From: Antarctobacter sediminis
GTDB taxonomy: Bacteria; Pseudomonadota; Alphaproteobacteria; Rhodobacterales; Rhodobacteraceae
Assembly: GCF_019218285.1 (NCBI RefSeq)
Contig: NZ_JAHUZG010000003.1
Location: forward strand, 124,001 to 188,000
Length of the DNA: 64,000 nt
Reading direction: 5' to 3'
In this document: piece after piece, positions 1 through 64,000 of the stretch
How the letters are laid out: the number at the start of each line of letters is the position of its first letter
How positions within the stretch are numbered: position 1 is the first letter of the stretch
Notes under the pieces: model-generated
Databases searched by the model: none
Seen by the model: the letters and a program-made list of their open reading frames with translations, nothing else
Told to the model about the DNA's origin: nothing
Program-made: the position numbers and the translations under genes

Positions 1-430
1 GAAGGATGGTCAGAAGGCCACGGTCGAACCCGATGGCGTTGAAAAAGATAAGCGTTGCCACGGCGGTGACGATTTCCGGCACCATCAGCGGCAGCGAGAT
101 CAGGCCGAAAGACACCGTGCGCAGGCGGAACTTGCCCCCGCGCAGAATCGCCGTGGCCGCCAGCGTGGCGATGGCGGTTGCCGCGCTGGCTGCGATCAGC
201 GCGATGACAAAGCTGTTGCGCGCCGCCGCCTTGAACTTGGCGCTTTCGGGGCCGGTAAAGACATCCGCATACCAGCGCAGCGACACCCCTTCCCAGTTGG
301 TGATCGAGGGCGAGGCATTGAAGCTGTAGACCGTCACCACCACAAGAGGCGCATAAAGGATCACGAGGCAGAGGATCGTGATCGTGCGAAAGCCGGGGTA
401 GACGCGCAGATCGAACTTGCGTGAGGTCAT
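1..430 (-). CDS. PotC-like ABC transporter permease (partial)
   Basis: Inner-membrane permease of a spermidine/putrescine-type ABC importer. Only the first 143 codons are in the window; the gene continues past position 1. The translation begins [16 protein letters not shown] and has a first membrane segment at about residues 17-37, a periplasmic loop with the VYSFNAS and W-E-G-V-S-L-R-W-Y motifs usual for PotC, and two more hydrophobic segments. The ATG lies two bases after the stop of the upstream permease gene, so the two are translationally linked. The order ATPase, permease, permease matches Pot/Afu importers. The substrate-binding protein is not visible and presumably lies beyond the window. 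The family call is firm; the substrate (polyamine or related cation) is inferred. Confidence 0.85.
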
Positions 431-432
431 GG

Positions 433-1353
433 TCAGCCCTCCGCCCTTGCCTGTTGCCGGGCCAGAACCAGCAGGATCATCAGAACGATGGTCAGCAGGA
501 TCATCGAGGCCGCCGCGCCAAACGGCCAGTTGCCGGCGTTGCCTTTGAACTGCTCTTCGATCAGCGAGCCGATCATGAAATTCTTCGCCCCGCCCAGCAG
601 GTCAGGCGCAAGAAAGGACCCAAGCGAGGGCACGAAGACAAGGATACAGCCCGCCACGATCCCCGGTTTCACCGCCGGAAGCAGGATGCGCCGCAGCACT
701 GTCCAGCGGGTCGCGTACAGGTCGGACGCGGCCTCGGACAGGGTAAAGTTGTAGCGTTCGACTGCCGCGTAGATCGGCAGCACCATGAAGGGCAGGTAGG
801 AATAGAACAGCCCCAGTTGAACGGCGAAATTCGTGTTCACGATAGACAGCGGCTGATCCAGCAGGCCGATCCCGGTCAGGAAATCATTGAGCGGACCCTG
901 ATCGCGCAGCAGGAATTTCATCGACACGGTGCGGATCAACAGGTTGACCCAATAGGGGATGGTCACAAGAAAAAGCCATAGAGTGCGCTGTTTCGCCGGG
1001 CGCGTGGCAATGAAATAGGCAGTGGGAAAACCGATGGCGAGGCTGAGCAGCGTCGCCGCGCCCGCCTGCCAGATCGACCGCCAAAAGATCAGGATGTAGG
1101 TCCATTCGATGCTGCACGGCTCATCCCCGAACAACCCGCGGTCGCAAAAGAACTGGTCATAGGCGCTGAGGCTGAAATCCCATATCACCCCGCCGCGGAA
1201 TTCCTTGGTCAGGAAGGAATAGACCAGCATCATGCTGACCGGGGCCAGCACAAGGATGCTTAACGTGACCCATGCGGGCAACAACAGCCAGCCCCGCGCG
1301 GGAGCATAGGTGTCGCTGGTGGACGATCCGCCGCTGGCTGCGCCGCCTGCCAT
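433..1353 (-). CDS. PotB-like ABC transporter permease
   Basis: First permease (306 aa) of the polyamine-type importer. Six hydrophobic segments are visible, and the cytoplasmic EAA loop that docks to the ATPase starts at residue 207 (EAASDLYA, ending in ILLP near 226). The N terminus is a Gly/Ser-rich stretch of about 15 residues before the first membrane segment at about 21-47. Its start codon overlaps the stop of the ATPase gene by one base (TGATG), and the next permease starts two bases after its own stop. Length and motif order fit PotB; spermidine, putrescine or another organic cation is the likely cargo. The neighbouring amidase and deacylase genes fit uptake of a polyamine-related nitrogen compound. 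Confidence 0.88.
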
Positions 1354-2486
1354 CAGTCCACCAGGAGGCGCGCGGCCCCCTGCTCCATCGTGACGTGGAC
1401 CTCTGTCCCCGGATCGAAGGTGCGCTTGTCACCGCGGCTGGAATTGGGGGCGCGGACCTTGAAGCGCGGCCCGTCGTCCAGATCAAGGATGGTGGCGATG
1501 TCGGTGCCGGTAAAGATGTTCTCGCGCACGCGGCCCCTGAGGCTGTGATCTCCCTGTGGCTCTTGCGACAGGATCAGCCGTTCCGGGCGCAGCGACATAT
1601 GCACCTTGGCACCCGGCCCGATGCCTTCCACGGCGTCGCAGGTCAGCCGGTGGCCACCGCCAAGATGGCAGGCCGCGCGCCCCGAGGCCACGCTGTCCAC
1701 CGTGACTTCCAGCAGGTTGGTATCCCCGATGAAATCGGCCACGAACATGTTGCGCGGATGGTCATAGATCTCACGCGCATCGCCCAGTTGCTGCACCTCG
1801 CCCGCCGACATGACGGCGATGCGGTCGGACATGGTCAGCGCCTCTTCCTGGTCATGGGTCACAAAGATGAAGGTGATCCCGGTTTCCTTTTGCAGGTGCT
1901 TCAGTTCGATCTGCATGGCCTTGCGCAGTTTCAGATCCAGCGCGCTCAGCGGTTCGTCCAGCAGAAGCACCTTGGGGCGGGGGGCCAGCGCACGGGCAAG
2001 CGCCACGCGCTGTTGCTGGCCGCCGGACAGTTGCGACGGCTTGCGGGCCGCGAATTGCGACAGCTGCACCATCTCCAGCACTTCGCCCGCGCGGGCGCGC
2101 GCCTCGGCCTTGCTTTTGCCCAGCATTTCCAGCCCAAAGCCCACGTTGTCCAGCACGGTCATATGCGGGAACAGCGCGTAGTTCTGGAACACGGTGTTGA
2201 TCGGGCGCTTGTGGGGCGGCAGGCTTTCGATCTCGTCGCCGTAAAGATAGATCGCGCCCTCGGTCACATCCTCGAACCCGGCGATCATCCGCAAGAGCGT
2301 TGTCTTGCCGCAGCCGGACGGGCCAAGCAGGGTGAAAAATTCGTTGTCCGAGATGGTCAGCGAGACCTTCTTGAGCGCGGTGAAATCGCCGTAGCGTTTG
2401 ACCGCGTCCTGCACCCTGATTGCATCTGTCGCACTTTTGGCCACGCTATGCCTGTCCTTGCTGTCTTTGCCGTTCCGCGAAAGCAT
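1353..2486 (-). CDS. PotA-like ABC transporter ATP-binding protein
   Basis: ATPase subunit (377 aa) energising the PotBC-like permeases. Visible motifs are Walker A GPSGCGKT (55-62), Q-loop near 101, signature LSGGQQQR (153-160), Walker B LLLDEP (174-179), a switch histidine in FVTHDQEEA, and a C-terminal TOBE-type region typical of the spermidine/putrescine class. The ATG at 2486 has no good ribosome site. An in-frame GTG at 2444 follows AAGGACAGG and could be the true start, which would shorten the protein by 14 residues. A perfect 7-3-7 palindrome (GTTAGGC/GCCTAAC) lies 46-62 bases upstream and probably controls this three-gene operon. Confidence 0.9.
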   Translation of the reverse strand: MLSRNGKDSKDRHSVAKSATDAIRVQDAVKRYGDFTALKKVSLTISDNEFFTLLGPSGCGKTTLLRMIAGFEDVTEGAIYLYGDEIESLPPHKRPINTVFQNYALFPHMTVLDNVGFGLEMLGKSKAEARARAGEVLEMVQLSQFAARKPSQLSGGQQQRVALARALAPRPKVLLLDEPLSALDLKLRKAMQIELKHLQKETGITFIFVTHDQEEALTMSDRIAVMSAGEVQQLGDAREIYDHPRNMFVADFIGDTNLLEVTVDSVASGRAACHLGGGHRLTCDAVEGIGPGAKVHMSLRPERLILSQEPQGDHSLRGRVRENIFTGTDIATILDLDDGPRFKVRAPNSSRGDKRTFDPGTEVHVTMEQGAARLLVD

Positions 2487-2531
2487 AGAAAGGGGCCGGG
2501 GCGATCCGAAGAACCCTGTTCCTCAGCGATT

Positions 2532-2548
2532 GTTAGGCTGTGCCTAAC
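2532..2548. promoter_or_regulatory. TTAG-N7-CTAA palindrome upstream of the pot-like operon
   Basis: GTTAGGC-TGT-GCCTAAC is a perfect 17-base inverted repeat in the 110-base gap before the transporter operon. It contains TTAG-N7-CTAA with a T-N11-A core, the form expected for LysR-type regulators. The same spaced motif occurs at 8098-8112 and 11507-11521, upstream of other units of this cluster. Binding by the local LysR protein is inferred. Confidence 0.6.
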
Positions 2549-2596
2549 TTTCGGACATGAAACGCCTTGCAAAGCGCATTGGACATTCGATTTTGC

Positions 2597-3481
2597 CTAA
2601 TCTTGCGGCAGTTTGCTCCCGTCCAATGTCATCAGGCGCCCATACTGGTCCGGGCGACGGTCACGGAAGATGCCCCAATAGCTGCGGTGGCGCGCGGTGG
2701 CATCCAGATCAAAGGTATGCGTCAGCACCGTTTCGCTGCTGCGGTCCGCTTCGGCGACCTTTGCGCCGAATTCATCGGCAATGAACGAGGAACCGTAAAA
2801 GGTCATTTCGGTGCCATTGCGACCCGGTTCAGTGCCGATCCGGTTCGAGGCGATCAACGGCACGAGGTTGGCCCCGGCATGGCCTTGCTGGACGCGCTGC
2901 CAATGCGGCGCGGAATCCCAGTCCTCCGCGCCGATTTCCGAACCGATGGCTGTCGGGAAGAACATCAGCTCTGCCCCCATCAGCGCCATGGACCGCGCCG
3001 TTTCCGGAAACCACTGGTCCCAGCAGATTCCCACGCCGATGCGGCCAAAGGCCGTGTCCCAGACCCGGAACCCGGTGTCGCCGGGCGAGAAAAAGAATTT
3101 CTCCTGATAGCCGGCGCCGTGCGGGATATGCGTCTTGCGGTACAGGCCCAGTTGTTGACCGTCCGCGTCTATGATGACCACGGAATTGAACCGCGCCTGC
3201 CCAGCCAGTTCGTAGAACGACACGGGCAGCACCACGTTCAACTCGCGGGCAAGGGTGGACATGCGGGCCAGTGTCGGATGGTCCGCAACCGGGCGGGCGC
3301 GGGCCAGATCCTCGGGTGTTTCGTCCTGACAGAAATAGGGGCCTTCGAAGAGTTCCTGCAAAAGGATGATGTTCGCCCCTTGGGCCGCGGCCTTGCGCAC
3401 CAGCGCCTCGGCCCGGGCAAGGTTGGTATCCAGTTCCGGAGAACAGGCCATCTGGGTGGCGGCCACGGTGACGTTGCGCAT
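2597..3481 (-). CDS. aguB: Carbon-nitrogen hydrolase, N-carbamoylputrescine amidase-like
   Basis: Nitrilase-superfamily amidase (294 aa). In known AguB enzymes it converts N-carbamoylputrescine to putrescine, CO2 and ammonia. The Glu-Lys-Cys triad is visible: Glu43 in LQELFE, Lys116 in YRKTHIP and Cys153 in GICWDQWFPE. The C-terminal region (HRSYWGIFRDRRPDQYG) also resembles AguB. The ATG at 3481 is preferred because AAGGA lies about ten bases upstream; a longer in-frame start at 3499 would overlap the upstream gene. It sits 11 bases after the ArgE-like gene and before a Pot-type importer, which supports a polyamine or carbamoyl-amine substrate. Agmatine deiminase, the usual partner, is not in the window, so the true substrate may differ. 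Confidence 0.8.
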   Translation of the reverse strand: MRNVTVAATQMACSPELDTNLARAEALVRKAAAQGANIILLQELFEGPYFCQDETPEDLARARPVADHPTLARMSTLARELNVVLPVSFYELAGQARFNSVVIIDADGQQLGLYRKTHIPHGAGYQEKFFFSPGDTGFRVWDTAFGRIGVGICWDQWFPETARSMALMGAELMFFPTAIGSEIGAEDWDSAPHWQRVQQGHAGANLVPLIASNRIGTEPGRNGTEMTFYGSSFIADEFGAKVAEADRSSETVLTHTFDLDATARHRSYWGIFRDRRPDQYGRLMTLDGSKLPQD

Positions 3482-3492
3482 CTGTCGGTCCT

Positions 3493-4623
3493 TCAGCAAA
3501 GATCGTCCAGCACACGGTCCAGCATGGTATCGCAGGCCGCAAGCTGGGCGCGGGTGATGTATTCGTCCGGTTTGTGGCCCTGACCTTCCATGCTGCCCGG
3601 CCCGCAGACAACCGAAGGAATGCCGATGCCGTTAAAGAACCCCGCCTCGGTGCCAAAGGCGACCTTGGTCAGGTGCTGGCTTTGTGCCAGTCGTTGTGCC
3701 AACCGAGTGACCTTGGCATCCGGGGCTGTGTCCAGCCCCGGATAAGCAAAGACCTGTTTCAGTTCGATTTCCGTACCGTGGCGCTTGGCGGTCTGCCGGA
3801 TCAGCCCGTCGATCCGGCTGCGCAGTTCCTCTGGGCGGTCGGCGGCAAGGTGGCGGAATTCGAACAACAGCTCGGCCCGGTCAGGCACGATGTTCAACGC
3901 CGTGCCACCGGTCAGCTTGCCTGCGTGGACCGTGGTACAGGGCACCGCGTAATCCGCATCCTGCGCGCCGTTGCGGGACAGGTCGTCCTGCAAATCCCGC
4001 AGGCCGGTCAGCAGGTCGGCGGCGGGGTGCAGCGCGTTGACAAAGCGCGGCGCAAGGGCGGAATGCCCCGCTTCGCCGTGGCAGATGGCCCGCAGCGCCT
4101 GTTTGCCCTTGTGGCCGACAGCGACCTGCATCTCTGTCGGTTCGCCGACGATGCAGGCGCGCGGCAGACCGATGGCCGGTTCCAGCGCGTCGATCATGCG
4201 CGCAATGCCGATGCAGCCTACTTCCTCATCGTAGGAAATCGCCAGCTTCAGCGGTTCGCGCAAGGGGCGCGCGGCGGCCTTGTCGGCGCAGGACAGCATG
4301 GCCGCCAGGAAGCCCTTCATGTCCGTTGTGCCGCGTCCGTACAGCCGGTCGCCTTCATCTGTCAGGCGAAAGGGATTGCGGGTCCAGCACTGCCCTTCGA
4401 CCGGGACCACATCCGTATGCGCCGAGAGCATGAGCCCCGCGCCCGCCGGCCCGATGCTGGCATAAAGCCCGGCCTTGGGCTGATCCGGGTCCGGCACGCG
4501 GGTCACGGCAAAGCCGCGCGTGGTCAGGAAATCTTCGATCCAGCCGATCATATCCAGGTTGGATCGGGCGCTGACCGTGTCGAACGCGATCAGCCGGTCG
4601 AGAATTTCAAGCGTCTGGGTCAT
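3493..4623 (-). CDS. argE: M20 metallopeptidase, acetylornithine deacetylase-like
   Basis: Cytosolic zinc deacylase (376 aa) of the ArgE/DapE/M20 family, which hydrolyses N-acyl amino acids such as N-acetylornithine. Metal and catalytic positions are visible: His69 and Asp71 in SAHTDVVP, Asp101 in GRGTTDMKG, and Glu133-Glu134 in SYDEEVG. Length and the C-terminal FGTEAGFF and CGPGSMEGQGHKPDEY motifs match ArgE. The start overlaps the decarboxylase stop by four bases (ATGA), so the genes are coupled. Placed among demethylase, decarboxylase and amidase genes, it is more likely a catabolic deacylase for an N-acyl or N-formyl amino-acid intermediate than the biosynthetic ArgE. The symbol reflects family, not proven role. 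Confidence 0.78.
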   Translation of the reverse strand: MTQTLEILDRLIAFDTVSARSNLDMIGWIEDFLTTRGFAVTRVPDPDQPKAGLYASIGPAGAGLMLSAHTDVVPVEGQCWTRNPFRLTDEGDRLYGRGTTDMKGFLAAMLSCADKAAARPLREPLKLAISYDEEVGCIGIARMIDALEPAIGLPRACIVGEPTEMQVAVGHKGKQALRAICHGEAGHSALAPRFVNALHPAADLLTGLRDLQDDLSRNGAQDADYAVPCTTVHAGKLTGGTALNIVPDRAELLFEFRHLAADRPEELRSRIDGLIRQTAKRHGTEIELKQVFAYPGLDTAPDAKVTRLAQRLAQSQHLTKVAFGTEAGFFNGIGIPSVVCGPGSMEGQGHKPDEYITRAQLAACDTMLDRVLDDLC

Positions 4624-5954
4624 CTGGTCAGGGTCCGCAGGGTGGAAAGAACCTCGGTCGGGCGGGTTTCAGCATTCACGATGCACAGGCGGAACACCAT
4701 CTCTCCGCGCCAGCGCGTTGGCAGACACAATAGCGCGCCCGAGCGGCGGTGCCCCTCGGCCCATGCGACCATCTGATCTTCGCTCATCCGGGTCGGACGG
4801 AACAGGATCACCGTCAGTTGCGGGCCAAGCAGCAACTCGATGCCCGGCATGGTCGCAAGCCCCGCAGCGATTTCTTCGGCCACCTTTCGGGTTGTGGCGA
4901 TGGCCTTTGCATAGGCCTCGGTTCCGTGAACGGCCAGCGCGTACCAAAGCGGCAGACCGCGCGCGCGGCGCGTCAGGTGAAGCGCGTAATCCGACGGGTT
5001 CCAATGGGTCTTGTCCACCGTGTCCAGATAGACCGCCTGCTGCCCATGGGCCGCCGCGCCGTGCCCGGCATCGCGGTAGATCAGGGCGCAACTGTCATAT
5101 GGGGCGAACAGCCATTTGTGCGGATCGACGATCAGGCTGTCGGCCCGTTCTATCCCGTCGAACGCTTTGCGCATGGCGGGATCGGCCAGCGCCGCACCGC
5201 CATAGGCCCCGTCCACGTGCAACCACAGGCCCTTTTCCCGGGCCAGATCCGCCAGTCCGGCGATGTCATCCACCGCGCCACAGTTCGTGGCCCCGCCATT
5301 TGCGACGATGGCAAAACAGTTTGGGGGGACATGCCGTGCGGCTGCGCCGGCGCTCATGCGGCCCGTGTCATTGGCGTCGACGACGATCACATCCGCATCC
5401 ATCACCCGCGCAACCGCCCTGATCGAGCTATGCGCCTCGGACGAACACAGGATTGCGCCGCGGTCCCTCCGCCTGCTTTGCCGCCGGTGCCATTCGCGCG
5501 CCGCATGCAGCGCCGAGAGGTTCCCAAGCGTTCCCCCGGCCACAAAAACGCCCCCCGCGCTGTCCGGCCACCCGGCAAGGTCGGCAATCCAGCGCAGCGC
5601 CTGGTTCTCGGCGTGGATTGCCCCGGCGCCGCCATCCCAGTTGCCGGCAAAGATGCCCGCCGCGCCAAGGGCCGCATCAAAGCTCAGCGCCGCGCGGCTG
5701 GGGGCCGAAGCCACGAAGGACAGGCTGGTTGGATGCCCGAAGGGCCGCGTCGAGGGCACAATGGTCTGTGTAAACAGGTCAAAGGCCCGGTCCGCGCCCA
5801 TGCCTTTGGCCGTGATCGACCCGCCAAGGACAGGCTCCAATGCGGCAAAACCCTGAGCGCCATGAGTCGGGTCCGGACCATCGGCAATGCGCTGCTCGGT
5901 CCAGTTCAGCATCTCGCGGGTTGCCTCGGGCGGAAAGGGAAAGGGATCGCTCAT
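4620..5954 (-). CDS. PLP-dependent group II amino-acid decarboxylase
   Basis: Fold-type I pyridoxal-phosphate enzyme (444 aa) of the aromatic-amino-acid/glutamate decarboxylase group. The PLP lysine is Lys280 in VDPHKWLF, the aspartate that binds the pyridine nitrogen is Asp248 in LHVDGAYGG, and the ring-stacking histidine is His175 in SSEAHSS. A phosphate-binding GGTLGNLSALHAAR stretch begins near residue 140. The family usually decarboxylates L-amino acids (DOPA, tyrosine, histidine, 2,4-diaminobutyrate). It lies between the TMADH-type demethylase (four-base overlap) and the ArgE-like gene, so it may turn a demethylated amino acid into an amine, upstream of the amidase. The substrate cannot be read from the sequence. 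Confidence 0.85.
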   Translation of the reverse strand: MSDPFPFPPEATREMLNWTEQRIADGPDPTHGAQGFAALEPVLGGSITAKGMGADRAFDLFTQTIVPSTRPFGHPTSLSFVASAPSRAALSFDAALGAAGIFAGNWDGGAGAIHAENQALRWIADLAGWPDSAGGVFVAGGTLGNLSALHAAREWHRRQSRRRDRGAILCSSEAHSSIRAVARVMDADVIVVDANDTGRMSAGAAARHVPPNCFAIVANGGATNCGAVDDIAGLADLAREKGLWLHVDGAYGGAALADPAMRKAFDGIERADSLIVDPHKWLFAPYDSCALIYRDAGHGAAAHGQQAVYLDTVDKTHWNPSDYALHLTRRARGLPLWYALAVHGTEAYAKAIATTRKVAEEIAAGLATMPGIELLLGPQLTVILFRPTRMSEDQMVAWAEGHRRSGALLCLPTRWRGEMVFRLCIVNAETRPTEVLSTLRTLTR

Positions 5955-8020
5955 TCCGGGGCCAGTTCGGTGATTTCACGGCGGAAGGGCAGGGCGTCGC
6001 CGATGTCCTCGCCGTCCAGTTCACGGGCATAGCGGTGCCCGGCATAAGTAGCCCATGCAATGGGACCGGGCGCCTCGGCGTCGCCGATGATGCGCAGGGA
6101 TTTGATCCCGGCATCCGCCCATTCTGCCTTGCGGGCGGTCAGGTCGCGATAGATCCCGTTGTTTTCCAGTTTCGAACCGACGATCACCACCGCGTCACAG
6201 ACAATCGGCGTCTGGCGGTCGGTATAGGTGCAATTGCTGAGCACATGATCCGCGCCGATCCCCACGACGCCCCTGTTCAACACGATCTCGACCCCCATCT
6301 GCGCCAGACGGCGGTGGATCGTGTGCTGTTCCAGCGTGTTCACCGTCCAGTCCGACAGATAGGCCGAGGGCGTGACGATGGTGACGGCGTTGCCCGCCTG
6401 CCGCAACAGTTCCGCCAGAACGCCGCCCATGTAATAGTGATCGTCGTCATAGATCACCACGTGACCGGAGGGGCGCTGCCCGTCCATCAGGTCATCCGGC
6501 GTCAGCACAGGCATCGCCGGGTCGATGGAAAAGGGCACCACATGCTGACGGCTGACCCCGTCCCGCCGCCATTTCGCCCCGGTGGCGATACAGACATGTT
6601 CGAACCCGAACTCAAGGATGCTTTCCGCGTCCAGCGCGCTGTCGAAATAGGTCTGGACGTTGGGCTTCTGGCTGATCTGGTATTCCCGGTAATCCGCCAC
6701 GCGCCCCCATGCCGACAGGCCCGGCAGCAGCCTCTCGCGCGCCACGCGCCCGCCCAGGGCGGTGCCCGCCTCGGCCAGCGCCACGTCATAGCCGCGTTCC
6801 GCCAGCGCCCGCGTCGCCTCCAGCCCCGCCGGGCCCGCGCCAACAACCAGCACCGAGGAACTGGCGCCCTTGGCGTTCATCCGTTCCGGGTGCCAACCCT
6901 TGCGCCATTCCTCCATGAAGGTCGGGTTCTGGGTGCAGCGGCTGATCGACATGGTCATGTCACCGGTGATGCAGATATTGCAGCCGATGCATTCGCGGAT
7001 GTCCTCGATCCGCCCTTCCTCGACCTTTTTTGGCAGGAATGGATCGGCAATCGAGGGACGCGCGCAGCCGATGGCATCCAGCACGCCCTGCCGGATCATC
7101 CGCGCCATGACGTCAGGCGAGGTAAAGCGCCCCACACCCACCACCGGTTTCGACGACAATTCGCGGATGCCGCGCACCAAAGCCTCTTGCGCGGCTTCCT
7201 CCTTGAACCGCGACGGGCCGGAACACTCCTCCCAGGTGCCGTGCGCAAGATCCCAGAGATCCGGCAGGTCCTTGTTCATCTCGACGAACTCGCGCACCTC
7301 AGCGTTGGAAAAGCCAAGATCCCCGATGGTTTCGTCCAGACTGACCCGCATGGTCAGCCCCATCGTATCGCCCACCGCCTCGCGCATGTCGGCCACCACC
7401 TCGCGTGCAAAGCGCGAACGGTTCTCCAGCGAGCCGCCGTATTCATCGTCGCGCATGTTGGTGGCGCGGCTGAGGAAATGCTGAAAGATCCCAAAACCAT
7501 GCGCGCCGTACAGGCAGATCAGGTCGAACCCCGCCGCCTTGGCGCGCTTGGCCGCGTTCACGAACCAGCGGCGCAGGTCGCGAATCTCGTCCTTGGACAG
7601 GGCGCGCGCCTGCACCGGATCGTTGGTAAAGGTGCGGATCGGCCCCGGCGACACCGCTAGGGGCACTTCCTTGGTGTAAAGGTTCGGCCCGTTGATCCCG
7701 GAGTAGGCAAGCTGGATCCCCGCCAGCGCGCCATGTTCCTTCATCTTGTCCGCCATGCGCGCCAGCATGGGAATGTCCTTGTCCTCCCACAGGCGCAATT
7801 CGATGAAGGGCGTGATCTCCGAGGTGTGGTGCATCTCGCATTGCTCGGTAAAGATCACCCCCCAACCGCCCTGCGATTTTATCCCCCGCATCGCTGCGGC
7901 CGCCGAAGGATCGCGATAGCCGCCGCCATTGCAATGCGGCACCTGATAGAAACGGTTCTTGGCGGTGACCGGGCCGATGGTCAGCGGCTCGAAGAGGATG
8001 TCGTATCGGGGATCGCGCAC
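5951..8020 (-). CDS. TMADH/DMDH-type N-demethylase (FMN, 4Fe-4S, ADP/FAD domains)
   Basis: Iron-sulfur flavoprotein (689 aa) of the trimethylamine/dimethylamine dehydrogenase and N-methylproline demethylase family; it oxidatively removes an N-methyl group. An old-yellow-enzyme TIM barrel covers about residues 1-340. Cys30 (YQVPHCNG) sits exactly where TMADH carries its 6-S-cysteinyl FMN. Cys344, 347, 350 and 362 match the 4Fe-4S ligands, followed by CTQN. A Rossmann GAGPAG starts at 394. I chose a GTG start at 8020 because AGGAG lies seven bases upstream and it places the flavin cysteine at position 30; a longer reading frame to 8215 runs across the operator and the LysR gene end. It probably acts after the Rieske oxygenase on a tertiary or secondary amine. 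The first gene after a TTAG-N7-CTAA motif. Confidence 0.85.
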   Translation of the reverse strand: MRDPRYDILFEPLTIGPVTAKNRFYQVPHCNGGGYRDPSAAAAMRGIKSQGGWGVIFTEQCEMHHTSEITPFIELRLWEDKDIPMLARMADKMKEHGALAGIQLAYSGINGPNLYTKEVPLAVSPGPIRTFTNDPVQARALSKDEIRDLRRWFVNAAKRAKAAGFDLICLYGAHGFGIFQHFLSRATNMRDDEYGGSLENRSRFAREVVADMREAVGDTMGLTMRVSLDETIGDLGFSNAEVREFVEMNKDLPDLWDLAHGTWEECSGPSRFKEEAAQEALVRGIRELSSKPVVGVGRFTSPDVMARMIRQGVLDAIGCARPSIADPFLPKKVEEGRIEDIRECIGCNICITGDMTMSISRCTQNPTFMEEWRKGWHPERMNAKGASSSVLVVGAGPAGLEATRALAERGYDVALAEAGTALGGRVARERLLPGLSAWGRVADYREYQISQKPNVQTYFDSALDAESILEFGFEHVCIATGAKWRRDGVSRQHVVPFSIDPAMPVLTPDDLMDGQRPSGHVVIYDDDHYYMGGVLAELLRQAGNAVTIVTPSAYLSDWTVNTLEQHTIHRRLAQMGVEIVLNRGVVGIGADHVLSNCTYTDRQTPIVCDAVVIVGSKLENNGIYRDLTARKAEWADAGIKSLRIIGDAEAPGPIAWATYAGHRYARELDGEDIGDALPFRREITELAPE

Positions 8021-8096
8021 GTAGGGCTCCTGTAAGCTGTCGGGCGCAGGATACCCGCGCACCCGGCCCCTGAAAGTCCGCCCTGCGAAAGCGTTG

Positions 8097-8113
8097 CTTA
8101 GGCGCGGGCTAAG
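8097..8113. promoter_or_regulatory. CTTAG-N7-CTAAG candidate LysR site
   Basis: An inverted repeat CTTAG-GCGCGGG-CTAAG lies in the 94-base gap between the lysR stop and the demethylase start, about 80 bases upstream of that start. It shares the TTAG-N7-CTAA spacing with the sites at 2532-2548 and 11507-11521, which suggests the adjacent LysR protein binds it. Inferred from sequence only. Confidence 0.55.
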
Positions 8114-8114
8114 G

Positions 8115-9050
8115 TCAGACCACGGGCACACCGCCGATCCGCGCGAGCTTGCCCGCGCGGACCAGATCGATCCCGTATTCGATAAAGGCGCGCACGGCGT
8201 TGGACCTGTCGGCATCCTGCGCGGTCAGAAACCCCATGCGCAGCGGGCGTACGTTTCCGGTGATCGGCACGCAGCGCACCGGGTTGCCGTCGGGCGAAGT
8301 ATCGCTAAGCGGACGGACGTTGGCGATGGAATAGCCAAAGTCATTGGCCACCATGCTGCGCATCACCGCCATGTCGCGGGTGCGTTCGGCAATCACCGGC
8401 TTGCCCCCGGTGCCGTCGAAAAAGGACAGAAAATAATCCGCACTCAGCGGCAGATCCAAAAGAACCATGGGATGATCTTTCAGCTCCTCGACGGTCACCC
8501 CGTCGCGCTCCGCCAACGGATGCCCGCTGCCCATCAGCGCCATCGGCGGCAGGCGCAGCAAACCGGTGAATTGCAGATCGGCCGGAACGTCGATGTCATA
8601 GGTCAGGGCGATGTCGATCTCGGACCGGCGCAGGGCGCTGAACAACTCGACCTGGTTCAGTTCGAACTGGCGCAGGCGCACGTCTGGATAGGTCGTCTCG
8701 AAGCCGCGCCGGAGGCCGGGCAGGACCAGTTGGGCAAAGGTCAGCAGGCAACCCACCGACAACGGTCCGCGCACCTTGCCCGCAATATCGCCCGCGATGT
8801 CGGTCAGCGCCGATGCCTCGCGCAGCACCAGCCGCGCCTGTTCCATCATCTGCCGCCCGCCCTGCGTCAGCGACAAGCCCTGCGCGTGCTGGCGCACGAA
8901 CAGCGGCAGGCCGAATTCCTGTTCCAGTTGCGCAATGGCTGCCGAGATCGACGGCGAGGACACGTTGATCCGCTCCGAGGCGCGCGCGATGCTGCCCGCC
9001 TCCCCGACGGCGACGAAATACTCCAGTTGCCGAAGCGTGTACCGCAGCAT
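8115..9050 (-). CDS. LysR-family transcriptional regulator
   Basis: LysR-type regulator (311 aa). The N-terminal winged helix-turn-helix is clear (LRYTLRQLEYFVAVGEAGS, then A-I-A-Q-L-E at about 41-46), followed by a periplasmic-binding-like effector domain from about residue 92. The ATG at 9050 follows AGGGAAAG and gives the usual LysR N terminus; longer reading frames upstream have no family similarity. It lies inside the minus-strand cluster between the DUF1028 gene and the demethylase, so it most likely controls the whole N-methyl-amine cluster. A perfect 8-3-8 palindrome just upstream may serve autoregulation, while the repeated TTAG-N7-CTAA elements are candidate target sites. Confidence 0.9.
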   Translation of the reverse strand: MLRYTLRQLEYFVAVGEAGSIARASERINVSSPSISAAIAQLEQEFGLPLFVRQHAQGLSLTQGGRQMMEQARLVLREASALTDIAGDIAGKVRGPLSVGCLLTFAQLVLPGLRRGFETTYPDVRLRQFELNQVELFSALRRSEIDIALTYDIDVPADLQFTGLLRLPPMALMGSGHPLAERDGVTVEELKDHPMVLLDLPLSADYFLSFFDGTGGKPVIAERTRDMAVMRSMVANDFGYSIANVRPLSDTSPDGNPVRCVPITGNVRPLRMGFLTAQDADRSNAVRAFIEYGIDLVRAGKLARIGGVPVV

Positions 9051-9060
9051 CTTCTTTCCC

Positions 9061-9079
9061 TGAACGGTTGGACCGTTCA
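9061..9079. promoter_or_regulatory. Palindrome just upstream of lysR
   Basis: TGAACGGT-TGG-ACCGTTCA is a perfect inverted repeat ending 11 bases before the lysR start codon. It could be an autoregulatory operator, or a hairpin in the DUF1028/lysR intergenic RNA. No T-tract follows in the transcribed direction, so a classical terminator is less likely. Confidence 0.45.
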
Positions 9080-9118
9080 AGCATGGTCCGCGAAGCCCGG
9101 CAGTTGCAAGTGGCCGTG

Positions 9119-9793
9119 TCACTCGTCGCCCGGAACGCCATATGACGGCGCCGCGCGCGGGTCCAATGCGCGCTGAACATAGGCATCCAGTTGCGGCTTG
9201 TAGACCTCCCAGGCGGTGGCGACCGCCTCGATCGGGCATTCTTCGGTCCAGTCACAGCGCAGGTCGGCCACGGGCCAGCTGACCTTGTCCACCAGCATCA
9301 TGCCCGCCGAATGCACCGGCCCGGCCTCACCGCCCGCCGCCAAACCGGCGCGCATCGCCGTGATCAGCCGGTCCCCCAGATGCCCCGTTGCGGCCTCAAA
9401 TCCCGCCACGATGGCCCGCGGTACGCCGTCATTGGCCAGCAGGTTCCCGCCAGAGGCCACGTCGCAGCCCCGCGCCTGCGTCCAGATGCCCAGCGAATTC
9501 GGCCCCGAATGAATGGCCGTGCCACCGGCCGCGTCCACCGCCAGCACCTGCCGGTAGTCGATGAACCTGCCGCGCCGCTGTACCTCGGCCACCGCCTCTG
9601 CCGCCGTCATGCCGTCGGCCATCAGGTCCAAGGCCAGCGGCCCAAGCGTCGGGTCGGTCACATTCTGTGATGCCACCGCCCCGACACCGGCCCGCGCATA
9701 GGCACAGCGCGCCGCCACCGCCGGCGAGGACGAGGAAATCGCCACGCCGAACATGCCTGTCTCCGCGCATCGCGCAACCAGCGAAAATGTCAT
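9119..9793 (-). CDS. DUF1028 family protein (Ntn-hydrolase-like)
   Basis: Protein of 224 aa matching the DUF1028 family, which has an N-terminal-nucleophile-hydrolase-like fold and no settled biochemical role. Family marks are the start MTFSLVARC, the VAISSSSPAV stretch, GVGAVASQN near residue 40, and a middle part with GNLLAN and a final acidic region. The ATG at 9793 is the family start; reading further upstream gives unrelated sequence. DUF1028 genes often sit beside Rid-family and amide- or imine-forming catabolic genes, as here with a RidA-like gene 49 bases upstream. A role in hydrolysing an amide or damaged intermediate of the N-methyl-amine pathway is a guess. Confidence 0.8.
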   Translation of the reverse strand: MTFSLVARCAETGMFGVAISSSSPAVAARCAYARAGVGAVASQNVTDPTLGPLALDLMADGMTAAEAVAEVQRRGRFIDYRQVLAVDAAGGTAIHSGPNSLGIWTQARGCDVASGGNLLANDGVPRAIVAGFEAATGHLGDRLITAMRAGLAAGGEAGPVHSAGMMLVDKVSWPVADLRCDWTEECPIEAVATAWEVYKPQLDAYVQRALDPRAAPSYGVPGDE

Positions 9794-9842
9794 GCCCGAC
9801 CCCCTGCTTCTTCTTGGTAAAAATACTCGAAAAAACCCGGTC

Positions 9843-10259
9843 TCAATCCGGGATGACGGCGGTGGCGTCGATCTCGACCAGCCACTCGGGCCGCGCCAGC
9901 GCCTGCACCACCAGACCGGTGCAGACCGGGTGCACCCCTTTGATGTATTCGCCCATGACACGGTAGATCGCCTCGCGGTGGCGCACATCGGTGATATAGA
10001 CCACCAGCTTGACGATATGGCCCATTTCGCCGCCTGCCTCGCCCAGAACCTGCCGGATGTTCTGCATGACCTTATGGGTCTGTTCGGCCGGATCATGGCT
10101 GTCGACATTGACCGACGTGTCCAGATCCTGCGGACAGGCGCCGCGCATCCAGACGGTGCGACCGCCGCGCGTCACCACCGCGTGGCAGACGTCATTGTCG
10201 AGGTTCTGCTCGGGGTAGGTGTCCGAGGTGTTGAAGGGGCGGATGCGTTCATGCGTCAT
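9843..10259 (-). CDS. RidA/YjgF/UK114 family protein
   Basis: Small trimer-forming Rid protein (138 aa). RidA itself hydrolyses reactive enamines and imines released by PLP and flavin enzymes. The core N-I-R-Q-V-L-G-E-A-G, VKLVVYITDV and VEIDATAV segments are family features. In my hand alignment the active-site arginine of RidA (E. coli R105) falls on a threonine in VCTGLVV, so this belongs to a Rid subfamily that may not act as an imine deaminase. The ATG at 10259 has AGGAG eight bases upstream and overlaps the end of the Rieske gene by 11 bases, so the two are coupled. It plausibly handles an iminium or enamine product of demethylation. Confidence 0.85.
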   Translation of the reverse strand: MTHERIRPFNTSDTYPEQNLDNDVCHAVVTRGGRTVWMRGACPQDLDTSVNVDSHDPAEQTHKVMQNIRQVLGEAGGEMGHIVKLVVYITDVRHREAIYRVMGEYIKGVHPVCTGLVVQALARPEWLVEIDATAVIPD

Positions 10260-11406
10260 GTCGGGCTCCTGTCTGACCGGCTTCGATGCGGGCCATGAGA
10301 TATTGGGCGAAATCGTAATTGGGCCGTTCAAGGTGGCTCAGGTGGCCGGGGACAGCCATGTCGGAACACAGGCCCTTGTAGACCTTTTCGGTACAGCCGC
10401 GATCCTCGACGTTTACCTCGTCCAGCAAGGTTTTCAGCGCGCGGAAATTCTCCTGCGCGTCCGGGTCGTCCTTGTAGTCGTCCGACATGCCGCCGCCAAA
10501 GCGGATATGCACCTGTCCCGGCCCCTTGGGGTGCAACGAAAGATACCAGAAATAGCCGGGTGTCAGCGTGATCATCAGGCTGGGATACAGCGCCAGCAAG
10601 AACGTGGTGCGCCGTTCGTCGCCTTTCAGGCGGTCGTTCGAGGGATGCGCCATGGCGATCCGCAGCGAGTCGTCCTTGAGGATCGTGTGATAGTTGAACG
10701 CGTCGTGCCCCGGCGGGCAGATCATGTCCTCCAGCCGGGACAACCCGCCGATGGTGCCCGCATGACAGACCGGCAGGTGATAGCTTTCCATGAAGTTCTC
10801 GGCCAGCACCTTCCAGTTGGTATCCCAGACGTGCTCTTCGTAAAAGGCCTCGGTGTAATTGGTCATGTCATAGCCTGCGACCATGGCCTCGACCTCGGCC
10901 AGTTTCTCGGCCACGGGGGGCGTGTCAGGATCGAGGCAGACAAAGACCCAGCCCAGCCATTCCTCGCATCGCACGGCGGGCAGGGTGTAGGCATCTTTGC
11001 AGAACCCTTCGTTCAGGGTCATTGCCGGGGCGCCGCGCAGGCTGCCATCCAGATTGTAGGTCCAGGCGTGGTAGGGACAGACAATGGCCCGCGTGTTCCC
11101 ACGCCCCTGCAACAGGGTCGACATCCGGTGCAGGCACACGTTGCTGAGCGCGCGCAGGGCACCGTCACGATCGCGCAGAACCACGATGGGCTGACCGGCC
11201 AGTTCGGCACTGACATAATCGCCCGGGTTGGCCAGCGCATCCGCCCGTCCCACGCAATACCAGTCCTTACGGAAGATGTGGTTCAGTTCCTGCTCGACGA
11301 AGGATTGGGAGGTGTAGACCTCGACCGGCATGGCGCGCGCGCGTTCAAAGGGGACAGAGGTGTTCTGTCTCAGCGCCTCGACGGGGTCGGCATGATCCTT
11401 GGCCAT
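10249..11406 (-). CDS. Rieske oxygenase alpha subunit, quaternary-amine type
   Basis: Non-haem iron Rieske oxygenase (385 aa) related to carnitine, stachydrine and glycine-betaine monooxygenases, which split or demethylate quaternary ammonium compounds. The Rieske 2Fe-2S ligands are Cys91-His93 and Cys110-His113. The mononuclear iron region NWKVLAENFMESYHLPVCH gives His210 and His215. The bridging position carries Glu207 (E-S-Y-H) instead of the Asp of most ring-hydroxylating dioxygenases, as reported for carnitine oxygenase CntA. The ATG at 11406 follows AGGAG; an alternative ATG lies at 11424. A reductase partner is not in the window. It probably starts breakdown of the cluster's N-methylated substrate and is divergent from the flavin monooxygenase. 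Confidence 0.85.
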   Translation of the reverse strand: MAKDHADPVEALRQNTSVPFERARAMPVEVYTSQSFVEQELNHIFRKDWYCVGRADALANPGDYVSAELAGQPIVVLRDRDGALRALSNVCLHRMSTLLQGRGNTRAIVCPYHAWTYNLDGSLRGAPAMTLNEGFCKDAYTLPAVRCEEWLGWVFVCLDPDTPPVAEKLAEVEAMVAGYDMTNYTEAFYEEHVWDTNWKVLAENFMESYHLPVCHAGTIGGLSRLEDMICPPGHDAFNYHTILKDDSLRIAMAHPSNDRLKGDERRTTFLLALYPSLMITLTPGYFWYLSLHPKGPGQVHIRFGGGMSDDYKDDPDAQENFRALKTLLDEVNVEDRGCTEKVYKGLCSDMAVPGHLSHLERPNYDFAQYLMARIEAGQTGARHDA

Positions 11407-11506
11407 GGGACATCTCCTGTTCAACGCGCCATGGGGCGCCCGGACTTTCGGCGCAGGATGGGGCAGGGGGCGCGGTTTGAAAAGGAATGCTGTTGCTCAC
11501 CAATGG

Positions 11507-11531
11507 TTAGCCCCGCCCTAAGCGCGCTTAG
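11507..11531. promoter_or_regulatory. TTAG-N7-CTAA plus overlapping palindrome in divergent promoter
   Basis: The 218-base gap between the Rieske gene and the divergent monooxygenase holds TTAG-CCCCGCC-CTAA (11507-11521). Its right half is shared with a perfect 14-base palindrome CTAAGCGCGCTTAG (11518-11531). This is the third copy of the spacing seen at 2532-2548 and 8097-8113. The site could serve both directions. The rest of the gap shows no other clear element. Confidence 0.55.
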
Positions 11532-11624
11532 CCTGCCCGAAAGCAAGGCTTCACCATTGCCTAGTTTCGGCCTCACGTCCGTCGCGCCTAGGGTGTGCGA
11601 AACGTGAAAACCGGAGGGCGCGGG

Positions 11625-12914
11625 ATGGAAAAGATCGACACGGTGGTCGTGGGCGCCGGGCAGGCGGGCATCGCCATGAGCGAACACCTTGGCAAGCTGG
11701 GCATCCCGCATGTGGTTCTGGAACGCCACCGGATCGCTGAACGCTGGCGGTCCGAGCGCTGGGATTCTCTGGTGGCCAATGGCCCGGCGTGGCACGACCG
11801 TTTTCCGAACCGTGAATTCCATTGTGATCCGGATGCCTTTGCCGGCAAGGAAAGCGTTGCCGACTATTTCGTCGATTATGCCCGCCAGATCGACGCGCCG
11901 GTGCGCACCGGGGTCGAGGTCAGATCGGTGACGCCCTTGCAGGGGCGGGACGGGTTCCGGGTCGAGACCTCGCAGGGGCAGATCGAGGCGAAACATGTGG
12001 TCGCGGCCACCGGCCCGTTCCAGCGTCCGGCCATTCCGCCGATCCTGCCGCAGGACGCAGGCCCGGTGCAGATGCATTCCAACACCTATCGCAACCCTGA
12101 GCAGTTGCCAGATGGCGCGGTTCTGGTGGTGGGCGGCGGGTCCTCTGGTGTGCAGATCGCCGAGGAACTGATGAAAGCGGGCCGCAAGGTCTATCTTTCC
12201 ATCGGACCGCACGACCGCCCGCCGCGCCGCTATCGCGGGCGCGACAATGTCTGGTGGCTGGGGGTGTTGGGCAAGTGGAACGCGGATTCCCCCGGTCCGG
12301 GCACCGAACATGTGACCATCGCCGTCAGCGGGGCCGAAGGCGGCAAGACCATTGATTTCAGGCGGCTGGCGGAACAGGGCATGACCTTGCTGGGCATGAC
12401 TTCGGGCTATCGGGACGGGCGGATCAGCTTTGCCCCCGACCTGAAGGCAAACCTTGACCGGGGGGATGCGAATTATCTCTCGGTTCTGGATGAGGCCGAT
12501 GCCTTTGTCGCCGATCACGGGCTGGACCTGCCTCCGGAACCCGAGGCGCGGAAGATCCCCGCCGATCCGGCCTGTGTGCGTGACCCGATCCTTGAGTTGG
12601 ATCTGGCCGAGGCCGGGATCGGCACCGTTCTGTGGGCGACGGGCTATACCTTCGATTTTGGCTGGATCAAGGCCGATACCTTTGACGATCGCGGCGCACC
12701 TATCCACCAGCGCGGCGTCTCGCGCGAGCCGGGCCTGTATTTCGTGGGGCTGCCCTGGCAAAGCCGCCGGGGATCGTCCTTTATCTGGGGGGTCTGGCAC
12801 GATGCCAAGTTCATCGCCGACCAGATCGACATCCAGCGCGGCTACATGGCCTACGAGGGCTGCGCGCGCCGCATCCTGCCGGAACCCGAGGCCCAGCCGG
12901 TGACGGGCGGCTGA
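11625..12914 (+). CDS. Flavin-containing monooxygenase (NAD(P)/FAD)
   Basis: FAD- and NAD(P)-dependent oxidoreductase (429 aa) of the FMO/CzcO class, which oxygenates soft nucleophiles such as tertiary amines or acts as a Baeyer-Villiger-type enzyme. The FAD Rossmann GAGQAG is at residues 10-15, a second nucleotide site GGGSSGVQIAEEL lies in the middle, and the C-terminal ATGYTFDFGW motif is present. The ATG at 11625 has GGAGGG eight bases upstream. It is transcribed away from the Rieske gene across a shared LysR-type site, so both are probably induced together. N-oxidation of a demethylated amine is a reasonable role, not shown by the sequence. Confidence 0.82.
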   Translation: MEKIDTVVVGAGQAGIAMSEHLGKLGIPHVVLERHRIAERWRSERWDSLVANGPAWHDRFPNREFHCDPDAFAGKESVADYFVDYARQIDAPVRTGVEVRSVTPLQGRDGFRVETSQGQIEAKHVVAATGPFQRPAIPPILPQDAGPVQMHSNTYRNPEQLPDGAVLVVGGGSSGVQIAEELMKAGRKVYLSIGPHDRPPRRYRGRDNVWWLGVLGKWNADSPGPGTEHVTIAVSGAEGGKTIDFRRLAEQGMTLLGMTSGYRDGRISFAPDLKANLDRGDANYLSVLDEADAFVADHGLDLPPEPEARKIPADPACVRDPILELDLAEAGIGTVLWATGYTFDFGWIKADTFDDRGAPIHQRGVSREPGLYFVGLPWQSRRGSSFIWGVWHDAKFIADQIDIQRGYMAYEGCARRILPEPEAQPVTGG

Positions 12915-12918
12915 GGTC

Positions 12919-14487
12919 CTAGCCCCCGCGCACCGCGGACCAGTCCAGCCCAAAGCGCGCGAGGTACTTGCGCAGCCGGTCCGCATCATTGGTCGAGGAT
13001 TTGCGCGCCCGTGACACCGCGAAGAGCCTGCGACCGGCGGCGCTTTGGCTGGACGACGTGCGGCAGGTTCGGATCACCTCGGCCAATTGAACAAGGTCAA
13101 AGGGGTCGATGTCTTCGCCGTCGGGCAAGACCTCTGCCACCAGCCGGGCGTCCTGATCCGAACGTGCCCGGCGCCAATCGTTCTGCAACATCGCAATTTC
13201 ATCCTCGACCATCGACAAGGTGATCCGCCCGCGTGGCGCAAGCACGCAAAGCCGCCGGACCGACCCCGAGAAATCGCGGAAATTGCCCGGCCATGGCGTG
13301 GCCGGATCCGACGCAAATCGCAGGTATCGGTCCCGTGCATCGGTGTTGAAACCGACCCGGTTGCCCAGATGCTTTTCCGAACGATCCAGTTCGAACCGCA
13401 GATTGGGTTCGATGTCTTCACGCCTATCGCGCAGCGCGGGCAGGCGAAAGCTCCACATGTTCAGGCGCGCCAGCAGATCGGGGCGGAACATTCCGTCCGC
13501 CGTCAGGGCGCGCAGGTCGCGGTTGGCGCCAGCGATGATCTGGAACCGGCTTGTGACCTCGTGATCGGACCCCAGAGGGTAGAACCGTCCGCTTTCGATG
13601 GCGTGCAACAGGATGCTTTGTTCATTCAGGCCCAGTTCGTCGATTTCGTCCAGGAACAAGACGCCACCATCCGCCTCGCGCAAGAGACCGCTGCGTTCGC
13701 TGCCCGCCTGTCCGGTAAAGCTGCGCCGTTGGCCGAACAGGGTGGCCAGTGCGTCCTGCCCCCGCAGCGTGGCACAATTGACATGCACCAGTCGCCCTTT
13801 GACCCTGCGCCGATCCAGTTTCAGCGTGTAGATCCGGTCGGCCAGCTGCGTCTTGCCCGTGCCGGTTTCGCCCAGCAGCAGGATCGGTTCGTCAGAGTTG
13901 CTGGCCACCAGTTCGATCCGGTCGATCAGCGCGTTGTAGGCGGGATTGGTGGTTTCGATCCCGCCCTTGAGCTGGTCGCTGTATTCGCGCGACAACTGGT
14001 CGAACCTCTGTTGCAGCGCGTTGTAGCGGCCAAGGTCGAGGTCGATGATGTCCATGCGCGCCTGTGACTCGTCCGGGCCGGGCGGGCCGGTTTGCAGCAG
14101 GCGCGCGGGGATGTGACGGCTTTCGGTCAGCAGGAACCAGCAGATTTGGGCCACATGCGTGCCGGTGGTCAGGTGGACGTGATAGCGTTCGCGATCCTCG
14201 TCAAAACCATAGCCGCGCGCAAAGTCGAACAGCTTGCCGTAGACCTCCTGAAAATCCCACGGGTTCGACAGGTCGAGGTTGCGCAATATGACCTCTGTGT
14301 CGGGATTGGTCTCTTGCACCTCGCGTTGGACGTGATGCGCAAGACGCTGAAACCGCATGTCGTAGAGGATTTCCAGACGGTCCACCGGGAAATCCTGATG
14401 GGTGACAAGGCTGATGGTCGGTTTCCAACGGCGAGTCCGCCCCACGTCGAGCTGCGTACCAAGGAAGCCGAGGACGACGTTCTTCAT
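12919..14487 (-). CDS. rtcR: RtcR: CARF-domain AAA+ activator of RNA repair
   Basis: Transcriptional activator (522 aa) of the rtc RNA-repair regulon. In studied bacteria damaged tRNA or its cyclic-phosphate ends trigger it. An N-terminal CARF-type ligand domain covers about residues 1-180 (VHLTTGTHVAQIC at 104-116). The AAA+ domain follows with Walker A GETGTGKT (206-213) and Walker B LFLDEID (277-283). The sigma-54 contact loop, normally GAFTGA, reads RSFTGQ (255-260), keeping only F-T-G. A DNA-binding region lies at the C terminus. It is divergent from the Ro60 gene. Convergent with the monooxygenase gene (four bases apart), so it is unlinked to the preceding cluster. Identity is secure; sigma-54 dependence is less certain here because of the altered loop. 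Confidence 0.92.
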   Translation of the reverse strand: MKNVVLGFLGTQLDVGRTRRWKPTISLVTHQDFPVDRLEILYDMRFQRLAHHVQREVQETNPDTEVILRNLDLSNPWDFQEVYGKLFDFARGYGFDEDRERYHVHLTTGTHVAQICWFLLTESRHIPARLLQTGPPGPDESQARMDIIDLDLGRYNALQQRFDQLSREYSDQLKGGIETTNPAYNALIDRIELVASNSDEPILLLGETGTGKTQLADRIYTLKLDRRRVKGRLVHVNCATLRGQDALATLFGQRRSFTGQAGSERSGLLREADGGVLFLDEIDELGLNEQSILLHAIESGRFYPLGSDHEVTSRFQIIAGANRDLRALTADGMFRPDLLARLNMWSFRLPALRDRREDIEPNLRFELDRSEKHLGNRVGFNTDARDRYLRFASDPATPWPGNFRDFSGSVRRLCVLAPRGRITLSMVEDEIAMLQNDWRRARSDQDARLVAEVLPDGEDIDPFDLVQLAEVIRTCRTSSSQSAAGRRLFAVSRARKSSTNDADRLRKYLARFGLDWSAVRGG

Positions 14488-14661
14488 GGGCTATCCTGTT
14501 TGATAATTCTTTATACCTTTGGATCGTATCTGCGCGCGATGATTTGGGCAATAAGGGTGTTTTAATAATGAAATCAATGCCCTGATTGGATATCTCTTTT
14601 TTCTCGGGGTTGGTCCATGGCCATGGCAAAACAGGCTCACCAACAACGAAGGAACAGAGCA
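14488..14661. promoter_or_regulatory. rtcR/Ro60 divergent promoter region
   Basis: This AT-rich gap should hold the RtcR-dependent promoter for the Ro60-RNA-rtcB unit. I find no canonical TGGCAC-N5-TTGC. The nearest match is TTGGGCA with GG at 14547-14548 and GT ten bases later (14559-14560), where GC is expected. Long T and A runs (14561-14600) separate it from the Ro60 start. The gap has clearly lower GC than its flanks. Confidence 0.4.
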
Positions 14662-16218
14662 ATGGCAAACAAATCCGTGTTTGCATCGATCCGGGGCCGG
14701 TTGCTGCCCAAGGCAACCACACGGAACGCCGAGGGCGCGCCGGCCTATGGCTACACCGATGCACATGCCCTGGCGCAACTGGCGGCCACCGGGACGATCG
14801 GTGGAATGTTCTACCAGTCGGCGCAGGATGAACTGACCCGCGTGGTCGCGCTTGCCGACAAGGTCGAGCCGGAGTTCCTTGCCCAAACGGCGGTCTACGC
14901 CCGCCAGAAAGGCAATATGAAGGATATGCCGGCGGTGCTTTTGGCGGTGCTGGCGCGGCGCGATCCGGCGCTGTTCCGGGCAGTGTTCGGCCGTGTGATC
15001 ACGCATGGCAAGATGCTGCGGACCTTCGTGCAGATCGTGCGCTCTGGTCAGACCGGGCGCAAGTCCCTTGGGTCGGCACCGAAAGCCATGGTGCAGACCT
15101 GGCTGAACACGGCTTCGGACCGGGCGATCCTGAACGCCAATATCGGCAATGACCCGTCGCTGGCGGATGTCATCAGGATGGTCCACCCGAAACCGGCGGA
15201 TGCGCGTCGCGAGGCGCTGTTTGCCTGGATCATCGGGCGTCCGTGCGATGTGTCGCTGTTGCCGGAGGCGGTTCAGGACTGGATGACCTTCAAGGCGACC
15301 TGCAATGGGCCGTTGCCGGAGGTTCCGTTCCAGATGCTGACGCAATTGCCGCTGACTGTGGACCACTGGGCGCAGATCGCGCGCAAAGGCTCGTGGCAGA
15401 TGGTGCGTCAGAACCTGAACACCTTCCTGCGCAAGGGAGTGTTCGCCGATGCCGGGATGGTCGATCATGTGGCGTATCTGCTGCGTGACGCCGAGGCGAT
15501 CTCGAAGGCCCGCGCCTTTCCGTACCAGTTGATGGTTGCGGCGCAGAACGCGGACCCCGAGATGCCGCGCGAGATCGTCGATGCGTTGCATGACGCGATG
15601 GAACTGGCGGTGCGCAACGTGCCGAAAGTGGCCGGTGAGGTCGTGATCTGCCCGGACGTGTCCGGGTCCATGACATGGCCGGTGACGGGTTACCGCAAGG
15701 GCGCAAGCTCGTCGGTGCGGCATGTGGACGTGGCGGCGCTGGTCGCGGCCTCGTTCATGCGGGTGAACCGCAAGTGCCAAGTTTTGCCGTTCGAGGTGAA
15801 GGTGCGCGAGGCGCGTCTGAACCCGCGCGACACGATCCTGACCAACGCGGAACGGCTTGCCCGGCTTGCCGGGGGCGGAACCAACTGTTCGGCGCCACTG
15901 CGCTGGTTGAACGAAAGGCACAAGGCCCCGGATCTGGTGGTCTTTGTGTCGGACAACCAGTCGTGGGTGGATGCCGGGCAGGCCCGTCAGGCGACGGCGA
16001 TGATGCAGGAATGGGAAACGCTCAAGCGGCGCAATCCCAAGGCCCGGCTGGTCTGCATCGACATCGCGCCCTACGGCACGACACAGGCGCAAACGCGCGA
16101 GGACGTGCTGAACGTCGGCGGGTTCTCGGACGCGGTCTTTGACCGGATCGCGGATTTTTCCAAGGGCCGTACCGGGTCCGAAAACTGGGTGCGCGAGATC
16201 GAAACGATCGAGATCTGA
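14662..16218 (+). CDS. rsr: Ro60/Rsr, TROVE and vWA domain RNA-binding protein
   Basis: Bacterial Ro60 orthologue (518 aa): a ring-shaped HEAT-repeat TROVE domain (about 15-320) that binds Y RNAs and misfolded RNA, and a von Willebrand A domain (about 325-515). The metal-site residues are all present: D-V-S-G-S starting at Asp332, Thr407 in GGGTNCSAPL and Asp431 in VVFVSDNQS. Typical TROVE marks are AVYARQKGNMKDMPAVLLA and F-x-R-V-I-T-H-G-K-M-L-R-T-F. The ATG at 14662 follows AAGGAA by seven bases; an earlier in-frame ATG at 14617 lacks a ribosome site. It is the first gene after the RtcR promoter and lies directly upstream of the structured RNAs described below, its expected ligands. Confidence 0.93.
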   Translation: MANKSVFASIRGRLLPKATTRNAEGAPAYGYTDAHALAQLAATGTIGGMFYQSAQDELTRVVALADKVEPEFLAQTAVYARQKGNMKDMPAVLLAVLARRDPALFRAVFGRVITHGKMLRTFVQIVRSGQTGRKSLGSAPKAMVQTWLNTASDRAILNANIGNDPSLADVIRMVHPKPADARREALFAWIIGRPCDVSLLPEAVQDWMTFKATCNGPLPEVPFQMLTQLPLTVDHWAQIARKGSWQMVRQNLNTFLRKGVFADAGMVDHVAYLLRDAEAISKARAFPYQLMVAAQNADPEMPREIVDALHDAMELAVRNVPKVAGEVVICPDVSGSMTWPVTGYRKGASSSVRHVDVAALVAASFMRVNRKCQVLPFEVKVREARLNPRDTILTNAERLARLAGGGTNCSAPLRWLNERHKAPDLVVFVSDNQSWVDAGQARQATAMMQEWETLKRRNPKARLVCIDIAPYGTTQAQTREDVLNVGGFSDAVFDRIADFSKGRTGSENWVREIETIEI

Positions 16219-16232
16219 CACCCGATACAAAA

Positions 16233-16308
16233 GGGTCAGGCGGAATGCCGACGGGACTACATTTTCAGGACATGTACCTGTCTCGTCATTTTATTGTCCG
16301 CCTGACCC
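16233..16308 (+). ncRNA. Y-RNA-like hairpin 1 (short type)
   Basis: A 76-base hairpin right after the Ro60 gene. The closing stem is a perfect 12 bp (16233-16244 with 16297-16308). The asymmetric internal loop is ATGCC on the 5' side and nine bases ending in TTG on the 3' side. An 8-bp upper stem follows (GACGGGAC 16250-16257 with GTCTCGTC 16280-16287, one G-U). The 22-base end loop starts TACA and can form AGG/CCT. The same lower stem, ATGCC/TTG loop and 8-bp stem recur in three more places downstream. This two-helix form with a conserved internal loop is the architecture of Ro60-binding stems in Y RNAs. Without a tRNA-like domain it resembles the short YrlB class. Confidence 0.7.
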
Positions 16309-16336
16309 ACTTCGAAATTGAACAGGAAAGGATTTT

Positions 16337-16504
16337 TGTCCCGGCGAATGCCGGTGGAACTACAGCGCTGTTAACGCCCAGGTTGCGGGTTCGAATCCCG
16401 TCGCGGTCACCAGATTTATGGCCGCGTAGCTCAACGGTAGAGCAGGTCTTGTTTCACCCCGGTCGCGATTTGCCTGCAAACGTGACCATCTTGTCGCCGG
16501 GACA
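16337..16504 (+). ncRNA. Y-RNA-like RNA 2 with circularly permuted tRNA domain (YrlA-like)
   Basis: An 11-bp closing stem (16337-16347 with 16494-16504), the ATGCC/TTG internal loop and an 8-bp stem (GGTGGAAC 16353-16360 with GTTTCACC 16451-16458) carry a tRNA-like head. In linear order the head has a small hairpin with loop CTGTTAA, which equals the usual tRNA-Asn anticodon loop (16365-16377); a T-arm with loop TTCGAAT (16385-16401); the acceptor 3' strand CGCGGTC (16402-16408); ACCA (16409-16412); a 7-base linker; the acceptor 5' strand GGCCGCG (16420-16426); and a D-arm with loop AACGGTA (16429-16443). The acceptor strands pair over 7 bp. The 3' half thus precedes the 5' half, with the ends at the D-arm/anticodon-arm junction. 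A further hairpin (16461-16487) sits in the 3' side of the stem. Confidence 0.75.
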
Positions 16505-16514
16505 CATGAATTTT

Positions 16515-16591
16515 CAGGGATTAGCTCAGTTTGGCAGAGTGCCGCATCCGGACTGCGGAGGCCGAAGGTTCAAATCCTTCATCCCTGACCA
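16515..16591 (+). tRNA. Cloverleaf tRNA-like gene, tRNA-Pro(CGG)-like with C33
   Basis: A full 77-base cloverleaf with encoded CCA. Acceptor CAGGGAT pairs perfectly with ATCCCTG (16515-16521, 16581-16587). The D-arm has a 4-bp stem and loop AGTTTGGCA containing GG. The anticodon stem CCGCA/TGCGG is perfect. The T-arm has 5 bp and loop TTCAAAT. The discriminator is A. The seven-base anticodon loop is TCCGGAC, so positions 34-36 read CGG (proline), and C1-G72 with A73 are also proline-type. Position 33 is C instead of the nearly invariant U, and 37 is A where proline tRNAs have G. It lies inside the Y-RNA array, so it may be a decoy, a sensor for RtcR/RtcB or a degenerate tRNA; normal decoding is doubtful. 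Confidence 0.7.
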
Positions 16592-16596
16592 GAACG

Positions 16597-16664
16597 CAGG
16601 AGGAATGCCTGCGGGGCTCCTTGTCTTCGAAACCAGATCGGCCTCGTAACATCTTGTCCTCCTG
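16597..16664 (+). ncRNA. Y-RNA-like hairpin 3 (short type)
   Basis: A 68-base hairpin: 8-bp closing stem CAGGAGGA/TCCTCCTG (16597-16604, 16657-16664), the same ATGCC internal loop opposed by eight bases ending TTG, then an 8-bp upper stem TGCGGGGC/GCCTCGTA (16610-16617, 16641-16648) with two G-U pairs. The 23-base end loop contains TTCGAAA. The stems differ in sequence from hairpin 1 but keep pairing, which is compensatory change favouring a real RNA. It starts six bases after the CCA end of the tRNA-like gene. Short class, without a tRNA-like head. Confidence 0.68.
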
Positions 16665-16682
16665 ACCATTGAACCAAGCAAA

Positions 16683-16836
16683 GCCCTGGCGAATGCCGAA
16701 GGAACTACATGGCTCCAAACTTCCGGGTAAACCGAGCGGGTTCGATTCCCCTCCTCGCCTGTGCCCATACGGCAAACGCGCGCCAGCGCGGGGCAGGTCC
16801 CGGGTTGTTTCTTCCCCCTTGTCGCCAGGGCCTTTT
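16683..16836 (+). ncRNA. Y-RNA-like RNA 4 with tRNA-like head, ending in T-tract
   Basis: A perfect 10-bp closing stem (GCCCTGGCGA 16683-16692 with 16822-16831), the ATGCC internal loop opposed by seven bases ending TTG, and an 8-bp upper stem GAAGGAAC/GTTTCTTC (16698-16705, 16807-16814). The head starts TACA, then shows CTCCAAA (16713-16719), identical to the usual tRNA-Trp anticodon loop but with a weak stem, and a T-arm-like GGG-TTCGATT-CCC (16738-16750). An irregular helix closes on loop CATAC (16756-16780), possibly a degenerate acceptor. A run of four T follows the closing stem, so this RNA may end in its own terminator-like helix, or attenuate read-through into rtcB 17 bases later. Confidence 0.65.
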
Positions 16837-16853
16837 ATCATGGATCATGAGAC

Positions 16854-18269
16854 ATGACCGACAACACGGATTTTGATCCGGTGACCGGATCGCACCTCAA
16901 GGAATGGGGGCACCGCCCGGGCAAACAGTTTCCGGCGCTGCTGCAAAAGGCCAACGCGATGCGGGCCGAAGGCTTTGGTCTTGTGCGCATCCTTTTGGAA
17001 CTGGACGCGGACATTCCGCCAGAGCCACAGACGCTGGCCCTGCGCGCGCCGGGAGAGCTGGCGTTTTCGGAAAACATCGACGTGACGCACCCGGATGAGG
17101 CTGACAATGTCGCCAAGGTGCGCGAAACGATGCGCGCCCTGATGAGAACGCCCACCATAGAGGCCGGGGCAATCATGCCGGATGCCTGCCCGGCGGGGCC
17201 GGTGGGCACGATCCCGGTGGGCGGGGTGGCGGCTGCACGCAATGCAATCCATCCGGGGATGCATTCGGCCGATATCTGTTGCTCGGTCATGATGACGGAC
17301 CTTGGCGACGCAGACCCAAAGGCGGTGCTGGACGCCGCGCAATCGGTCACGCATTTCGGACCGGGCGGGCGCCGCCCGGGCGACCGGATCGCCGTGTCCG
17401 CCGACCTGCTGGAGGCGTTCCGAGCAAACAGTTTCCTCGATAACCCCAAGTCCCTGCGCATGGCAGAGGACCACATGGGCACGCAGGGGGATGGCAACCA
17501 TTTCCTGTTTGTCGGACGCTCGCGCAAGACGGGCCGTACCACGATCGTGACGCATCATGGTTCGCGTGGGCCGGGGGCGGTCCTGTACAAGAAAGGGATG
17601 GAAGCCGCCGAGCGTTTCCGCCGAGAGTTGTCGCCGGAAACGCAAAAGCAGAATGCCTGGATCCCGGCGGATACCGAAGAGGGGCGCGCCTATTGGCAGG
17701 CACTGCAACTGATCCGCGACTGGACAAAGGCCAACCATGCGTCGATCCATGACGCCACGGTGGCCACAGCGCGGGCCGAGCCCGGCGACCGGTTCTGGAA
17801 CGAGCATAACTTTGTCTTCAAACGGGGCGATTTGTTCTATCACGGCAAGGGCGCGACCCCGGCGTGGGGGGATTATGCGGCGGATGCCAACGGGTTGACC
17901 CTGATCCCGCTGAACATGGCACAGCCGGTTCTGGTGACGCGGGGCAAGGATGCGGCCAGCGGGCTGGGCTTTAGTCCGCATGGGGCCGGGCGCAACTATT
18001 CCCGGTCCGAACATCGTCGCCGCATGGGGGCGCTGACGCCGGACCAGTTGCTGAAGGCCGAAACGGAAGGGTTGGACATCCGCTTTCATGCCGGTGGCGT
18101 GGATGCCTCGGAACTGCCGTCCAGCTACAAGAACGCCGATAACGTGGTGGCGCAGATCAAGTCCTATGACTTGGCCGAGATCGAGGATTTCATCGACCCC
18201 TATGGCTGTATCATGGCCGGTGACATCCCGCCGTTCTGGGTAAACCGCAAAAAGAAAAAGGCGCGATGA
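16854..18269 (+). CDS. rtcB: RtcB: GTP-dependent RNA ligase
   Basis: RNA ligase (471 aa) that joins 2',3'-cyclic-phosphate (or 3'-phosphate) RNA ends to 5'-OH ends through a guanylylated histidine, using Mn2+. Expected motifs are present: Asp140-Ile-Cys-Cys (metal; usually D-I-G-C), GDGNHF (212-217), HHGSRG (234-239), and the nucleophile His376 in SPHGAGRNYSR. The DICC and GDGNHF variants mark a divergent RtcB subgroup. The ATG at 16854 follows the RNA array by 17 bases and has only a weak ribosome site. With RtcR, Ro60 and the tRNA-like RNAs it forms a damage-responsive RNA-repair unit. The cyclase gene rtcA, its common partner, is missing; the next gene belongs to another operon after a strong hairpin. 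Confidence 0.93.
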   Translation: MTDNTDFDPVTGSHLKEWGHRPGKQFPALLQKANAMRAEGFGLVRILLELDADIPPEPQTLALRAPGELAFSENIDVTHPDEADNVAKVRETMRALMRTPTIEAGAIMPDACPAGPVGTIPVGGVAAARNAIHPGMHSADICCSVMMTDLGDADPKAVLDAAQSVTHFGPGGRRPGDRIAVSADLLEAFRANSFLDNPKSLRMAEDHMGTQGDGNHFLFVGRSRKTGRTTIVTHHGSRGPGAVLYKKGMEAAERFRRELSPETQKQNAWIPADTEEGRAYWQALQLIRDWTKANHASIHDATVATARAEPGDRFWNEHNFVFKRGDLFYHGKGATPAWGDYAADANGLTLIPLNMAQPVLVTRGKDAASGLGFSPHGAGRNYSRSEHRRRMGALTPDQLLKAETEGLDIRFHAGGVDASELPSSYKNADNVVAQIKSYDLAEIEDFIDPYGCIMAGDIPPFWVNRKKKKAR

Positions 18270-18274
18270 ACGGT

Positions 18275-18303
18275 CGGTGGGGGAAGGGTGCATTCCCCCA
18301 CCG
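18275..18303 (+). terminator. Strong hairpin after rtcB
   Basis: CGGTGGGGGAA (18275-18285) pairs perfectly with 18293-18303 around a 7-base loop, six bases after the rtcB stop. There is no T-tract, so it is either an intrinsic-type terminator without a U run or an mRNA-stabilising 3' hairpin ending the rtc unit. Confidence 0.55.
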
Positions 18304-18374
18304 AGACCCGTGGTCAAAGGCTGTTCGGCCTGCGCCGGGAAAACGCGCCTGCATCCGCGGTTCGGGGTGAGTCG

Positions 18375-18470
18375 CATCACGCGTGTGATGTTAAGCCTTT
18401 GTTCCTGAGGTTCATTTTTTGCCTAAACAAAAAACTTGCCAGCTCGGCCAAGTTCTGGAAGCCTTAGGCA
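18375..18470. promoter_or_regulatory. Inverted repeats upstream of the creatininase operon
   Basis: Three inverted repeats lie in this upstream region: CATCAC-N4-GTGATG (18375-18390), AACTTG-N10-CAAGTT (18433-18454), and the 7-base arms TGCCTAA (18420-18426) and TTAGGCA (18464-18470). These look like binding sites for dimeric regulators. No regulator gene is adjacent to this operon, so the binder is unknown. Confidence 0.4.
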
Positions 18471-18527
18471 TCATCTCTGGCACAGATCTAATCTAAGGGC
18501 CACGCAACCATTCCTTGAGGAGGAAAC

Positions 18528-18650
18528 ATGGGATCGCGTGTGCTTTCTGTGTGCTGTGGAGGTGTGCTCCCGGCCAAGTCAAATCCCGCATGGCGGGGCC
18601 ATGATGGCGGCGCCGCGTCGCGCCAGCTCCGGGTCGGGTGCGCGGCATGA
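18528..18650 (+). CDS. Candidate 40-aa leader peptide, coupled to creatininase gene
   Basis: A short reading frame begins with ATG right after a near-perfect ribosome site (GAGGAGGAAAC). It encodes 40 residues starting MGSRVLSVCCGGVLP and ending RQLRVGCAA. Its TGA overlaps the downstream ATG (ATGA), so its translation would deliver ribosomes to the creatininase gene, which has a poor ribosome site of its own. This argues for a real coupled or regulatory peptide. The Cys-Cys-Gly-Gly core is notable. No radical-SAM or other RiPP enzyme is nearby, so a modified-peptide role is only a thought. I do not recognise a family. Confidence 0.5.
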   Translation: MGSRVLSVCCGGVLPAKSNPAWRGHDGGAASRQLRVGCAA

Positions 18651-19441
18651 GCGTTCAGGGTCTCTGGGCCGAACTGCCCTCGTCCGCCTTTGAGGATCTG
18701 CCGTCCGACACGGTCGCTGTCCTGCCGCTTGGCGCGACCGAACAACATGGCCCGCATCTTGCCATGTCGGTTGACAGCACGCTGATCGACGCGGCTACGG
18801 AACGGATGCTGGCGGCGCTGGAACCGGGGCAATCCGTGCTGGTCCTGCCCACGCTGACGATCACCAAAAGCGAAGAACATATCGCCTTTCCCGGCACGCT
18901 GACGCTCAGCGGGGACACGCTTTTGGCAGTCCTGCGTGACGTGGGGGCCTCGGTTGCGCGGGCCGGGGTGCAGCGGCTGGTTCTGTTCAACGGTCACGGT
19001 GGCAACAGCGCGCTGTTGCAGGTGGCGGCGCGGGACCTGCGGCTGGCGCATGATCTGATCGTGGTCACCTGTTCATGGAGCGGTTTTGCCGAATGGCAGG
19101 GCCTGTTCGATCCGCAGGACTACGCCCATGACATCCATGCAGGCGACAGCGAAACCTCGGCCATGCTGGCCGCGCGGCCCGATCTTGTCGACATGTACAG
19201 GGCGCAGGATTTCAAACCGGCCATGGCCGAGTGGGAGAGCAGTTTTCCCCGGATCGGTCTGGGCGGAAAACCGGCGCAGCCGGGATGGCTGGCGCAGGAC
19301 ATGCACCCCTTGGGGGCCTGCGGCAATGCCTCTGCCGCGACAGAGGCGAAAGGCGCGCAGATGCTGGACAGTTCAGGGCGGAATTTCGCGGCGTTCCTGG
19401 CCGAATTCGCCCGGTTCGATCACCGGAGAACCCGCCCGTGA
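18647..19441 (+). CDS. Creatininase family metallohydrolase
   Basis: Zinc/manganese amidohydrolase (264 aa) of the creatininase fold, which also includes formamide hydrolases and the mycofactocin peptidase MftE. The metal-site motifs are LPLGATEQHGPHLAM near residue 27-40, LFNGHGGNS near 110, and the E in HAGDSETS near 165. The ATG at 18647 overlaps the leader-peptide stop; a GTG nine bases earlier is an alternative. It is the first full enzyme gene of an operon with a CodA-like deaminase (GTGA overlap), an FAD oxidase and a dioxygenase. Ring opening of a creatinine-, hydantoin- or lactam-like compound fits, but no substrate can be named. Confidence 0.85.
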   Translation: MSVQGLWAELPSSAFEDLPSDTVAVLPLGATEQHGPHLAMSVDSTLIDAATERMLAALEPGQSVLVLPTLTITKSEEHIAFPGTLTLSGDTLLAVLRDVGASVARAGVQRLVLFNGHGGNSALLQVAARDLRLAHDLIVVTCSWSGFAEWQGLFDPQDYAHDIHAGDSETSAMLAARPDLVDMYRAQDFKPAMAEWESSFPRIGLGGKPAQPGWLAQDMHPLGACGNASAATEAKGAQMLDSSGRNFAAFLAEFARFDHRRTRP

Positions 19442-20667
19442 TCCGAGCCGCACATATGGATGCACGCCTGCCCGGCGTGTTGGTGCCCCGCAGCCTTGTG
19501 GCGGATGCCGACAGGTTGGGCGGGGTGCCGCAGGGCGATTGCCTTGCCGGGGATCTCGTGCTGCGCGACGGCGTGGCGGTTGCGCTGGAGCGTTCGGACA
19601 TGGTGCCGCGCGGCATGGTGCTGCCCAAGCTCACCGATCCGCATGTGCATCTGGACAAATGCCACAGCATAGGTCGGATGCAGGGTGTCGGAGGCGATCT
19701 GGCCGCGGCGATTGCGGCACAGATGGCGGACAAGGCCAACTGGACTGCCGAGGATCTCGCGCAGCGGGCCAGACGTGGCCTTGCCGAGTTGAAGGCGGCG
19801 TTCTGCGGGGCCGTGCGCAGCCATGTGGACTGGTCCGACAGCGACGATCCTGACGCCGTGCCGCTGGCGTGGGACGTGCTGGGCGACCTGTCCGCGGATT
19901 GTGGCCTGACGCTTCAACGGGCGGCACTGACCAACATCGACCGGCTGGCCGATGCCGAGTTCGCGCGCCGCTGCGCCGAACGGGTGGCCCGCGATAACGG
20001 CGTGCTGGGCACCTTTGTCTTTGATCAGGACAGCCGCGACGCGGGCCTGCGCAACATGTTTCGCGAGGCGGACCGCCTGGGCCTTGCGTTGGATTTTCAC
20101 ACCGACGAGGGGCTGGCGCCGGGTCTGGACGGGCTGGAGCGCATCGCCAACGCGGCGCTGGAGGCCGGGTTTCAGGGACCGGTCCTGTGTGGGCACGCCT
20201 GTTCGATGGCCAACCTTGCGCCAAACGACGTATCGCGGATTGCAGACAAACTGGCCCGCGCGGGGATCGCTGTGGCGATGCTGCCGCAGACGAACCTTTA
20301 CCTTCAGGGCCGCAACGATGGCACCCCGGACCGCCGGGGTGTGACCCGGCTGCATGAACTGCGTGCCGCTGGCGTGACGGTCACTGTTGGCGCGGATAAC
20401 GTGCGCGATGCTTTCTGCCCGATCGGGCGGCACGATCCGCTGCATGTGCTGGGGCTCAGCGTTCTGGCCGCCCATCTGGACCCGCCGTTTGGCGACCATC
20501 TTCCGCTGATCACCACCAACGCGCGCCGCGCGCTGGGACTGGCGCCCCAAACCGTCGACGGGGCTGCCATCGGGGATCTGTTCTTCGTCGACGCAACCGA
20601 TGGCTCGGATCTGCTGAGTGGCGCCGCCCGCCGCCCCCTGTCCGAGGAACTGGGAGCACATGCATGA
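19438..20667 (+). CDS. CodA-like amidohydrolase/deaminase
   Basis: Metal-dependent amidohydrolase (409 aa) of the cytosine deaminase/creatinine deaminase branch. Metal ligands are visible in DPHVHLDKC, in LDFHTDEGL, in CGHACSM and in GADNVRDAFCPIG, in the order used by CodA. The GTG at 19438 is chosen because GGAGAA lies eight bases upstream; its first bases overlap the creatininase stop. The next gene starts four bases inside its end (ATGA). Together with the creatininase-family gene it suggests stepwise opening and deamination of a small nitrogen heterocycle. Members of this family have varied substrates, so cytosine itself is only one option. Confidence 0.85.
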   Translation: MIRAAHMDARLPGVLVPRSLVADADRLGGVPQGDCLAGDLVLRDGVAVALERSDMVPRGMVLPKLTDPHVHLDKCHSIGRMQGVGGDLAAAIAAQMADKANWTAEDLAQRARRGLAELKAAFCGAVRSHVDWSDSDDPDAVPLAWDVLGDLSADCGLTLQRAALTNIDRLADAEFARRCAERVARDNGVLGTFVFDQDSRDAGLRNMFREADRLGLALDFHTDEGLAPGLDGLERIANAALEAGFQGPVLCGHACSMANLAPNDVSRIADKLARAGIAVAMLPQTNLYLQGRNDGTPDRRGVTRLHELRAAGVTVTVGADNVRDAFCPIGRHDPLHVLGLSVLAAHLDPPFGDHLPLITTNARRALGLAPQTVDGAAIGDLFFVDATDGSDLLSGAARRPLSEELGAHA

Positions 20668-22064
20668 CAGAGACACTGCAAGACATTGACTGGGTCGCAA
20701 TCGCCGCCGAACTGGCACCGGTGGCGATCATCGACGAACCGGTTCTGGTCAAGAAACGCTCACGCGATTTCTTTTGGTATTCGCCGATCCTGAACGCGCA
20801 GCTGAAGAAAAGTTTTGGCGACCTCGTCGCCCAGCCCAAGACACGCGAGGAAATGGCGCACTGCCTGTCCGTGGCCCATGCCCATGACATTCCCGTGGTG
20901 CTGCGCGGCGGCGGCACCGGGAATTATGGCCAGGCCGTGCCCTTGAAAGGCGGTCTCATCATCGAGACCACTGGCATGAACCGTATCCTGGAAATCGGCA
21001 ACGGTTTTGTCCGCGTCGAGGCGGGCGCGCTGATGGCAGACATCAATGCCGCGCTGATCCCGCAGGGCTGGGAAATGGCCATGTTCCCCTCGACACAGGA
21101 CATTGCCACCATCGGCGGCTTTGTCGCTGGTGGCAGCGGCGGTATCGGCTCTATCGCCAACGGCGCGTTGCGTGAAAAGGGAAACATCATCCAGCTCAAG
21201 GCGCTGTCGGTCGAGGCCGTCCCGCACGAGCATGTCTTCGACGCCGAGGACGCGCTGCAAATCCACCACGCATGGGGGCTGAACGGCGCGATCACCGAGG
21301 TCACTCTGCGCACCGTGCCAACGCGCGACTGGGTCGGCTGCATGGCCAGCTTTGACAGCTATCGCGACGCCTATGCCGCCGGTTACGCGCTGGCCACCAG
21401 CAAGACTGTCGCACGCAAGCTGTGTTCGGTGGTCGATGCGCGTATTGCCGAGTATTTTCCGCGTCTCAAGGACCACATCCGCGACGGCAAGCACCTGCTG
21501 GTCACGCTGGTCCCGCGCGAGGACATGGAGGCCTTTGGCGAACTGGTTTCTGCGCAGGGCGGCGCGGTCGATCTGGCGCTAGGCGAAGAAGAGCGAGCAG
21601 CAAAGGGCATCCCGCATGTCTTTGAGTTTGCTTACAACCACACCACACTTCAGGTGCTGAAGTCCGACCGGTCCGCCACCTACCAGCAGATCGGTGTTGC
21701 GGACCCGTCCGATGTGGATTCCGTCATCGCGGTCGAAGAGGCCATTGGCGATGACGTCTGGCATCATCACGAATTTGCCCGGGTCGACGACACGCTGATC
21801 GCCGCCGACCTGCCGATCATCTGGTTCAAGGACGAGGCGCGCCTGCGCGAGATCGACGGCATCTATGCCTCCCACGGGTTCACCGTCTGGGACGCACATA
21901 CCTACCACGTCGAGGGCGGCGGCCTGAAGGATGCCGATTACCGCCACCTCGCGTGGAAGAAACGCATGGACCCCAAGGGACTGCTGAACCCCGGCAAGTC
22001 ACGGGCCTGGGAGATGGTGCGCCATCTCTCCGCAGACGACATCGAAGCAAAGGCCAAGGACTGA
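20664..22064 (+). CDS. FAD-binding oxidase (PCMH/GlcD type)
   Basis: Flavoprotein oxidase or dehydrogenase (466 aa) with a PCMH-type FAD domain. The pyrophosphate-binding stretch VVLRGGGTGNYGQ lies near residues 79-91, a second FAD-contact GGFVAGGSGGIGS near 145-160, and a C-terminal cap ends in a DPKGLLNPGKS motif typical of glycolate oxidase/vanillyl-alcohol-oxidase relatives. The start overlaps the deaminase stop by four bases. It likely oxidises an alcohol, amine or hydroxy-acid intermediate of the operon's pathway. The usual covalent-FAD histidine is not obvious to me. Confidence 0.85.
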   Translation: MTETLQDIDWVAIAAELAPVAIIDEPVLVKKRSRDFFWYSPILNAQLKKSFGDLVAQPKTREEMAHCLSVAHAHDIPVVLRGGGTGNYGQAVPLKGGLIIETTGMNRILEIGNGFVRVEAGALMADINAALIPQGWEMAMFPSTQDIATIGGFVAGGSGGIGSIANGALREKGNIIQLKALSVEAVPHEHVFDAEDALQIHHAWGLNGAITEVTLRTVPTRDWVGCMASFDSYRDAYAAGYALATSKTVARKLCSVVDARIAEYFPRLKDHIRDGKHLLVTLVPREDMEAFGELVSAQGGAVDLALGEEERAAKGIPHVFEFAYNHTTLQVLKSDRSATYQQIGVADPSDVDSVIAVEEAIGDDVWHHHEFARVDDTLIAADLPIIWFKDEARLREIDGIYASHGFTVWDAHTYHVEGGGLKDADYRHLAWKKRMDPKGLLNPGKSRAWEMVRHLSADDIEAKAKD

Positions 22065-22068
22065 ACCA

Positions 22069-22950
22069 ATGACAATTCATACCAAACCGCTGACACCGCA
22101 ATTCGGTGCCGACGTGCAGGGCATCGACCTGAACACCGTGACCGCGACGCATTTGTTCCCGCAGATCCGCGCCCTGTTCGAAGAACATTCGGCTCTGCTG
22201 TTCCGCGCGCAGGAAATGACGGATGAAACCCACCTGCGTATCGCCGGATTGTTCGGCCCGATCGAGGATCGCGAGGCGGATGAACGCAAACCGGGCGAAG
22301 CCTTCAAGATCCCCAAGGTGTCCAACGTGCAAGAGGACGGCACCACCTCGGGCGAGATGGATCTCAAGACGCTGAACCTCAAGACCAACTTCCTGTGGCA
22401 CTCGGACAGCACCTTTCTGCCGACCCCTTCGCTGACCAATATCATCACCGCGCGTGTCGTTCCCTCGTCGGGCGGCGCGACGGAACTGGCCTCCACTCGG
22501 GCGGCATGGGCGATGATGCCGGCAGAGCTGAAGGCCAAGATCGAAGGTCGCGGTATCTGGCACCGCTACAGCCATTCGCGGCGCAAGATCTCTCCCGAAC
22601 TGGCCGAATTGCCGATGTTCAACAAGTGGCCGGATACACATTGGAACGCGGTCTGGGAAAACCCGATCAACGGCCGCGAGGCGCTGTATATCGCCAGCCA
22701 TGCCTTCAAGGTCGACGGCTACGATGAGGCCGAAAGCGAGGCGCTGCTGAAAGAGCTGACCGACTACTGCACCCAGCCAGCCTTTGTCTATTCGCATAAC
22801 TGGCAGGTGGGTGACGTGCTGATCTGGGATCAGCGCGCCGTGATGCATCGCGGCACGCCGTGGCCCTACGAACAGCCGCGCACACTGTCCAGCATCTGCG
22901 CCACGGTCACCGAAGAAGACGGGCTGGATCGCATCCGCGTTCCCGCCTGA
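22069..22950 (+). CDS. TauD/TfdA family Fe(II)/2-oxoglutarate dioxygenase
   Basis: Dioxygenase (293 aa) of the taurine/2,4-D dioxygenase family, which couples 2-oxoglutarate decarboxylation to substrate hydroxylation. The iron-binding His-x-Asp is in FLWHSDSTFL (about residues 106-108), the distal His is in QRAVMHRGTPW and the 2-oxoglutarate arginine follows in EQPRTLSS. The N terminus (MTIHTKPLTPQFGADVQGID) is typical. It starts four bases after the FAD oxidase. Together they would carry out two oxidative steps on the same imported compound. Confidence 0.88.
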   Translation: MTIHTKPLTPQFGADVQGIDLNTVTATHLFPQIRALFEEHSALLFRAQEMTDETHLRIAGLFGPIEDREADERKPGEAFKIPKVSNVQEDGTTSGEMDLKTLNLKTNFLWHSDSTFLPTPSLTNIITARVVPSSGGATELASTRAAWAMMPAELKAKIEGRGIWHRYSHSRRKISPELAELPMFNKWPDTHWNAVWENPINGREALYIASHAFKVDGYDEAESEALLKELTDYCTQPAFVYSHNWQVGDVLIWDQRAVMHRGTPWPYEQPRTLSSICATVTEEDGLDRIRVPA

Positions 22951-22960
22951 CCCCGAAAAC

Positions 22961-22991
22961 GCGCGGCCGACCGGGCCCTTTGCGGCCGCGC
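22961..22991 (+). terminator. GC-rich hairpin before the binding-protein gene
   Basis: GCGCGGCCG (22961-22969) pairs with CGGCCGCGC (22983-22991) around a 13-base loop. It has no T-tract. It may protect the upstream mRNA or separate enzyme and binding-protein expression within the operon. Confidence 0.45.
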
Positions 22992-23065
22992 GCCTCCCGC
23001 CGCAGTCCTCACGCTGCTTTCCGACAGGGCGGTCCCCCTCACGACCCTACAGAGAGGAATGAAAG

Positions 23066-24730
23066 ATGACGTTCACGACCCGTACAGGCAAACCGCTGCC
23101 TGCCAGCCTGACGCGCAGCGCCCAAACCGCTGCCTCTGACGCCATGAGCCGCCGCGAGTTCATGGCAACCGCCTGCACCTTTGGGGCAAGTGCCGCCACG
23201 GCTTATGCGATGATGGGCCTGCCGACCCCGGCAGAGGCCGCCAGCCACGCCCAGATGGGTGGCACCGTGCGTATTCAGCAGGAAATCGTCACCATGCGCG
23301 ACCCGCGCAAGTTCGATTTCAACAGCCTTGCCACATATACCCGCGGCTGGCTGGAATACCTCGTCCAGTACAATTCGGACGGCTCTTTTTCCCCGGTTCT
23401 GCTGGAAAGCTGGGACATCAGCGAGGATGCCAAGACCTATACCCTGCGCCTGCGCAAGGGCGTGACCTGGAACAACGGCGATCCTTTCACCGCCTCCGAC
23501 GTGGCCTTCAACATCGAACGTTTCGCCGATGGCACCGCCGAGGCCAACGCCATGGCGCTGAAATTTGCCGTGTTGCAGGACCCGCAGACCCAGATGCTGA
23601 TGGAAGGCACGGTCGAGATCGTGGACGATCACACCGTCGTCCTGAACCTGCCCCGCCCCGACATCTCGCTGATTGCCGGTCTGGCTGATTATCCGGCGGC
23701 CATCGTGCATCCCTCGTTCACCGAGGACGACATGCTGACCAACCCGATCGGCACAGGCCCCTACCTGCCTGAAACCTATGAAGTCGGTGTCAGCGCCTCT
23801 CTGGTGCGCAACGCGGATCATACATGGTGGAACGCGGGCAACGGCGCATGGATGGACCGGATCGAAATGATCGACTTTGGTTCGGACCCGGCTTCGCATT
23901 TTGCGGCCGCCGAAGCGGACGAATACGACGTCGCCTATGACACCGAGGGCGACTACATCACGGCCTTCGAGGCGCTGGACGACTGGACCAAGCACACGGT
24001 GAACACCGCGGCGGCCGTTCTGGCCCGGACCAACCAGCTGGCCGAGGAGGGTGGCAAACAACCCTACGCGGATGTGCGCGTGCGCCGCGCGCTTGCTCTG
24101 GCGGTGGACAATGCCACCATCCTTGAACTGGCGTACAGCGGTCTTGGCGCGCTGGGCGAAAACCACCACGTCGCGCCGGTGCACCCGGATTACGCCGACA
24201 TTGGCGCGCCGGTGCGCGATGTCGATGCGGCCATGGCGTTGCTCGAAGAAGCGGGCATGGCGGATTACGAGTTCGAGTTGATCTCGCTTGATGCGGCATT
24301 CTGGAAGTCGACTGGCGATGCCATCGCGGGTCAGTTGCGCGATGCAGGCTTGAACGTCCGCCGGACCGTCTATCCCTCGAACACCTTCTGGAACGACTGG
24401 GCGAAATACCCGTTCTCGATCACCAACTGGAACCACCGCCCGCTGGGCATCCAGACCTATGCGCTGGCCTACAAATCGGGTGTGTCCTGGAACGAGACCG
24501 GTTTCGCCAATGCCGAGTTCGACGCGCTGGTTGACGAAGCGATGTCTATCGCCGACCCGGACGAGCGCCGCAAGATCATGGCCAAACTGGAACAGATCAT
24601 GGTCGACGAAGGCGTCATCATCCAACCTTACTGGCGCGGGCTTGCGAACTTTACCAAGTCGAACCTGAAAGGTGCCGAGATCCACATCTCGCAGGAACTC
24701 TATCCCCAGTACATGTACTGGGAGGCCTGA
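23066..24730 (+). CDS. ABC transporter substrate-binding protein, family 5
   Basis: Periplasmic binding protein (554 aa) of the oligopeptide/dipeptide/nickel class (SBP_bac_5). An N-terminal Tat-type signal is visible: SRREFMATACTF around residues 28-40, a hydrophobic run, and a likely A-E-A-A-S cleavage site. The mature part has the family's W-x-S-D and L-R-K-G-V-x-W-x-x-G-x-P-x-x-A-x-D-V segments. The ATG follows GAGAGGAATGAAAG. No matching permease or ATPase genes are adjacent, so the rest of the importer must lie elsewhere. The cargo is probably the substrate of the upstream enzymes. Alternative start: a shorter form from the internal Met before the twin arginines. Confidence 0.88.
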   Translation: MTFTTRTGKPLPASLTRSAQTAASDAMSRREFMATACTFGASAATAYAMMGLPTPAEAASHAQMGGTVRIQQEIVTMRDPRKFDFNSLATYTRGWLEYLVQYNSDGSFSPVLLESWDISEDAKTYTLRLRKGVTWNNGDPFTASDVAFNIERFADGTAEANAMALKFAVLQDPQTQMLMEGTVEIVDDHTVVLNLPRPDISLIAGLADYPAAIVHPSFTEDDMLTNPIGTGPYLPETYEVGVSASLVRNADHTWWNAGNGAWMDRIEMIDFGSDPASHFAAAEADEYDVAYDTEGDYITAFEALDDWTKHTVNTAAAVLARTNQLAEEGGKQPYADVRVRRALALAVDNATILELAYSGLGALGENHHVAPVHPDYADIGAPVRDVDAAMALLEEAGMADYEFELISLDAAFWKSTGDAIAGQLRDAGLNVRRTVYPSNTFWNDWAKYPFSITNWNHRPLGIQTYALAYKSGVSWNETGFANAEFDALVDEAMSIADPDERRKIMAKLEQIMVDEGVIIQPYWRGLANFTKSNLKGAEIHISQELYPQYMYWEA

Positions 24731-24742
24731 TCCCCGAAACCT

Positions 24743-24770
24743 GCTGCCCGTCCGTCACTGGGCGGGCAGC
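24743..24770 (+). terminator. Hairpin after the binding-protein gene
   Basis: GCTGCCCG (24743-24750) pairs with CGGGCAGC (24763-24770), 12-base loop, shortly after the stop codon. The T-rich AATTTTC comes nine bases later. It is either a weak terminator or a 3' mRNA stabiliser of the abundant binding-protein message. Confidence 0.45.
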
Positions 24771-24793
24771 CCCAGTCAATTTTCAGAAGAGAT

Positions 24794-25303
24794 ATGCTTG
24801 ATACCGTGATCCTGGGCGTCTGTGCCCTGAACCTTGCCTTCATGGCGGCCTGGCTGACCATCGGTGCGCTGGAAAACCTGTTTCATCCGTTCCTGAACGA
24901 AACCTACACGGCGCAGGTCATGGACATGGAGCGGATGCGCGAAGATTACCCCGAAGCCTATGTGCATGTCTCTTATCGTCGCCTGACAAACCCGCGGCTG
25001 CGCCGGATCCTGTTTTCGGTGATCGTCGCGTGGGAACTGACGGCCATGGCCGCACTTTGGGTCGGGGCGGTCTGCATGGCGCTGGCCATGCTGGGTCTCT
25101 TTGCCCCTGTTTCGGCCTTTGCTTTGGGGCTGATCGCGGTTGCGCTTTTCTGTTCGGTTTGGGCGGGCTTCCTCGTCGTCGGAAACTATTTTTGCTACTG
25201 GTTCGGCCATGAAGGAGGGCAGAACACCCATTTCCAGATGCTGCTTTGGGGGATGGCCAATTCGGTCCTTCTGATCGGCGGATCTGTGGCCTTGCTGGGC
25301 TAA
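24794..25303 (+). CDS. DUF2165 family integral membrane protein
   Basis: Small inner-membrane protein (169 aa) of the DUF2165 family, function unknown. Four hydrophobic segments are visible (about 5-27, 78-97, 100-125 and 145-167). Between the last two lies the family stretch GNYFCYWFGHEGGQNTHFQM with conserved Trp, His and Glu. The ATG follows AGAAGAGAT. It closes the plus-strand run before a bidirectional terminator, so it may belong to the preceding operon, although the hairpin at 24743-24770 partly isolates it. Confidence 0.8.
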   Translation: MLDTVILGVCALNLAFMAAWLTIGALENLFHPFLNETYTAQVMDMERMREDYPEAYVHVSYRRLTNPRLRRILFSVIVAWELTAMAALWVGAVCMALAMLGLFAPVSAFALGLIAVALFCSVWAGFLVVGNYFCYWFGHEGGQNTHFQMLLWGMANSVLLIGGSVALLG

Positions 25304-25330
25304 ACCCCTTCGTGGCTACGGCCAAAACTG

Positions 25331-25357
25331 AAAAAGGGGCGCAGCGCGCCCCTTTTT
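25331..25357. terminator. Bidirectional rho-independent terminator
   Basis: A-tract, GC stem, 3-base loop and T-tract: 25331-25342 pairs perfectly with 25346-25357 (12 bp). It sits between two convergent genes, the DUF2165 gene and puuD, and can stop transcription from both sides. Confidence 0.85.
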
Positions 25358-25361
25358 GTCG

Positions 25362-26594
25362 TCAGCGGGTGGCCTCGCGATACCATGCTACGATCGCGGC
25401 GCGGCTTTCGTCGTCCATGGTCCGGATCGCATGGGGCGGCGGCATTGCGTGGCTGACGCCTGCTTGCAGGAAGATCTGCTTGGCGTGGCGGGCCACGTCG
25501 GATTCCGTTTCCAGCACCACGCCCTTGGGAGGCCACCGCACACCGTCCCAGACCGGTTCGCGCGCGTGGCACATCGAGCAATTGCCCAGAACCACGTCAT
25601 AAGCGTCGCTGAACCCATCCGCGCTGGCGAATTGCTGTTCATAGGGTGTCAGGGGGCGGGCTTCGGCTTCGTCATAGCTGTCCATCATGGGCGCGGTGGA
25701 CAGCCATGCAATGATGATAAACAGGATCACGGTGACGGCCCATGTCCAGTTCGGTTGCCCTTTGCGGGCGTGCATCGAGTTGAAATAGTGCCGGATCGTC
25801 ACGCCCATCAGGAAGACAAGGCTGGCGATGATCCAGGCGTTATCGGTTCCGAAAGCCAGCGGGTAGTGGTTGGACAGCATCAAGAAGACGACGGGCAGCG
25901 TCAGATAGTTGTTGTGCGTCGACCGCAGCTTGGCGATCTTGCCGTATTTCGGATCGGGCGTCCGGCCCTCTTGCAGGTCTTTCACTACGATACGCTGGTT
26001 CGGCATGATGATGAAAAAGACATTGGCCGTCATGATCGTGGCGGTAAAGGCGCCCAGATGCAGCAGTGCGGCCCGCCCGGTAAAGACCTGATTCAGGCCC
26101 CAGCTCATCACCACGATGATGGCGAACAGCACCAGCATCATGGCGGTCGGATAGTCCCCGAGGCTGGATTTGCAGAGAAAGTCATACAGCAACCAGCCGA
26201 TGGCAATCGTTGCGGCTGAAATCAGGATGCCTTGCCACAAGGCAAGGTCGGCCTTGGTCGGGTCCAGCAGGAACAATTCGCCCCCGACCCAGTAGACGAT
26301 CATCAACAGCGCCGCACCGGACAGCCATGTCGAATAGCTTTCCCATTTGAACCACGTCAGGTGGTCCGGCATCTGTTCCGGAGCGACCAGATATTTCTGG
26401 ATATGGTAGAAACCGCCACCGTGGACCTGCCATTCCTCGCCATGTGCCCCTTCGGGCAGGTTGGGCACCTTGCGCAGTCCAAGGTCCAGCGCGATGAAGT
26501 AGAAAGACGAGCCAATCCAGGCAATTGCGGTGATGACGTGGAGCCAGCGGACCGCGAAGGCCGCCCAATCCCACATGATTGCCAGGTCGTACAT
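25362..26594 (-). CDS. puuD: PuuD: membrane urate oxidase with cytochrome c domain
   Basis: Integral-membrane urate hydroxylase (410 aa) that oxidises urate to 5-hydroxyisourate and passes electrons to the respiratory chain. Eight or so membrane helices span about residues 8-300, starting WLHVITAIAWIGSSFYF. A C-terminal periplasmic cytochrome c domain has the haem motif CSMCH (339-343), with Met394 in S-H-A-M-P-P-P as a possible sixth ligand. The protein has full length for the family. It is divergent from a LysR gene and begins the urate-degradation cluster; UraH, UraD, allantoinase and AllA genes lie just beyond that regulator. Confidence 0.93.
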   Translation of the reverse strand: MYDLAIMWDWAAFAVRWLHVITAIAWIGSSFYFIALDLGLRKVPNLPEGAHGEEWQVHGGGFYHIQKYLVAPEQMPDHLTWFKWESYSTWLSGAALLMIVYWVGGELFLLDPTKADLALWQGILISAATIAIGWLLYDFLCKSSLGDYPTAMMLVLFAIIVVMSWGLNQVFTGRAALLHLGAFTATIMTANVFFIIMPNQRIVVKDLQEGRTPDPKYGKIAKLRSTHNNYLTLPVVFLMLSNHYPLAFGTDNAWIIASLVFLMGVTIRHYFNSMHARKGQPNWTWAVTVILFIIIAWLSTAPMMDSYDEAEARPLTPYEQQFASADGFSDAYDVVLGNCSMCHAREPVWDGVRWPPKGVVLETESDVARHAKQIFLQAGVSHAMPPPHAIRTMDDESRAAIVAWYREATR

Positions 26595-26642
26595 GGCAAG
26601 CCTCCTTCAGGGTCGAGTCCGCGGCACCCTATGCCGTCGGAA

Positions 26643-26696
26643 ATTGTTCTGCTATCTCTGCCGAATACCAAGCAGCATCAAATAATCCAGAACAAT
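26643..26696. promoter_or_regulatory. Inverted repeat in puuD/lysR divergent promoter
   Basis: ATTGTTCTG (26643-26651) and CAGAACAAT (26688-26696) form a 9-base inverted repeat with a 36-base spacer. The right arm overlaps the lysR start codon. It is a good candidate site for the adjacent LysR protein, giving autoregulation plus control of puuD. Confidence 0.5.
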
Positions 26697-27627
26697 GTCC
26701 TACCTCGACAACATCCGAACCTTCGTGCGTGTCTATGAATTGGGCAGCATGTCGGCGGCAGGACGCGATCTGCGGATTTCTCCGGCGGTGACATCCTCGC
26801 GCATTTCTCAGCTGGAGGTGCATCTGAACGTGCGGCTGTTCCAGCGCACCACGCGCAGCCTGACGCCAACGGAACATGGGCGCGCCTTTTATTCTGGTGC
26901 GTGCGAGATCCTCGAGTCGGTGGAAAACGCCGAGGCGCAGGTGGTCAACATCACCGAATACCCCAAGGGGTCGCTGTATGTTGCCGCCCCGCTGGGCGTA
27001 GGGCGGCGGCTGATCGCGCCGCAGGTTCCGGATTTCCTGCAATCCTACCCCGAGGTGAACGTGCGCTTGCGGCTGACCGACCGCAAGGTGGATCTGACGA
27101 CCGAGGGGCTGGATCTTGCGTTCTTCCTTGGTCAGCCGGAGGACAGCAACCTGCGCATTCGCAAGATCAGCGATGTGGAACGGGTGCTATGCGCCGCGCC
27201 CGCCTATGTGGACGCGCGTGGACTGCCCCGTGACGGTAACGAGATCATTGCGCAGGGTCATGAATGCCTGAACCTGCGATTTCCCGGCGCGACAGAGTTT
27301 CACTGGCGATTGCAGACAGGGGAGGGGCCGCGCAAGTTCCGTGTCTCTGGCCGGTTCGAATCCGATGATGGCGATGTGCTGACGGATTGGGCCTTGGGCG
27401 GTCACGGGATCGCGTTGAAGCCGATCTTTGAGATCGCCGAACATCTGGAGACCGGGCGGCTTGTGCCTGTCGCGGTGGAGACACCGCCCGAACCGATCCA
27501 GATGGCCTGCCTGTTCACGCACAGACGCAGGCAGGATCCCAAGACCCGCCTGTTCATGGAGTTCGTGATCGAACGGATCGCCGCCGTGATCGGCGAGGCC
27601 GAAGCACGCGTTCAACTGCCCCGGTAG
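26695..27627 (+). CDS. LysR-family regulator of urate catabolism
   Basis: LysR-type regulator (310 aa). The N-terminal helix-turn-helix reads [18 protein letters not shown] with the recognition region around residues 20-60, and the effector domain starts near 90. It lies between puuD (divergent) and uraH (convergent, overlapping by 16 bases), so control of urate catabolism is likely and urate or a derivative may be the ligand. There is no clear ribosome site before the ATG, and one arm of the candidate operator covers the start codon. Confidence 0.88.
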
Positions 27628-27965
27628 GTGGAATAGCCGAAGGGCGACAACAACAGCGGCACATGATAATGCGCCGCCTCGGACATGCCGAACCGGAGCG
27701 GGATCACGTCGAGGAACCGGGGGCTTTCCGGCGGGGTGCCGATGGCGTCAAGATAATCGCCTGCGTGGAACACCAGTTCGTAGGTGCCGGTTTCAAATCG
27801 GTCCTTGGGCAGGATCTGTTCGTCGGTGCGCCCGTCGCTGTTCGTCACCAGTGTCTTCAGGTGGCTGCGCTGATCGCCTTCGATCCGGTACAGCGCGATG
27901 GTCAACCCTTCGGCCGGGCAACCGCGTGCAGTATCCAGAACATGTGTGGTCAGGTATCCGGCCAT
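27612..27965 (-). CDS. uraH: 5-hydroxyisourate hydrolase (transthyretin-like)
   Basis: Enzyme of 117 aa that hydrolyses 5-hydroxyisourate to OHCU, the step after PuuD. The transthyretin-like fold shows the N-terminal [17 protein letters not shown] motif with the catalytic His, an Arg in T-N-S-D-G-R-T, and the diagnostic C-terminal tetrapeptide Y-R-G-S. The full family length is present. It is transcribed opposite to the lysR and allantoinase genes, which makes the cluster a set of short divergent and convergent units. Confidence 0.94.
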
Positions 27966-28111
27966 GTGTGCAATCTCCTTTGTGGTGCCCCTTTTAGGCG
28001 TGGAACCGTGCCGGTGGCAAAGCGGGCCACCCCGAAAGCACCTTCAAACCGATTTTGAAAAAAGATCGGATTGCCTTGGATTACAAGTGGCCAACTTTGA
28101 AGAGGCCCCCT

Positions 28112-29524
28112 GTGACACGCTACCCAAGAGACATGACCGGCTATGGCGCGACGCCGCCCGCCGCAAACTGGCCGGGCGACGCCCGGATCGCCGTACAGAT
28201 CGTCCTGAATTACGAAGAGGGCGGCGAAAATGCCGTATTGCACGGAGATCCGGCTTCCGAGGCGTTCCTGTCCGAGATCACCGGCGCGCAGCCTTGGCCG
28301 GGCCAGCGGCACTGGAACATGGAATCCATCTATGAATACGGCGCGCGCGCCGGATTCTGGCGCGTGCATCGCCTGCTGAAGGATCTGCCCGTGACGGTCT
28401 ATGGCGTTGCCAGCGCGCTGGCCCGTGCGCCTGAACAGGTCAGGGCCATGAAGCAAGCCGGTTGGGAGATCGCCAGCCACGGGCTGAAGTGGGTCGAACA
28501 CAAGGATATGTCCGTCGAGGAAGAAAGGGCCCAGATCCGCGAGGCCATCCGCCTGCATACCGAGGTTGTCGGAGAGGCTCCGCGCGGGTGGTACACCGGA
28601 CGCTGTTCCATGAACACGGTGGATCTGGCGGCAGAAGAGGGCGGTTTTGCCTATATTGCAGACAGCTATGCCGATGATCTGCCCTATTGGGTGCGCGCCG
28701 GTGGCCGCGATCAGCTGATCGTGCCCTACACTATGGATTGCAACGACATGCGGTTCGCGATTCAGGCGGGATTCACCCATGGCGACCCGTTCGAGGCAAT
28801 GCTGAAAGATGCCTTTGACGTGCTCTACGCTGAGGGAGAGGCCGGTGCGCCCAAGATGATGTCCATCGGCCTGCATTGCCGCATCGTGGGGCGGCCCTCG
28901 CGACTGGCGGCGTTGAAACGGGCCTTGGAACACATGCAATCGCACGCCGGTGTCTGGTTCGCCACGCGCCTGCAAATCGCCGAGCACTGGATGCAGGAGC
29001 ATTCGCCGATGACCGGACCCCGCCCCTCAGAGATGGATCGCGACAGTTTCGTGGCGGAATATGGCGGTATCTTCGAACACAGTCCCTGGATCGCCGAAGG
29101 GGCCCATGCGCTGGAACTGGGGCCGACCCATGACACGGCGGCGGGGGTGCATTCCGCGCTGGCGCGGGTGTTCCGCTCTGCGTCCGAGGATCAGCGTCTG
29201 GGCGTTCTGCGGGCCCACCCCGATCTTGCGGGCAAGCTGGCCGCGGCACGGCGCCTGACGGCCGAGTCGACGGCGGAACAGGCCTCTGTCGGGCTGGACG
29301 CGCTGACCGATGCCGAGCGGGCGCGGTTTACCGAGTTGAACGAGCGCTACACCGAGACGTTCGGCTTTCCCTTCATCATCGCGGTGCGCGACAACACCAA
29401 GGACAGCATTCTGGCCGCATTCCTCCGCCGGATCGACAATGACCGCGACACTGAATTCGCCGAGGCTTGCCGGCAGGTCGAACGGATCGCCGAACTGCGT
29501 TTGGATGAGAAATTCGGCGCATGA
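28112..29524 (+). CDS. Fused allantoinase (PuuE) and OHCU decarboxylase (UraD)
   Basis: Bifunctional purine-degradation enzyme (470 aa). Residues about 1-305 are a PuuE-type metal-independent allantoinase of the polysaccharide-deacetylase fold (TRYPRDMTGYGATPP, VLNYEEGGE, YTGRCSMNT). Residues about 315-470 are UraD, which decarboxylates OHCU to S-allantoin, with the catalytic His in FEHSPWIAE and the L-R-A-H-P-D-L-A motif. The GTG at 28112 matches the usual PuuE N terminus and follows AGAGG; a longer frame from 28055 would begin with TTG and unrelated residues. The two steps are consecutive, so fusion would channel the product. The start of allA overlaps its stop by four bases. Confidence 0.92.
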   Translation: MTRYPRDMTGYGATPPAANWPGDARIAVQIVLNYEEGGENAVLHGDPASEAFLSEITGAQPWPGQRHWNMESIYEYGARAGFWRVHRLLKDLPVTVYGVASALARAPEQVRAMKQAGWEIASHGLKWVEHKDMSVEEERAQIREAIRLHTEVVGEAPRGWYTGRCSMNTVDLAAEEGGFAYIADSYADDLPYWVRAGGRDQLIVPYTMDCNDMRFAIQAGFTHGDPFEAMLKDAFDVLYAEGEAGAPKMMSIGLHCRIVGRPSRLAALKRALEHMQSHAGVWFATRLQIAEHWMQEHSPMTGPRPSEMDRDSFVAEYGGIFEHSPWIAEGAHALELGPTHDTAAGVHSALARVFRSASEDQRLGVLRAHPDLAGKLAAARRLTAESTAEQASVGLDALTDAERARFTELNERYTETFGFPFIIAVRDNTKDSILAAFLRRIDNDRDTEFAEACRQVERIAELRLDEKFGA

Positions 29525-30039
29525 CGCGGGCTGTTGCCATCGTCCCGCTGACGCCAGCGGCCTTTGCGCCCTTCGGGGACGTGATCGACTGTACGGGAGA
29601 GCCGGACAAGATTATCAATCAGGGCCTGTGCGGGCGCTTTCATGATCGTGCAAGGCTGGATTTCGCGGACGGTCGGGCAGGGATCAGCCTGTTCAGGGCA
29701 CAGCCCCGCAGCCTGCCGCTCAGACTGGACATGATGGAGCGGCACCCCGAGGGCAGCCAAGCCTTCATCCCCATGACCATGGCCGCTTTCCTTGTCGTCG
29801 TGGCCGAGGACGCAGGAAATACGCCCGGACATCCGCGCGCCTTTCTGACCGCGCCGGGGCAGGCCGTCAATTTTCACCGCGGCACGTGGCATGGCGTTCT
29901 GACACCCCTGTCAGAGCCCGGGCTTTTCGCGGTGGTGGATCGGATCGGGGACGGTCCGAACCTTGAGGAACACTGGTTCGACACCCCGTATCTTGTCGAG
30001 CTGGCACAGGAAAACAACAGCAGCACGGGGCTGGGTTGA
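29521..30039 (+). CDS. allA: Ureidoglycolate lyase
   Basis: Cupin-like enzyme (172 aa) that splits ureidoglycolate to glyoxylate and urea, the last step of this route. Family marks are PLTPAAFAPFGDVID at the N terminus, ERHPEGSQAFIPM in the middle and the substrate-site N-F-H-R-G-T-W-H-G. The start overlaps the fused gene's stop (ATGA). An NCS2 permease follows 21 bases later, so the three genes form one unit. Confidence 0.93.
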   Translation: MTRAVAIVPLTPAAFAPFGDVIDCTGEPDKIINQGLCGRFHDRARLDFADGRAGISLFRAQPRSLPLRLDMMERHPEGSQAFIPMTMAAFLVVVAEDAGNTPGHPRAFLTAPGQAVNFHRGTWHGVLTPLSEPGLFAVVDRIGDGPNLEEHWFDTPYLVELAQENNSSTGLG

Positions 30040-30060
30040 CACAACAGAGAGGGACTGAAC

Positions 30061-31476
30061 ATGGCCGATGCATCCATCGGAACACCGGAGCAACTCCGCG
30101 ATCCGAACTATACACCACCGCTGCACAAGGCGGTTCCGCTGGGGATCCAGCATGTCCTTGCGATGTTCGTGTCCAACGTGACACCAGCCATCATCGTCTG
30201 CGGCGCGGCGGGATTCGGTTTCGGCTCGAACAGCCCGGATTTTCCGCAGATGATCTACATGATCCAGATGTCCATGTTCTTTGCGGGCATCGCCACGTTG
30301 TTTCAGTCCATCGGGGTCGGCCCCGTGGGTGCGCGCCTGCCCATCGTGCAGGGCACCAGCTTTGCCTTTATTCCGATCATGATCCCGCTTGTGGCGGGCA
30401 AGGGCGTTGACGCCATCGCGGTGCTGATGGGCGGTGTCTTTGTCGGTGGTTTGTTTCATGCCTTTCTTGGCTTGTTCATCGGCAAGATCCGCTTTGCCCT
30501 GCCGCCATTGGTCACGGGCCTTGTGGTGACAATGATCGGGCTGGCGCTGGTCAAGGTCGGCATCCAGTACGCCGCAGGCGGTGTTCCGGCGATCGGCAAA
30601 CCAGAGTACGGATCCGGCATCAACTGGCTCATGGCGGGAACGGTTATCCTTGTCACGCTGGGGTTGAAGTTCTTTGCCCGCGGCATGCTGTCGGTTTCGG
30701 CTGTGCTGGTCGGGCTGCTGGCGGGTTATGCGCTGGCTTTCATGCTGGGCGAGGTCAATCTTGGCAACGTCGGGCGCGCGGCCTCTTTTGCTTTGCCGGA
30801 CCCGATGCATTTCGGGATGGAGTTCACGGTTGCGGCAATCATCGGCTTTTGCCTTATGGGCTTTGTCTCTGCCGTTGAAACTGTGGGCGACGTATCGGGC
30901 ATCACCAAGGGGGGCGCGGGACGCGAAGCCACCGACAAGGAAATTCAGGGGGCAACCTTTGCGGATGGCTTCGGCACCGCGATTTCCGGCCTGTTCGGCG
31001 CCCTGCCCAATACATCGTTCAGCCAGAACGTCGGGCTGATCGCCATGACCGGTGTCATGAGCCGTCACGTGGTGACCATCGGCGCGCTGTTCCTGATCCT
31101 CTGCGGGCTTGTGCCCAAGATCGGGGCGATCATCTCGTCCATTCCGATCGAAGTGCTGGGCGGCGGCGTGATCGTCATGTTCGGCATGGTCGTCGCGGCG
31201 GGCATCTCGATGCTGTCGGATGTTCATTGGAACCGCCGCAACATGGTGATCTTTGCCATCGCACTGTCGCTTGGCCTTGGTCTGCAACTGGAGCCCGGCG
31301 CGTTGCAACATCTGCCCGGTACGCTCAAGGTGCTGGCGACATCCGGCATCCTGCCGGCGGCCTTGATCGCCATCGTGCTGAACCTTGTCCTGCCTGAGGA
31401 ACTGGCCGGCGAGTCCACCGAGGAAGTTTCGGGCGGCATGGCGGGCCACGGTGACGGATCGCTGGGCCGCGGGTGA
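30061..31476 (+). CDS. NCS2 family purine (urate/xanthine) permease
   Basis: Proton-coupled nucleobase transporter (471 aa) of the NCS2/xanthine-uracil permease family. About 12-14 hydrophobic segments are visible. The family's substrate motifs are present: QGTSFAFIPIMIPL near residue 98 and ALPNTSFSQNVGLIAMTG near 316, with the Q-N dipeptide of urate/xanthine carriers. Neighbouring urate-degradation genes make urate or xanthine the probable cargo. The ATG follows GAGAGGGACTGAAC. A very strong terminator lies just downstream. Confidence 0.92.
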   Translation: MADASIGTPEQLRDPNYTPPLHKAVPLGIQHVLAMFVSNVTPAIIVCGAAGFGFGSNSPDFPQMIYMIQMSMFFAGIATLFQSIGVGPVGARLPIVQGTSFAFIPIMIPLVAGKGVDAIAVLMGGVFVGGLFHAFLGLFIGKIRFALPPLVTGLVVTMIGLALVKVGIQYAAGGVPAIGKPEYGSGINWLMAGTVILVTLGLKFFARGMLSVSAVLVGLLAGYALAFMLGEVNLGNVGRAASFALPDPMHFGMEFTVAAIIGFCLMGFVSAVETVGDVSGITKGGAGREATDKEIQGATFADGFGTAISGLFGALPNTSFSQNVGLIAMTGVMSRHVVTIGALFLILCGLVPKIGAIISSIPIEVLGGGVIVMFGMVVAAGISMLSDVHWNRRNMVIFAIALSLGLGLQLEPGALQHLPGTLKVLATSGILPAALIAIVLNLVLPEELAGESTEEVSGGMAGHGDGSLGRG

Positions 31477-31494
31477 GTGACGGCATGTCCTGCG

Positions 31495-31536
31495 AATGAA
31501 AAGGCCCGCCGGATCGCTCCGGCGGGCCTTTTCATT
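31495..31536. terminator. Strong bidirectional terminator
   Basis: A 19-bp perfect stem (31495-31513 with 31518-31536) with loop TCGC, an A-rich left flank and a T-rich right flank. It lies between convergent genes (permease and ureidoglycine aminohydrolase-like) and can work in both directions. Confidence 0.9.
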
Positions 31537-31559
31537 TGTCGCGGCTGTGGCCCGCGTCG

Positions 31560-32396
31560 TCAGCCCCGGCGGACCATCGGCCCCAGCGGCATATGCCGGT
31601 TCACATCCTTATACAAAAGGTAACGGAACCGCCCCGGCCCGCCCGCATAGCAGGCCTGCGGGCAGAAGGCGCGCAGCCACATGTAATCGCCTGCTTCGAC
31701 CTCGACCCAGTCTGTGTTCAGCCGGTAGACGGCCTTGCCCTCCAGCACGTACAGCCCGTGTTCCATCACATGGGTTTCGGCGAAGGGGATGATCGCGCCG
31801 GGTTCAAAGGTCACGATGGTGACATGCATGTCATGGCGCATGTCCGTCTGATCGACAAAGCGCGTGGTCGCCCATTTGCCATCGGTGCCGGGCATTTCCG
31901 ACGGGGCCACATCGCGTTCGTTGGTGACGATCACCTCCGGCGCGGGCAGCCCTTCGACCGCCTCATAGGCCTTGCGGATCCAGTGAAACCGCAGATGCGC
32001 GTCGCCGTCGTTGCGCAGGCTCCAGTTTGTTGCGGGTGGCAGGTAGACATAACTGCCCGGCTCCAGCGCATGGGCTGTGCCTTCGATGGTGATCGTGCCG
32101 GTGCCGTCCACGACGAACAGAACGGCCTGCGCCGTGGAGTCCGTTTCGGGCCGGTCCGAGCCGCCGCCCGGCGCGACTTCCATGATGTATTGCGAAAAGG
32201 TTTCGGCAAAGCCTGTCAGCGGGCGCGACAGAACCCAAAGCCGCGTGCCTTCCCAGAAAGGCAGGAAACTGGTGACGATGTCGCGCATCGTCCCCTTGGG
32301 GATGACCGCATAGGCATCGGTGAACATGGCGCGGTCGGTCATGATCTGATCTTGCGGAGGATGCCCGCCCATCGAAGCGTAATAGCGTGCCGTCAT
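31560..32396 (-). CDS. (S)-ureidoglycine aminohydrolase-like bicupin
   Basis: Two-cupin protein (278 aa) of the UGHY/AllE family, which converts S-ureidoglycine to S-ureidoglycolate with ammonia release, feeding AllA. The second cupin carries the metal-site pattern PFAETHVMEHGLYVLEG (Glu, His, His) and the C-terminal part has AFCPQACYAGG and LYKDVNRH, all usual in this family. The N terminus MTARYYASMGGHPPQ is typical. A UGHY step implies that allantoate is cleaved by an amidohydrolase (AllC-type) to ureidoglycine; no such gene is in this window. The gene lies alone on the minus strand beyond the terminator. Confidence 0.88.
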   Translation of the reverse strand: MTARYYASMGGHPPQDQIMTDRAMFTDAYAVIPKGTMRDIVTSFLPFWEGTRLWVLSRPLTGFAETFSQYIMEVAPGGGSDRPETDSTAQAVLFVVDGTGTITIEGTAHALEPGSYVYLPPATNWSLRNDGDAHLRFHWIRKAYEAVEGLPAPEVIVTNERDVAPSEMPGTDGKWATTRFVDQTDMRHDMHVTIVTFEPGAIIPFAETHVMEHGLYVLEGKAVYRLNTDWVEVEAGDYMWLRAFCPQACYAGGPGRFRYLLYKDVNRHMPLGPMVRRG

Positions 32397-32533
32397 TGGT
32401 CCCTCTCATCTTGGGGTGATGATCCAGAGTTACCGGGCTGCGCGGGCGCAAGCCATAAAACGATTTGCGACAGGTCCATTCCGAAAATCTTGATAATGAA
32501 AAAATTTCCCCGCAACGGGGCTAATAGTCGGAT

Positions 32534-32566
32534 GCCCGTTCCGGGCCGGGTTTGGACGGAACGGGC
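32534..32566. terminator. Hairpin between the urate and LacI clusters
   Basis: GCCCGTTCCG (32534-32543) pairs with CGGAACGGGC (32557-32566), 13-base loop, just beyond the stop of the minus-strand NTF2-like gene. It probably ends that transcript. The remainder of the 178-base gap is AT-richer and likely holds the promoter of the upstream bicupin gene. Confidence 0.5.
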
Positions 32567-32574
32567 GGGGCTTG

Positions 32575-33579
32575 TCAGGTGCGGGGCACGGTCTGCATCC
32601 GTTCAAGGATGTCGACGCCCTGCGTTTTCCAGAAATGCAGCATGTCGATAAAGATCCAGTTTTCGGCCAGCTTGTCACCGTGACGGCGATAGATGTCGAT
32701 CACCCGCATTTCGCCGGGCGTGTCCGAGGCAGGCATCCCCATGAAACCTCCGGTATGGCGCGCGGTGAAGTTCGGCCAGCCGAAAAAGCCGCCATAATGT
32801 CCTTCGGCCATGCGGCACAGGTGCTTGGTCTTGGACCGGTCGGTAAAGGCGGCGCGGAAGGGGCCGGAATGCTGCTTGGCATAACGTTCGATCGTGTAGG
32901 TCGCGCCGATGCCGGCGGGGCCCCACCAGATCATGTCGTCATGCCACGTGCGGGCCAGTTCCTCTTCCAGCGGCAGGCCAAGCTGCCATGTGCCAAGATC
33001 GCCGATCATGGCATTGATTGCCGCCAGCGTGGCTTTGCCTTCTGCCTCGGGCTGGGCGTCGAACAACAAGCCATCGTGGGTCTGCGGGCCGGGCTGGACC
33101 AGATGCGCAGCGGTTTGCGGCGGAAAGGGCTGAAGCCCGGTTTGCATCATAAGGTGCGGAATGTCGAAATACATCGCGACCTCGGCGATGCGCCCGTTTT
33201 CGATCCGCAGGAATTCGGAGTAGCGCAGGAACGCCATCTTGCGCGTTGGTGCGATCCCCAGCCAAGGCTGATCGAACAGGCCCATCAGGTGGCCCATGGA
33301 CACAACCCATGTCGAGTCATAGCCGTCGATTTCGTTGCGACCGGCCATGAAAACGTCCATCCGGCGCTGCATCCGGGTCAAAGATTGACGCAGCGGCAGC
33401 CAAAAGGTGGTTGCAACGGCCTCGGGACCGGTCAGTTCGTTGAAGGGATGAAAGCCCCGCCAGAGGCAATCAGGGGTCATGTTCTTGGACAGAACGTCGG
33501 TGATTTCATCGCCGTTAGCGCCATCCAATGCCCGGTAGAAGTCCCGGACCAAAAGTTTTTCTGCCTGAAATTCAACCAT
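32575..33579 (-). CDS. Two-domain NTF2/SnoaL-like protein (A)
   Basis: Protein of 334 aa made of two NTF2-like domains (about 1-165 and 185-330), the fold of SnoaL cyclases, ketosteroid isomerases and small dehydratases. It is paralogous to the proteins at 38099 and 42740: shared motifs include L-x-G-P-E, F-D-I-P-x-L-M-M-Q in domain 1 and W-W-G-P-A-G-I-G plus W-x-F-I-D-M in domain 2. The ATG at 33579 begins MVEFQAEK; a longer frame upstream would run through the operator region. It is transcribed divergently from the ABC importer, with two LacI-type sites between, so it belongs to the same regulon. The reaction is unknown. Confidence 0.8.
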   Translation of the reverse strand: MVEFQAEKLLVRDFYRALDGANGDEITDVLSKNMTPDCLWRGFHPFNELTGPEAVATTFWLPLRQSLTRMQRRMDVFMAGRNEIDGYDSTWVVSMGHLMGLFDQPWLGIAPTRKMAFLRYSEFLRIENGRIAEVAMYFDIPHLMMQTGLQPFPPQTAAHLVQPGPQTHDGLLFDAQPEAEGKATLAAINAMIGDLGTWQLGLPLEEELARTWHDDMIWWGPAGIGATYTIERYAKQHSGPFRAAFTDRSKTKHLCRMAEGHYGGFFGWPNFTARHTGGFMGMPASDTPGEMRVIDIYRRHGDKLAENWIFIDMLHFWKTQGVDILERMQTVPRT

Positions 33580-33593
33580 CTCGCCGGCCTTTC

Positions 33594-33607
33594 TGCATAC
33601 GCTTGCA
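33594..33607. promoter_or_regulatory. LacI-type operator 1
   Basis: TGCATACGCTTGCA fits the pseudo-palindrome TGCA-N2-CG-N2-TGCA with the central CG typical of LacI/GalR operators. It ends the leader of the minus-strand NTF2-like gene, 15 bases before its start codon. Together with operator 2 it forms an 18-base inverted repeat spaced by 33 bases. The binder is probably the LacI protein at 44815-45843. Confidence 0.65.
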
Positions 33608-33648
33608 AAAAAATCTTGCCAGATTGCCGCAGTGGAGTCTAGGCTTTT

Positions 33649-33662
33649 TGCAAGCGTATGCA
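33649..33662. promoter_or_regulatory. LacI-type operator 2
   Basis: TGCAAGCGTATGCA is the exact reverse complement of operator 1, 33 bases upstream of the importer ATPase start. The two sites lie 55 bases apart centre to centre, about five helical turns, which would allow one tetramer or two dimers to hold both divergent promoters. Confidence 0.65.
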
Positions 33663-33695
33663 AGAGAGCGCGATTCCACGGGAAAGGGAGCCGCC

Positions 33696-34754
33696 ATGGC
33701 CGAAATTCAACTCAGAAACGTGTCCAAGCGGTGGGGGAGTTTTGTCGGGGTCGACAACTTCGACCTGACCATTGCCGACCGGGAATTCCTTGTCCTTCTT
33801 GGGCCGTCGGGTTGCGGCAAGACGACCACCATGCGGATGATCGCCGGACTCGAAGATCCCACAGGCGGCGAGATCACGATTGACGGCAAGGTCGTCAACG
33901 ATCTGGAACCGAAAGACCGCGACGTAGCCATGGTGTTCCAGAGCTACGCGCTCTATCCGAATATGAACGTCTACGACAACATCCGCTTTCCGCTGAAGGT
34001 GCGCGGCGTTGATCCGGCCACCCATGACGAAAAGGTGCGTCGCGCCTCGGCCATGGTGGAACTGGACGATTTCCTGCACCGCAAGCCCGCCGAACTGTCC
34101 GGCGGTCAGCGTCAGCGCGTGGCCTTGGCCCGCGCCATCGTGCGTGAGCCGAACGTCTTTCTGATGGACGAACCTCTGTCGAATCTCGACGCCAAGCTGC
34201 GCGTTTCGACCCGGGCACAGATCAAGAACCTGAGCCACGAACTTTCGGTCACGACGATCTACGTCACGCACGACCAGATCGAAGCGATGACACTGGCAGA
34301 TCGTGTGGTCGTCATGGAAAAGGGCATCGTCCAGCAGGTTGGCAGCCCGACCGAGATCTACGATAACCCTGCCAACACTTTTGTGGCCAGCTTCATCGGC
34401 AGCCCGGCCATGAACCTGATCGAAGGCAGCATGTCCGGCGGCAGCTTTACCGCGCCGAACGTCCAGATTGACGGGCTACAGGCCCCGGACGGCAAGTTGA
34501 CGCTGGGCTTTCGCGCCGAGGATGCCTCGGTCGTGGACACCGGCGGCCAGATCAACGCGCCGATCTACACGCTGGAACTGCTGGGGGACGCGACCATGGT
34601 CACCGTGCGCATTGGCGGCACGCTGGTCAGTGTCCGCGCGGACAAGAACTATCGCGCCGAAATCGACGACATGGTGTCGATCCGTATCCCCACGGATCAC
34701 TGCCATCTGTTCGACGGTCAAAGCGGCGCACGCATCAACAAAAACGGAGCCTAA
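33696..34754 (+). CDS. ABC importer ATPase, MalK/UgpC type
   Basis: ATP-binding subunit (352 aa) of a carbohydrate-type (CUT1) importer. Walker A GPSGCGKTT lies near residues 37-45, signature LSGGQRQR near 134, Walker B FLMDEPLSNLDAKLR near 154, and the switch His in YVTHDQIEAMTLADR. A TOBE-containing C-terminal regulatory domain (about 235-350) is typical of MalK/UgpC. The ATG at 33696 follows GGAAAGGGAG. It is the first gene of the LacI-controlled importer operon, followed by binding protein and two permeases. Confidence 0.93.
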   Translation: MAEIQLRNVSKRWGSFVGVDNFDLTIADREFLVLLGPSGCGKTTTMRMIAGLEDPTGGEITIDGKVVNDLEPKDRDVAMVFQSYALYPNMNVYDNIRFPLKVRGVDPATHDEKVRRASAMVELDDFLHRKPAELSGGQRQRVALARAIVREPNVFLMDEPLSNLDAKLRVSTRAQIKNLSHELSVTTIYVTHDQIEAMTLADRVVVMEKGIVQQVGSPTEIYDNPANTFVASFIGSPAMNLIEGSMSGGSFTAPNVQIDGLQAPDGKLTLGFRAEDASVVDTGGQINAPIYTLELLGDATMVTVRIGGTLVSVRADKNYRAEIDDMVSIRIPTDHCHLFDGQSGARINKNGA

Positions 34755-34770
34755 GCTCTGAAAAAGGGAA

Positions 34771-34793
34771 TCCCCGGACAGATCATCCGGGGA
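34771..34793 (+). terminator. Hairpin between ATPase and binding-protein genes
   Basis: TCCCCGGA (34771-34778) pairs with TCCGGGGA (34786-34793), 7-base loop, no T-tract. Such hairpins in importer operons often set unequal levels of ATPase and binding protein. Confidence 0.45.
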
Positions 34794-34852
34794 CAACTCG
34801 AGGTGCGCGATTGCAAGGCGCACCCGTCCAACAAAGAAACAGGGAGAAAGAC

Positions 34853-36109
34853 ATGTTTCTGAAGAAGATTGCCATCACCGGGGTCGTGGCGGGCCTGATG
34901 AGCACGGCGGCCTTCGCCGAAAGCCACGCCGTTGACTGCGGCCCCGAGGGCCAGTCGATCCGCATCCTCGCCAGCGACTTTCCGGCGATCCACGCGATTG
35001 CCGATCAGGCCGAAGCCAACTGTGGCGCGGCAGCGGCAGAGTTCGTGCGCAACCACACCACCGAAGCGCGCCAGATCATGAACGCGGCCCTGACGCCCGA
35101 CCCGGCGGAATACACCAGCGTGATCCTCGCCAACTCGACCCTGACCCAGCTGATGAACGACGATCTGGTTCGCCCGCTGGACGATCTGGTCGAGAAATAC
35201 GGCGCCGGCATCAAGAAGACCCAGCTGATCACCATTGGCGGAAAGGTCATGGCGGTTGCCTTCATGGCCAACGCACAGCACCTCTATGTCCGCGAAGACA
35301 TCCTGGCCGAGGCCGGTGTCGAGGAAATCCCGACCACCTATGACGAACTGATCGCCGCCGCCGAAAAGATCCGCGCAGCAGGCATCATGGAACACCCGCT
35401 GGTCATGAACATGCAGGTCGGCTGGAACGTCGGCGAGACCTTCAACCTGTTCTTCCTTGCCCATGGCGGCGAGTTCTTTGAACCGGGCACCGCCGAGCCC
35501 AAGGTCAACAGCCCCGCCGGTATCGCCGCGCTGGAAACCCTTGCCAAGCTGGTCGAATATGCACACCCCGATCACCTGACCCATGCCTCGAACGAGACTC
35601 AGGGCCTGTGGGAAGCCGGCGAAGCGGCGCTGGGCATCATGTGGGGGTCGCGTGGCGCGGCCATCCTTGATGAAGACGGTGCTCTGCCCGTGGTGCGCGA
35701 TCACACCGTTCTGGCGGCGGCTCCCTCGGTCGAGCCGGGCGGCGTTCCGGGTGCAACCCTGTGGTGGGACGGCATCACCATTTCCAAGAACATCACCGAC
35801 GCGCAGGCCGAAGCCACCTTCGCGGCGCTCATCAGCGGCATGACCCCCGAGATGGTTCAGGCCAACAATGACGATGCCGTCTGGCTGCTGGACGGGTTCA
35901 CCCCGGGCCGCGCGGCTGCCGGTGTTGCCGCGACTGCCCGCGGCGGGGCCAAGCCCTATCCGATGATCCCGCAGATCGGCCTGATGCACAACGCGCTGGG
36001 CGCGGAGCTGGTCGACTTCCTCAAAGGTGAGGAAAGCGCGGAACAGGCGCTCAAGGACGTCGAGGCCGCCTATGTCACCGCCGCCAAGGAAGCGGGCTTC
36101 CTCCAGTAA
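34853..36109 (+). CDS. ABC importer solute-binding protein, family 1
   Basis: Periplasmic binding protein (418 aa) of the sugar-type family 1. A Sec signal peptide is clear: MFLKKIAITGVVAGLMSTAAF, with cleavage likely after A-F-A at residue 22-23. The mature part has the expected two-lobe sequence, with TTYDELIAAAEKIRAAGI in the hinge region and W-G-S-R-G-A-A near 270. The ATG at 34853 follows AGGGAGAAAGAC. In the mature protein two Cys at 28 and 57 could form a disulfide. It supplies the MalFG-like permeases downstream; the ligand is unknown but probably a polyol, sugar or sugar acid. Confidence 0.9.
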   Translation: MFLKKIAITGVVAGLMSTAAFAESHAVDCGPEGQSIRILASDFPAIHAIADQAEANCGAAAAEFVRNHTTEARQIMNAALTPDPAEYTSVILANSTLTQLMNDDLVRPLDDLVEKYGAGIKKTQLITIGGKVMAVAFMANAQHLYVREDILAEAGVEEIPTTYDELIAAAEKIRAAGIMEHPLVMNMQVGWNVGETFNLFFLAHGGEFFEPGTAEPKVNSPAGIAALETLAKLVEYAHPDHLTHASNETQGLWEAGEAALGIMWGSRGAAILDEDGALPVVRDHTVLAAAPSVEPGGVPGATLWWDGITISKNITDAQAEATFAALISGMTPEMVQANNDDAVWLLDGFTPGRAAAGVAATARGGAKPYPMIPQIGLMHNALGAELVDFLKGEESAEQALKDVEAAYVTAAKEAGFLQ

Positions 36110-36120
36110 GCCGCAAGACG

Positions 36121-36147
36121 CGCGCTCCGGGGGAACCCCGGGGCGCG
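36121..36147 (+). terminator. Hairpin after the binding-protein gene
   Basis: A 12-bp stem with one T-G wobble (36121-36132 with 36136-36147) and loop GAA, just after the solute-binding gene. No T-tract. Likely a 3' stabiliser that raises binding-protein mRNA above permease mRNA. Confidence 0.5.
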
Positions 36148-36177
36148 ACCCTCCTGACCCAATCGGAGCGCTCCCCG

Positions 36178-37209
36178 ATGAAAGACCGTACTTTCTTCTG
36201 GTTCATCCTGCCGACGCTGTCGGCGATGATCCTCTTCATCGCCCTGCCGATCGTATCGGTCTTTATCCAGTCGCTGCACATCCAGCACGAACAGGTGCTG
36301 ATCGTCTCGGAAAGCTGTGGGCCCTTCGGCTGCGAGGAAACCTCGGAAGTCGATCAGGACGCCACCCGGGCCCTGCGAGAGGCGCAGCCTCTGGGCCGCT
36401 TCAACGGGCTGAACACCTATCTGAACCGTTCGCACCTTGCGATCACGGAGATTGGCGAGGCCTGGGCCAATGCCGACAGTTTCGGTGCCTTCTGGAACCG
36501 GGTCTACAACCTGCCGTTCTACAAGGCGCTGACCTTCACCATTGTCTACACCGCCGTGGTGACGCCGTTTGTGCTGTTCCTTGGGCTGGCGGTTGCGACC
36601 GGGGTCAACAACCTGCCCAAACTGCTCAAGGGCCCAACGATCTTTGTCTCGCTTTTGCCGATGATCGTGACCCCGCTGGTTGGGGCGCTGATCCTGTTCT
36701 GGATGGTTGACGGGGACGGCATCATCGGTGCCTCGCTGCAACGGGCTTTCGATGATCCGTCGCTCAGTCTCAAGGCTTCGCCGACGCTGACCTGGATCAT
36801 GCTGATGGTTTACGGTGTCTGGCACTCGCTCCCGTTCAGCTTCATCGTCTTCTATGCCGGTCTGCAAACCGTGCCCAAGGACACGATGGAGGCGTCGATG
36901 ATCGACGGCGCCACCACCTGGCAGCGTATGCGCTATGTCACCATTCCGCACCTGATGCCGCTGGTGACCTTCGTGACCCTGATTCAGCTGATGGACAACT
37001 TCCGCGTCTTCGAACCGATCGTCAGCTTTCAGGCGCAGGCCCATGCGACCTCGCTGTCCTACGTGATCTTCAACGACCTCCGTGAAAGCGGCAACCCGCT
37101 CTACGGCTCCGCTGGCGCGACCTCGATGATGACCATCATCGGCGTGGCCATCCTGTTGACCCCGGTGCTGATCCGCACCTGGCGCAACTACAACCGCAAG
37201 GCGCACTGA
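36178..37209 (+). CDS. ABC importer permease, MalF type
   Basis: Integral-membrane permease (343 aa). Six hydrophobic segments are visible, with an unusually long first periplasmic loop between the first and second (about residues 35-115) that contains two Cys (S-C-G-P-F-G-C). The EAA loop reads EASMIDGATTWQRMRYVTIP starting near residue 239. The start at 36178 is 30 bases after the hairpin that follows the binding-protein gene. The second permease gene follows 11 bases later. Together with the MalK-type ATPase they form a CUT1-type importer. Confidence 0.9.
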   Translation: MKDRTFFWFILPTLSAMILFIALPIVSVFIQSLHIQHEQVLIVSESCGPFGCEETSEVDQDATRALREAQPLGRFNGLNTYLNRSHLAITEIGEAWANADSFGAFWNRVYNLPFYKALTFTIVYTAVVTPFVLFLGLAVATGVNNLPKLLKGPTIFVSLLPMIVTPLVGALILFWMVDGDGIIGASLQRAFDDPSLSLKASPTLTWIMLMVYGVWHSLPFSFIVFYAGLQTVPKDTMEASMIDGATTWQRMRYVTIPHLMPLVTFVTLIQLMDNFRVFEPIVSFQAQAHATSLSYVIFNDLRESGNPLYGSAGATSMMTIIGVAILLTPVLIRTWRNYNRKAH

Positions 37210-37220
37210 GGAGAGACCCC

Positions 37221-38102
37221 ATGAGCACCAAGGCCCTCAACCGCACCACGCCCCTGACCATCATCTCTTTTGCGCTGGTCGCAATCTGGCTGATCGTCGC
37301 CGCCTTTCCCTTCTTCTGGACCCTCTGGGGCAGCTTCAAGGTGCAGGCGGACTTCTTCTCCAAGGCGGACTGGATGAACGCCCTGCGGGGCACCAACACC
37401 ATCGCCGAAACCGGCAGCGCCTTTACCGGCAAAGGCTATTACGGCGCGTGGGTGCAAGAGGAATTCTGGCGCGCGGTCCTGAACACCGGCATCGTCGTCT
37501 TCTTCACCGTTATCATCTCGCTGACCTTCGGCACGCTGGGCGGCTATGCGCTGGCCCGTTCGGGCAAGAAATACGCCTTCTGGATCCTGATGGCCGCGCT
37601 GGTCTTTCGCGCAATGCCGCATATCACGCTGGTTTCGGGCTACCTGTTGCCGTTCTTTGAATGGAACGTCTGGGGCATCCTGCCGACGACGATCATCGTT
37701 CTTGTGGCGATCAACCAACCCTTCACGCTGTGGATGCTGCACTCGTTCTTTCTGAACATCCCCAAGGACATGGACGAAAGCGCCATGGTCGATGGCTGCA
37801 CCCGTTTTCAGGCCTTCCGGCATGTCATCATCCCGGTGATGTGGCCCGGCGTCATCACCACCGGCCTGTTCAGCTTTCTTCTTGCCTACAACGACTTTGC
37901 CGTGACCTCGATGCTGCTCAGCTCGGAAAACGAGACCATGATCCCGGCCATCGCCAGCTTTCTTGGCACAACGCAGGTCGAGGGCAACGTGATGTTCGCG
38001 GTTGCCGCCGTTGTCTCGGCCACGGCCCCGCTCTTTGTGCTGGTCATGTTCTTCCAGCGCCAGATCGTCAGCGGCTTGACCGCCGGCGCGGTCAAGGGAT
38101 GA
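37221..38102 (+). CDS. ABC importer permease, MalG type
   Basis: Second permease (293 aa). It has six hydrophobic segments and the EAA loop ESAMVDGCTRFQAFRHVIIP starting near residue 186. The first periplasmic loop (about 40-80) is moderately long. The ATG follows GAGGAGAGACCCC. Its TGA overlaps the ATG of the next gene (ATGA), so importer and catabolic genes share one transcript. Confidence 0.91.
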   Translation: MSTKALNRTTPLTIISFALVAIWLIVAAFPFFWTLWGSFKVQADFFSKADWMNALRGTNTIAETGSAFTGKGYYGAWVQEEFWRAVLNTGIVVFFTVIISLTFGTLGGYALARSGKKYAFWILMAALVFRAMPHITLVSGYLLPFFEWNVWGILPTTIIVLVAINQPFTLWMLHSFFLNIPKDMDESAMVDGCTRFQAFRHVIIPVMWPGVITTGLFSFLLAYNDFAVTSMLLSSENETMIPAIASFLGTTQVEGNVMFAVAAVVSATAPLFVLVMFFQRQIVSGLTAGAVKG

Positions 38103-39139
38103 GCGTCCACGACGATAACAAGGCGCTTGTCGCCACTCTGCGCGCGGCTTTGCGGTCTGCCGACGCCGCGCGCATCTGGGCTGCGTTACACGCGGCCTTT
38201 TCGCCCGATGCTGCTATCCGGTTGGGTCATCCGCTGGACGAGATGACCGGCCCTGAACAGCTGTGGCAACGGGTCTATGCCCCGCTTCTGGACGCGATGC
38301 CGGATATGGAGCGTGCCGATTTCATCGTCATGGCGGGCCCCCGCTGGGGCGAGGGCAAAAGCGGCAACTGGGTTGGCCTTGGGGGTAATATCCTTGGCAC
38401 CTTCCGGGCGGATTGGCTGGGCATTCCGGCCAGTGGCCGTCCGGTCCACATGCGCTATCACGAATACCTGCGCATCGAAGACGGCAAGATCGTCGAGATG
38501 GAAGGTCTTTGGGATATTCCGCAGGTGATGTTGCAGGCCGGTGTTTGGCCGATGGCACCACAATCCGGCGTAGAATGGATGTGCCCCGGCCCGACCAATG
38601 GCGGCGGGGTGCTGACCGCGCCGTGTGATGAGACGAGGGCGGATGCCTCGGTGCAACTGGTCTGGGACATGCTGCATGACCTCAAGCAAGGCACGGCCGA
38701 CACACCCGAACGCGGGCTGGGCGGCTATTGGCATAACCATGCTTTCTGGTACGGGCCGACGGGGCTGGGTACGGCGCGCGGCCACGCGGGCATCGCGCGG
38801 TTGATCTTTAAACAGTTCCGTGACGGGCTGTCGGACAACACCCGCCATCTGGACGAAGGTGTGTTCTTTGGCGATCAGGACATTGTCGCCTTTACCGGCT
38901 GGCCTTCGGGGACGGCGGTGCATTCCGGCGATGGATTCCTTGGGCTTGCGCCCACCGGCAAGCGCATCACCCGCCGCAGCCTTGATTTCTGGCGGGTCGA
39001 AGAGGGCATGGTTCGCGAATGTTGGGTCATGGTCGACATGATCGACCTGTACTGCCAGTTGGGCGTCGATGTCTTTGCCCGTATGCGGATGCTGACCGGC
39101 GCGCGCCGACCTGCTCAAGCAGTAGGGGCCGCCGCCTGA
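38099..39139 (+). CDS. Two-domain NTF2/SnoaL-like protein (B)
   Basis: Protein of 346 aa with two NTF2-like domains (about 10-165 and 190-335). It is a clear paralogue of the protein at 42740-43792: both have Y-A-P-L-x-x-A-M-P-D at about 60, the GLWDIPQVMLQAG/TLWDIPEVMMQAK stretch near 140, WYGPTGLGT near 220, and R-S-L-D-F-W-R plus C-W-V-M-V-D-M near 300-320. SnoaL-like enzymes use buried His/Asp for cyclisation, dehydration or epimerisation. It overlaps the permease stop and the GMC gene start by one to four bases. The reaction is unknown. Confidence 0.82.
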   Translation: MSVHDDNKALVATLRAALRSADAARIWAALHAAFSPDAAIRLGHPLDEMTGPEQLWQRVYAPLLDAMPDMERADFIVMAGPRWGEGKSGNWVGLGGNILGTFRADWLGIPASGRPVHMRYHEYLRIEDGKIVEMEGLWDIPQVMLQAGVWPMAPQSGVEWMCPGPTNGGGVLTAPCDETRADASVQLVWDMLHDLKQGTADTPERGLGGYWHNHAFWYGPTGLGTARGHAGIARLIFKQFRDGLSDNTRHLDEGVFFGDQDIVAFTGWPSGTAVHSGDGFLGLAPTGKRITRRSLDFWRVEEGMVRECWVMVDMIDLYCQLGVDVFARMRMLTGARRPAQAVGAAA

Positions 39140-40617
39140 TGCGTGATTTCATCGTCATAGGAGCCGGATCCGCCGGTTGCGTCATGGCCGCCGAACTTGC
39201 ACGTCGCGAGGCCGGATCGGTCCTGCTGCTGGAAGCCGGGCCAAGCGACCGCCATCCGCTGGTGTCCATGCCTTTCGGACTGGTCTGGCTGCTGAACGGG
39301 CCGCGGGACTGGGCCTTCAAGACGGTGCCGCAAGAGAAGGCGGGTGGCCGCCAGATCGGCGTCCCGCGCGGCCGCATGGTCGGCGGTTCGGGCTCGATCA
39401 ATTCGATGGTCTGGTTCCGAGGGCGCGCGGCGGATTTCGACGTGTGGCAACAGCCGGGTTGGTCCTTTTCCGATGTGGAACCGGCCTTCAAGGCGGTCGA
39501 GGCACATTTGCGCCCAACCAAGCTGACCCACGCGCATCCTCTGTCCAGGGGTCTTGATCCGCTCTTTGATCCCGATCCGACGCCCGAAACCGAAAGCGCG
39601 GGGCTATTCCGTCACAACATGATCCGCCACCGGCGCAATTCGGCTGCGCGTGCCTTTCTGCGCAAACGGCCCGAGGTGGACTTGCGCACCGGAGCCGAAG
39701 TTGACCGTCTGATCTGGGAAGGCGATCGCGCCGCCGGGGTGGTTCTGATTGACGGGACCGAGATCCGTGCCGCCAAGGGCGTGGTGTTGTGCGCCGGGTC
39801 GCTGGCCTCTCCGGCGATCCTGATGCGCTCGGGGCTTGGCCCGCGCGAGGATTTGCAGGATCTGGGAATCGACACCCGCGTGGATGCGCCGACCATCGGT
39901 GCCAACCTGCACGATCACCCCGGCGTTGGACTGCATTTCGAAGGCCCCGGTTCCGGCTACGGTCTGGAACTGGCGCAATGGCCGCGCTGGGCGGTGTCGC
40001 CGTTGCAGTACCTGCTGACCCGGTCGGGGCCGCTGGCCTCGCCCACGGTCGAAGCAGGGATGTTCTTCAATGCGCGGGGCGACGGCGGCGAAGCCGACGT
40101 GCAAACGCATTTCATCCCCTTCTTTCTGGCGCATGACGGTGACCGCTATCAGCGCAAGGCCGGGTATTTCGCGGATGTCTGCCTTTGCCGTCCGAAGTCA
40201 CGCGGCAGCCTGCGGCTGGCGTCAAAGGATCCCGCGCAGGCGCCCTTGATCGACCTTGGCCTGTTCCGCGAGGAAAGCGATCTGGACACGATGGTTGAAG
40301 GTGTGGACCGGCTGCGCCGCCTGCTGAAACAGGCCCATTTCGGTCCTCACCGCGCGCCCGAAGTGTTCCCCGGCGAACAGGTGTCGGGTGAGGCGCTGAG
40401 AGCCCATATTCGCAACAGCGCGGGCACCGCCTATCACCCGGTCGGCACCTTGGCGCTGGGTGGGGCGGTCACGCCGCGACTTGCGGTTGACGGGGTGCAG
40501 GGCCTGTGGGCAGCCGATGCCTCGGTCATGCCTGCCGTGACCTCGGCCAACACCAATGCCCCCAGCATGATGATCGGCTGGAAAGGCGCGGAGTTCATCG
40601 CGGAGGACAGCGTTTGA
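39139..40617 (+). CDS. GMC-family FAD oxidoreductase
   Basis: Flavin alcohol dehydrogenase (492 aa) of the glucose-methanol-choline family. The FAD-binding motif GAGSAGCVMAAELA starts at residue 8, the GMC signature is near 80-95 (GRMVGGSGSINSMVWFRG), and the C-terminal catalytic His region reads AGTAYHPVGTLALGG with Asn in S-A-N-T-N-A-P-S-M-M-I. The ATG overlaps the previous stop (TGATG). It would oxidise an alcohol group of the imported compound or an early intermediate. A ribosome site (GGAGGA) inside its 3' end points to a tiny downstream gene. Confidence 0.92.
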   Translation: MRDFIVIGAGSAGCVMAAELARREAGSVLLLEAGPSDRHPLVSMPFGLVWLLNGPRDWAFKTVPQEKAGGRQIGVPRGRMVGGSGSINSMVWFRGRAADFDVWQQPGWSFSDVEPAFKAVEAHLRPTKLTHAHPLSRGLDPLFDPDPTPETESAGLFRHNMIRHRRNSAARAFLRKRPEVDLRTGAEVDRLIWEGDRAAGVVLIDGTEIRAAKGVVLCAGSLASPAILMRSGLGPREDLQDLGIDTRVDAPTIGANLHDHPGVGLHFEGPGSGYGLELAQWPRWAVSPLQYLLTRSGPLASPTVEAGMFFNARGDGGEADVQTHFIPFFLAHDGDRYQRKAGYFADVCLCRPKSRGSLRLASKDPAQAPLIDLGLFREESDLDTMVEGVDRLRRLLKQAHFGPHRAPEVFPGEQVSGEALRAHIRNSAGTAYHPVGTLALGGAVTPRLAVDGVQGLWAADASVMPAVTSANTNAPSMMIGWKGAEFIAEDSV

Positions 40618-40748
40618 GTTCCTCCGCCCGTCACAATGCCCTGTCGCGCCACCCGGCGCTGAACCGGATGCCCCGGGATTTTCTGGAGCGGTTGAACCCG
40701 CTTCGGCATTTTCCGGATTTTGGCATTCAGAAAGGACAAGTGACATGA
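40614..40748 (+). CDS. Candidate 44-aa coupled small protein
   Basis: A short frame fills the gap between the GMC gene and the next NTF2-like gene. It starts with TTG overlapping the GMC stop (TTGA), has GGAGGA six bases upstream, and its TGA overlaps the next ATG (ATGA). The predicted 44-residue product is basic and helical, with the segment ALNRMPRDFLERLNPLRHF. The exact fit between both neighbours and the good ribosome site favour translation. The function is unknown, and the only other explanation is a coupling leader without a working product. Confidence 0.5.
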   Translation: MSSSARHNALSRHPALNRMPRDFLERLNPLRHFPDFGIQKGQVT

Positions 40749-41278
40749 AAGGTTCTCGCCCCGAACAGGCGGTTCTGTCCCGCGACACGGACATGAGCAA
40801 GACCGACGAAACCCGCGCCGTGATCGAAGGCATGGTCGACGGACTGAACGATCACCGCATCGACGACATCGGCCAATTCTTTGCCGAAGGGTTCCGTTGG
40901 ATGGGGAACACCGGCTGCGGCACCAAGAACGGGCTGCAAGAGTTCCAGAACAACTGGCAACGCCCATTTCAGGCGGCCTTCAGCGACAAGACATGCATCG
41001 ACGAGGCCCGCCTGTACATGGGCGAATGGGCCGCGGCCTTTGGCCGTCAGGAAGCCACGCATTCCGGCACCTTCATGGGCGTTGCCCCCACCGGCAAACG
41101 GGTCGAAATCCGATACATGGATTTCTGGAAGGTCGAGGACGGCAAGATCACCGACAACTGGGTGATGGTGGATTTTCCGCACGTTCTGGCGCAACTGGGT
41201 GTCGACGTGTTCAACGGCGAAGGCTGGGAAGCCTTCGACCGCGGCGAACGCGACGCGCCCCGGCCCGCGGCGAAGTGA
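40745..41278 (+). CDS. Single-domain NTF2/SnoaL-like protein (C)
   Basis: NTF2-like protein (177 aa) with one domain (about 25-160). It resembles the C-terminal domain of the two-domain paralogues: THSGTFMGVAPTGKRVEIRY near 105-125, M-D-F-W-K-V-E-D-G-K-I near 128, and NWVMVDFPHVLAQLGVDVF near 142-160. The SnoaL-type T-G-K-x-V/I strand and W-x-x-x-D are conserved. It lies between the GMC and HisD-like genes and is followed by two intergenic hairpins. A catalytic role (isomerase, dehydratase or cyclase) is inferred from fold alone. Confidence 0.82.
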   Translation: MKGSRPEQAVLSRDTDMSKTDETRAVIEGMVDGLNDHRIDDIGQFFAEGFRWMGNTGCGTKNGLQEFQNNWQRPFQAAFSDKTCIDEARLYMGEWAAAFGRQEATHSGTFMGVAPTGKRVEIRYMDFWKVEDGKITDNWVMVDFPHVLAQLGVDVFNGEGWEAFDRGERDAPRPAAK

Positions 41279-41284
41279 TTTTTG

Positions 41285-41340
41285 GTCCCGGCAGGCATGC
41301 CGGGACTTCAACGGCAGAGGCCCCGGATCAAGTCCGGGGC
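41285..41340. repeat. Paired palindromic intergenic element
   Basis: Two perfect hairpins in tandem: 41285-41293 with 41298-41306 (9 bp, loop GGCA) and 41320-41327 with 41333-41340 (8 bp, loop TCAAG). The CCCCGGA-TCAAG-TCCGGGG hairpin resembles a dispersed palindromic element I recall as widespread in alphaproteobacterial genomes. It sits inside an operon, before the HisD-like gene. Confidence 0.6.
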
Positions 41341-41353
41341 GGGAGTTAGAAAT

Positions 41354-42664
41354 ATGGCCATTACATATCTCAAACAGGGCAAGCCCGAAGCGGAACGGGC
41401 CGAGGATGATGCCAAGGTGCGCGGCACCGTCGAGGCGGCGCTGAAAGACATCGAAGCCCGCGGCGATGCCGCCGTGCGCGAGATGAGCCAGAAGTTCGAC
41501 AACTATGCGCCCGAGAGCTTTCGCCTGACGCAGGGCCAGATCGAAGGGCTGATGTCCAAGGTATCGGCCCGCGATATGGAAGACATCAAGTTCGCGCAGG
41601 AACAGGTGATGAATTTTGCCCGTGCGCAGCGCGACTCGATGAAGGACATCGAAGTGGAAACGCTGCCCGGCGTGATCCTTGGCCACAAGAACATCCCCGT
41701 GCAATCGGTGGGCTGTTACGTCCCGGCGGGCAAGTTCCCGATGGTGGCCTCGGCACATATGTCGGTGGCCACCGCGACGGTCGCGGGCGTGCCGCGCATC
41801 GCCGCCGCAACCGCGCCCTTCAAGGGCGAGCCGAACCCGGCCGTGATCGCCGCCATGCATCTGGGCGGTGCGCATGAGATCTATGCCCTTGGTGGCATTC
41901 AGGCCGTTGGCGCGATGGCCATCGGCACCGAAACCATCGACCCGGTGCATATGCTGGTCGGTCCCGGAAACGCCTTTGTCGCCGAGGCCAAGCGCCAGCT
42001 GTTTGGCCGCGTAGGCATCGACCTCTTTGCCGGTCCGACCGAGACCATGGTGATCGCGGATGAGACCGTCGACGCCGAGATCTGCGCCACCGACCTGCTT
42101 GGTCAGGCCGAGCACGGCTACAACTCGCCCGCCGCGATGATCACCACATCTCGCAAGCTGGCCGAGGAGACACTGGCCGAGATCGACCGCCTGTTGCAGA
42201 TCCTGCCGACGGCGGAGACCGCCCGAGTCAGCTGGGAAGATTATGGCGACATGATTGTCTGCGATACCCATGAGGAGGTGCTTCGCGTGGCCAATGACAT
42301 GGCCTATGAGCACGTCCAGATCATGACCGACCGTGATGACTGGTATCTTGAGAACATGCACAGCTATGGCGCGCTGTTCCTTGGGCCGCGGACCAATGTG
42401 GCAAACGGCGACAAGGTGATTGGTACCAACCACACGCTGCCGACCAAGAAGGCGGGCCGCTATACCGGCGGTCTGTGGGTGGGCAAGTTCCTGAAGACCC
42501 ATTCCTACCAGCGGGTGACCACCGACGAGGCGGCGGCGATGATCGGCGAATACGGCTCGCGGCTGTGCATGCTGGAGGGGTTTGTCGGTCACGCCGAGCA
42601 ATGCAATATCCGCGTCCGCCGGTATGGCGGCAAGAACGTGCCCTACGGCGCGGCCGCGGAATGA
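41354..42664 (+). CDS. Histidinol-dehydrogenase-family NAD enzyme
   Basis: NAD-dependent alcohol dehydrogenase (436 aa) of the HisD family. HisD motifs are intact: [16 protein letters not shown] near 203, [11 protein letters not shown] near 221, Q-A-E-H-G (zinc ligands Gln, His) near 252, and GTNHTLPT near 357. The start [10 protein letters not shown] resembles the HpsN branch (sulfopropanediol 3-dehydrogenase) more than biosynthetic HisD. No other histidine genes are near, so this is a catabolic member that probably oxidises an alcohol to an acid in two steps. The ATG at 41354 follows GGGAG. Substrate uncertain. Confidence 0.85.
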
Positions 42665-42679
42665 ACCAGAACGGTTGGA

Positions 42680-42712
42680 CCGGGGCTCTGCCCCGGACCC
42701 CGGGATATTTTT
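42680..42712. repeat. GC-rich hairpin with T-tract upstream of NTF2-like gene
   Basis: CCGGGGC-TCT-GCCCCGG (42680-42696), then ACCCCGGG and ATATTTTT. It looks like a dispersed Rhodobacteraceae-type intergenic element and may act as a partial terminator inside the operon. Recognition of the element is from memory. Confidence 0.45.
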
Positions 42713-42739
42713 GGACAGAAGAAACACAGAAACAGGCCA

Positions 42740-43792
42740 ATGTCTGACATACACACGAAGAACAAAGAGGCCATTGCCCCGCTGCGTGCGGCGATGGTGG
42801 ATTTCGACGCGGATGGCGTGCGCGCCGCGCTGAGGGCGGTGATCGCGCCTGACGCGGTGATCCACATGCCGCATCCGTTTGGCGATTTCGAAGGGCCGGA
42901 CGCTTTTTACGACGCCTGTTATGCGCCGCTGTTCGAGGCGATGCCGGATCTGGAGCGGCGTGACTGGATCGTCATGGGCGGCCCGGACGAACATGGTGGC
43001 GACTGGGTTGGTTGCGGCGGTCATTATTACGGTACTTTTGTCGGTCCGTGGCTGGACATTCCGCCGACCGGCCACCTGACCCACATGCGGTTCCACGAGT
43101 TCTATCGTTTCGTCGATGGCAAGGTTGTCGAGATCCAGACGCTTTGGGATATTCCCGAGGTGATGATGCAGGCGAAGGCCTGGCCCATGGCGCCGAGTCT
43201 CGGGCTGGAATTCTGCATCCCCGGACCGGCGACGCTGGACGGTATCGTGCCCGGCCCCTGGGACGCGGAAAAGGCCAGCGCGTCGCAGCAGCATATCATC
43301 GACATGCTGACCCATATGAAAAAGCACCCCAGCCAGGGTGGTCCGGAAGTGATGGAGATGCCGCGTTTTTGGCATGAGCGGATGAACTGGTACGGACCGG
43401 CGGGTATCGGCACCGGTCGTGGCATCGCCGGGTTCCGTAACTGGCACCAGATCCCTTTCCTGAACGGGATGCCCGACCGCGGAAAATACGTGGATGAGAT
43501 CACCTATCACTTTTTCGGGGACGGGGCCTATGCCGCGGTGACAGGTTGGCCGAACATGATCCAGACCGTGACCCATGACGGCTGGATGGGCATTGTGCCC
43601 AACGGCAAGAAGATCACCATGCGGAGCCTTGATTTCTGGCGCTTGGAAAACGGCAAGATCCGCGAAAACTGGGTCATGGTGGATATTCTGGATGCCTATC
43701 GGCAGATGGGCGTGGATGTCTTTGCCCGCCTGCGCGAGTTCAACAAGGTGCGCGTCCAGGGCCGCATTCCCTTCCCGGTGGGAGACGTCTGA
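42740..43792 (+). CDS. Two-domain NTF2/SnoaL-like protein (D)
   Basis: Two NTF2-like domains (350 aa; about 10-170 and 205-340). It is a close paralogue of the 38099-39139 product, sharing FHEFYRFVDGKVVEIQTLWD near 116-135, WYGPAGIGTGRG near 217-228, MRSLDFWRLENGKIRENWVM near 294-313 and MGVDVFARLREF at the end. The presence of paralogous pairs suggests two subunits of a heteromer or successive steps. The SDR gene starts directly at its stop (TGATG). Confidence 0.82.
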   Translation: MSDIHTKNKEAIAPLRAAMVDFDADGVRAALRAVIAPDAVIHMPHPFGDFEGPDAFYDACYAPLFEAMPDLERRDWIVMGGPDEHGGDWVGCGGHYYGTFVGPWLDIPPTGHLTHMRFHEFYRFVDGKVVEIQTLWDIPEVMMQAKAWPMAPSLGLEFCIPGPATLDGIVPGPWDAEKASASQQHIIDMLTHMKKHPSQGGPEVMEMPRFWHERMNWYGPAGIGTGRGIAGFRNWHQIPFLNGMPDRGKYVDEITYHFFGDGAYAAVTGWPNMIQTVTHDGWMGIVPNGKKITMRSLDFWRLENGKIRENWVMVDILDAYRQMGVDVFARLREFNKVRVQGRIPFPVGDV

Positions 43793-44556
43793 TGGATTTG
43801 CCACGCACCCCCGCGTTCCGGCTGGAGGGCAAGCGCGCGCTTGTCACCGGCGCGTCCTCGGGCATCGGTCTGGCCTGCGCCGTGGCGCTGGCCGAGGCCG
43901 GGGCAGAGGTGGTGTTGGCGGCCCGGTCGGCTGGCAAGCTGTCCGCGTTGGCCGACGCGCTGACAGCGGCCGGTCATGCGGCCACGGTGCTGTCGCTGGA
44001 TGTCTCTGACATCGCGGCGACCGATAGCGCCGTGGCCGCGCATGGCCCCTTTGACATCCTTGTGAACTCGGCCGGGCTGGCGATCCATTCGCCGGCACTG
44101 GACACGACCGAGGCGGACTTCGACGCCGTCAACGATCTGAACGTCAAGGGGGCCTATTTCCTCACGCGTGCCGTGGCGAAGGGGCTGGCCGAGGCGGGCA
44201 AGCCCGGGTCGCTGATCAATATCTCGAGCCAGATGGCCAAGGTGGGCGGCATCGACCGTGCCGTGTATTCGGCCACGAAACATGCGGTCGAAGGCTTTAC
44301 CAAGTCGATGGCCATCGAATGGGGCCCGAAGGGCATTCGCGTCAACACGATCTGCCCGACTTTCATCGTCACACCACTGACCAAGCAGACCTTTGACCGG
44401 CCTGAGCGGCGCGCCTGGGTAGAGGAGAAGATCAAGCTGGGTCGCGTGGGCGAGGTCGAGGACATTATGGGGCCGGTGGTTTTTCTGGCCTCGGATGCGG
44501 CGGCGCTGATCACCGGCACCGCCCTGATGGTGGACGGAGGCTGGACGGCGGACTGA
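43792..44556 (+). CDS. Short-chain dehydrogenase/reductase
   Basis: Classical SDR (254 aa) with the NAD(P) motif TGASSGIG (residues 20-27), N-S-A-G near 90, catalytic Ser in N-I-S-S-Q near 144, and Y-S-A-T-K (Tyr and Lys) near 159-163. The acidic/neutral residue after the second strand (LAARSAGKL) suggests no strict NADP preference can be read. It is part of the LacI-controlled operon, coupled to the NTF2-like gene upstream and the small gene downstream. It probably interconverts a sugar-alcohol or keto group. Confidence 0.9.
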   Translation: MDLPRTPAFRLEGKRALVTGASSGIGLACAVALAEAGAEVVLAARSAGKLSALADALTAAGHAATVLSLDVSDIAATDSAVAAHGPFDILVNSAGLAIHSPALDTTEADFDAVNDLNVKGAYFLTRAVAKGLAEAGKPGSLINISSQMAKVGGIDRAVYSATKHAVEGFTKSMAIEWGPKGIRVNTICPTFIVTPLTKQTFDRPERRAWVEEKIKLGRVGEVEDIMGPVVFLASDAAALITGTALMVDGGWTAD

Positions 44557-44822
44557 TGACCAACGTGGTGCAGCTTGACCTCAGACGACCGCATCGCACG
44601 CTTCAGGCCGAGATCCTGTGGCGGGCGATGCCGCGCGACCTGCGTATCGTGTTGAGGCACAAGCTGTCCCACCTTGGCCCGGGCGGGATGACGACGGAAC
44701 TGGGGCGACACTGGACCGCCGGGCAGTGGTCGCTGACGCCTTATCCGCATAGTGAAGAGTTCGGGCTCGACGCCAGCGTGGCGGCCGAGTTGGTAGAGCG
44801 GTTGAGGAGGGGCGATGACTGA
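44556..44822 (+). CDS. Small protein of unknown function (88 aa)
   Basis: A basic 88-residue protein, starting MTNVVQLDLRRPHR. No motif or family is recognised. It has no signal peptide or membrane segment, and the C-terminal third (D-A-S-V-A-A-E-L-V-E-R-L-R-R-G-D-D) is probably helical. It overlaps the SDR stop by one base (TGATG) and the lacI start by eight bases, so it is kept within a tightly packed operon and is probably expressed. Confidence 0.65.
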   Translation: MTNVVQLDLRRPHRTLQAEILWRAMPRDLRIVLRHKLSHLGPGGMTTELGRHWTAGQWSLTPYPHSEEFGLDASVAAELVERLRRGDD

Positions 44823-45843
44823 GACCAAGGTCACATCGATGGACGTGGCGCGGCTGGCCGGGGTCAGCCAATCCGCTGTAAGCCGGGTGTTCACGCCGGG
44901 GGCCTCGGCCTCGAAGAAGACGATCGAGAAAGTGCGCAAGGCTGCCGAACAGCTTGGGTATCGTCCCAATATTCTGGCCCGCGCGATGGTGTCGGGCAAA
45001 AGCCGGATCATCGGCTTGGTCGTCGCTTATCTTGATAACTACTTTTACCCCGAAGCGCTGGAAAAGCTGTCGAATGCGCTTCAGGCCGAAGGCTATCACG
45101 TGCTGATCTTCATGGCCTCGCAGACGGCGGGCAATATCGACGAGGTGCTGGACGAGATCCTCGATTATCAGGTCGAAGGCATCGTCATGGCCTCTGTCGC
45201 CATGTCTTCGGACATCGCGCAACGCTGCCAACAGGCCGGTGTGCCGGTGGTTTTGTTCAACCGCTACGAAGACCGCGAAGGCATCACCTCGGTGGCGTCG
45301 GACAATTTCGGCGGCGGGCAGCGCGTGGCCGAGTTCCTGCTGGCCGGTGGCCACCAGCGGATCGGCCATATCGCGGGATGGGAAGGGGCTTCGACCCAAC
45401 GCGACCGCGAAGCCGGGTTCCTTGCCGGTCTGGCCGAACGGGGGATGACGCTGTGCGCCCGCGAGGTCGGCAACTTCCACATGGAAGAGGCGCGGGCTGC
45501 CGCGCGCGCCATGTTTGACCGGCCGGATCACCCCGACGCTGTTTTTGTCGCCAATGATCACATGGCCATTGCGGTCATGGACGTGATCCGTTTCGAGCTG
45601 GGCCTGACCATTCCGGGGGATGTTTCGGTCGTCGGTTACGACGATGTGCCGCCCGCGGCCTGGCCCGCCTATAACCTGACAACCGTGCGCCAGCGCGCCA
45701 ACCGGATGGTCGAAGAGACCGTCAAGGCATTGCTGGATCACATCAATACATTCGATCCCGCCAAGACGCGGAAGATCACGATCGACGGGCCGATGATCGT
45801 GCGCGGTTCGGCCCGCATTCCCCAAGGATGGACACAGGCATGA
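44815..45843 (+). CDS. LacI-family transcriptional regulator
   Basis: Regulator (342 aa) with a LacI-type helix-turn-helix at the N terminus (TSMDVARLAGVSQSAVSRVF, residues about 5-24) followed by the hinge helix (P-N-I-L-A-R-A-M near 51) and a periplasmic-binding-like sensor domain. It lies inside the importer/catabolic operon that it most likely represses. The TGCA-N2-CG-N2-TGCA sites at 33594-33662 have the central CG typical of this family. The ligand is probably the imported compound or a derivative. Confidence 0.92.
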   Translation: MTETKVTSMDVARLAGVSQSAVSRVFTPGASASKKTIEKVRKAAEQLGYRPNILARAMVSGKSRIIGLVVAYLDNYFYPEALEKLSNALQAEGYHVLIFMASQTAGNIDEVLDEILDYQVEGIVMASVAMSSDIAQRCQQAGVPVVLFNRYEDREGITSVASDNFGGGQRVAEFLLAGGHQRIGHIAGWEGASTQRDREAGFLAGLAERGMTLCAREVGNFHMEEARAAARAMFDRPDHPDAVFVANDHMAIAVMDVIRFELGLTIPGDVSVVGYDDVPPAAWPAYNLTTVRQRANRMVEETVKALLDHINTFDPAKTRKITIDGPMIVRGSARIPQGWTQA

Positions 45844-46841
45844 CTGCTCCCATGAAAGGCTTTGACGCCAAATTCGTCGACTTTCCCGATTACATCATCG
45901 GGATCACCAAGGAGATCTGGGAAGATCGCGGCATCGCGACCCTGCACCAGTATTACGCGCCGGACATCGTCGTGCGTTCGCCCGCGTCGGTCGTGGTGGG
46001 CAACCAGGGTGTAATCGGCGCAACCATGGCCACTCTGGCCGAATTTCCCGACCGGACGCTGTTTGGCGAGGATGTGATCTGGTCCGGGACGCCGGAGGAG
46101 GGGATGCTGTCCTCGCACCGCCTGCACTCGACGGCGACGCATATTCACCCCGGTGTCTATGGCGCGCCCTCGGGCAAGAAACTGCACTACCGCATCCTTG
46201 CGGATTGTCATGCCATCAACAACCAGATCAACGACGAATGGCTGATCCGCGATCAGGGCGCCATCGTGCGCCAACTGGGATGGGAGCCGAAAGACTTTGC
46301 CCGTGACCTGATTGCGCGCGAAGGTGGCCCGGAAAGCTGCGTGCAACCCTACACGCCCGCGAACGAAGTCGAAGGCCCCTACAAGGGCACCGGCAACGAC
46401 AATGAATGGGGTCAGCGCTATGCCGAGATACTGACCCGGATCATGAATGCCGATTTCACCGTGATCCCGCAGGAATACGACCGGGGCGCGAACCTTGCCT
46501 ATCCGGGCGGGATCGAAACCCTCAGCCACGAAGGCGCCGACCAGTTCTGGATGGGTCTGCGGGCGGCGTTCCCCAATGCGGAGTTCAAGATCCACCACGT
46601 GATCGGCCGCGATGATCCGATGATGCCGCCGCGCGCCGCCATCCGCTGGACCCTGCATGGCAAGCACGAAGGCTGGGGCGCCTTTGGCACGCCCACCGGG
46701 GCCGAGGTCTTTGTGCTGGGAATTTCCCATGCCGAATTCGGCGCGCTGGTCGGTGGCAAGCCGCAACTGCGCCGGGAATGGACGCTGTTCGACGAAACCG
46801 CGGTCTGGAAACAGATCCTGCTGAAAACGGGCGATCTCTGA
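45840..46841 (+). CDS. NTF2/SnoaL-like protein (E)
   Basis: Fifth NTF2-like protein of the cluster (333 aa, two domains at about 10-150 and 180-325). It is more divergent than the others, but has the SnoaL pattern in YAPDIVVRSPASVVVGNQG and, in the second half, IRWTLHGKHEGWGAFGTPTG. The start overlaps the lacI stop by four bases. It precedes a cupin gene after a 138-base gap that contains no convincing gene. Function unknown. Confidence 0.75.
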   Translation: MTAPMKGFDAKFVDFPDYIIGITKEIWEDRGIATLHQYYAPDIVVRSPASVVVGNQGVIGATMATLAEFPDRTLFGEDVIWSGTPEEGMLSSHRLHSTATHIHPGVYGAPSGKKLHYRILADCHAINNQINDEWLIRDQGAIVRQLGWEPKDFARDLIAREGGPESCVQPYTPANEVEGPYKGTGNDNEWGQRYAEILTRIMNADFTVIPQEYDRGANLAYPGGIETLSHEGADQFWMGLRAAFPNAEFKIHHVIGRDDPMMPPRAAIRWTLHGKHEGWGAFGTPTGAEVFVLGISHAEFGALVGGKPQLRREWTLFDETAVWKQILLKTGDL

Positions 46842-46979
46842 ATGTTGACACAGCCGCAGGCGCTTTGCCGCCATCACGTCTATCTGGCCAGCCTTCGGGC
46901 GCGACGGCTGAACCTGCGGCCTCCGGGGTAGGGGGCGCAGGCCCTATCCCCTATCCCAACTCATTCAAGGAACAAACAG

Positions 46980-47945
46980 ATGACACCCCAAGACATGGAA
47001 ACCCGCATCGTTCGCTACGGTGACCTGCAACCCTGCAAGACCGCCTTCATCGACGCCCACACACCGGGCAGCGATCAGAAGGAAAACTTTACCATCATCG
47101 GTGGCGGCGTGTCTGAATCCCCCGATCAGCACGTCCACATCTCGGTCCCGCATGGTTTCAACATCGGCGCCGCGGGTCAGCCGCCGAAATGCCGCAACTC
47201 GTTGCACGATCACCGCACGGCCGAGGCGTTTTTTGTCCTTTCAGGGCGCTGGCGGTTTTTCTGGGGCCGTTGGGGCGACGCGGGTGAGGTTGTTCTGGAA
47301 AAGGGCGACATCTTCAACATTCCCACTGGCATCTTTCGCGGGTTCGAGAACATCGGAACCGATTACGGGATGATCATGGCGATCCTCGGCGGTGACGATG
47401 CCGGGGGCGGCGTCATGTGGGCGCCGCAGGTGATCGAGGACGCCGCGGACCATGGGCTGGTGCTGGGCGAGGATGGCAAGCTGTACGATACCAAGCGCCA
47501 GCAGCGCCTGCCGGAAGGCGTCAAGCCGATGCCGCTGATGTCCGAAGAGGAACTGGCCAAGCGCCCCGAGCCGACGACCGCCGAAGTGCTGCCCAACCAT
47601 GTTGCCCGCTACTGGGATCTTGTCGCGCTGTCCGACAAGACGCCGGCCAAGGTTATCGGTGAAAGCGGCATCCTTCGCGACAAACCGGGCTTCGAGGTTG
47701 ATTTCATCACGCGCGCCTCGGCGACCGAAGCCAAGCACGCACATGACAAGCCTTCGGTCCTGATGCCGGTCACGGGTCATTGGAAAGTCACATGGGATGG
47801 CGGTTCGGCGACGCTGGCGCCGGGCGATACCATGTCCGTGCCGGAAAACCTTGCCCATTCGGCGGTGCCGTCGATGACCGGCGAGGCCGCGATGTATCAC
47901 ATCGTGGCCACCGGCGATCCGGCTGGCCTGACCTGGAAAGGCTGA
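46980..47945 (+). CDS. Two-domain cupin protein
   Basis: Bicupin (321 aa). Domain 1 (about 55-150) has the metal-site pattern SLHDHRTAEAFFVLSGRWRF, with two His and Glu, then GDIFNIPTGIFRGFEN. Domain 2 (about 225-315) has AKHAHDKPSVLMPVTGHWKV and the GDTMSVPENLAHSA strand. Such proteins act as dioxygenases, isomerases or sugar-acid-binding enzymes. It follows the NTF2-like genes and precedes a MetE-like gene, so it is likely a further step of the same unknown pathway. Confidence 0.85.
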   Translation: MTPQDMETRIVRYGDLQPCKTAFIDAHTPGSDQKENFTIIGGGVSESPDQHVHISVPHGFNIGAAGQPPKCRNSLHDHRTAEAFFVLSGRWRFFWGRWGDAGEVVLEKGDIFNIPTGIFRGFENIGTDYGMIMAILGGDDAGGGVMWAPQVIEDAADHGLVLGEDGKLYDTKRQQRLPEGVKPMPLMSEEELAKRPEPTTAEVLPNHVARYWDLVALSDKTPAKVIGESGILRDKPGFEVDFITRASATEAKHAHDKPSVLMPVTGHWKVTWDGGSATLAPGDTMSVPENLAHSAVPSMTGEAAMYHIVATGDPAGLTWKG

Positions 47946-47954
47946 CGGCTGCGT

Positions 47955-48401
47955 ATGAGGTTCATCCTCGCCTTTGTGACAGCCGTGGCCGCGATCATCC
48001 TGATCGGGGCCATTGCCGACGGTGACTGGCAGGCCCTGCTTTACGCGGGGCCTGTCGTGATTGTTGCAGGGGCTTTGCTGTGGCGCAATCTGCAAGACCC
48101 CGAAGTAACCCGCAGGAATGGATTGCGGGCACGGGTGACATTTACCTTTGAACCCGGTGACGGCGTCAGGCGCGACGGCACCTATGCCCGCGTCAACACA
48201 CACCCTGCGGATTGGCATGTCACGCTGCAACGGACGCCGGAACGCGGTGACATGCAGATCTACGACACCCCGCATCGCGGCTGGGTCTGGCTGGGGCCGG
48301 ACGGGCTGCCTGAACGGGTCAAGATCTCATACGCCACGACCTGGAAAACATGGCCGGTTGTCAGTGCGGCCCCAATCTCAACAGAAGGACCAAGCTCATG
48401 A
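47955..48401 (+). CDS. Small membrane-anchored protein (148 aa)
   Basis: The N terminus has two hydrophobic segments (about 3-21 and 27-43), then a soluble C-terminal part rich in Arg, Thr and Trp (T-F-T-F-E-P-G-D-G, GWVWLGPDGLPERVKISY). I recognise no family. It starts nine bases after the cupin stop and its stop overlaps the MetE-like start (ATGA). It may be a membrane-associated accessory protein; no function can be given. Confidence 0.65.
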   Translation: MRFILAFVTAVAAIILIGAIADGDWQALLYAGPVVIVAGALLWRNLQDPEVTRRNGLRARVTFTFEPGDGVRRDGTYARVNTHPADWHVTLQRTPERGDMQIYDTPHRGWVWLGPDGLPERVKISYATTWKTWPVVSAAPISTEGPSS

Positions 48402-49519
48402 GTGTTTCCACGACACATGTCGGCTCTCTGCCCCGCACGCAGGAGGTGGTCGATTTCATCTTTGCCCGTGAACAGGGCAAATCCTATGATCAGGCGGCCT
48501 TCGATGCCTGTATGACGGCGGCGGTTTCGGAAACCGTGCGCAAGCAGAAAGAGGCCGGCATCGACATTGTCAGCGATGGCGAGACCTCCAAGATCAGCTA
48601 TGCCACCTACGTCAAGGACCGTTACACCGGGTTTGACGGGGACAGCCCGCGCAACGCGCCCGCCGATCTCAAGATGTTCCCCGGCTTTCTGAAACGGTTG
48701 GCCGATGATGGCGGCACTCCGAAATACGCCCGTCCCATGTGTGTGGGCGAAGTCAAATCCAAGGGGCAGGGCGAGTTGGAAAAGGACATTGCCAACCTCA
48801 AGGCGGCGATGGCCGATCACGGCATTGATCGCGGTTTCATGAACGCTGCCTCGCCGGGCGTGATCTCGCTGTTCCTGCAAAACGATTTCTACAAGACGCG
48901 CGAGGCTTATCTGGCGGCACTGGCCGACGCGATGAAGGCGGAATACGAAACCATCGTCGGCGCCGGGCTGGATCTGCAACTGGATTGTCCCGACCTTGCC
49001 TTGTCGCGGCATATGCTGTTCGCCGATCTCAGCGACGAAGAATTCGTCAAGATTGCTGATGCCCATGTCGAGGCGCTGAACCATGCGCTGTCCGACGTGC
49101 CGCAGGACAAGGTGCGGGTGCACATCTGCTGGGGCAACTACGAAGGTCCGCATTGCTGCGACATTGGCATGGACAAGGTGTTCACCACCCTGATGAACAC
49201 CAAATCGCGTTACGTGCTGTTCGAAACCTCGAACCCGCGCCACGCCCATGAATGGACCGTCTTCCGTGACCGCAAGGCCGAAATCCCGGAGGATAAGGTG
49301 CTGGTGCCCGGTGTCGTCGATACCACGACCAACTTTGTCGAGCACCCGCAGGTCGTCGCTCAACGCATCCAGCGGTTCACCGAAATCGTCGGCAACGACC
49401 GGGTGATCGCGGGCAGCGACTGTGGCTTTGGCACCTTCGCGGGTTTTGGCGCGGTTGATCCCGACATTGCCTATGCCAAGCTGGCAACGCTCGCCGAAGG
49501 CGCGGCGCTGGTTTCGTGA
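48398..49519 (+). CDS. MetE-like (cobalamin-independent) methyltransferase-family protein
   Basis: Zinc-dependent methyltransferase-like protein (373 aa) of the UROD/MetE superfamily. It resembles the C-terminal catalytic half of MetE: S-T-T-H-V-G-S-L-P-R at the start, G-I-D-I-V-S-D-G-E near 52, V-H-I-C-W-G-N-Y near 246, and S-D-C-G-F-G near 349, where His, Cys and Cys would bind zinc. The N-terminal half of true MetE is absent. Such stand-alone proteins often act on thiols or as C-S/C-O lyases or methyl transferases in catabolic clusters. Its stop overlaps the hydrolase GTG start. Confidence 0.85.
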   Translation: MSVSTTHVGSLPRTQEVVDFIFAREQGKSYDQAAFDACMTAAVSETVRKQKEAGIDIVSDGETSKISYATYVKDRYTGFDGDSPRNAPADLKMFPGFLKRLADDGGTPKYARPMCVGEVKSKGQGELEKDIANLKAAMADHGIDRGFMNAASPGVISLFLQNDFYKTREAYLAALADAMKAEYETIVGAGLDLQLDCPDLALSRHMLFADLSDEEFVKIADAHVEALNHALSDVPQDKVRVHICWGNYEGPHCCDIGMDKVFTTLMNTKSRYVLFETSNPRHAHEWTVFRDRKAEIPEDKVLVPGVVDTTTNFVEHPQVVAQRIQRFTEIVGNDRVIAGSDCGFGTFAGFGAVDPDIAYAKLATLAEGAALVS

Positions 49520-50217
49520 CCGAACCGCTGATCCTTTTGCCGGGCATGATGTGCGACGGGCGGCTGTTTTCGCCGCAGGCCGCCGGATTGCCCGGTGACA
49601 TCAGAACGGCGGGGCTGACCTCGGCGGACAGCGTTCAGGCGCTGGCGGCCCATGTTCTGGCCGAGGCGCCCGGGCGTTTTGCGCTGGGCGGTTTGTCGAT
49701 GGGGGGGATCGTGGCGATGGAGATCGTCCGGCAAGCCCCCGACCGTGTTACCCGGCTGGCGCTGATGGATACTAACCCGCTTGCGGAGCGTGACGAGGTC
49801 AAGGCCCGGCGCGGCCCCCAGATGGACAAGGCGCGGCAAGGCCGCTTGGCCGAGGTGATCCGGGACGAGATGAAACCGAACTACCTTGCCGATGGGCCAC
49901 GGCGGGCAGAGATCCTGGATCTGTGCATGGAAATGGCGCTGGAGCTGGGGCCAGAGGTTTTCTGCCGCCAGTCGGTTGCCCTGCGCGACCGCCCTGATCA
50001 GACGGAAACCCTGCGCGCCTATCGCGGGCCGACGCTGATCCTGTGCGGGGCCGACGATAAACCCTGCCCGGTGTCGCGCCATGAACTGATGCACGGATTG
50101 ATGCCGCATGCGACCCTGACGATCATCGCGCGGGCCGGGCACCTGCCCACGTTGGAACGGCCCGAGGAAACGAACGCCGCGCTGGCGCGCTGGCTGACGC
50201 TGGAACCGGCGGGCTGA
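49516..50217 (+). CDS. Alpha/beta hydrolase
   Basis: Serine hydrolase (233 aa) of the alpha/beta fold. The nucleophile elbow is G-L-S-M-G-G near residue 58, the acid Asp lies in CGADDKPCP near 182, and the His in ARAGHLPTLERPE near 210. The oxyanion segment L-L-P-G-M-M-C-D is at 7-14. The GTG overlaps the MetE-like stop (GTGA), and a ribosome site is lacking, so it relies on coupling. It may hydrolyse an ester or lactone at the end of the pathway. Confidence 0.85.
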   Translation: MTEPLILLPGMMCDGRLFSPQAAGLPGDIRTAGLTSADSVQALAAHVLAEAPGRFALGGLSMGGIVAMEIVRQAPDRVTRLALMDTNPLAERDEVKARRGPQMDKARQGRLAEVIRDEMKPNYLADGPRRAEILDLCMEMALELGPEVFCRQSVALRDRPDQTETLRAYRGPTLILCGADDKPCPVSRHELMHGLMPHATLTIIARAGHLPTLERPEETNAALARWLTLEPAG

Positions 50218-50302
50218 CCGGGACCGCTTCGGCCTTGACAGGGGGCGGGGCGGCTCGCAACTGGGGGCCGGAACAACGGGGCGCAGGCCGGGGCAGATCG
50301 CG

Positions 50303-51274
50303 ATGGACAGGCAAACGACCAATTTCGTCTTCTTGATCGAAACCGGGTTCACAATGCAGGCGTTTTCCTCGGCGGTCGAAGTCCTGCGCCTTGCCCGCAA
50401 GTTTGGCGATGCCAACCGTCTGGATTATTCGGTTGTCACGCTGGACAACGGGCCCGTGGCAGCGTCAAACGGGCTGAAGGTGCTGCCAAACCGGGACATC
50501 GAAGACATCCCGCCCAATGCGATCATTGTTTCGGTCGCCGGGGCGGGCATCGAAACCCAACATGACCCGGTGCTGGTGGGCAAACTGCGGCGCTGGGCCC
50601 GCGAAGGTCACGCGACATGGGGGATGTCTTCGGGTGTGGTGCGGCTGGCGCAGGCCGGTCTGGTCGATGGTTGTCGGGTTTCCGCCCATTGGGAAGATGT
50701 CCCCTACCTCAAGGAAAACCACCCCGAGGTCGAGCTTTCGGCCTCTTTATTCGTTCTTGCGTCACCGCATTCGACCTGCGCGGGCGGCGGGGCTTCGGCG
50801 GACCTGATGCTGAACTATATCGCGCGCGAAGTCTCGGAGTCGCTGGTGGACGAGATCGCCTCCCGCCTGATGATCGACGGGGTCCGGGACGGGCGCATGA
50901 AACAGCACCTTCCCACCGAGTTGCGTTATACCACGGCCAACACCACCATTTTTGCCGCCGTCCGCCTGATGGAAGCCAACCTATTCGAGGCGCTGCCGGT
51001 TCATGAGGTCGCCCGCCGGGTCGGTGTCTCGCAACGGCAACTGGAACGTCTGTTCAAGGCCGAGTTCGAGAAATCCCCCAAGGGTGTCTATCAGGAAATG
51101 CGTCTGAGCGAGGCCCGGCAGGAGGTGCTGGCCGGTCGCCGCAAGATCATCGACATCGCGTTGGACTACGGTTTCGAATCCGCAGCCTTTTCCAAGGTCT
51201 ACCGCCGTGCCTTTGGCGTGCTGCCGTCCAAGGACCGCGAACGGCAGGTCATACCCATGTCGCGATCTTCCTGA
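50303..51274 (+). CDS. GlxA-family AraC-type regulator
   Basis: Regulator of 323 aa with an N-terminal DJ-1/PfpI-like domain (about 5-170) and a C-terminal AraC double helix-turn-helix (about 215-315). The nucleophile-elbow region keeps H-S-T-C-A-G-G near 160, and HTH segments read VHEVARRVGVSQRQLERLFK and IDIALDYGFESAAFSKVYRR. This arrangement is that of GbdR-type regulators of glycine betaine/dimethylglycine catabolism. It lies just upstream of two DMGDH-like genes and probably activates them. Confidence 0.92.
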   Translation: MDRQTTNFVFLIETGFTMQAFSSAVEVLRLARKFGDANRLDYSVVTLDNGPVAASNGLKVLPNRDIEDIPPNAIIVSVAGAGIETQHDPVLVGKLRRWAREGHATWGMSSGVVRLAQAGLVDGCRVSAHWEDVPYLKENHPEVELSASLFVLASPHSTCAGGGASADLMLNYIAREVSESLVDEIASRLMIDGVRDGRMKQHLPTELRYTTANTTIFAAVRLMEANLFEALPVHEVARRVGVSQRQLERLFKAEFEKSPKGVYQEMRLSEARQEVLAGRRKIIDIALDYGFESAAFSKVYRRAFGVLPSKDRERQVIPMSRSS

Positions 51275-51345
51275 CAGGGCGTCGATAAACGCACGGCGGC
51301 AGGTTCGCCACGTTCCTAGCCTTGGCCAAGTTCAAGGAGGATCGC

Positions 51346-51420
51346 ATGGCACGCAAGGAACCGCGCAACAGACCGGCCCAAGAGTCGCCGCCCCTCACGG
51401 GCACCGGGGGCATGGCATGA
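51346..51420 (+). CDS. Candidate 24-aa leader peptide before the first DMGDH-like gene
   Basis: ATG with an excellent ribosome site (AAGGAGG, seven bases upstream) opens a 24-residue frame, MARKEPRNRPAQES then P-P-L-T-G-T-G-G-M-A. Its TGA overlaps the next ATG (ATGA). The real DMGDH-like start has no ribosome site of its own, so translation would depend on this peptide. It follows the same design as the candidate at 18528. The peptide itself is basic and proline-rich; no family is recognised. Confidence 0.5.
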   Translation: MARKEPRNRPAQESPPLTGTGGMA

Positions 51421-53834
51421 CAACCCATGCGCGGATCATCATCATCGGGGGCGGAATTGTCGGCGTCTCGACGCTGTACCATCTGGCCAAGGCGGGCAAA
51501 CAAAGCGCCCTTTTGCTGGAGCGGCGCGAACTGACCGCCGGGGCGACATGGCATGCGGCGGGCAATGTCCACACGCAATCCGCCTATGCCAATCTTTCAG
51601 CCCTTCAGGCCTATTCTCTGCGGCTTTACGACGGGCTGGCCGCTGAGGTCGGGCAAGAGGTGGGCAGCCATGTGGTTGGCGGGTTCTTTCTTGCCCAGAC
51701 CCGGGAACGGATGGAAGAATTCAAACATCTCGCGGGCAAGTTCCGGGCGCTGGAACTGGACTATGAACTGGTGACCCCGGTCGAGATCAAGGCCAAGTAC
51801 CCTTTGCTGAACGTAGACGACCTGTACGGCGGCGCATGGGACCCGGAAGAAGGCTATGTCGATCCCTATTCGGTGACGATGGGGCTGGCTGCCGGGGCAC
51901 GGAAATACGGAGGCCAGATCCGCCGCAACACGCAGGTCGACGGCATCACGCGGTTGCCTTCGGGCCATTGGCGGCTGACCGCGGGCGACGAGGTGTTCGA
52001 GTGCGAAATCCTTGTCAATTGTGCCGGTTTCTGGGCGGATGAGGTGGCCCGCATGATCGGCACCCGGCTGCCGATCACCAACATGGAACACCAGTACCTT
52101 GTGACGGAAACCATGCCCTCGGTCGCGGCACTGGATTACGAACTGCCCATGATCCGCGATTGCGACAGCCAGTATTACCTGCGGCAGGAGGGGCAGGGAC
52201 TGTTGCTTGGACCATGGGAACGCAACTGCCGCCGTGCATGGAATACCTTGGGCGGGCGGGCGCCTTGGTCCTTTGGGCAAGAGCTGTTCGAGGATGATTG
52301 GGACCGGCTCGAAGAGGGGTTGGGCGCGATATTTCATCGGGTGCCGGATTTGGCCTCGGCCGGACTCAAGCGTGGCGTGAACGGAGCCATCAGCTTTGCT
52401 CCGGACGGGCGGCCTATGATCGGTCCGATGCCGGGTGTGCCGGGGGTCTTCGTTGCCTGCGGTTTCCTTGGCGGCATCGCGCAGGGGGGCGGCATCGGGC
52501 TGGCCATGAGCCAGTGGATCCTCGAAGGCGAAAGCGAACTGGATCTGCATTTCATCGACGTCGCCCGCTTTGGCGATTGGACGACCCGCGAATTTGCCCG
52601 CGAGCGCACGCATGAAATCCTGCCGATCCGATATGAGCTGATCTATCCGGGGATCGAGCGTCGCTCTGGCCGCCCGCTCAAGACCACGCCGATTTACAGC
52701 GATCTTCTGGCGCGGGGCGCGGTCATGGGGCAGGCTTATGGCTGGGAACGCCCCTTGTGGTACGCCCCCGAAGGCGTGGAACCAGTGGACGTGCCCAGCT
52801 TTCAGCGCCCCAACTGGTGGGAACACGTCGGGACAGAGGCGCGGGCCATGGCGGCGGGATGCGGCCTGTCCGAGATGTCGTCCTATGGCAAATTCCGCAT
52901 CTCGGGGCCGGACGCGCGCGGCTTCCTCGATCACATCGGCAGCGCCAGGTGCCCTGAAACGCCGGGGCGCATGGCGCTGTCGCTGATGCTGAACGAACGC
53001 GGCGGGATCGTCGGCGATTTGACGATCGAGAACAGCGGCGATGGCAGTTTCTATTGTGTCGGTGCGACGCTGGGCGTGGCGCTGTACCAGCGCTGGATGG
53101 AAGGCCATACCAAGGGTTTCGATGTCACCATTCAGAACGTGACCGACCAGATCGCCGCGCTGGGCATCGCGGGGCCAAAGTCGCGTGCATTGCTGAATGC
53201 GCTGTCCGGCGGGGCCTTTGACGATTTCCCTTTCATGACCTCGAAAGAGGTCGAGGTGGGGCGCGTGCGCTGCAGGGCGGTGCGCATCTCCTTTTCCGGA
53301 GAGATGGGTTGGGAATTGCATTGTCCGATGCTGAACCAGAAAACCCTGTTCGATACGCTGATGGCGGCGGGCGCGGACCATGGGCTGACCTTGGTGGGCG
53401 GACGGGCCATGGGGATGCTGCGGCTGGAGAAAGGCTATCGCAGCTGGGGCGCGGAAATGACCACCGAAGTCACCCCCACAGCCGCCGGGCTGGGCCGCTT
53501 TTGTTCGACGAAAAAGGACTACATCGGCCGTGCGGCTGTGGACCGCGAGCGTGCCGCACCGCCAGCCAAGCGGTTTGTCACGCTGGAGGTCGACCCTGCT
53601 GCGCCGCCTTGCTGGGGCACCGAACCGGTGCTGAAGGACGGGGCGCTGATCGGTTATGTCACCTCGGGTGGCATGGGCTGGCGCACGGGCAAGATGCTGG
53701 CCGTGGCCTGGGTGCAGGCCGGGGCCGTCGATCCGGGGGCCGCGCTGGAGGTCCAGATCCTGCTGAACACGTACAAGGCCGCGGTCCTTGCCGATCCGGT
53801 CTATGATCCGACCAACGCCAGACTGATGGGGTAA
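51417..53834 (+). CDS. Dimethylglycine/sarcosine-dehydrogenase-like flavoprotein 1
   Basis: Two-part enzyme (805 aa): an FAD-dependent amine oxidoreductase (DAO fold, about 5-400) and a folate-binding GcvT-like part (about 430-800). It oxidatively demethylates N-methyl amino acids such as dimethylglycine and hands formaldehyde to tetrahydrofolate. The FAD motif GGGIVGVSTLYHLAKAG starts at about residue 10, and the ATWHAAGNV stretch carries the His that holds FAD covalently in DMGDH. The ATG at 51417 is preferred over an upstream frame. It is followed six bases later by a paralogue, so the pair may form a heteromer or act on two successive methyl groups. Confidence 0.9.
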   Translation: MTTHARIIIIGGGIVGVSTLYHLAKAGKQSALLLERRELTAGATWHAAGNVHTQSAYANLSALQAYSLRLYDGLAAEVGQEVGSHVVGGFFLAQTRERMEEFKHLAGKFRALELDYELVTPVEIKAKYPLLNVDDLYGGAWDPEEGYVDPYSVTMGLAAGARKYGGQIRRNTQVDGITRLPSGHWRLTAGDEVFECEILVNCAGFWADEVARMIGTRLPITNMEHQYLVTETMPSVAALDYELPMIRDCDSQYYLRQEGQGLLLGPWERNCRRAWNTLGGRAPWSFGQELFEDDWDRLEEGLGAIFHRVPDLASAGLKRGVNGAISFAPDGRPMIGPMPGVPGVFVACGFLGGIAQGGGIGLAMSQWILEGESELDLHFIDVARFGDWTTREFARERTHEILPIRYELIYPGIERRSGRPLKTTPIYSDLLARGAVMGQAYGWERPLWYAPEGVEPVDVPSFQRPNWWEHVGTEARAMAAGCGLSEMSSYGKFRISGPDARGFLDHIGSARCPETPGRMALSLMLNERGGIVGDLTIENSGDGSFYCVGATLGVALYQRWMEGHTKGFDVTIQNVTDQIAALGIAGPKSRALLNALSGGAFDDFPFMTSKEVEVGRVRCRAVRISFSGEMGWELHCPMLNQKTLFDTLMAAGADHGLTLVGGRAMGMLRLEKGYRSWGAEMTTEVTPTAAGLGRFCSTKKDYIGRAAVDRERAAPPAKRFVTLEVDPAAPPCWGTEPVLKDGALIGYVTSGGMGWRTGKMLAVAWVQAGAVDPGAALEVQILLNTYKAAVLADPVYDPTNARLMG

Positions 53835-53839
53835 ACCAT

Positions 53840-56230
53840 ATGTCCGCACTTCCTTCTCATGCTTCGGTTGTCGTCATCGGCGGCGGCATCATGGGCTGTT
53901 CGACGCTGTACCACCTTGCCCGGATGGGCGTGGGTGACGCGATCCTTCTGGAACGCAACAAGCTGACCTCGGGCACGACATGGCACTCGGCGGCGCAGGT
54001 GCGCGCGCTGCGCCATTCGCAGAACCTGACCCGGATGATCCAGTATTCCGTGGATCTGTATTCCCGGCTGGAACAGGAAACCGGGCAATCGGTGGGATGG
54101 ATCCAGAAGGGATCCCTGTCCATTGCCACCACGCCAGACCGCCTGACCCATGTGAAACGGCAAGAGGCGCTGGCCCATGCCTACGGGATCAAGGCGCATT
54201 CGGTCAGCGCGGCAGAGGCCAAGGAACGCTGGCCGCTGATGAATGCCGGGGATGTGCTGGGCGCGGTCTGGTCGCCGGATGACGGGCGGGTATCCCCCTC
54301 GGACGTCTGCGCGGCACTGGTCAAGGCGTCGAAGGTGCTGGGCGCTCGCCTTTTCGAGAACACGGGCGTGACCGGTATCCTGACCGAAAACGGCCGCATC
54401 ACGGGGGTCGAGACAACGCAGGGCACCGTGATGTGTGATGCGGTGGCGCTGTGCACAGGCCTGTGGTCGCGCGAGGTGGGGGCGATGGCCGGGGCCGAGG
54501 TGCCGTTGCTGGCCTGCGAACATTTCTACCTGCTGACCAAGCCTGTCGACGGCATCACCGGCAACATGCCCACGCTCAGCGATCACGACAGCCATCTGTA
54601 TATCCGCGACGATTCCGGCGGGCTTTTGGTGGGGTGCTTTGAACCGATGGGCAAACCCATTGCGCCCGGCGTGCTGGATGAAAGCTTTGAATTCGGCCTG
54701 TTGCCCGAGGACTGGGATCACTTTGAGCCGATGATGGAACTGGCCCTGCATCGGTTGCCGTCGTTGGAAACCGCCGAGGTCAAGATGCTGCTGAACGGGC
54801 CAGAAAGCTTTACGCCTGATGGCACATTCATGCTGGGCGAAACCGCCGAGACGCGCGGTCTGTTCCTTGGGTGCGGTATGAACTCGGTTGGTCTGGCCTC
54901 GGGCGGGGGGGCTGGCATGAACCTTGCCCATGTGATCGTGCATGGTCACACGGCCTATGATCTTGGCGAAGCTGACGCCAAGCGGTTTGCGCCGGTCTTC
55001 AACTCGGTCGAGCACCTGATGGCCCGCGCGCCCGAGATCCTTGGCACGCATTACGACATCGCCTATCCGGGCAAACAGCTCAAGACCGCGCGCGGCCTGC
55101 GCAAGCTGCCTTTGCACGATGCCTATGCGGCGGCGGGGGCGCAGTTCGGCCAGTTCTACGGTTGGGAACGCCCGCTGTATTTCGGCAAGACGGCAGAGCC
55201 GGTCTTGCGGTTCGACCGGCCCGACTGGTTCGAGAACGTTAAGGGCGAGGTCATGGCCGCCCATGAAAGCGCGGCGATCTTCGATGCCTCTTCCTTTGGC
55301 AAGATCGAGGTAAACGGCCCCGATGCCGAGGCGTTCCTGCTAAAGACCTGCGCAGGGCAGATGGCGCGCAAACCGGGATCAGTGATCTATTCCGCGATGC
55401 TGAACCCGCGCGGCACCTTTGAAAGCGACCTGACCGCACAGCGCATCGCCGAGGACCACTATCGGCTGTTCACGGGCACCAATGCGATCAAACGTGACCT
55501 TGCGTGGCTGCGCCGCGCGGCCGATGGTTTTGACGTGACGCTGGAGGACAGCACCGAAAAATATGCTGTTCTGGGCCTGATGGGTCCCGATTCGGCCCGC
55601 ATCGTGGCAGAATGCGGCGCGCCTGAGCTGAACGCGCTTGGCTATTTCAAGGTTGGCCCGGCGCATATCGCGGGCAAGCATGTGCGTGCTGCGCGCCTGT
55701 CCTATGTCGGTGAGGCGGGCTGGGAAATCACTTGCCTATGGGAAAACGCAGCTGCGGTCTATGCGGCGCTGACCGCGGCGGGTGCCCGCCCGGCGGGCCT
55801 GTTCGCGCAGACCTCGATGCGGATCGAAAAGGGGTTCTGCGCCATGGGGCACGAACTGGACGGGGATACCACGCCTATCGCTGCCGGACTTGATTTTGCC
55901 ACCCGCAAATCGGGCGGTTTCACCGGGGCCGAGGCGCTGGCCAATGCGCGAGCCGATGGGGCGCAATCGCGTGTCGTGTCGCTGATCCTTGACGATGAGA
56001 CGGCCGTTCCGCTGGGGCATGAGCCTATCTTTCTGGGCGACGAAATTGTTGGTCAGACCTCGTCCTGCGCCTTTGGCTATCGGGTTGGCAAACCCGTGGC
56101 GTTGGGCCATACGCGCCGTCCTCTGGATCACGGCACGCGCGTCGAGATCGACATCGCGCGCCAGCGTTTTGCAGCGCGCGTCGTACATGGCCCGCTGTTT
56201 GATCCCCAAGGTCTGCGCATGAAGGGCTGA
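53840..56230 (+). CDS. Dimethylglycine/sarcosine-dehydrogenase-like flavoprotein 2
   Basis: Second FAD + GcvT-fold oxidoreductase (796 aa), paralogous to the protein encoded immediately upstream. The FAD motif GGGIMGCSTLYHLARMG is near residue 14, and TTWHSAAQVRALRHS holds the putative covalent-FAD His. The folate-binding half (about 430-795) has ASSFGKIEVNGPDAEAFL and, near the end, RIEKGFCAMGHELDGD. Same strand, six-base spacing. Which of the two works on dimethylglycine, sarcosine or another N-methyl compound cannot be read from sequence. The convergent GntR gene follows. Confidence 0.9.
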   Translation: MSALPSHASVVVIGGGIMGCSTLYHLARMGVGDAILLERNKLTSGTTWHSAAQVRALRHSQNLTRMIQYSVDLYSRLEQETGQSVGWIQKGSLSIATTPDRLTHVKRQEALAHAYGIKAHSVSAAEAKERWPLMNAGDVLGAVWSPDDGRVSPSDVCAALVKASKVLGARLFENTGVTGILTENGRITGVETTQGTVMCDAVALCTGLWSREVGAMAGAEVPLLACEHFYLLTKPVDGITGNMPTLSDHDSHLYIRDDSGGLLVGCFEPMGKPIAPGVLDESFEFGLLPEDWDHFEPMMELALHRLPSLETAEVKMLLNGPESFTPDGTFMLGETAETRGLFLGCGMNSVGLASGGGAGMNLAHVIVHGHTAYDLGEADAKRFAPVFNSVEHLMARAPEILGTHYDIAYPGKQLKTARGLRKLPLHDAYAAAGAQFGQFYGWERPLYFGKTAEPVLRFDRPDWFENVKGEVMAAHESAAIFDASSFGKIEVNGPDAEAFLLKTCAGQMARKPGSVIYSAMLNPRGTFESDLTAQRIAEDHYRLFTGTNAIKRDLAWLRRAADGFDVTLEDSTEKYAVLGLMGPDSARIVAECGAPELNALGYFKVGPAHIAGKHVRAARLSYVGEAGWEITCLWENAAAVYAALTAAGARPAGLFAQTSMRIEKGFCAMGHELDGDTTPIAAGLDFATRKSGGFTGAEALANARADGAQSRVVSLILDDETAVPLGHEPIFLGDEIVGQTSSCAFGYRVGKPVALGHTRRPLDHGTRVEIDIARQRFAARVVHGPLFDPQGLRMKG

Positions 56231-56244
56231 TCCGCTTTGGCGGC

Positions 56245-56916
56245 CTACATCAGGTCGCCATCGTACAGGGGACGGGCGCGCAGGGTTCGGACCCTGACCC
56301 GTTGCGCGGCCTCGATATGGGCGCGCATGGCGGCCTCGGCCCGCGCGCCGTCCCGCGCCTGAACCGCGTCCAGAACGGCGAAGTGTTCTTTGACCGCCAG
56401 TTCGGCGCGTTCGGGGTTGGTCAGCGTGGTCGGGCCAAGGATCATCATCGCCCGTTGCAGCGAGGTCATTGACCGGGTCAAGAACCGATTCTTGGCCGCG
56501 TCCAGCAGCGCCGCGTGAAACTGGCGGTTCAGGGGGAAAGCCTCGGGCGTGCCGCGCTGGGTTTCCAGCGCGCGGTTCATATCGATCAATTCCTCGATTT
56601 CAATGTCCGAGGCGGCCCGCGCGGCCAACCGCGCGGCAGTGCCTTCCAGCACTGCGCGCATCTCGTACAGGTCCATGACCTCGGCGTATTCCAGCGTGCG
56701 GATGCTGGCGCCCTGACGCGGGACGTGGCTGACGATGCCGTCTGCCTCCAGCTGACGGATCGCTTCGCGTACAGGGGTGCGGGACATGCCCAGCCGTTCG
56801 GCCAGATCGGTTTCGCGCAGACGGTCCCCGGGGCCAAGCCGGCCCGCGCGCAGTTCATCCAGCAATCTGTGGTAGGCGGCGTTGCCCTGTGGGGCGCTGT
56901 CGTCTTCGCTGGTCAT
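56245..56916 (-). CDS. GntR-family regulator, FCD subfamily
   Basis: Regulator (223 aa): a GntR winged helix-turn-helix (about 15-80, L-A-E-R-L-G-M-S-R-T-P-V-R-E-A-I-R) and an alpha-helical FCD effector domain (about 90-215) with Asp/His positions that bind a metal and carboxylate ligands in this class. The ATG at 56916 (MTSEDD) follows GAGAGAAA; an upstream in-frame start at 56964 would cross the operator. A near-palindrome at 56946-56963 lies between this gene and the divergent AbrB-type gene, and a second copy occurs at 59251-59268. It probably controls the organic-acid cluster to the right. Confidence 0.9.
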   Translation of the reverse strand: MTSEDDSAPQGNAAYHRLLDELRAGRLGPGDRLRETDLAERLGMSRTPVREAIRQLEADGIVSHVPRQGASIRTLEYAEVMDLYEMRAVLEGTAARLAARAASDIEIEELIDMNRALETQRGTPEAFPLNRQFHAALLDAAKNRFLTRSMTSLQRAMMILGPTTLTNPERAELAVKEHFAVLDAVQARDGARAEAAMRAHIEAAQRVRVRTLRARPLYDGDLM

Positions 56917-56945
56917 TTTCTCTCTCTGTCCGTCTTGTGTCCTTA

Positions 56946-56963
56946 TGTATGCAGGCGTATACA
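56946..56963. promoter_or_regulatory. GntR-type operator 1
   Basis: TGTATGCAGGCGTATACA fits TGTRTRC-N4-GTATRCA, an imperfect palindrome in the divergent gntR/AbrB promoter. The site at 59251-59268 has the same half-sites. Likely bound by the adjacent GntR protein. Confidence 0.6.
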
Positions 56964-56992
56964 AAACCTGTCAAGACGGACAGGAGGTCCCA

Positions 56993-58051
56993 ATGGACGA
57001 GAACCCCCAACACCCAAACGCCCGCCGCGCCATGACCTTTGCGCTGGCCGCAAGCGGGGCGTTCCTGTTCTGGGCGCTGGGTCTGCCGCTGCCGTTCCTG
57101 TTCGGGCCCATGTCCTTCTGCCTTGCCGGGGCGCTGTTGCACGCGCCGCTGAAGGGCTTTGGACAGGTGTCCGTCGCGGCCCGCACGATCCTTGGCGTTG
57201 CGGTCGGGGCCTCGATCACGCCCGAGGTCATCGGAGAACTGCCCCGCATGGCGCTGTCGGTGGCGCTGGTGCCAGTGTTCATCGGGCTGATCGCGCTGAT
57301 CGGCGTTCCCTTCTTTCGCAAGCTCTGGGGGTTCGACGCGCCAACCGCCTATTACGCGGCCATGCCCGGAGGATTGCAGGACATGGTGATTTTCGGCACC
57401 GAAGCCGGGGCGAACCCGCGCGCGCTGTCGCTGGTTCATGCGACCAGAGTGCTGATCATCGTGACCGTGGCGCCGTTTTACCTGACCCATTTTCAGGGCG
57501 TCGGCCTGACGAACCCCATCGGCGCCCCTGCTGCCGAATTGCCGTTGCACGAACTTGCCCTGATGGCGGCGGCGGCGCTAATCGGCTGGAAGGGTGGGGT
57601 TCGGATCGGCCTGTTCGGAGCCTCGATCCTTGGGCCGATGATCGTCACGGCGATCCTGTCGCTGACCGGGTTGATCCATAGCCGCCCCCCGGCTGAGGCG
57701 GTGCTGGTGGCGCAGTTCTTTATCGGATGCGGAATCGGGGTGCATTTCCTTGGCGTGACGCCAAAAGAGCTGACCCGCGTGGTTGCGGCGGGGGTGGCCT
57801 ATGTGCTGGTCTTGGCGGCTCTGGCGGCGGTCTTTTCCGGGGCCGTTACCGCGCTGGGGCTGGGTCGGCCGCTGGAGGCTTTCCTTGCTTTCGCCCCGGG
57901 CGGTCAGGCCGAGATGACGGTGCTTGCCATCGTTACCGGCGCTGACCTTGGGTTCGTCATCACCCACCACCTGACGCGGATCGTGCTGGTGATCGTGGGC
58001 GCGCCGCTGATCGCAGGGATCATTCGGCGGCGTTCAGAGCCTCCGGGTTGA
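56993..58051 (+). CDS. AbrB-family membrane protein (putative ammonia-monooxygenase-like)
   Basis: Integral membrane protein (352 aa) of the AbrB duplication family, formerly called ammonia monooxygenase-like; it is unrelated to the amo genes. About ten hydrophobic segments are visible, arranged as two repeats (GLPLPFLFGPMSF in the first half and a G-V-R-I-G-L-F-G-A-S-I-L-G-P-M stretch in the second). The ATG at 56993 has a perfect AGGAGG five to six bases upstream. Members are proposed to be organic-acid transporters or regulators. The neighbourhood (GntR, TTT transporter, hydroxyacid enzymes) favours an organic-acid role. It overlaps the convergent dehydrogenase gene by 32 bases. Confidence 0.85.
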   Translation: MDENPQHPNARRAMTFALAASGAFLFWALGLPLPFLFGPMSFCLAGALLHAPLKGFGQVSVAARTILGVAVGASITPEVIGELPRMALSVALVPVFIGLIALIGVPFFRKLWGFDAPTAYYAAMPGGLQDMVIFGTEAGANPRALSLVHATRVLIIVTVAPFYLTHFQGVGLTNPIGAPAAELPLHELALMAAAALIGWKGGVRIGLFGASILGPMIVTAILSLTGLIHSRPPAEAVLVAQFFIGCGIGVHFLGVTPKELTRVVAAGVAYVLVLAALAAVFSGAVTALGLGRPLEAFLAFAPGGQAEMTVLAIVTGADLGFVITHHLTRIVLVIVGAPLIAGIIRRRSEPPG

Positions 58052-58997
58052 TGGCATGGATCGGCGCGCCGTCGGCAAAGGCGTTCACCTGCTCGAAGAT
58101 GTCGGTGAATTGCAGGTCGAACTCATCCTCGGTGACGAAACCGATATGGGGCGTGCAGATCAGGTTCGGGTGGCCAAGCAGCGGATCCGCCGCATCGGTC
58201 AGCGGTTCGGTGTCAAAGACGTCCACAGCCGCCATGCCGGGTCGCCCGGCGTTCAGCGCCGTCAGCAGGGCACCGGGCGCGACCAGCCCCGCGCGCGAGG
58301 TGTTCACAAAGACCGCGCCGGGCGCCATCCGGCCAAGGTCTTCGGCGGTGATGATGCCCTTGGTCGCCGGTTTCAGACGGACGTGGACAGAGACAACGTC
58401 GGATTCTTCGAAGAAACTCTCGCGGCTTTCGGCAACGGTTTCGCCATCGGCCGCGGCCCGTGCGCGTCCTTCCGCCGAGGACCACCAGATCACCTTCATC
58501 CCGAAAGCGCGGGCGTAGTCCGCAACGGCTCCGGCGATCCGGCCGTAGCCGTACAGGCCCAGGGTCCGGCCGCGCAGGGTCTTGCCCACGCCCATCTGCC
58601 AGTGCCCGGCCTTGGCCGAGGCCATCTGTTGCGGGATTTGCCGCATGGCGGACAGGATCAGGCCCATGGTCAGTTCCGCCGCCGCATAAGACGGCGTGTC
58701 AGAGTGCATGTTGGAGCAAAGCAGCACGCCATTGTCGGTGCAGGCGGGCACGTCCACATGCGGATAAACGCTGCGCTGCGAGATCAACCGCAGGTTCGGC
58801 AAGCGTTCCAGCAAGCTGCGGGTGACAGCGGTCCGTTCCCGGAACAGCACCAGAGCCTCTGCCTCGGCCAGCCGAGCCGCCAGCGTGTCTTCGTCCGCAT
58901 GATCGGTCCAGACGGTGACATCGTGGCCCTTGAGCAGATCGAAACAGGGCAAACCACGCAGGGTGTCGAACCAATCGTCGAGAATGTGAACTTTCAT
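58020..58997 (-). CDS. D-2-hydroxyacid dehydrogenase
   Basis: NAD(P)-dependent D-isomer hydroxyacid dehydrogenase (325 aa). The nucleotide site is G-Y-G-R-I-A near 151, and the catalytic residues are Arg in VNTSRAGLV near 236, Glu in D-V-F-D-T-E-P near 263 and His in CTPHIGFVTEDE near 284. It reduces 2-oxo acids or oxidises D-2-hydroxy acids (glycerate, tartronate-like or malate-like). The start overlaps the stop of the tiny gene upstream by four bases. Part of the GntR-controlled minus-strand operon. Confidence 0.9.
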   Translation of the reverse strand: MKVHILDDWFDTLRGLPCFDLLKGHDVTVWTDHADEDTLAARLAEAEALVLFRERTAVTRSLLERLPNLRLISQRSVYPHVDVPACTDNGVLLCSNMHSDTPSYAAAELTMGLILSAMRQIPQQMASAKAGHWQMGVGKTLRGRTLGLYGYGRIAGAVADYARAFGMKVIWWSSAEGRARAAADGETVAESRESFFEESDVVSVHVRLKPATKGIITAEDLGRMAPGAVFVNTSRAGLVAPGALLTALNAGRPGMAAVDVFDTEPLTDAADPLLGHPNLICTPHIGFVTEDEFDLQFTDIFEQVNAFADGAPIHAINPEALNAAE

Positions 58998-59227
58998 CGG
59001 CTTTCCACTCCTGCCCCGGGCCGCAGGGTGCGGGGCGTTGCCACAAAGACCTCGGCTTCCAGCGCGTTCAGGGCGTTGCGCAGCCGGCTGCGGGTTTCCA
59101 GAAGATGCGTGTACTGCGCATCACAGCCCGAAACCGGCCCCGGATAGGCGGCCAGTTCATCAGATACGGATGACATGGCCGTGCGCAACATGCGCCCGGC
59201 CTGTGCGATTTCGGCGGAAGCGGTCAT
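58994..59227 (-). CDS. Small helical protein of 77 aa
   Basis: A 77-residue protein beginning MTASAEIAQAGRMLRTAMSS, mostly helical by composition, without membrane segments. No family is recognised. The ATG at 59227 follows GAGGT; a longer frame upstream to 59272 would read through the candidate GntR operator. Its stop overlaps the dehydrogenase start (ATGA). A similar-looking short protein (53 aa) lies just upstream, and the pair may be a small-subunit system for the enzymes around them. Confidence 0.6.
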   Translation of the reverse strand: MTASAEIAQAGRMLRTAMSSVSDELAAYPGPVSGCDAQYTHLLETRSRLRNALNALEAEVFVATPRTLRPGAGVESR

Positions 59228-59250
59228 TGGAATACCTCGGTCGCTGTTTC

Positions 59251-59268
59251 TGCATACAATGGTACACA
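59251..59268. promoter_or_regulatory. GntR-type operator 2
   Basis: TGCATACAATGGTACACA, read on the other strand, matches TGTRTRC-N4-GTATRCA as in operator 1. It lies 24 bases upstream of the 77-aa gene, between it and the 53-aa gene. It may give the dehydrogenase unit its own GntR-controlled promoter. Confidence 0.55.
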
Positions 59269-59307
59269 ACAATGCCGGATCAAATCAACATCCGCCGAAA
59301 ACTGCGT

Positions 59308-59469
59308 TCACCCCTCGCAGGACAGCGCCTTGAGCGCTTTGCTGACCCGGCGGTGCAGATCATCCAGTGTGCGGGGATCGCCCGACTTGGTTTCGATCTT
59401 GTGCACCAGCTCATCGCGCAGGGTTTCCAGTGCGGCGACCGCCGAGCGAAGTTGCGAATATTCAGTCAT
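59308..59469 (-). CDS. Small helical protein of 53 aa
   Basis: A short gene of 53 codons starting MTEYSQLRSAVAALETLRDE, with heptad-like Leu/Ala spacing that suggests a coiled coil (about 4-30 and 35-50). The ribosome site AGAGGAA lies before the ATG at 59469. It starts 11 bases after the universal stress protein gene, within the same minus-strand operon. No family is recognised. The general style matches the 77-aa protein downstream. Confidence 0.6.
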   Translation of the reverse strand: MTEYSQLRSAVAALETLRDELVHKIETKSGDPRTLDDLHRRVSKALKALSCEG

Positions 59470-59480
59470 CGGTTCCTCTT

Positions 59481-60290
59481 TTAATGAGACAACAGGACGG
59501 GGATCTGGATGTCGCGCAGGACGCTGGCGGTCAGCCCGCCCAGCAGGTCCTCGCGGAACTTCGAATGCTCATAGGCACCCATGACCAGCAACGAGGGATC
59601 GTGCCGCTGGCAATGCGAGAGGATGGCGGCGGCCACGGATTGCGTATCCGGCCAGCCGTGGTGTTCCATCTCGATGTCATGACGGGTGAGATGCGTTTGC
59701 AGCGCCTCCAGCGTATCGGTTTCGCCCACGGTCAGAACGCTGACCTTGCCCTGTGCCTCCAGCAGACGAAGGCTGTCCGACAGGGCACGAGCGGCGGCGC
59801 GGCTGCCGTCCCATGCCAGCGCCGCGTGGCTGTGGCGTGAACCGGCGTCATAGCCATCGGGCACCACGACAACCGGGCGCCCCGACATCAGGGCGATCTT
59901 GTCGGGATGCAGGCGCACGTGTTCGTCATCGTCATCCATTTCGCGGCCGACAAAGATCACGTCAAAGGTGCGGGCCGCTTCGGACAGGGTTTTGTCCACG
60001 CGACCCGGTCGCACGACAAAGCTCAGCCCGTCGCCAAGGCCCAGTTCGGGCCGCAAGGCGTCCAGCCGTCCTTCGATGGCGCTGAGGATGTCGGCCTTGG
60101 CCTCGGCCAGCAGGCTGCGCGCCTCTGCCGGGATCCAGCGCGAGCGGGTGTCAAAGGTTTCATGAGTCGAATGCGCCAGCATGGCGGTCACATGAGCACC
60201 CCGGCTGTGCGCCAGCGAGGCGGCATAGCGCAGGGCGGCCTCGGACGCGTCGGAACCGTTAAAGGCCACAAGAAGATTCATGATCGGCAT
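59481..60290 (-). CDS. Universal stress protein, tandem UspA domains
   Basis: Two-domain universal stress protein (269 aa). The first UspA fold (about 4-140) starts LLVAFNGSDASEAALRYAAS, and the second (about 150-268) has L-A-W-D-G-S-R-A-A-A-R-A and the ATP-type loop LVMGAYEHSKFREDLLGGLT near 235-255. The ATG at 60290 has a modest GGGA site; an in-frame ATG at 60281 is possible. It lies one base after the isomerase gene, so the stress protein is tied to the organic-acid operon. Confidence 0.9.
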   Translation of the reverse strand: MPIMNLLVAFNGSDASEAALRYAASLAHSRGAHVTAMLAHSTHETFDTRSRWIPAEARSLLAEAKADILSAIEGRLDALRPELGLGDGLSFVVRPGRVDKTLSEAARTFDVIFVGREMDDDDEHVRLHPDKIALMSGRPVVVVPDGYDAGSRHSHAALAWDGSRAAARALSDSLRLLEAQGKVSVLTVGETDTLEALQTHLTRHDIEMEHHGWPDTQSVAAAILSHCQRHDPSLLVMGAYEHSKFREDLLGGLTASVLRDIQIPVLLSH

Positions 60291-60291
60291 G

Positions 60292-61380
60292 TCACAGTCC
60301 CTTCCAGATGCGGGCGGGCACGAACACCTTGCCCTCGGCCAGTTTGCGGGCCGTGCGCAACAGCCCGGCAGAGTTCAGCGCAAACCCCTCGGTGGTGTCG
60401 TAATCGACAAGCACCTCGATGGTGCCCGAGGCATGTTCCAACACCACATTGGCGGGGTTTTCGTTGGGCCGGTTCAGCAGTCCGTCCGCAACGGTGCCCG
60501 GGGTCAATGCGCATGAGGCAAGGCACTGCGAACCGGTGACAGCCATGCTGGGATGCGTGGTCCACGGCATGAAATAGCGGGTGGCGATGGTGCCGCCGTC
60601 GCGGGCAGGCGCCAGCAGGCCGAACTTTGGGGTAACGGATTTGGACACGTCGCCCATGCCCATTAGCTCTCCGGCTTTCAGGCGGATGGACTCCATCCGG
60701 GCAAAGAACGCCTTGTCTTCGTCCAACTCGGCCACGGTTTCATGGCCGGTCAGGCCGAAATCCTCGGCTTTGGCGATGGCCATGGGCATCGCGACATCCA
60801 TGCAGGTGACGTCGATCCCGTCGATCTGGTCCCGCAGGTTGCCTGTGGGCAGAAATTTCCCTGTCGAGGACCCGACAACCCCCATGAAGTTCAGCGCAAC
60901 AGGTGCGGCACTGCCGGGGACGCCGGCGATCTCGGTCTCGCCGTCGTAGGTGATCTCGCCGCCCGGTGTCTGGACCTTTGCCAGAACCTTTGCGCCGGTG
61001 TTGACGGCGCGGATCTTGATTTCGGTCACGTCGCCTGCGGGCTGGATCAGCCCCATCTCGATGGCGGCGGGACCGACACCGGCGAGGATATTGCCGCAGG
61101 TCGGTTTGAAATCGACCAACTGGTCCTCAACCGAAACCTGCGCAAAGAAATAGTCGATATCGGCCCAGTCATCGTCCGAGCGCGACAGCATGGCGACCTT
61201 GGTTGTCACCGCGACACCGCCGCCGATGCCGTCGATGTTGATCGGGTGGCCCGACCCCACGGCGGCGACAAGGACCTGCGCAAGGGTCTCGCGGTCCTCG
61301 GGCAGATCGGCGCGGTTGAAATAGGGCCCGCGCGAGGTGCCACCACGCATGAAGACAAAGGGGATGCCGGTCTGGCTCAT
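60292..61380 (-). CDS. PrpF/4-oxalomesaconate tautomerase family isomerase
   Basis: Diaminopimelate-epimerase-fold isomerase (362 aa) of the PrpF family, which includes PrpF (cis-aconitate/methylaconitate isomerase) and GalD (4-oxalomesaconate tautomerase). The family N terminus PFVFMRGGTSRGPYF is intact, and the two half-domain catalytic regions carry the C-G-N-I and A-S-C-A-L-T-P-G-T-V motifs. The ATG at 61380 overlaps the upstream stop by four bases. Organic acids with a C=C next to carboxylates are the expected substrates. Confidence 0.87.
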   Translation of the reverse strand: MSQTGIPFVFMRGGTSRGPYFNRADLPEDRETLAQVLVAAVGSGHPINIDGIGGGVAVTTKVAMLSRSDDDWADIDYFFAQVSVEDQLVDFKPTCGNILAGVGPAAIEMGLIQPAGDVTEIKIRAVNTGAKVLAKVQTPGGEITYDGETEIAGVPGSAAPVALNFMGVVGSSTGKFLPTGNLRDQIDGIDVTCMDVAMPMAIAKAEDFGLTGHETVAELDEDKAFFARMESIRLKAGELMGMGDVSKSVTPKFGLLAPARDGGTIATRYFMPWTTHPSMAVTGSQCLASCALTPGTVADGLLNRPNENPANVVLEHASGTIEVLVDYDTTEGFALNSAGLLRTARKLAEGKVFVPARIWKGL

Positions 61381-62438
61381 GTCAAAGCCTCTTCGATGGT
61401 TGAGCAGAGTTGATGGGTGAAGGCGGTGGTGCCAAGCGCGCCGCCAAGATCGCCGGTGCGGGTGGCCGGATCGGCCAGCGCGCGGCTGATGGCGGTTTCG
61501 ATGGCGTCGGCGGCGCATGCCTCGCCCCGGTGGCGCAAAAGCATCGCCAGCGACAGGATCAACGAGGTCGGATTGGCGCGGTCCTGCCCGGCGATATCGG
61601 GGGCCGAGCCGTGCTGCGCCTGTGCGACGGCATGTTTGTCGCCATGGTTCAGCGACCCGGCGAGACCCAGCCCGCCCGAAAGCTCGGAGGCGAGATCCGA
61701 GAGGATGTCGCCGAACATATTGGTGCAAAGCAGCACGTCGAACCGGTCGGGATGGCGCACCAGATGGGCGGCGGCGGCATCGACCAGCAGTTCGTCATAG
61801 GTGATATCGGGAAACTGCGCGGCGATCTCGCGGCAGACGCGCAGGAAAAGCCCGTCGCTCAAACGCATCACATTGGCCTTGTGGATGGCGGTCACGCGCT
61901 TGTTGCGCCTCTGTGCAAGGGCAAAGGCCGCCATGGCAATCCGGCGCGAGCCTTCTTCGGTGATCTTGCGCATGGCCAGCGCCACGCCGGGGACGGGCGC
62001 AAACTCGCCGCCGCCTTCGAACATGTTGCGATCGGCGTAAAAGCCTTCGAGGTTCTCCCGCGCGACAAGCAGGTCGAAACCGCGCCGCGAAGGTGCCTCC
62101 AGCCCGGGATAAGTCCGCGCGGGCCGGATATTGGCGTATAGTTCCAGCGCGACGCGCAGCACGCCCGAAGGGTTGCGCCCGCCTTCCGCCACCGGCGGGT
62201 AATCATTGTGCGAGACGGGGCCAAGAATGACCCCGTCCGCCTCTTTTGCCTGCTCGATGATTTGCTCGGGGATCGTTGTCCCCATTGCCTGCAATGCGGC
62301 AAAGCCGATCTGCGCCTCCTTGACCCGAACCGGGCGGGACATCAGCGGGCCGACCGCACGCAGGACGCGCAGGGTGGCGGCCGTGATCTCGGGGCCGATG
62401 CCGTCTCCGGGCAGGGCAAGAAGGCGCAGGTCGCTCAT
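61377..62438 (-). CDS. Isocitrate/isopropylmalate-dehydrogenase-family enzyme
   Basis: NAD(P)- and metal-dependent beta-decarboxylating dehydrogenase (353 aa) of the LeuB/tartrate-dehydrogenase family. The start MSDLRLLALPGDGIGPEI, substrate Arg positions in the RPARTYPGLE stretch near 105-115, and the Asp cluster D-A-A-A-A and M-F-G-D-I-L-S-D near 210-250 are typical. The leucine-biosynthesis genes leuCD are absent, so it is more likely a catabolic member acting on tartrate, malate or a related 2-hydroxy acid. It overlaps both neighbours by four bases. Confidence 0.87.
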   Translation of the reverse strand: MSDLRLLALPGDGIGPEITAATLRVLRAVGPLMSRPVRVKEAQIGFAALQAMGTTIPEQIIEQAKEADGVILGPVSHNDYPPVAEGGRNPSGVLRVALELYANIRPARTYPGLEAPSRRGFDLLVARENLEGFYADRNMFEGGGEFAPVPGVALAMRKITEEGSRRIAMAAFALAQRRNKRVTAIHKANVMRLSDGLFLRVCREIAAQFPDITYDELLVDAAAAHLVRHPDRFDVLLCTNMFGDILSDLASELSGGLGLAGSLNHGDKHAVAQAQHGSAPDIAGQDRANPTSLILSLAMLLRHRGEACAADAIETAISRALADPATRTGDLGGALGTTAFTHQLCSTIEEALT

Positions 62439-64000
62439 TTCAACGGCCAGGGCAGATCGACATAGGCTTGCAGCAGGCCCGGCGGGAAGTCGCGGTTCAG
62501 CGACCATGCCATCAGGCACATGAAACCGATGCCGCAGGCGGTCAGGATCAGCGTCTTGGCCCAGCCGGCCCCGGCGCGCACCCGCAGGAAGGCGACAAGG
62601 AAGCCGACCAGCGCAAGGATGAAGCCCACGAACCATGTGGCGGCGATCAGCCCGGCGAACCACGCCAGCGTCGACCACAGCCCATAGGGCGCATCCGCAT
62701 CCTCACCGGCAATTTCCTTGTCGGCAAAGATCACGTCCGTTTCCGGGCGCATCATCATCTGCACCAGCATGATCAGGCAGCATCCAAGGGCGATCCCGCC
62801 AATCACCAGCGGCACGATCTTGTCCGTCAGGTTGTAGTCGGGGATCATGTTGGCATTGACCAGCGCCACCACCAGATAGGCCACGATCACCAGCAAAAAG
62901 ACCAGCGGCGCGCGCTTGGACCCGGACTGAACGTCGCCTTCGGCCATGATGCTCTTCGCCTGCCGGATGCCCAGAACGACGGACACCACGGTGACGATGA
63001 TCAGCACGATCACGATCGGGGAAAAGATATAATCCATGCCCTCTTCGAACGACTTGCGGAAACGGAAGGACGCGATCTGGAACGCCTGGTTCGAGAATTT
63101 CTCGACCGGGTTGGACAGCACGAAACCGATCAGAAAGGCCGGGCGCGACCAGTCGAACCGGCGCAGGAAGATACCGATCAGGCCGATGGCAAAGAGCGCC
63201 AGCAGGTCTTCGAAGTTCTGGCCCGACTGGAATGCGGCGAAGGAGATCAGCATGAACAGGAACGGCGCGAGGTAGGTGAACCGGATCGTCGTCAGTTTGG
63301 CGATGCCGCCCGAGGCCGCGATGCACAGCAGGGTGCCCACCACGTTGGCCAGCGCCAGCAGCCAGACGATCGAATAGGTGATGTCGAGGTTGTCGCGCAG
63401 CATCGACGGGCCGACCTCGATATCGCCGGATCCCAGCAGGGCAATCGCCCCGATAAAGATTGCCATCGACCCAGAGCCGGGAATACCGAACAGCAGGGTG
63501 GGGACAAGGCCGCCGCCTTCCTTGGCGTTGTTCGAGCTTTCCGGTCCGATCACGCCGCGGATCTCGCCTTTGCCGAAATTCGACTTGTCCTTGGTGGTCT
63601 GCACCGCGTGGCCATAGGCGATCCAGTCCACGACCGAGCCACCAAGGCCCGGAATCACGCCGACAAGAACGCCGATCAGGGAGCAGCGGACCGACAGCCA
63701 CTTGTTGGCGACCCAGTCCTTGACGCCCGCGCCCCAACCGGCGCCCAGCTTGGCATCCTTGGCGATGGAACGGTCCTGCCGCAGCAGGCTGATGATCTCG
63801 GGCACGGCAAAGATGCCAAGGCCCACGATCACCAGTTTCAGACCGTCGGTCAGATAGGGGATGTCATAGGTTGCCATGCGAAGGCTGCCGCCCGCGTCGG
63901 CCTCGCCGATGGTGCCGATCATCATTCCAAGCCCCGCCGCCGCCAGCCCCTTGAGCGCCACGCGCCCGGCCAGCACCGCGACCATCGACAGGCCCAGAAC
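62435..64000 (-). CDS. Tripartite tricarboxylate transporter TctA-TctB fusion (partial)
   Basis: Membrane component of a TTT importer. The visible part starts at the window edge and runs 522 codons to its stop; the N terminus lies beyond position 64000. Residues in the first 350 or so are TctA: VGVIPGLGGSVVDWIAYGHA, E-S-S-N-N-A-K-E-G-G-G-L-V-P-T-L and FGIPGSGSMAIFIGAI are the highly conserved family loops. The last 150 residues, with four further hydrophobic segments and the end FPPGLLQAYVDLPWPLK, look like a fused TctB. The periplasmic TctC gene is not in the window. It probably imports the di- or tricarboxylate used by the downstream enzymes. Confidence 0.88.
   Translation of the reverse strand, partial: VLGLSMVAVLAGRVALKGLAAAGLGMMIGTIGEADAGGSLRMATYDIPYLTDGLKLVIVGLGIFAVPEIISLLRQDRSIAKDAKLGAGWGAGVKDWVANKWLSVRCSLIGVLVGVIPGLGGSVVDWIAYGHAVQTTKDKSNFGKGEIRGVIGPESSNNAKEGGGLVPTLLFGIPGSGSMAIFIGAIALLGSGDIEVGPSMLRDNLDITYSIVWLLALANVVGTLLCIAASGGIAKLTTIRFTYLAPFLFMLISFAAFQSGQNFEDLLALFAIGLIGIFLRRFDWSRPAFLIGFVLSNPVEKFSNQAFQIASFRFRKSFEEGMDYIFSPIVIVLIIVTVVSVVLGIRQAKSIMAEGDVQSGSKRAPLVFLLVIVAYLVVALVNANMIPDYNLTDKIVPLVIGGIALGCCLIMLVQMMMRPETDVIFADKEIAGEDADAPYGLWSTLAWFAGLIAATWFVGFILALVGFLVAFLRVRAGAGWAKTLILTACGIGFMCLMAWSLNRDFPPGLLQAYVDLPWPLK

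Follow-up and report, generated by a model that had tools for sequence, protein, structure and literature searches.

The window, a stretch of 64,000 nucleotides, holds an expanded array of bacterial Y RNAs of the YrlA/YrlB kind in the 635 bases that separate rsr from rtcB. The array consists of four hairpins with predicted binding to Ro60, and the reading of the second hairpin as a complete circularly permuted tRNA with a 5-bp anticodon arm and the anticodon GUU is well supported. The Y RNA genes adjoin a Ro60 orthologue that carries both the vWA_Ro60 and the TROVE domains of Pfam, and a tRNA-Pro-like gene is embedded among them (Table 1). For the role of Ro60 and Y RNAs in bacterial RNA-repair operons, a Y RNA containing a complete tRNA with a fast-changing anticodon, at a locus where many relatives have additional tRNAs for Lys, Asn, Gln, or Pro, makes it testable whether such RNAs act as anticodon-directed baits and replacements against enzymes that cut tRNAs.

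Table 1. Features of the rtcR-rsr-rtcB locus in the window.
Feature	Position	Strand	Evidence
rtcR, sigma-54 activator of RNA-repair operons, divergent	12919..14487	-	Pfam RtcR 239.8 bits, Sigma54_activat 128.5 bits
rsr, Ro60 orthologue	14617..16218	+	Pfam vWA_Ro60 68.8 bits, TROVE 33.7 bits, each above cut-off
Y RNA copy 1, short, class B (YrlB-like)	16233..16308	+	motif scan, fold, covariation
Y RNA copy 2, long, class A: Ro60-type stem bearing a putative complete circularly permuted tRNA	16337..16504	+	Rfam YrlA E 1.7e-12
Copy 2: anticodon hairpin GCG-CTGTTAA-CGC (tRNA positions 29-41), anticodon GTT at 16370-16372	16365..16377	+	fixed-register test
Copy 2: T arm of permuted tRNA	16385..16401	+	
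Copy 2: closed acceptor (3' strand, ACCA at 16409-16412, 7-nt linker, 5' strand; 7/7 pairs)	16402..16426	+	
Copy 2: D arm, A26, positions 27-28 (GG; partner CC at 16378-16379)	16429..16446	+	
Copy 2: extra hairpin, 3' side of Ro60-type internal loop	16461..16487	+	fold
Embedded tRNA-Pro(CGG)-like gene with C33, A37, C38, between copies 2 and 3	16515..16591	+	Rfam 60.6 bits, Aragorn
Y RNA copy 3, short, class B	16597..16664	+	motif scan, fold, covariation
Y RNA copy 4, long, class C: T-arm-like hairpin and D-loop-like stretch (by eye), no GCTCA D stem	16683..16831	+	
rtcB, RNA ligase	16854..18269	+	Pfam RtcB 119.5 bits

The initial annotation had proposed four hairpins, each with a closing stem of 8-12 bp and a second, inner stem. 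When we scanned the interval independently with a pattern of a stem, ATGC, TTG, and the complementary stem, the four hairpins were recovered at identical coordinates, and their closing stems measured 12, 11, 8, and 10 bp for copies 1 to 4, respectively. Both helices were present in the single-sequence minimum folds, with an inner helix of 8-9 bp, and in copy 3 the internal loop was partly paired as well. The fold z-scores of copies 1 to 4 were -5.69, -3.65, -2.20, and -1.79, respectively, and 0, 0, 6, and 12 of 200 shuffled sequences folded equally well. The scan also covered 81 regions located 3' of Ro60, comprising the window and a named set of 80 loci (the best 80 of 400 retrieved by their Ro60); for the 11 named loci with no RtcB match, the scanned stretch was the sequence downstream of rsr up to 3 kb. 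It gave 295 hairpins and none on the reverse strand, and five mononucleotide shuffles of the 81 regions gave 2, 0, 1, 0, and 0. The number of hairpins per locus ranged from 0 to 7 with a median of 3, and clustering divided them into classes A (126, YrlA-type), B (70, short), C (57), D (9), and E (8), with 25 others.

Compensatory change in the stems had also been claimed, and among relatives it was strong in classes B and C. In class B (31 sequences), 98.5% of the cells were paired and 61 were double-changed versus 15.2 in shuffles, and the corresponding values in class C (21 sequences) were 95.2%, 100, and 27.5. None of 500 shuffles, which leave the relatedness of the sequences in place, reached the covariation values of either class, and slid versions paired in 34-58%. 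The homologous copies with covarying stems that the annotation had expected at the same position in relatives are thus present, as seen from the 295 hairpins and the covariation of classes B and C. Taken together, the folds, the scan, and the covariation reveal the two helices and the conserved internal loop that characterize a Y RNA.

We compared the four copies with the Rfam models, for which E-values were computed over 801 bases. Copy 2 scored 58.2 bits against YrlA (RF02553), below the gathering score of 69; its alignment matched model positions 1-114 with insertions including the anticodon hairpin, and it contains the tRNA-like domain of YrlA, complete with the T, acceptor, and D arms. 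We describe copy 2 as a YrlA-type variant. It resembles YrlA in its basal Ro60-type stem with a conserved internal loop, in the permuted order of the three arms, and in its position beside rsr and rtcB, whereas the Rfam consensus lacks an anticodon hairpin and the RNAs described here have an anticodon arm, often NCCA, and a changing anticodon. To our knowledge, the solved YrlA domain has no free CCA end. Copy 4 belongs to class C, in which the GCTCA D stem is absent, and scored 18.9 bits against YrlA (E 0.38), missing the gathering score. Copy 1 reached 23 bits against YrlB (RF02565; E 0.053; gathering score 97 missed), and copy 3 had no YrlA or YrlB match in the Rfam scan and missed the gathering score of YrlB. 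Copies 1 and 3 appear similar to YrlB in form only: they share its short two-helix hairpin and differ in their weak scores and in occurring as two copies, one of them just behind a tRNA. The description of the array as an expanded Y RNA family of two short and two long members stands for the family and the sizes, but the account was incomplete, because the two long copies belong to different classes, a tRNA-like gene lies inside the array, and copy 2 can be read as a permuted tRNA with an anticodon arm. The Salmonella rsr-yrlBA-rtcBA locus, as described in PMC7790460, likewise combines rsr, Y RNAs, rtcB, and an adjacent RtcR, and the loci analysed here differ from that description by larger arrays, by classes C, D, and E, and by embedded tRNA genes. 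None of the papers listed by our literature searches showed this array layout.

The transcript of copy 2 runs from the Ro60 stem through tRNA positions 29-31, the loop CTGTTAA, positions 39-43, the variable loop, and the T arm, and continues with the acceptor 3' strand, ACCA, a 7-nt linker, the acceptor 5' strand, U8 A9, the D arm, A26, and positions 27-28 before returning to the Ro60 stem. The Ro60-type stem is an insertion between tRNA positions 28 and 29. Copy 2 shares with circularly permuted tRNA genes the succession of 3' half, CCA, short linker, and 5' half, able to form all four arms, and it differs from them by the Ro60-type stem at the join site and in that its maturation to a working tRNA would be hypothetical. 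Genes of this permuted kind are treated in PMC3978253. When copy 2 was folded alone, the energy minimum was -73.0 kcal/mol and did not contain the full tRNA reading, which has an energy of -64.7 kcal/mol.

We examined whether the tRNA reading extends to the other class-A RNAs. Aragorn on un-permuted sequences was rejected as evidence: it made calls for 46 of 46 RNAs, but also for about 38 of 46 with a shuffled anticodon segment and for 44 of 49 others. Since these calls were not discriminating, a fixed-register pairing test was used. Among the 126 class-A hairpins, 31 had no parsable core when all arms were required (95 kept) and 22 when the acceptor was required (104 kept). First, the acceptor was fully paired (7/7) in 54 of the 104 RNAs and had at least 6 pairs in 92, and NCCA stood directly behind the acceptor 3' strand in 32 of them, against a chance of about 1 in 64. 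Second, with a 5-nt variable loop, the anticodon stem was fully paired (5/5) at register 28|29 in 47 of the 95 RNAs, while other registers gave 0-12, the 12 coming from the overlapping register 29|30; 500 shuffles gave a mean of 0.71 and a maximum of 4. Third, when the 95 rows were taken together unselected, four pairs (27:43, 28:42, 29:41, and 30:40) exceeded all 1000 partner shuffles; pair 31:39 did not (65 versus a maximum of 68). Fourth, the 47 fully paired RNAs had U33 in 42, R37 in 44, and Y32 in 46, and a full anticodon stem was found in 29 of 32 RNAs with NCCA versus 18 of 63 without it. Finally, 24 RNAs combined all hallmarks tested: full pairing of the acceptor (7/7), the T stem (5/5), the D stem (4/4), and the anticodon stem (5/5), together with NCCA, U33, and R37.

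The arm was also found outside this set. The long YrlA copies of two Mameliella loci (L052 and L053), which fall outside class A and were parsed separately, each have 5/5 anticodon pairs and GCCA. In 15 further loci from other families, nine RNAs were parsed and five had 5/5 anticodon pairs, among them L205 and L206, each with GTT, and L204 (loop CTTTTAA), which stems from outside the taxonomic class. Since the arm is present in two loci of the named set whose records bear the titles Luteolibacter marinus (L130) and Rhodanobacter (L131, a MAG), it may be old. The full stem at register 28|29 was absent from 48 of the 95 parsed class-A RNAs, indicating that the arm is dispensable for some YrlA RNAs.

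The anticodon varies considerably on this scaffold. The 47 fully paired RNAs carry GTT (17), GTC (5), GTG (3), TTG (3), ACG (3), and thirteen others; the anticodon starts with G34 U35 in 25 of these RNAs and in 13 of 31 distinct arms, versus 3 of the 38 housekeeping anticodons read, a set without tRNA-Tyr. Eleven RNAs picked by their common anticodon stem CGACA/TGTCG have a common D stem, a nearly identical T arm, and somewhat varying acceptors, and carry six anticodons, so that a similar body with six anticodons offers a natural series for experiment. The sister loci L052 and L053 show GTT and TCT, respectively, on one stem. On the Ro60 tree, the 17 anticodon states over 46 loci require at least 22 changes. 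Base 73 is independent of the anticodon, as A73 is common to the GTG, TTG, ACG, and CAT copies and the CTT copy has G73. When the loops of the Y RNAs were compared with housekeeping loops of equal anticodon, 8 of 19 were exact matches (192 of 5000 permutations as good) and base 37 agreed in 16 of 19 (277 of 5000 as good), so the match was only slightly above chance. The variation fits anticodon recognition by something that varies among lineages better than it fits translation. A separate candidate pattern, avoidance of the same anticodon in the Y RNA and the tRNA of a locus, gave a Fisher p of 0.007 but was not significant on the tree, and its general version gave p 0.07 by permutation; it was rejected.

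These data bear on two other readings of copy 2. In our judgement it is highly improbable that copy 2 gives rise to a working tRNA through the combined action of RNase P, an endonuclease, and RtcB, with the Ro60 stem serving as an intron-like element. The complete tRNA with an encoded CCA adjoining an RNA ligase gene speaks for this, but base 73 does not track the anticodon, a cutting enzyme would have to be postulated, and an 8-bp stem joins the ends. If it were true, the product would be a damage-induced emergency tRNA with a fast-evolving anticodon and with the Ro60 stem as an intron-like handle. It is also conceivable, and we consider it rather unlikely, that the RNAs serve the ordinary function of Ro60 and YrlA, in which the tRNA-like end serves only for the docking of PNPase or of a different effector, and the anticodon arm survives as a passive relic. 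The roles of YrlA reported in PMC8394870 and the lack of a full arm in about half of the parsed class-A RNAs agree with such a function; a relic, however, is not expected to retain U33, R37, Y32, and full pairing between split strands while the anticodon varies, and the embedded tRNAs would be left unexplained.

Embedded tRNAs were common in relatives. The Ro60 of the window is present in 24 of 394 genomes of the family, and 16 of these 24 regions hold 23 tRNAs, each of them Lys, Asn, Gln, or Pro. In the named set, which shares organisms with this family set, the 11 loci with no RtcB match were excluded from the enrichment count, and 41 of the remaining 69 RtcB-bearing intervals hold extra tRNAs, amounting to 62 tRNAs in 73.2 kb. 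The flanks used for comparison (688 kb) gave seven plus-strand calls, one of which is a false Aragorn call inside rsr (L100), and one minus-strand call. The 62 embedded tRNAs were Asn (22), Gln (15), Lys (12), Pro (12), and one unassigned, so that four identities account for 61 of 62. When each tRNA was assigned to the closest Y hairpin in the 60 nt before it, all 12 Lys tRNAs stood behind class A. Asn tRNAs followed class C in 13 cases and class A in 1 (no near hairpin in 8), Pro tRNAs followed class A in 7 and another class in 1 (none in 4), and Gln tRNAs followed class A in 4 and another class in 1 (none in 10). These counts indicate that the slot behind a class-A RNA is taken by Lys, Pro, or Gln and the slot behind a class-C RNA by Asn. 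Another lineage has consecutive Pro, Asn, and Gln tRNAs. On a quick Ro60 tree, tRNA presence requires at least 16 changes, and slot identity at least 7 among 29 loci. At L113:7249, we observed an Asn anticodon on the body of an operon tRNA-Gln, an anticodon switch in place.

A reading in which the tRNAs act as punctuation, with the embedded tRNAs and the NCCA/acceptor of YrlA as RNase P and 3'-end signals that cut a polycistronic transcript into Y RNAs, is a serious rival, though an improbable one in our view. Among the 62 embedded tRNAs with an upstream Y hairpin, 38 start within 15 nt of its end, as such processing would suggest. On the other hand, 28 of the 69 intervals have Y hairpins and no called tRNA, any tRNA would suffice for the purpose and yet four identities prevail, and the anticodon arm finds no explanation.

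The embedded tRNAs are extra copies beside separate housekeeping genes, as judged by sequence. With the housekeeping tRNAs of the source genome as queries, all 23 genomes searched gave matches for Lys and for Asn, and 22 of them gave a match for Gln; the one genome with no Gln match is 64% complete. Among the fetched loci, the housekeeping genes that Aragorn confirmed numbered 22 for Lys, 20 for Gln, and 25 for Asn. These Lys, Gln, and Asn genes vary little and are distinct from the operon copies. A C2.A71 mismatch marks 12 of the 13 operon Lys rows, versus G2.U71 in 20 of 21 parsed housekeeping rows, and all 15 operon Gln tRNAs have a GCTC D stem, versus a GCC-type stem in the 20 housekeeping rows. 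All 13 operon Pro tRNAs have A37, and three of the 13 (the window, L052, and L101) also have C33; the three Pro genes elsewhere in the source genome have G37. Most embedded Asn, Gln, and Lys tRNAs have normal anticodon loops. In a test for phage origin, the matches listed (8 of 441 records for the Pro query and 8 of 958 for the Lys query) were 75-86% identical, and six further records for the Lys query, outside those listed, stood at 99%. Three tRNA calls came from the 15 further loci, some of which are weakly similar; the single call located between Ro60 and RtcB (L214, Ala) was rejected as a misread Y RNA.

That the embedded genes are spare tRNAs only, a stress-induced supplement beside Y RNAs that serve Ro60 separately, is in our view unlikely. 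The normal loops of most Asn, Gln, and Lys copies, together with their divergence from the housekeeping genes, would suit such a role, and a precedent is given by TrcR, which represses both the Anabaena tRNA operon and rtcB according to PMC10272220. The A37 and C33 of the embedded Pro tRNAs and the Lys mismatch speak against it, and the permuted tRNAs would have no place in it.

The Pro gene of the window requires separate consideration. The tRNA-Pro identity elements are C1-G72, A73, G35, and G36. The gene has a cloverleaf and all of these elements, but it lacks the U33 and G37 of the three other tRNA-Pro genes of the source genome and has C33 and A37 instead. No second copy of it was found in the source genome, whose tRNA set comprises 45 tRNAs read from 39 stretches, of 47 Rfam matches. 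In Mameliella L053, the corresponding stretch has no T loop as judged by eye. From C33 in the window gene and the loss of the T loop in Mameliella, we suggest that the Pro copy may be decaying in the source lineage.

The reading we prefer is that the locus supplies Ro60-docked anticodon baits and spare tRNAs made upon tRNA damage; this function is inferred, and we place about as much trust as doubt in it. Cut tRNAs would cause RtcR to switch on the operon, and Ro60 would dock the Y RNAs through the basal stem and display tRNA bodies with intact, lineage-specific anticodon loops. The displayed bodies could occupy anticodon nucleases as non-translating baits, the embedded tRNAs would provide additional baits or replacements for the few most-cut tRNAs, and RtcB would reseal the cut ones. 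The bait anticodon and the identity of the embedded tRNA would then drift among lineages as the attackers change. Regulation of the Salmonella operon by damaged tRNAs through RtcR and a proposed role of YrlA as a competitive inhibitor of a nuclease are both found in PMC7790460. The same paper gives YrlA fragments as undetected, that is, YrlA uncut, and this counts against the bait reading, as do the 48 of 95 class-A RNAs without the full arm and the energy minimum of copy 2. Among anticodon nucleases, PMC10264068 names PrrC acting on tRNA-Lys(UUU), VapC, and colicins D and E5, and it presents phage tRNAs as proposed to escape such nucleases; Cas13a is reported to act on uridine-rich anticodons. 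The embedded tRNAs resemble the phage tRNAs and the Anabaena trn operon of PMC10272220 as supplementary tRNAs tied to tRNA damage or translation stress, and differ from them by being chromosomal, by lying within a Ro60/RtcB repair locus, and by being nearly confined to four identities.

We then searched for signals and enzymes that such a mechanism would involve. With the sigma-54 consensus (-24/-12), no promoter match with two or fewer mismatches was found between rtcR and rsr, and the best score of the window in this gap was 7/11. Among the stretches upstream of rsr, whose place is approximate, 11 of 81 scored 9 or 10 versus 4 of 80 controls inside rsr, and the bulk scored 6-7 versus 7-8 in the controls. 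A colicin-E5-type domain was matched in 4 of 198 family genomes, 3 of them over the Pfam cut-off, and was absent from the source genome in the Pfam search; this absence and the lack of a promoter match in the window count against the bait reading.

Several observations lie beside the main argument. A scan of 398 genomes with the Rfam YrlA model gave a match with E <= 0.001 in 140 genomes and over the cut-off in only 3. We rejected the matches elsewhere as true copies, as 20 of 20 other loci examined were tandem tRNA arrays, that is, chance matches. In L314-L334, the model fits neighbouring halves of tandem tRNA genes, which is a source of false matches and at the same time might hint at the origin of YrlA. 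A second, partial RtcB-like match lies far upstream of rsr, near 648-1304, in L054, L057, L059, L060, and L090. In the source genome, outside the locus, two odd adjoining tRNA-like genes lie at G000:C4:147928-148093 (L155), one with an unassignable loop and one Ser GCT-like, and at G000:C1:722896-722944 a 49-nt piece matches part of tRNA-Asn exactly; similar pieces occur in several relatives, and the piece may be a remnant of an integration site. As judged by eye, the nine class-D hairpins (L060:7253-7389, L064:7238-7369, L119:7155-7301, and relatives) resemble permuted class-II (Leu-like) tRNAs that open in the D loop and not in the anticodon stem, with the anticodon arm as a short hairpin. 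On the reverse strand of L207, a 139-nt hairpin from position 2664 looks, also by eye, like a class-I tRNA whose opening lies in the D loop, which would be a third kind of permutation.
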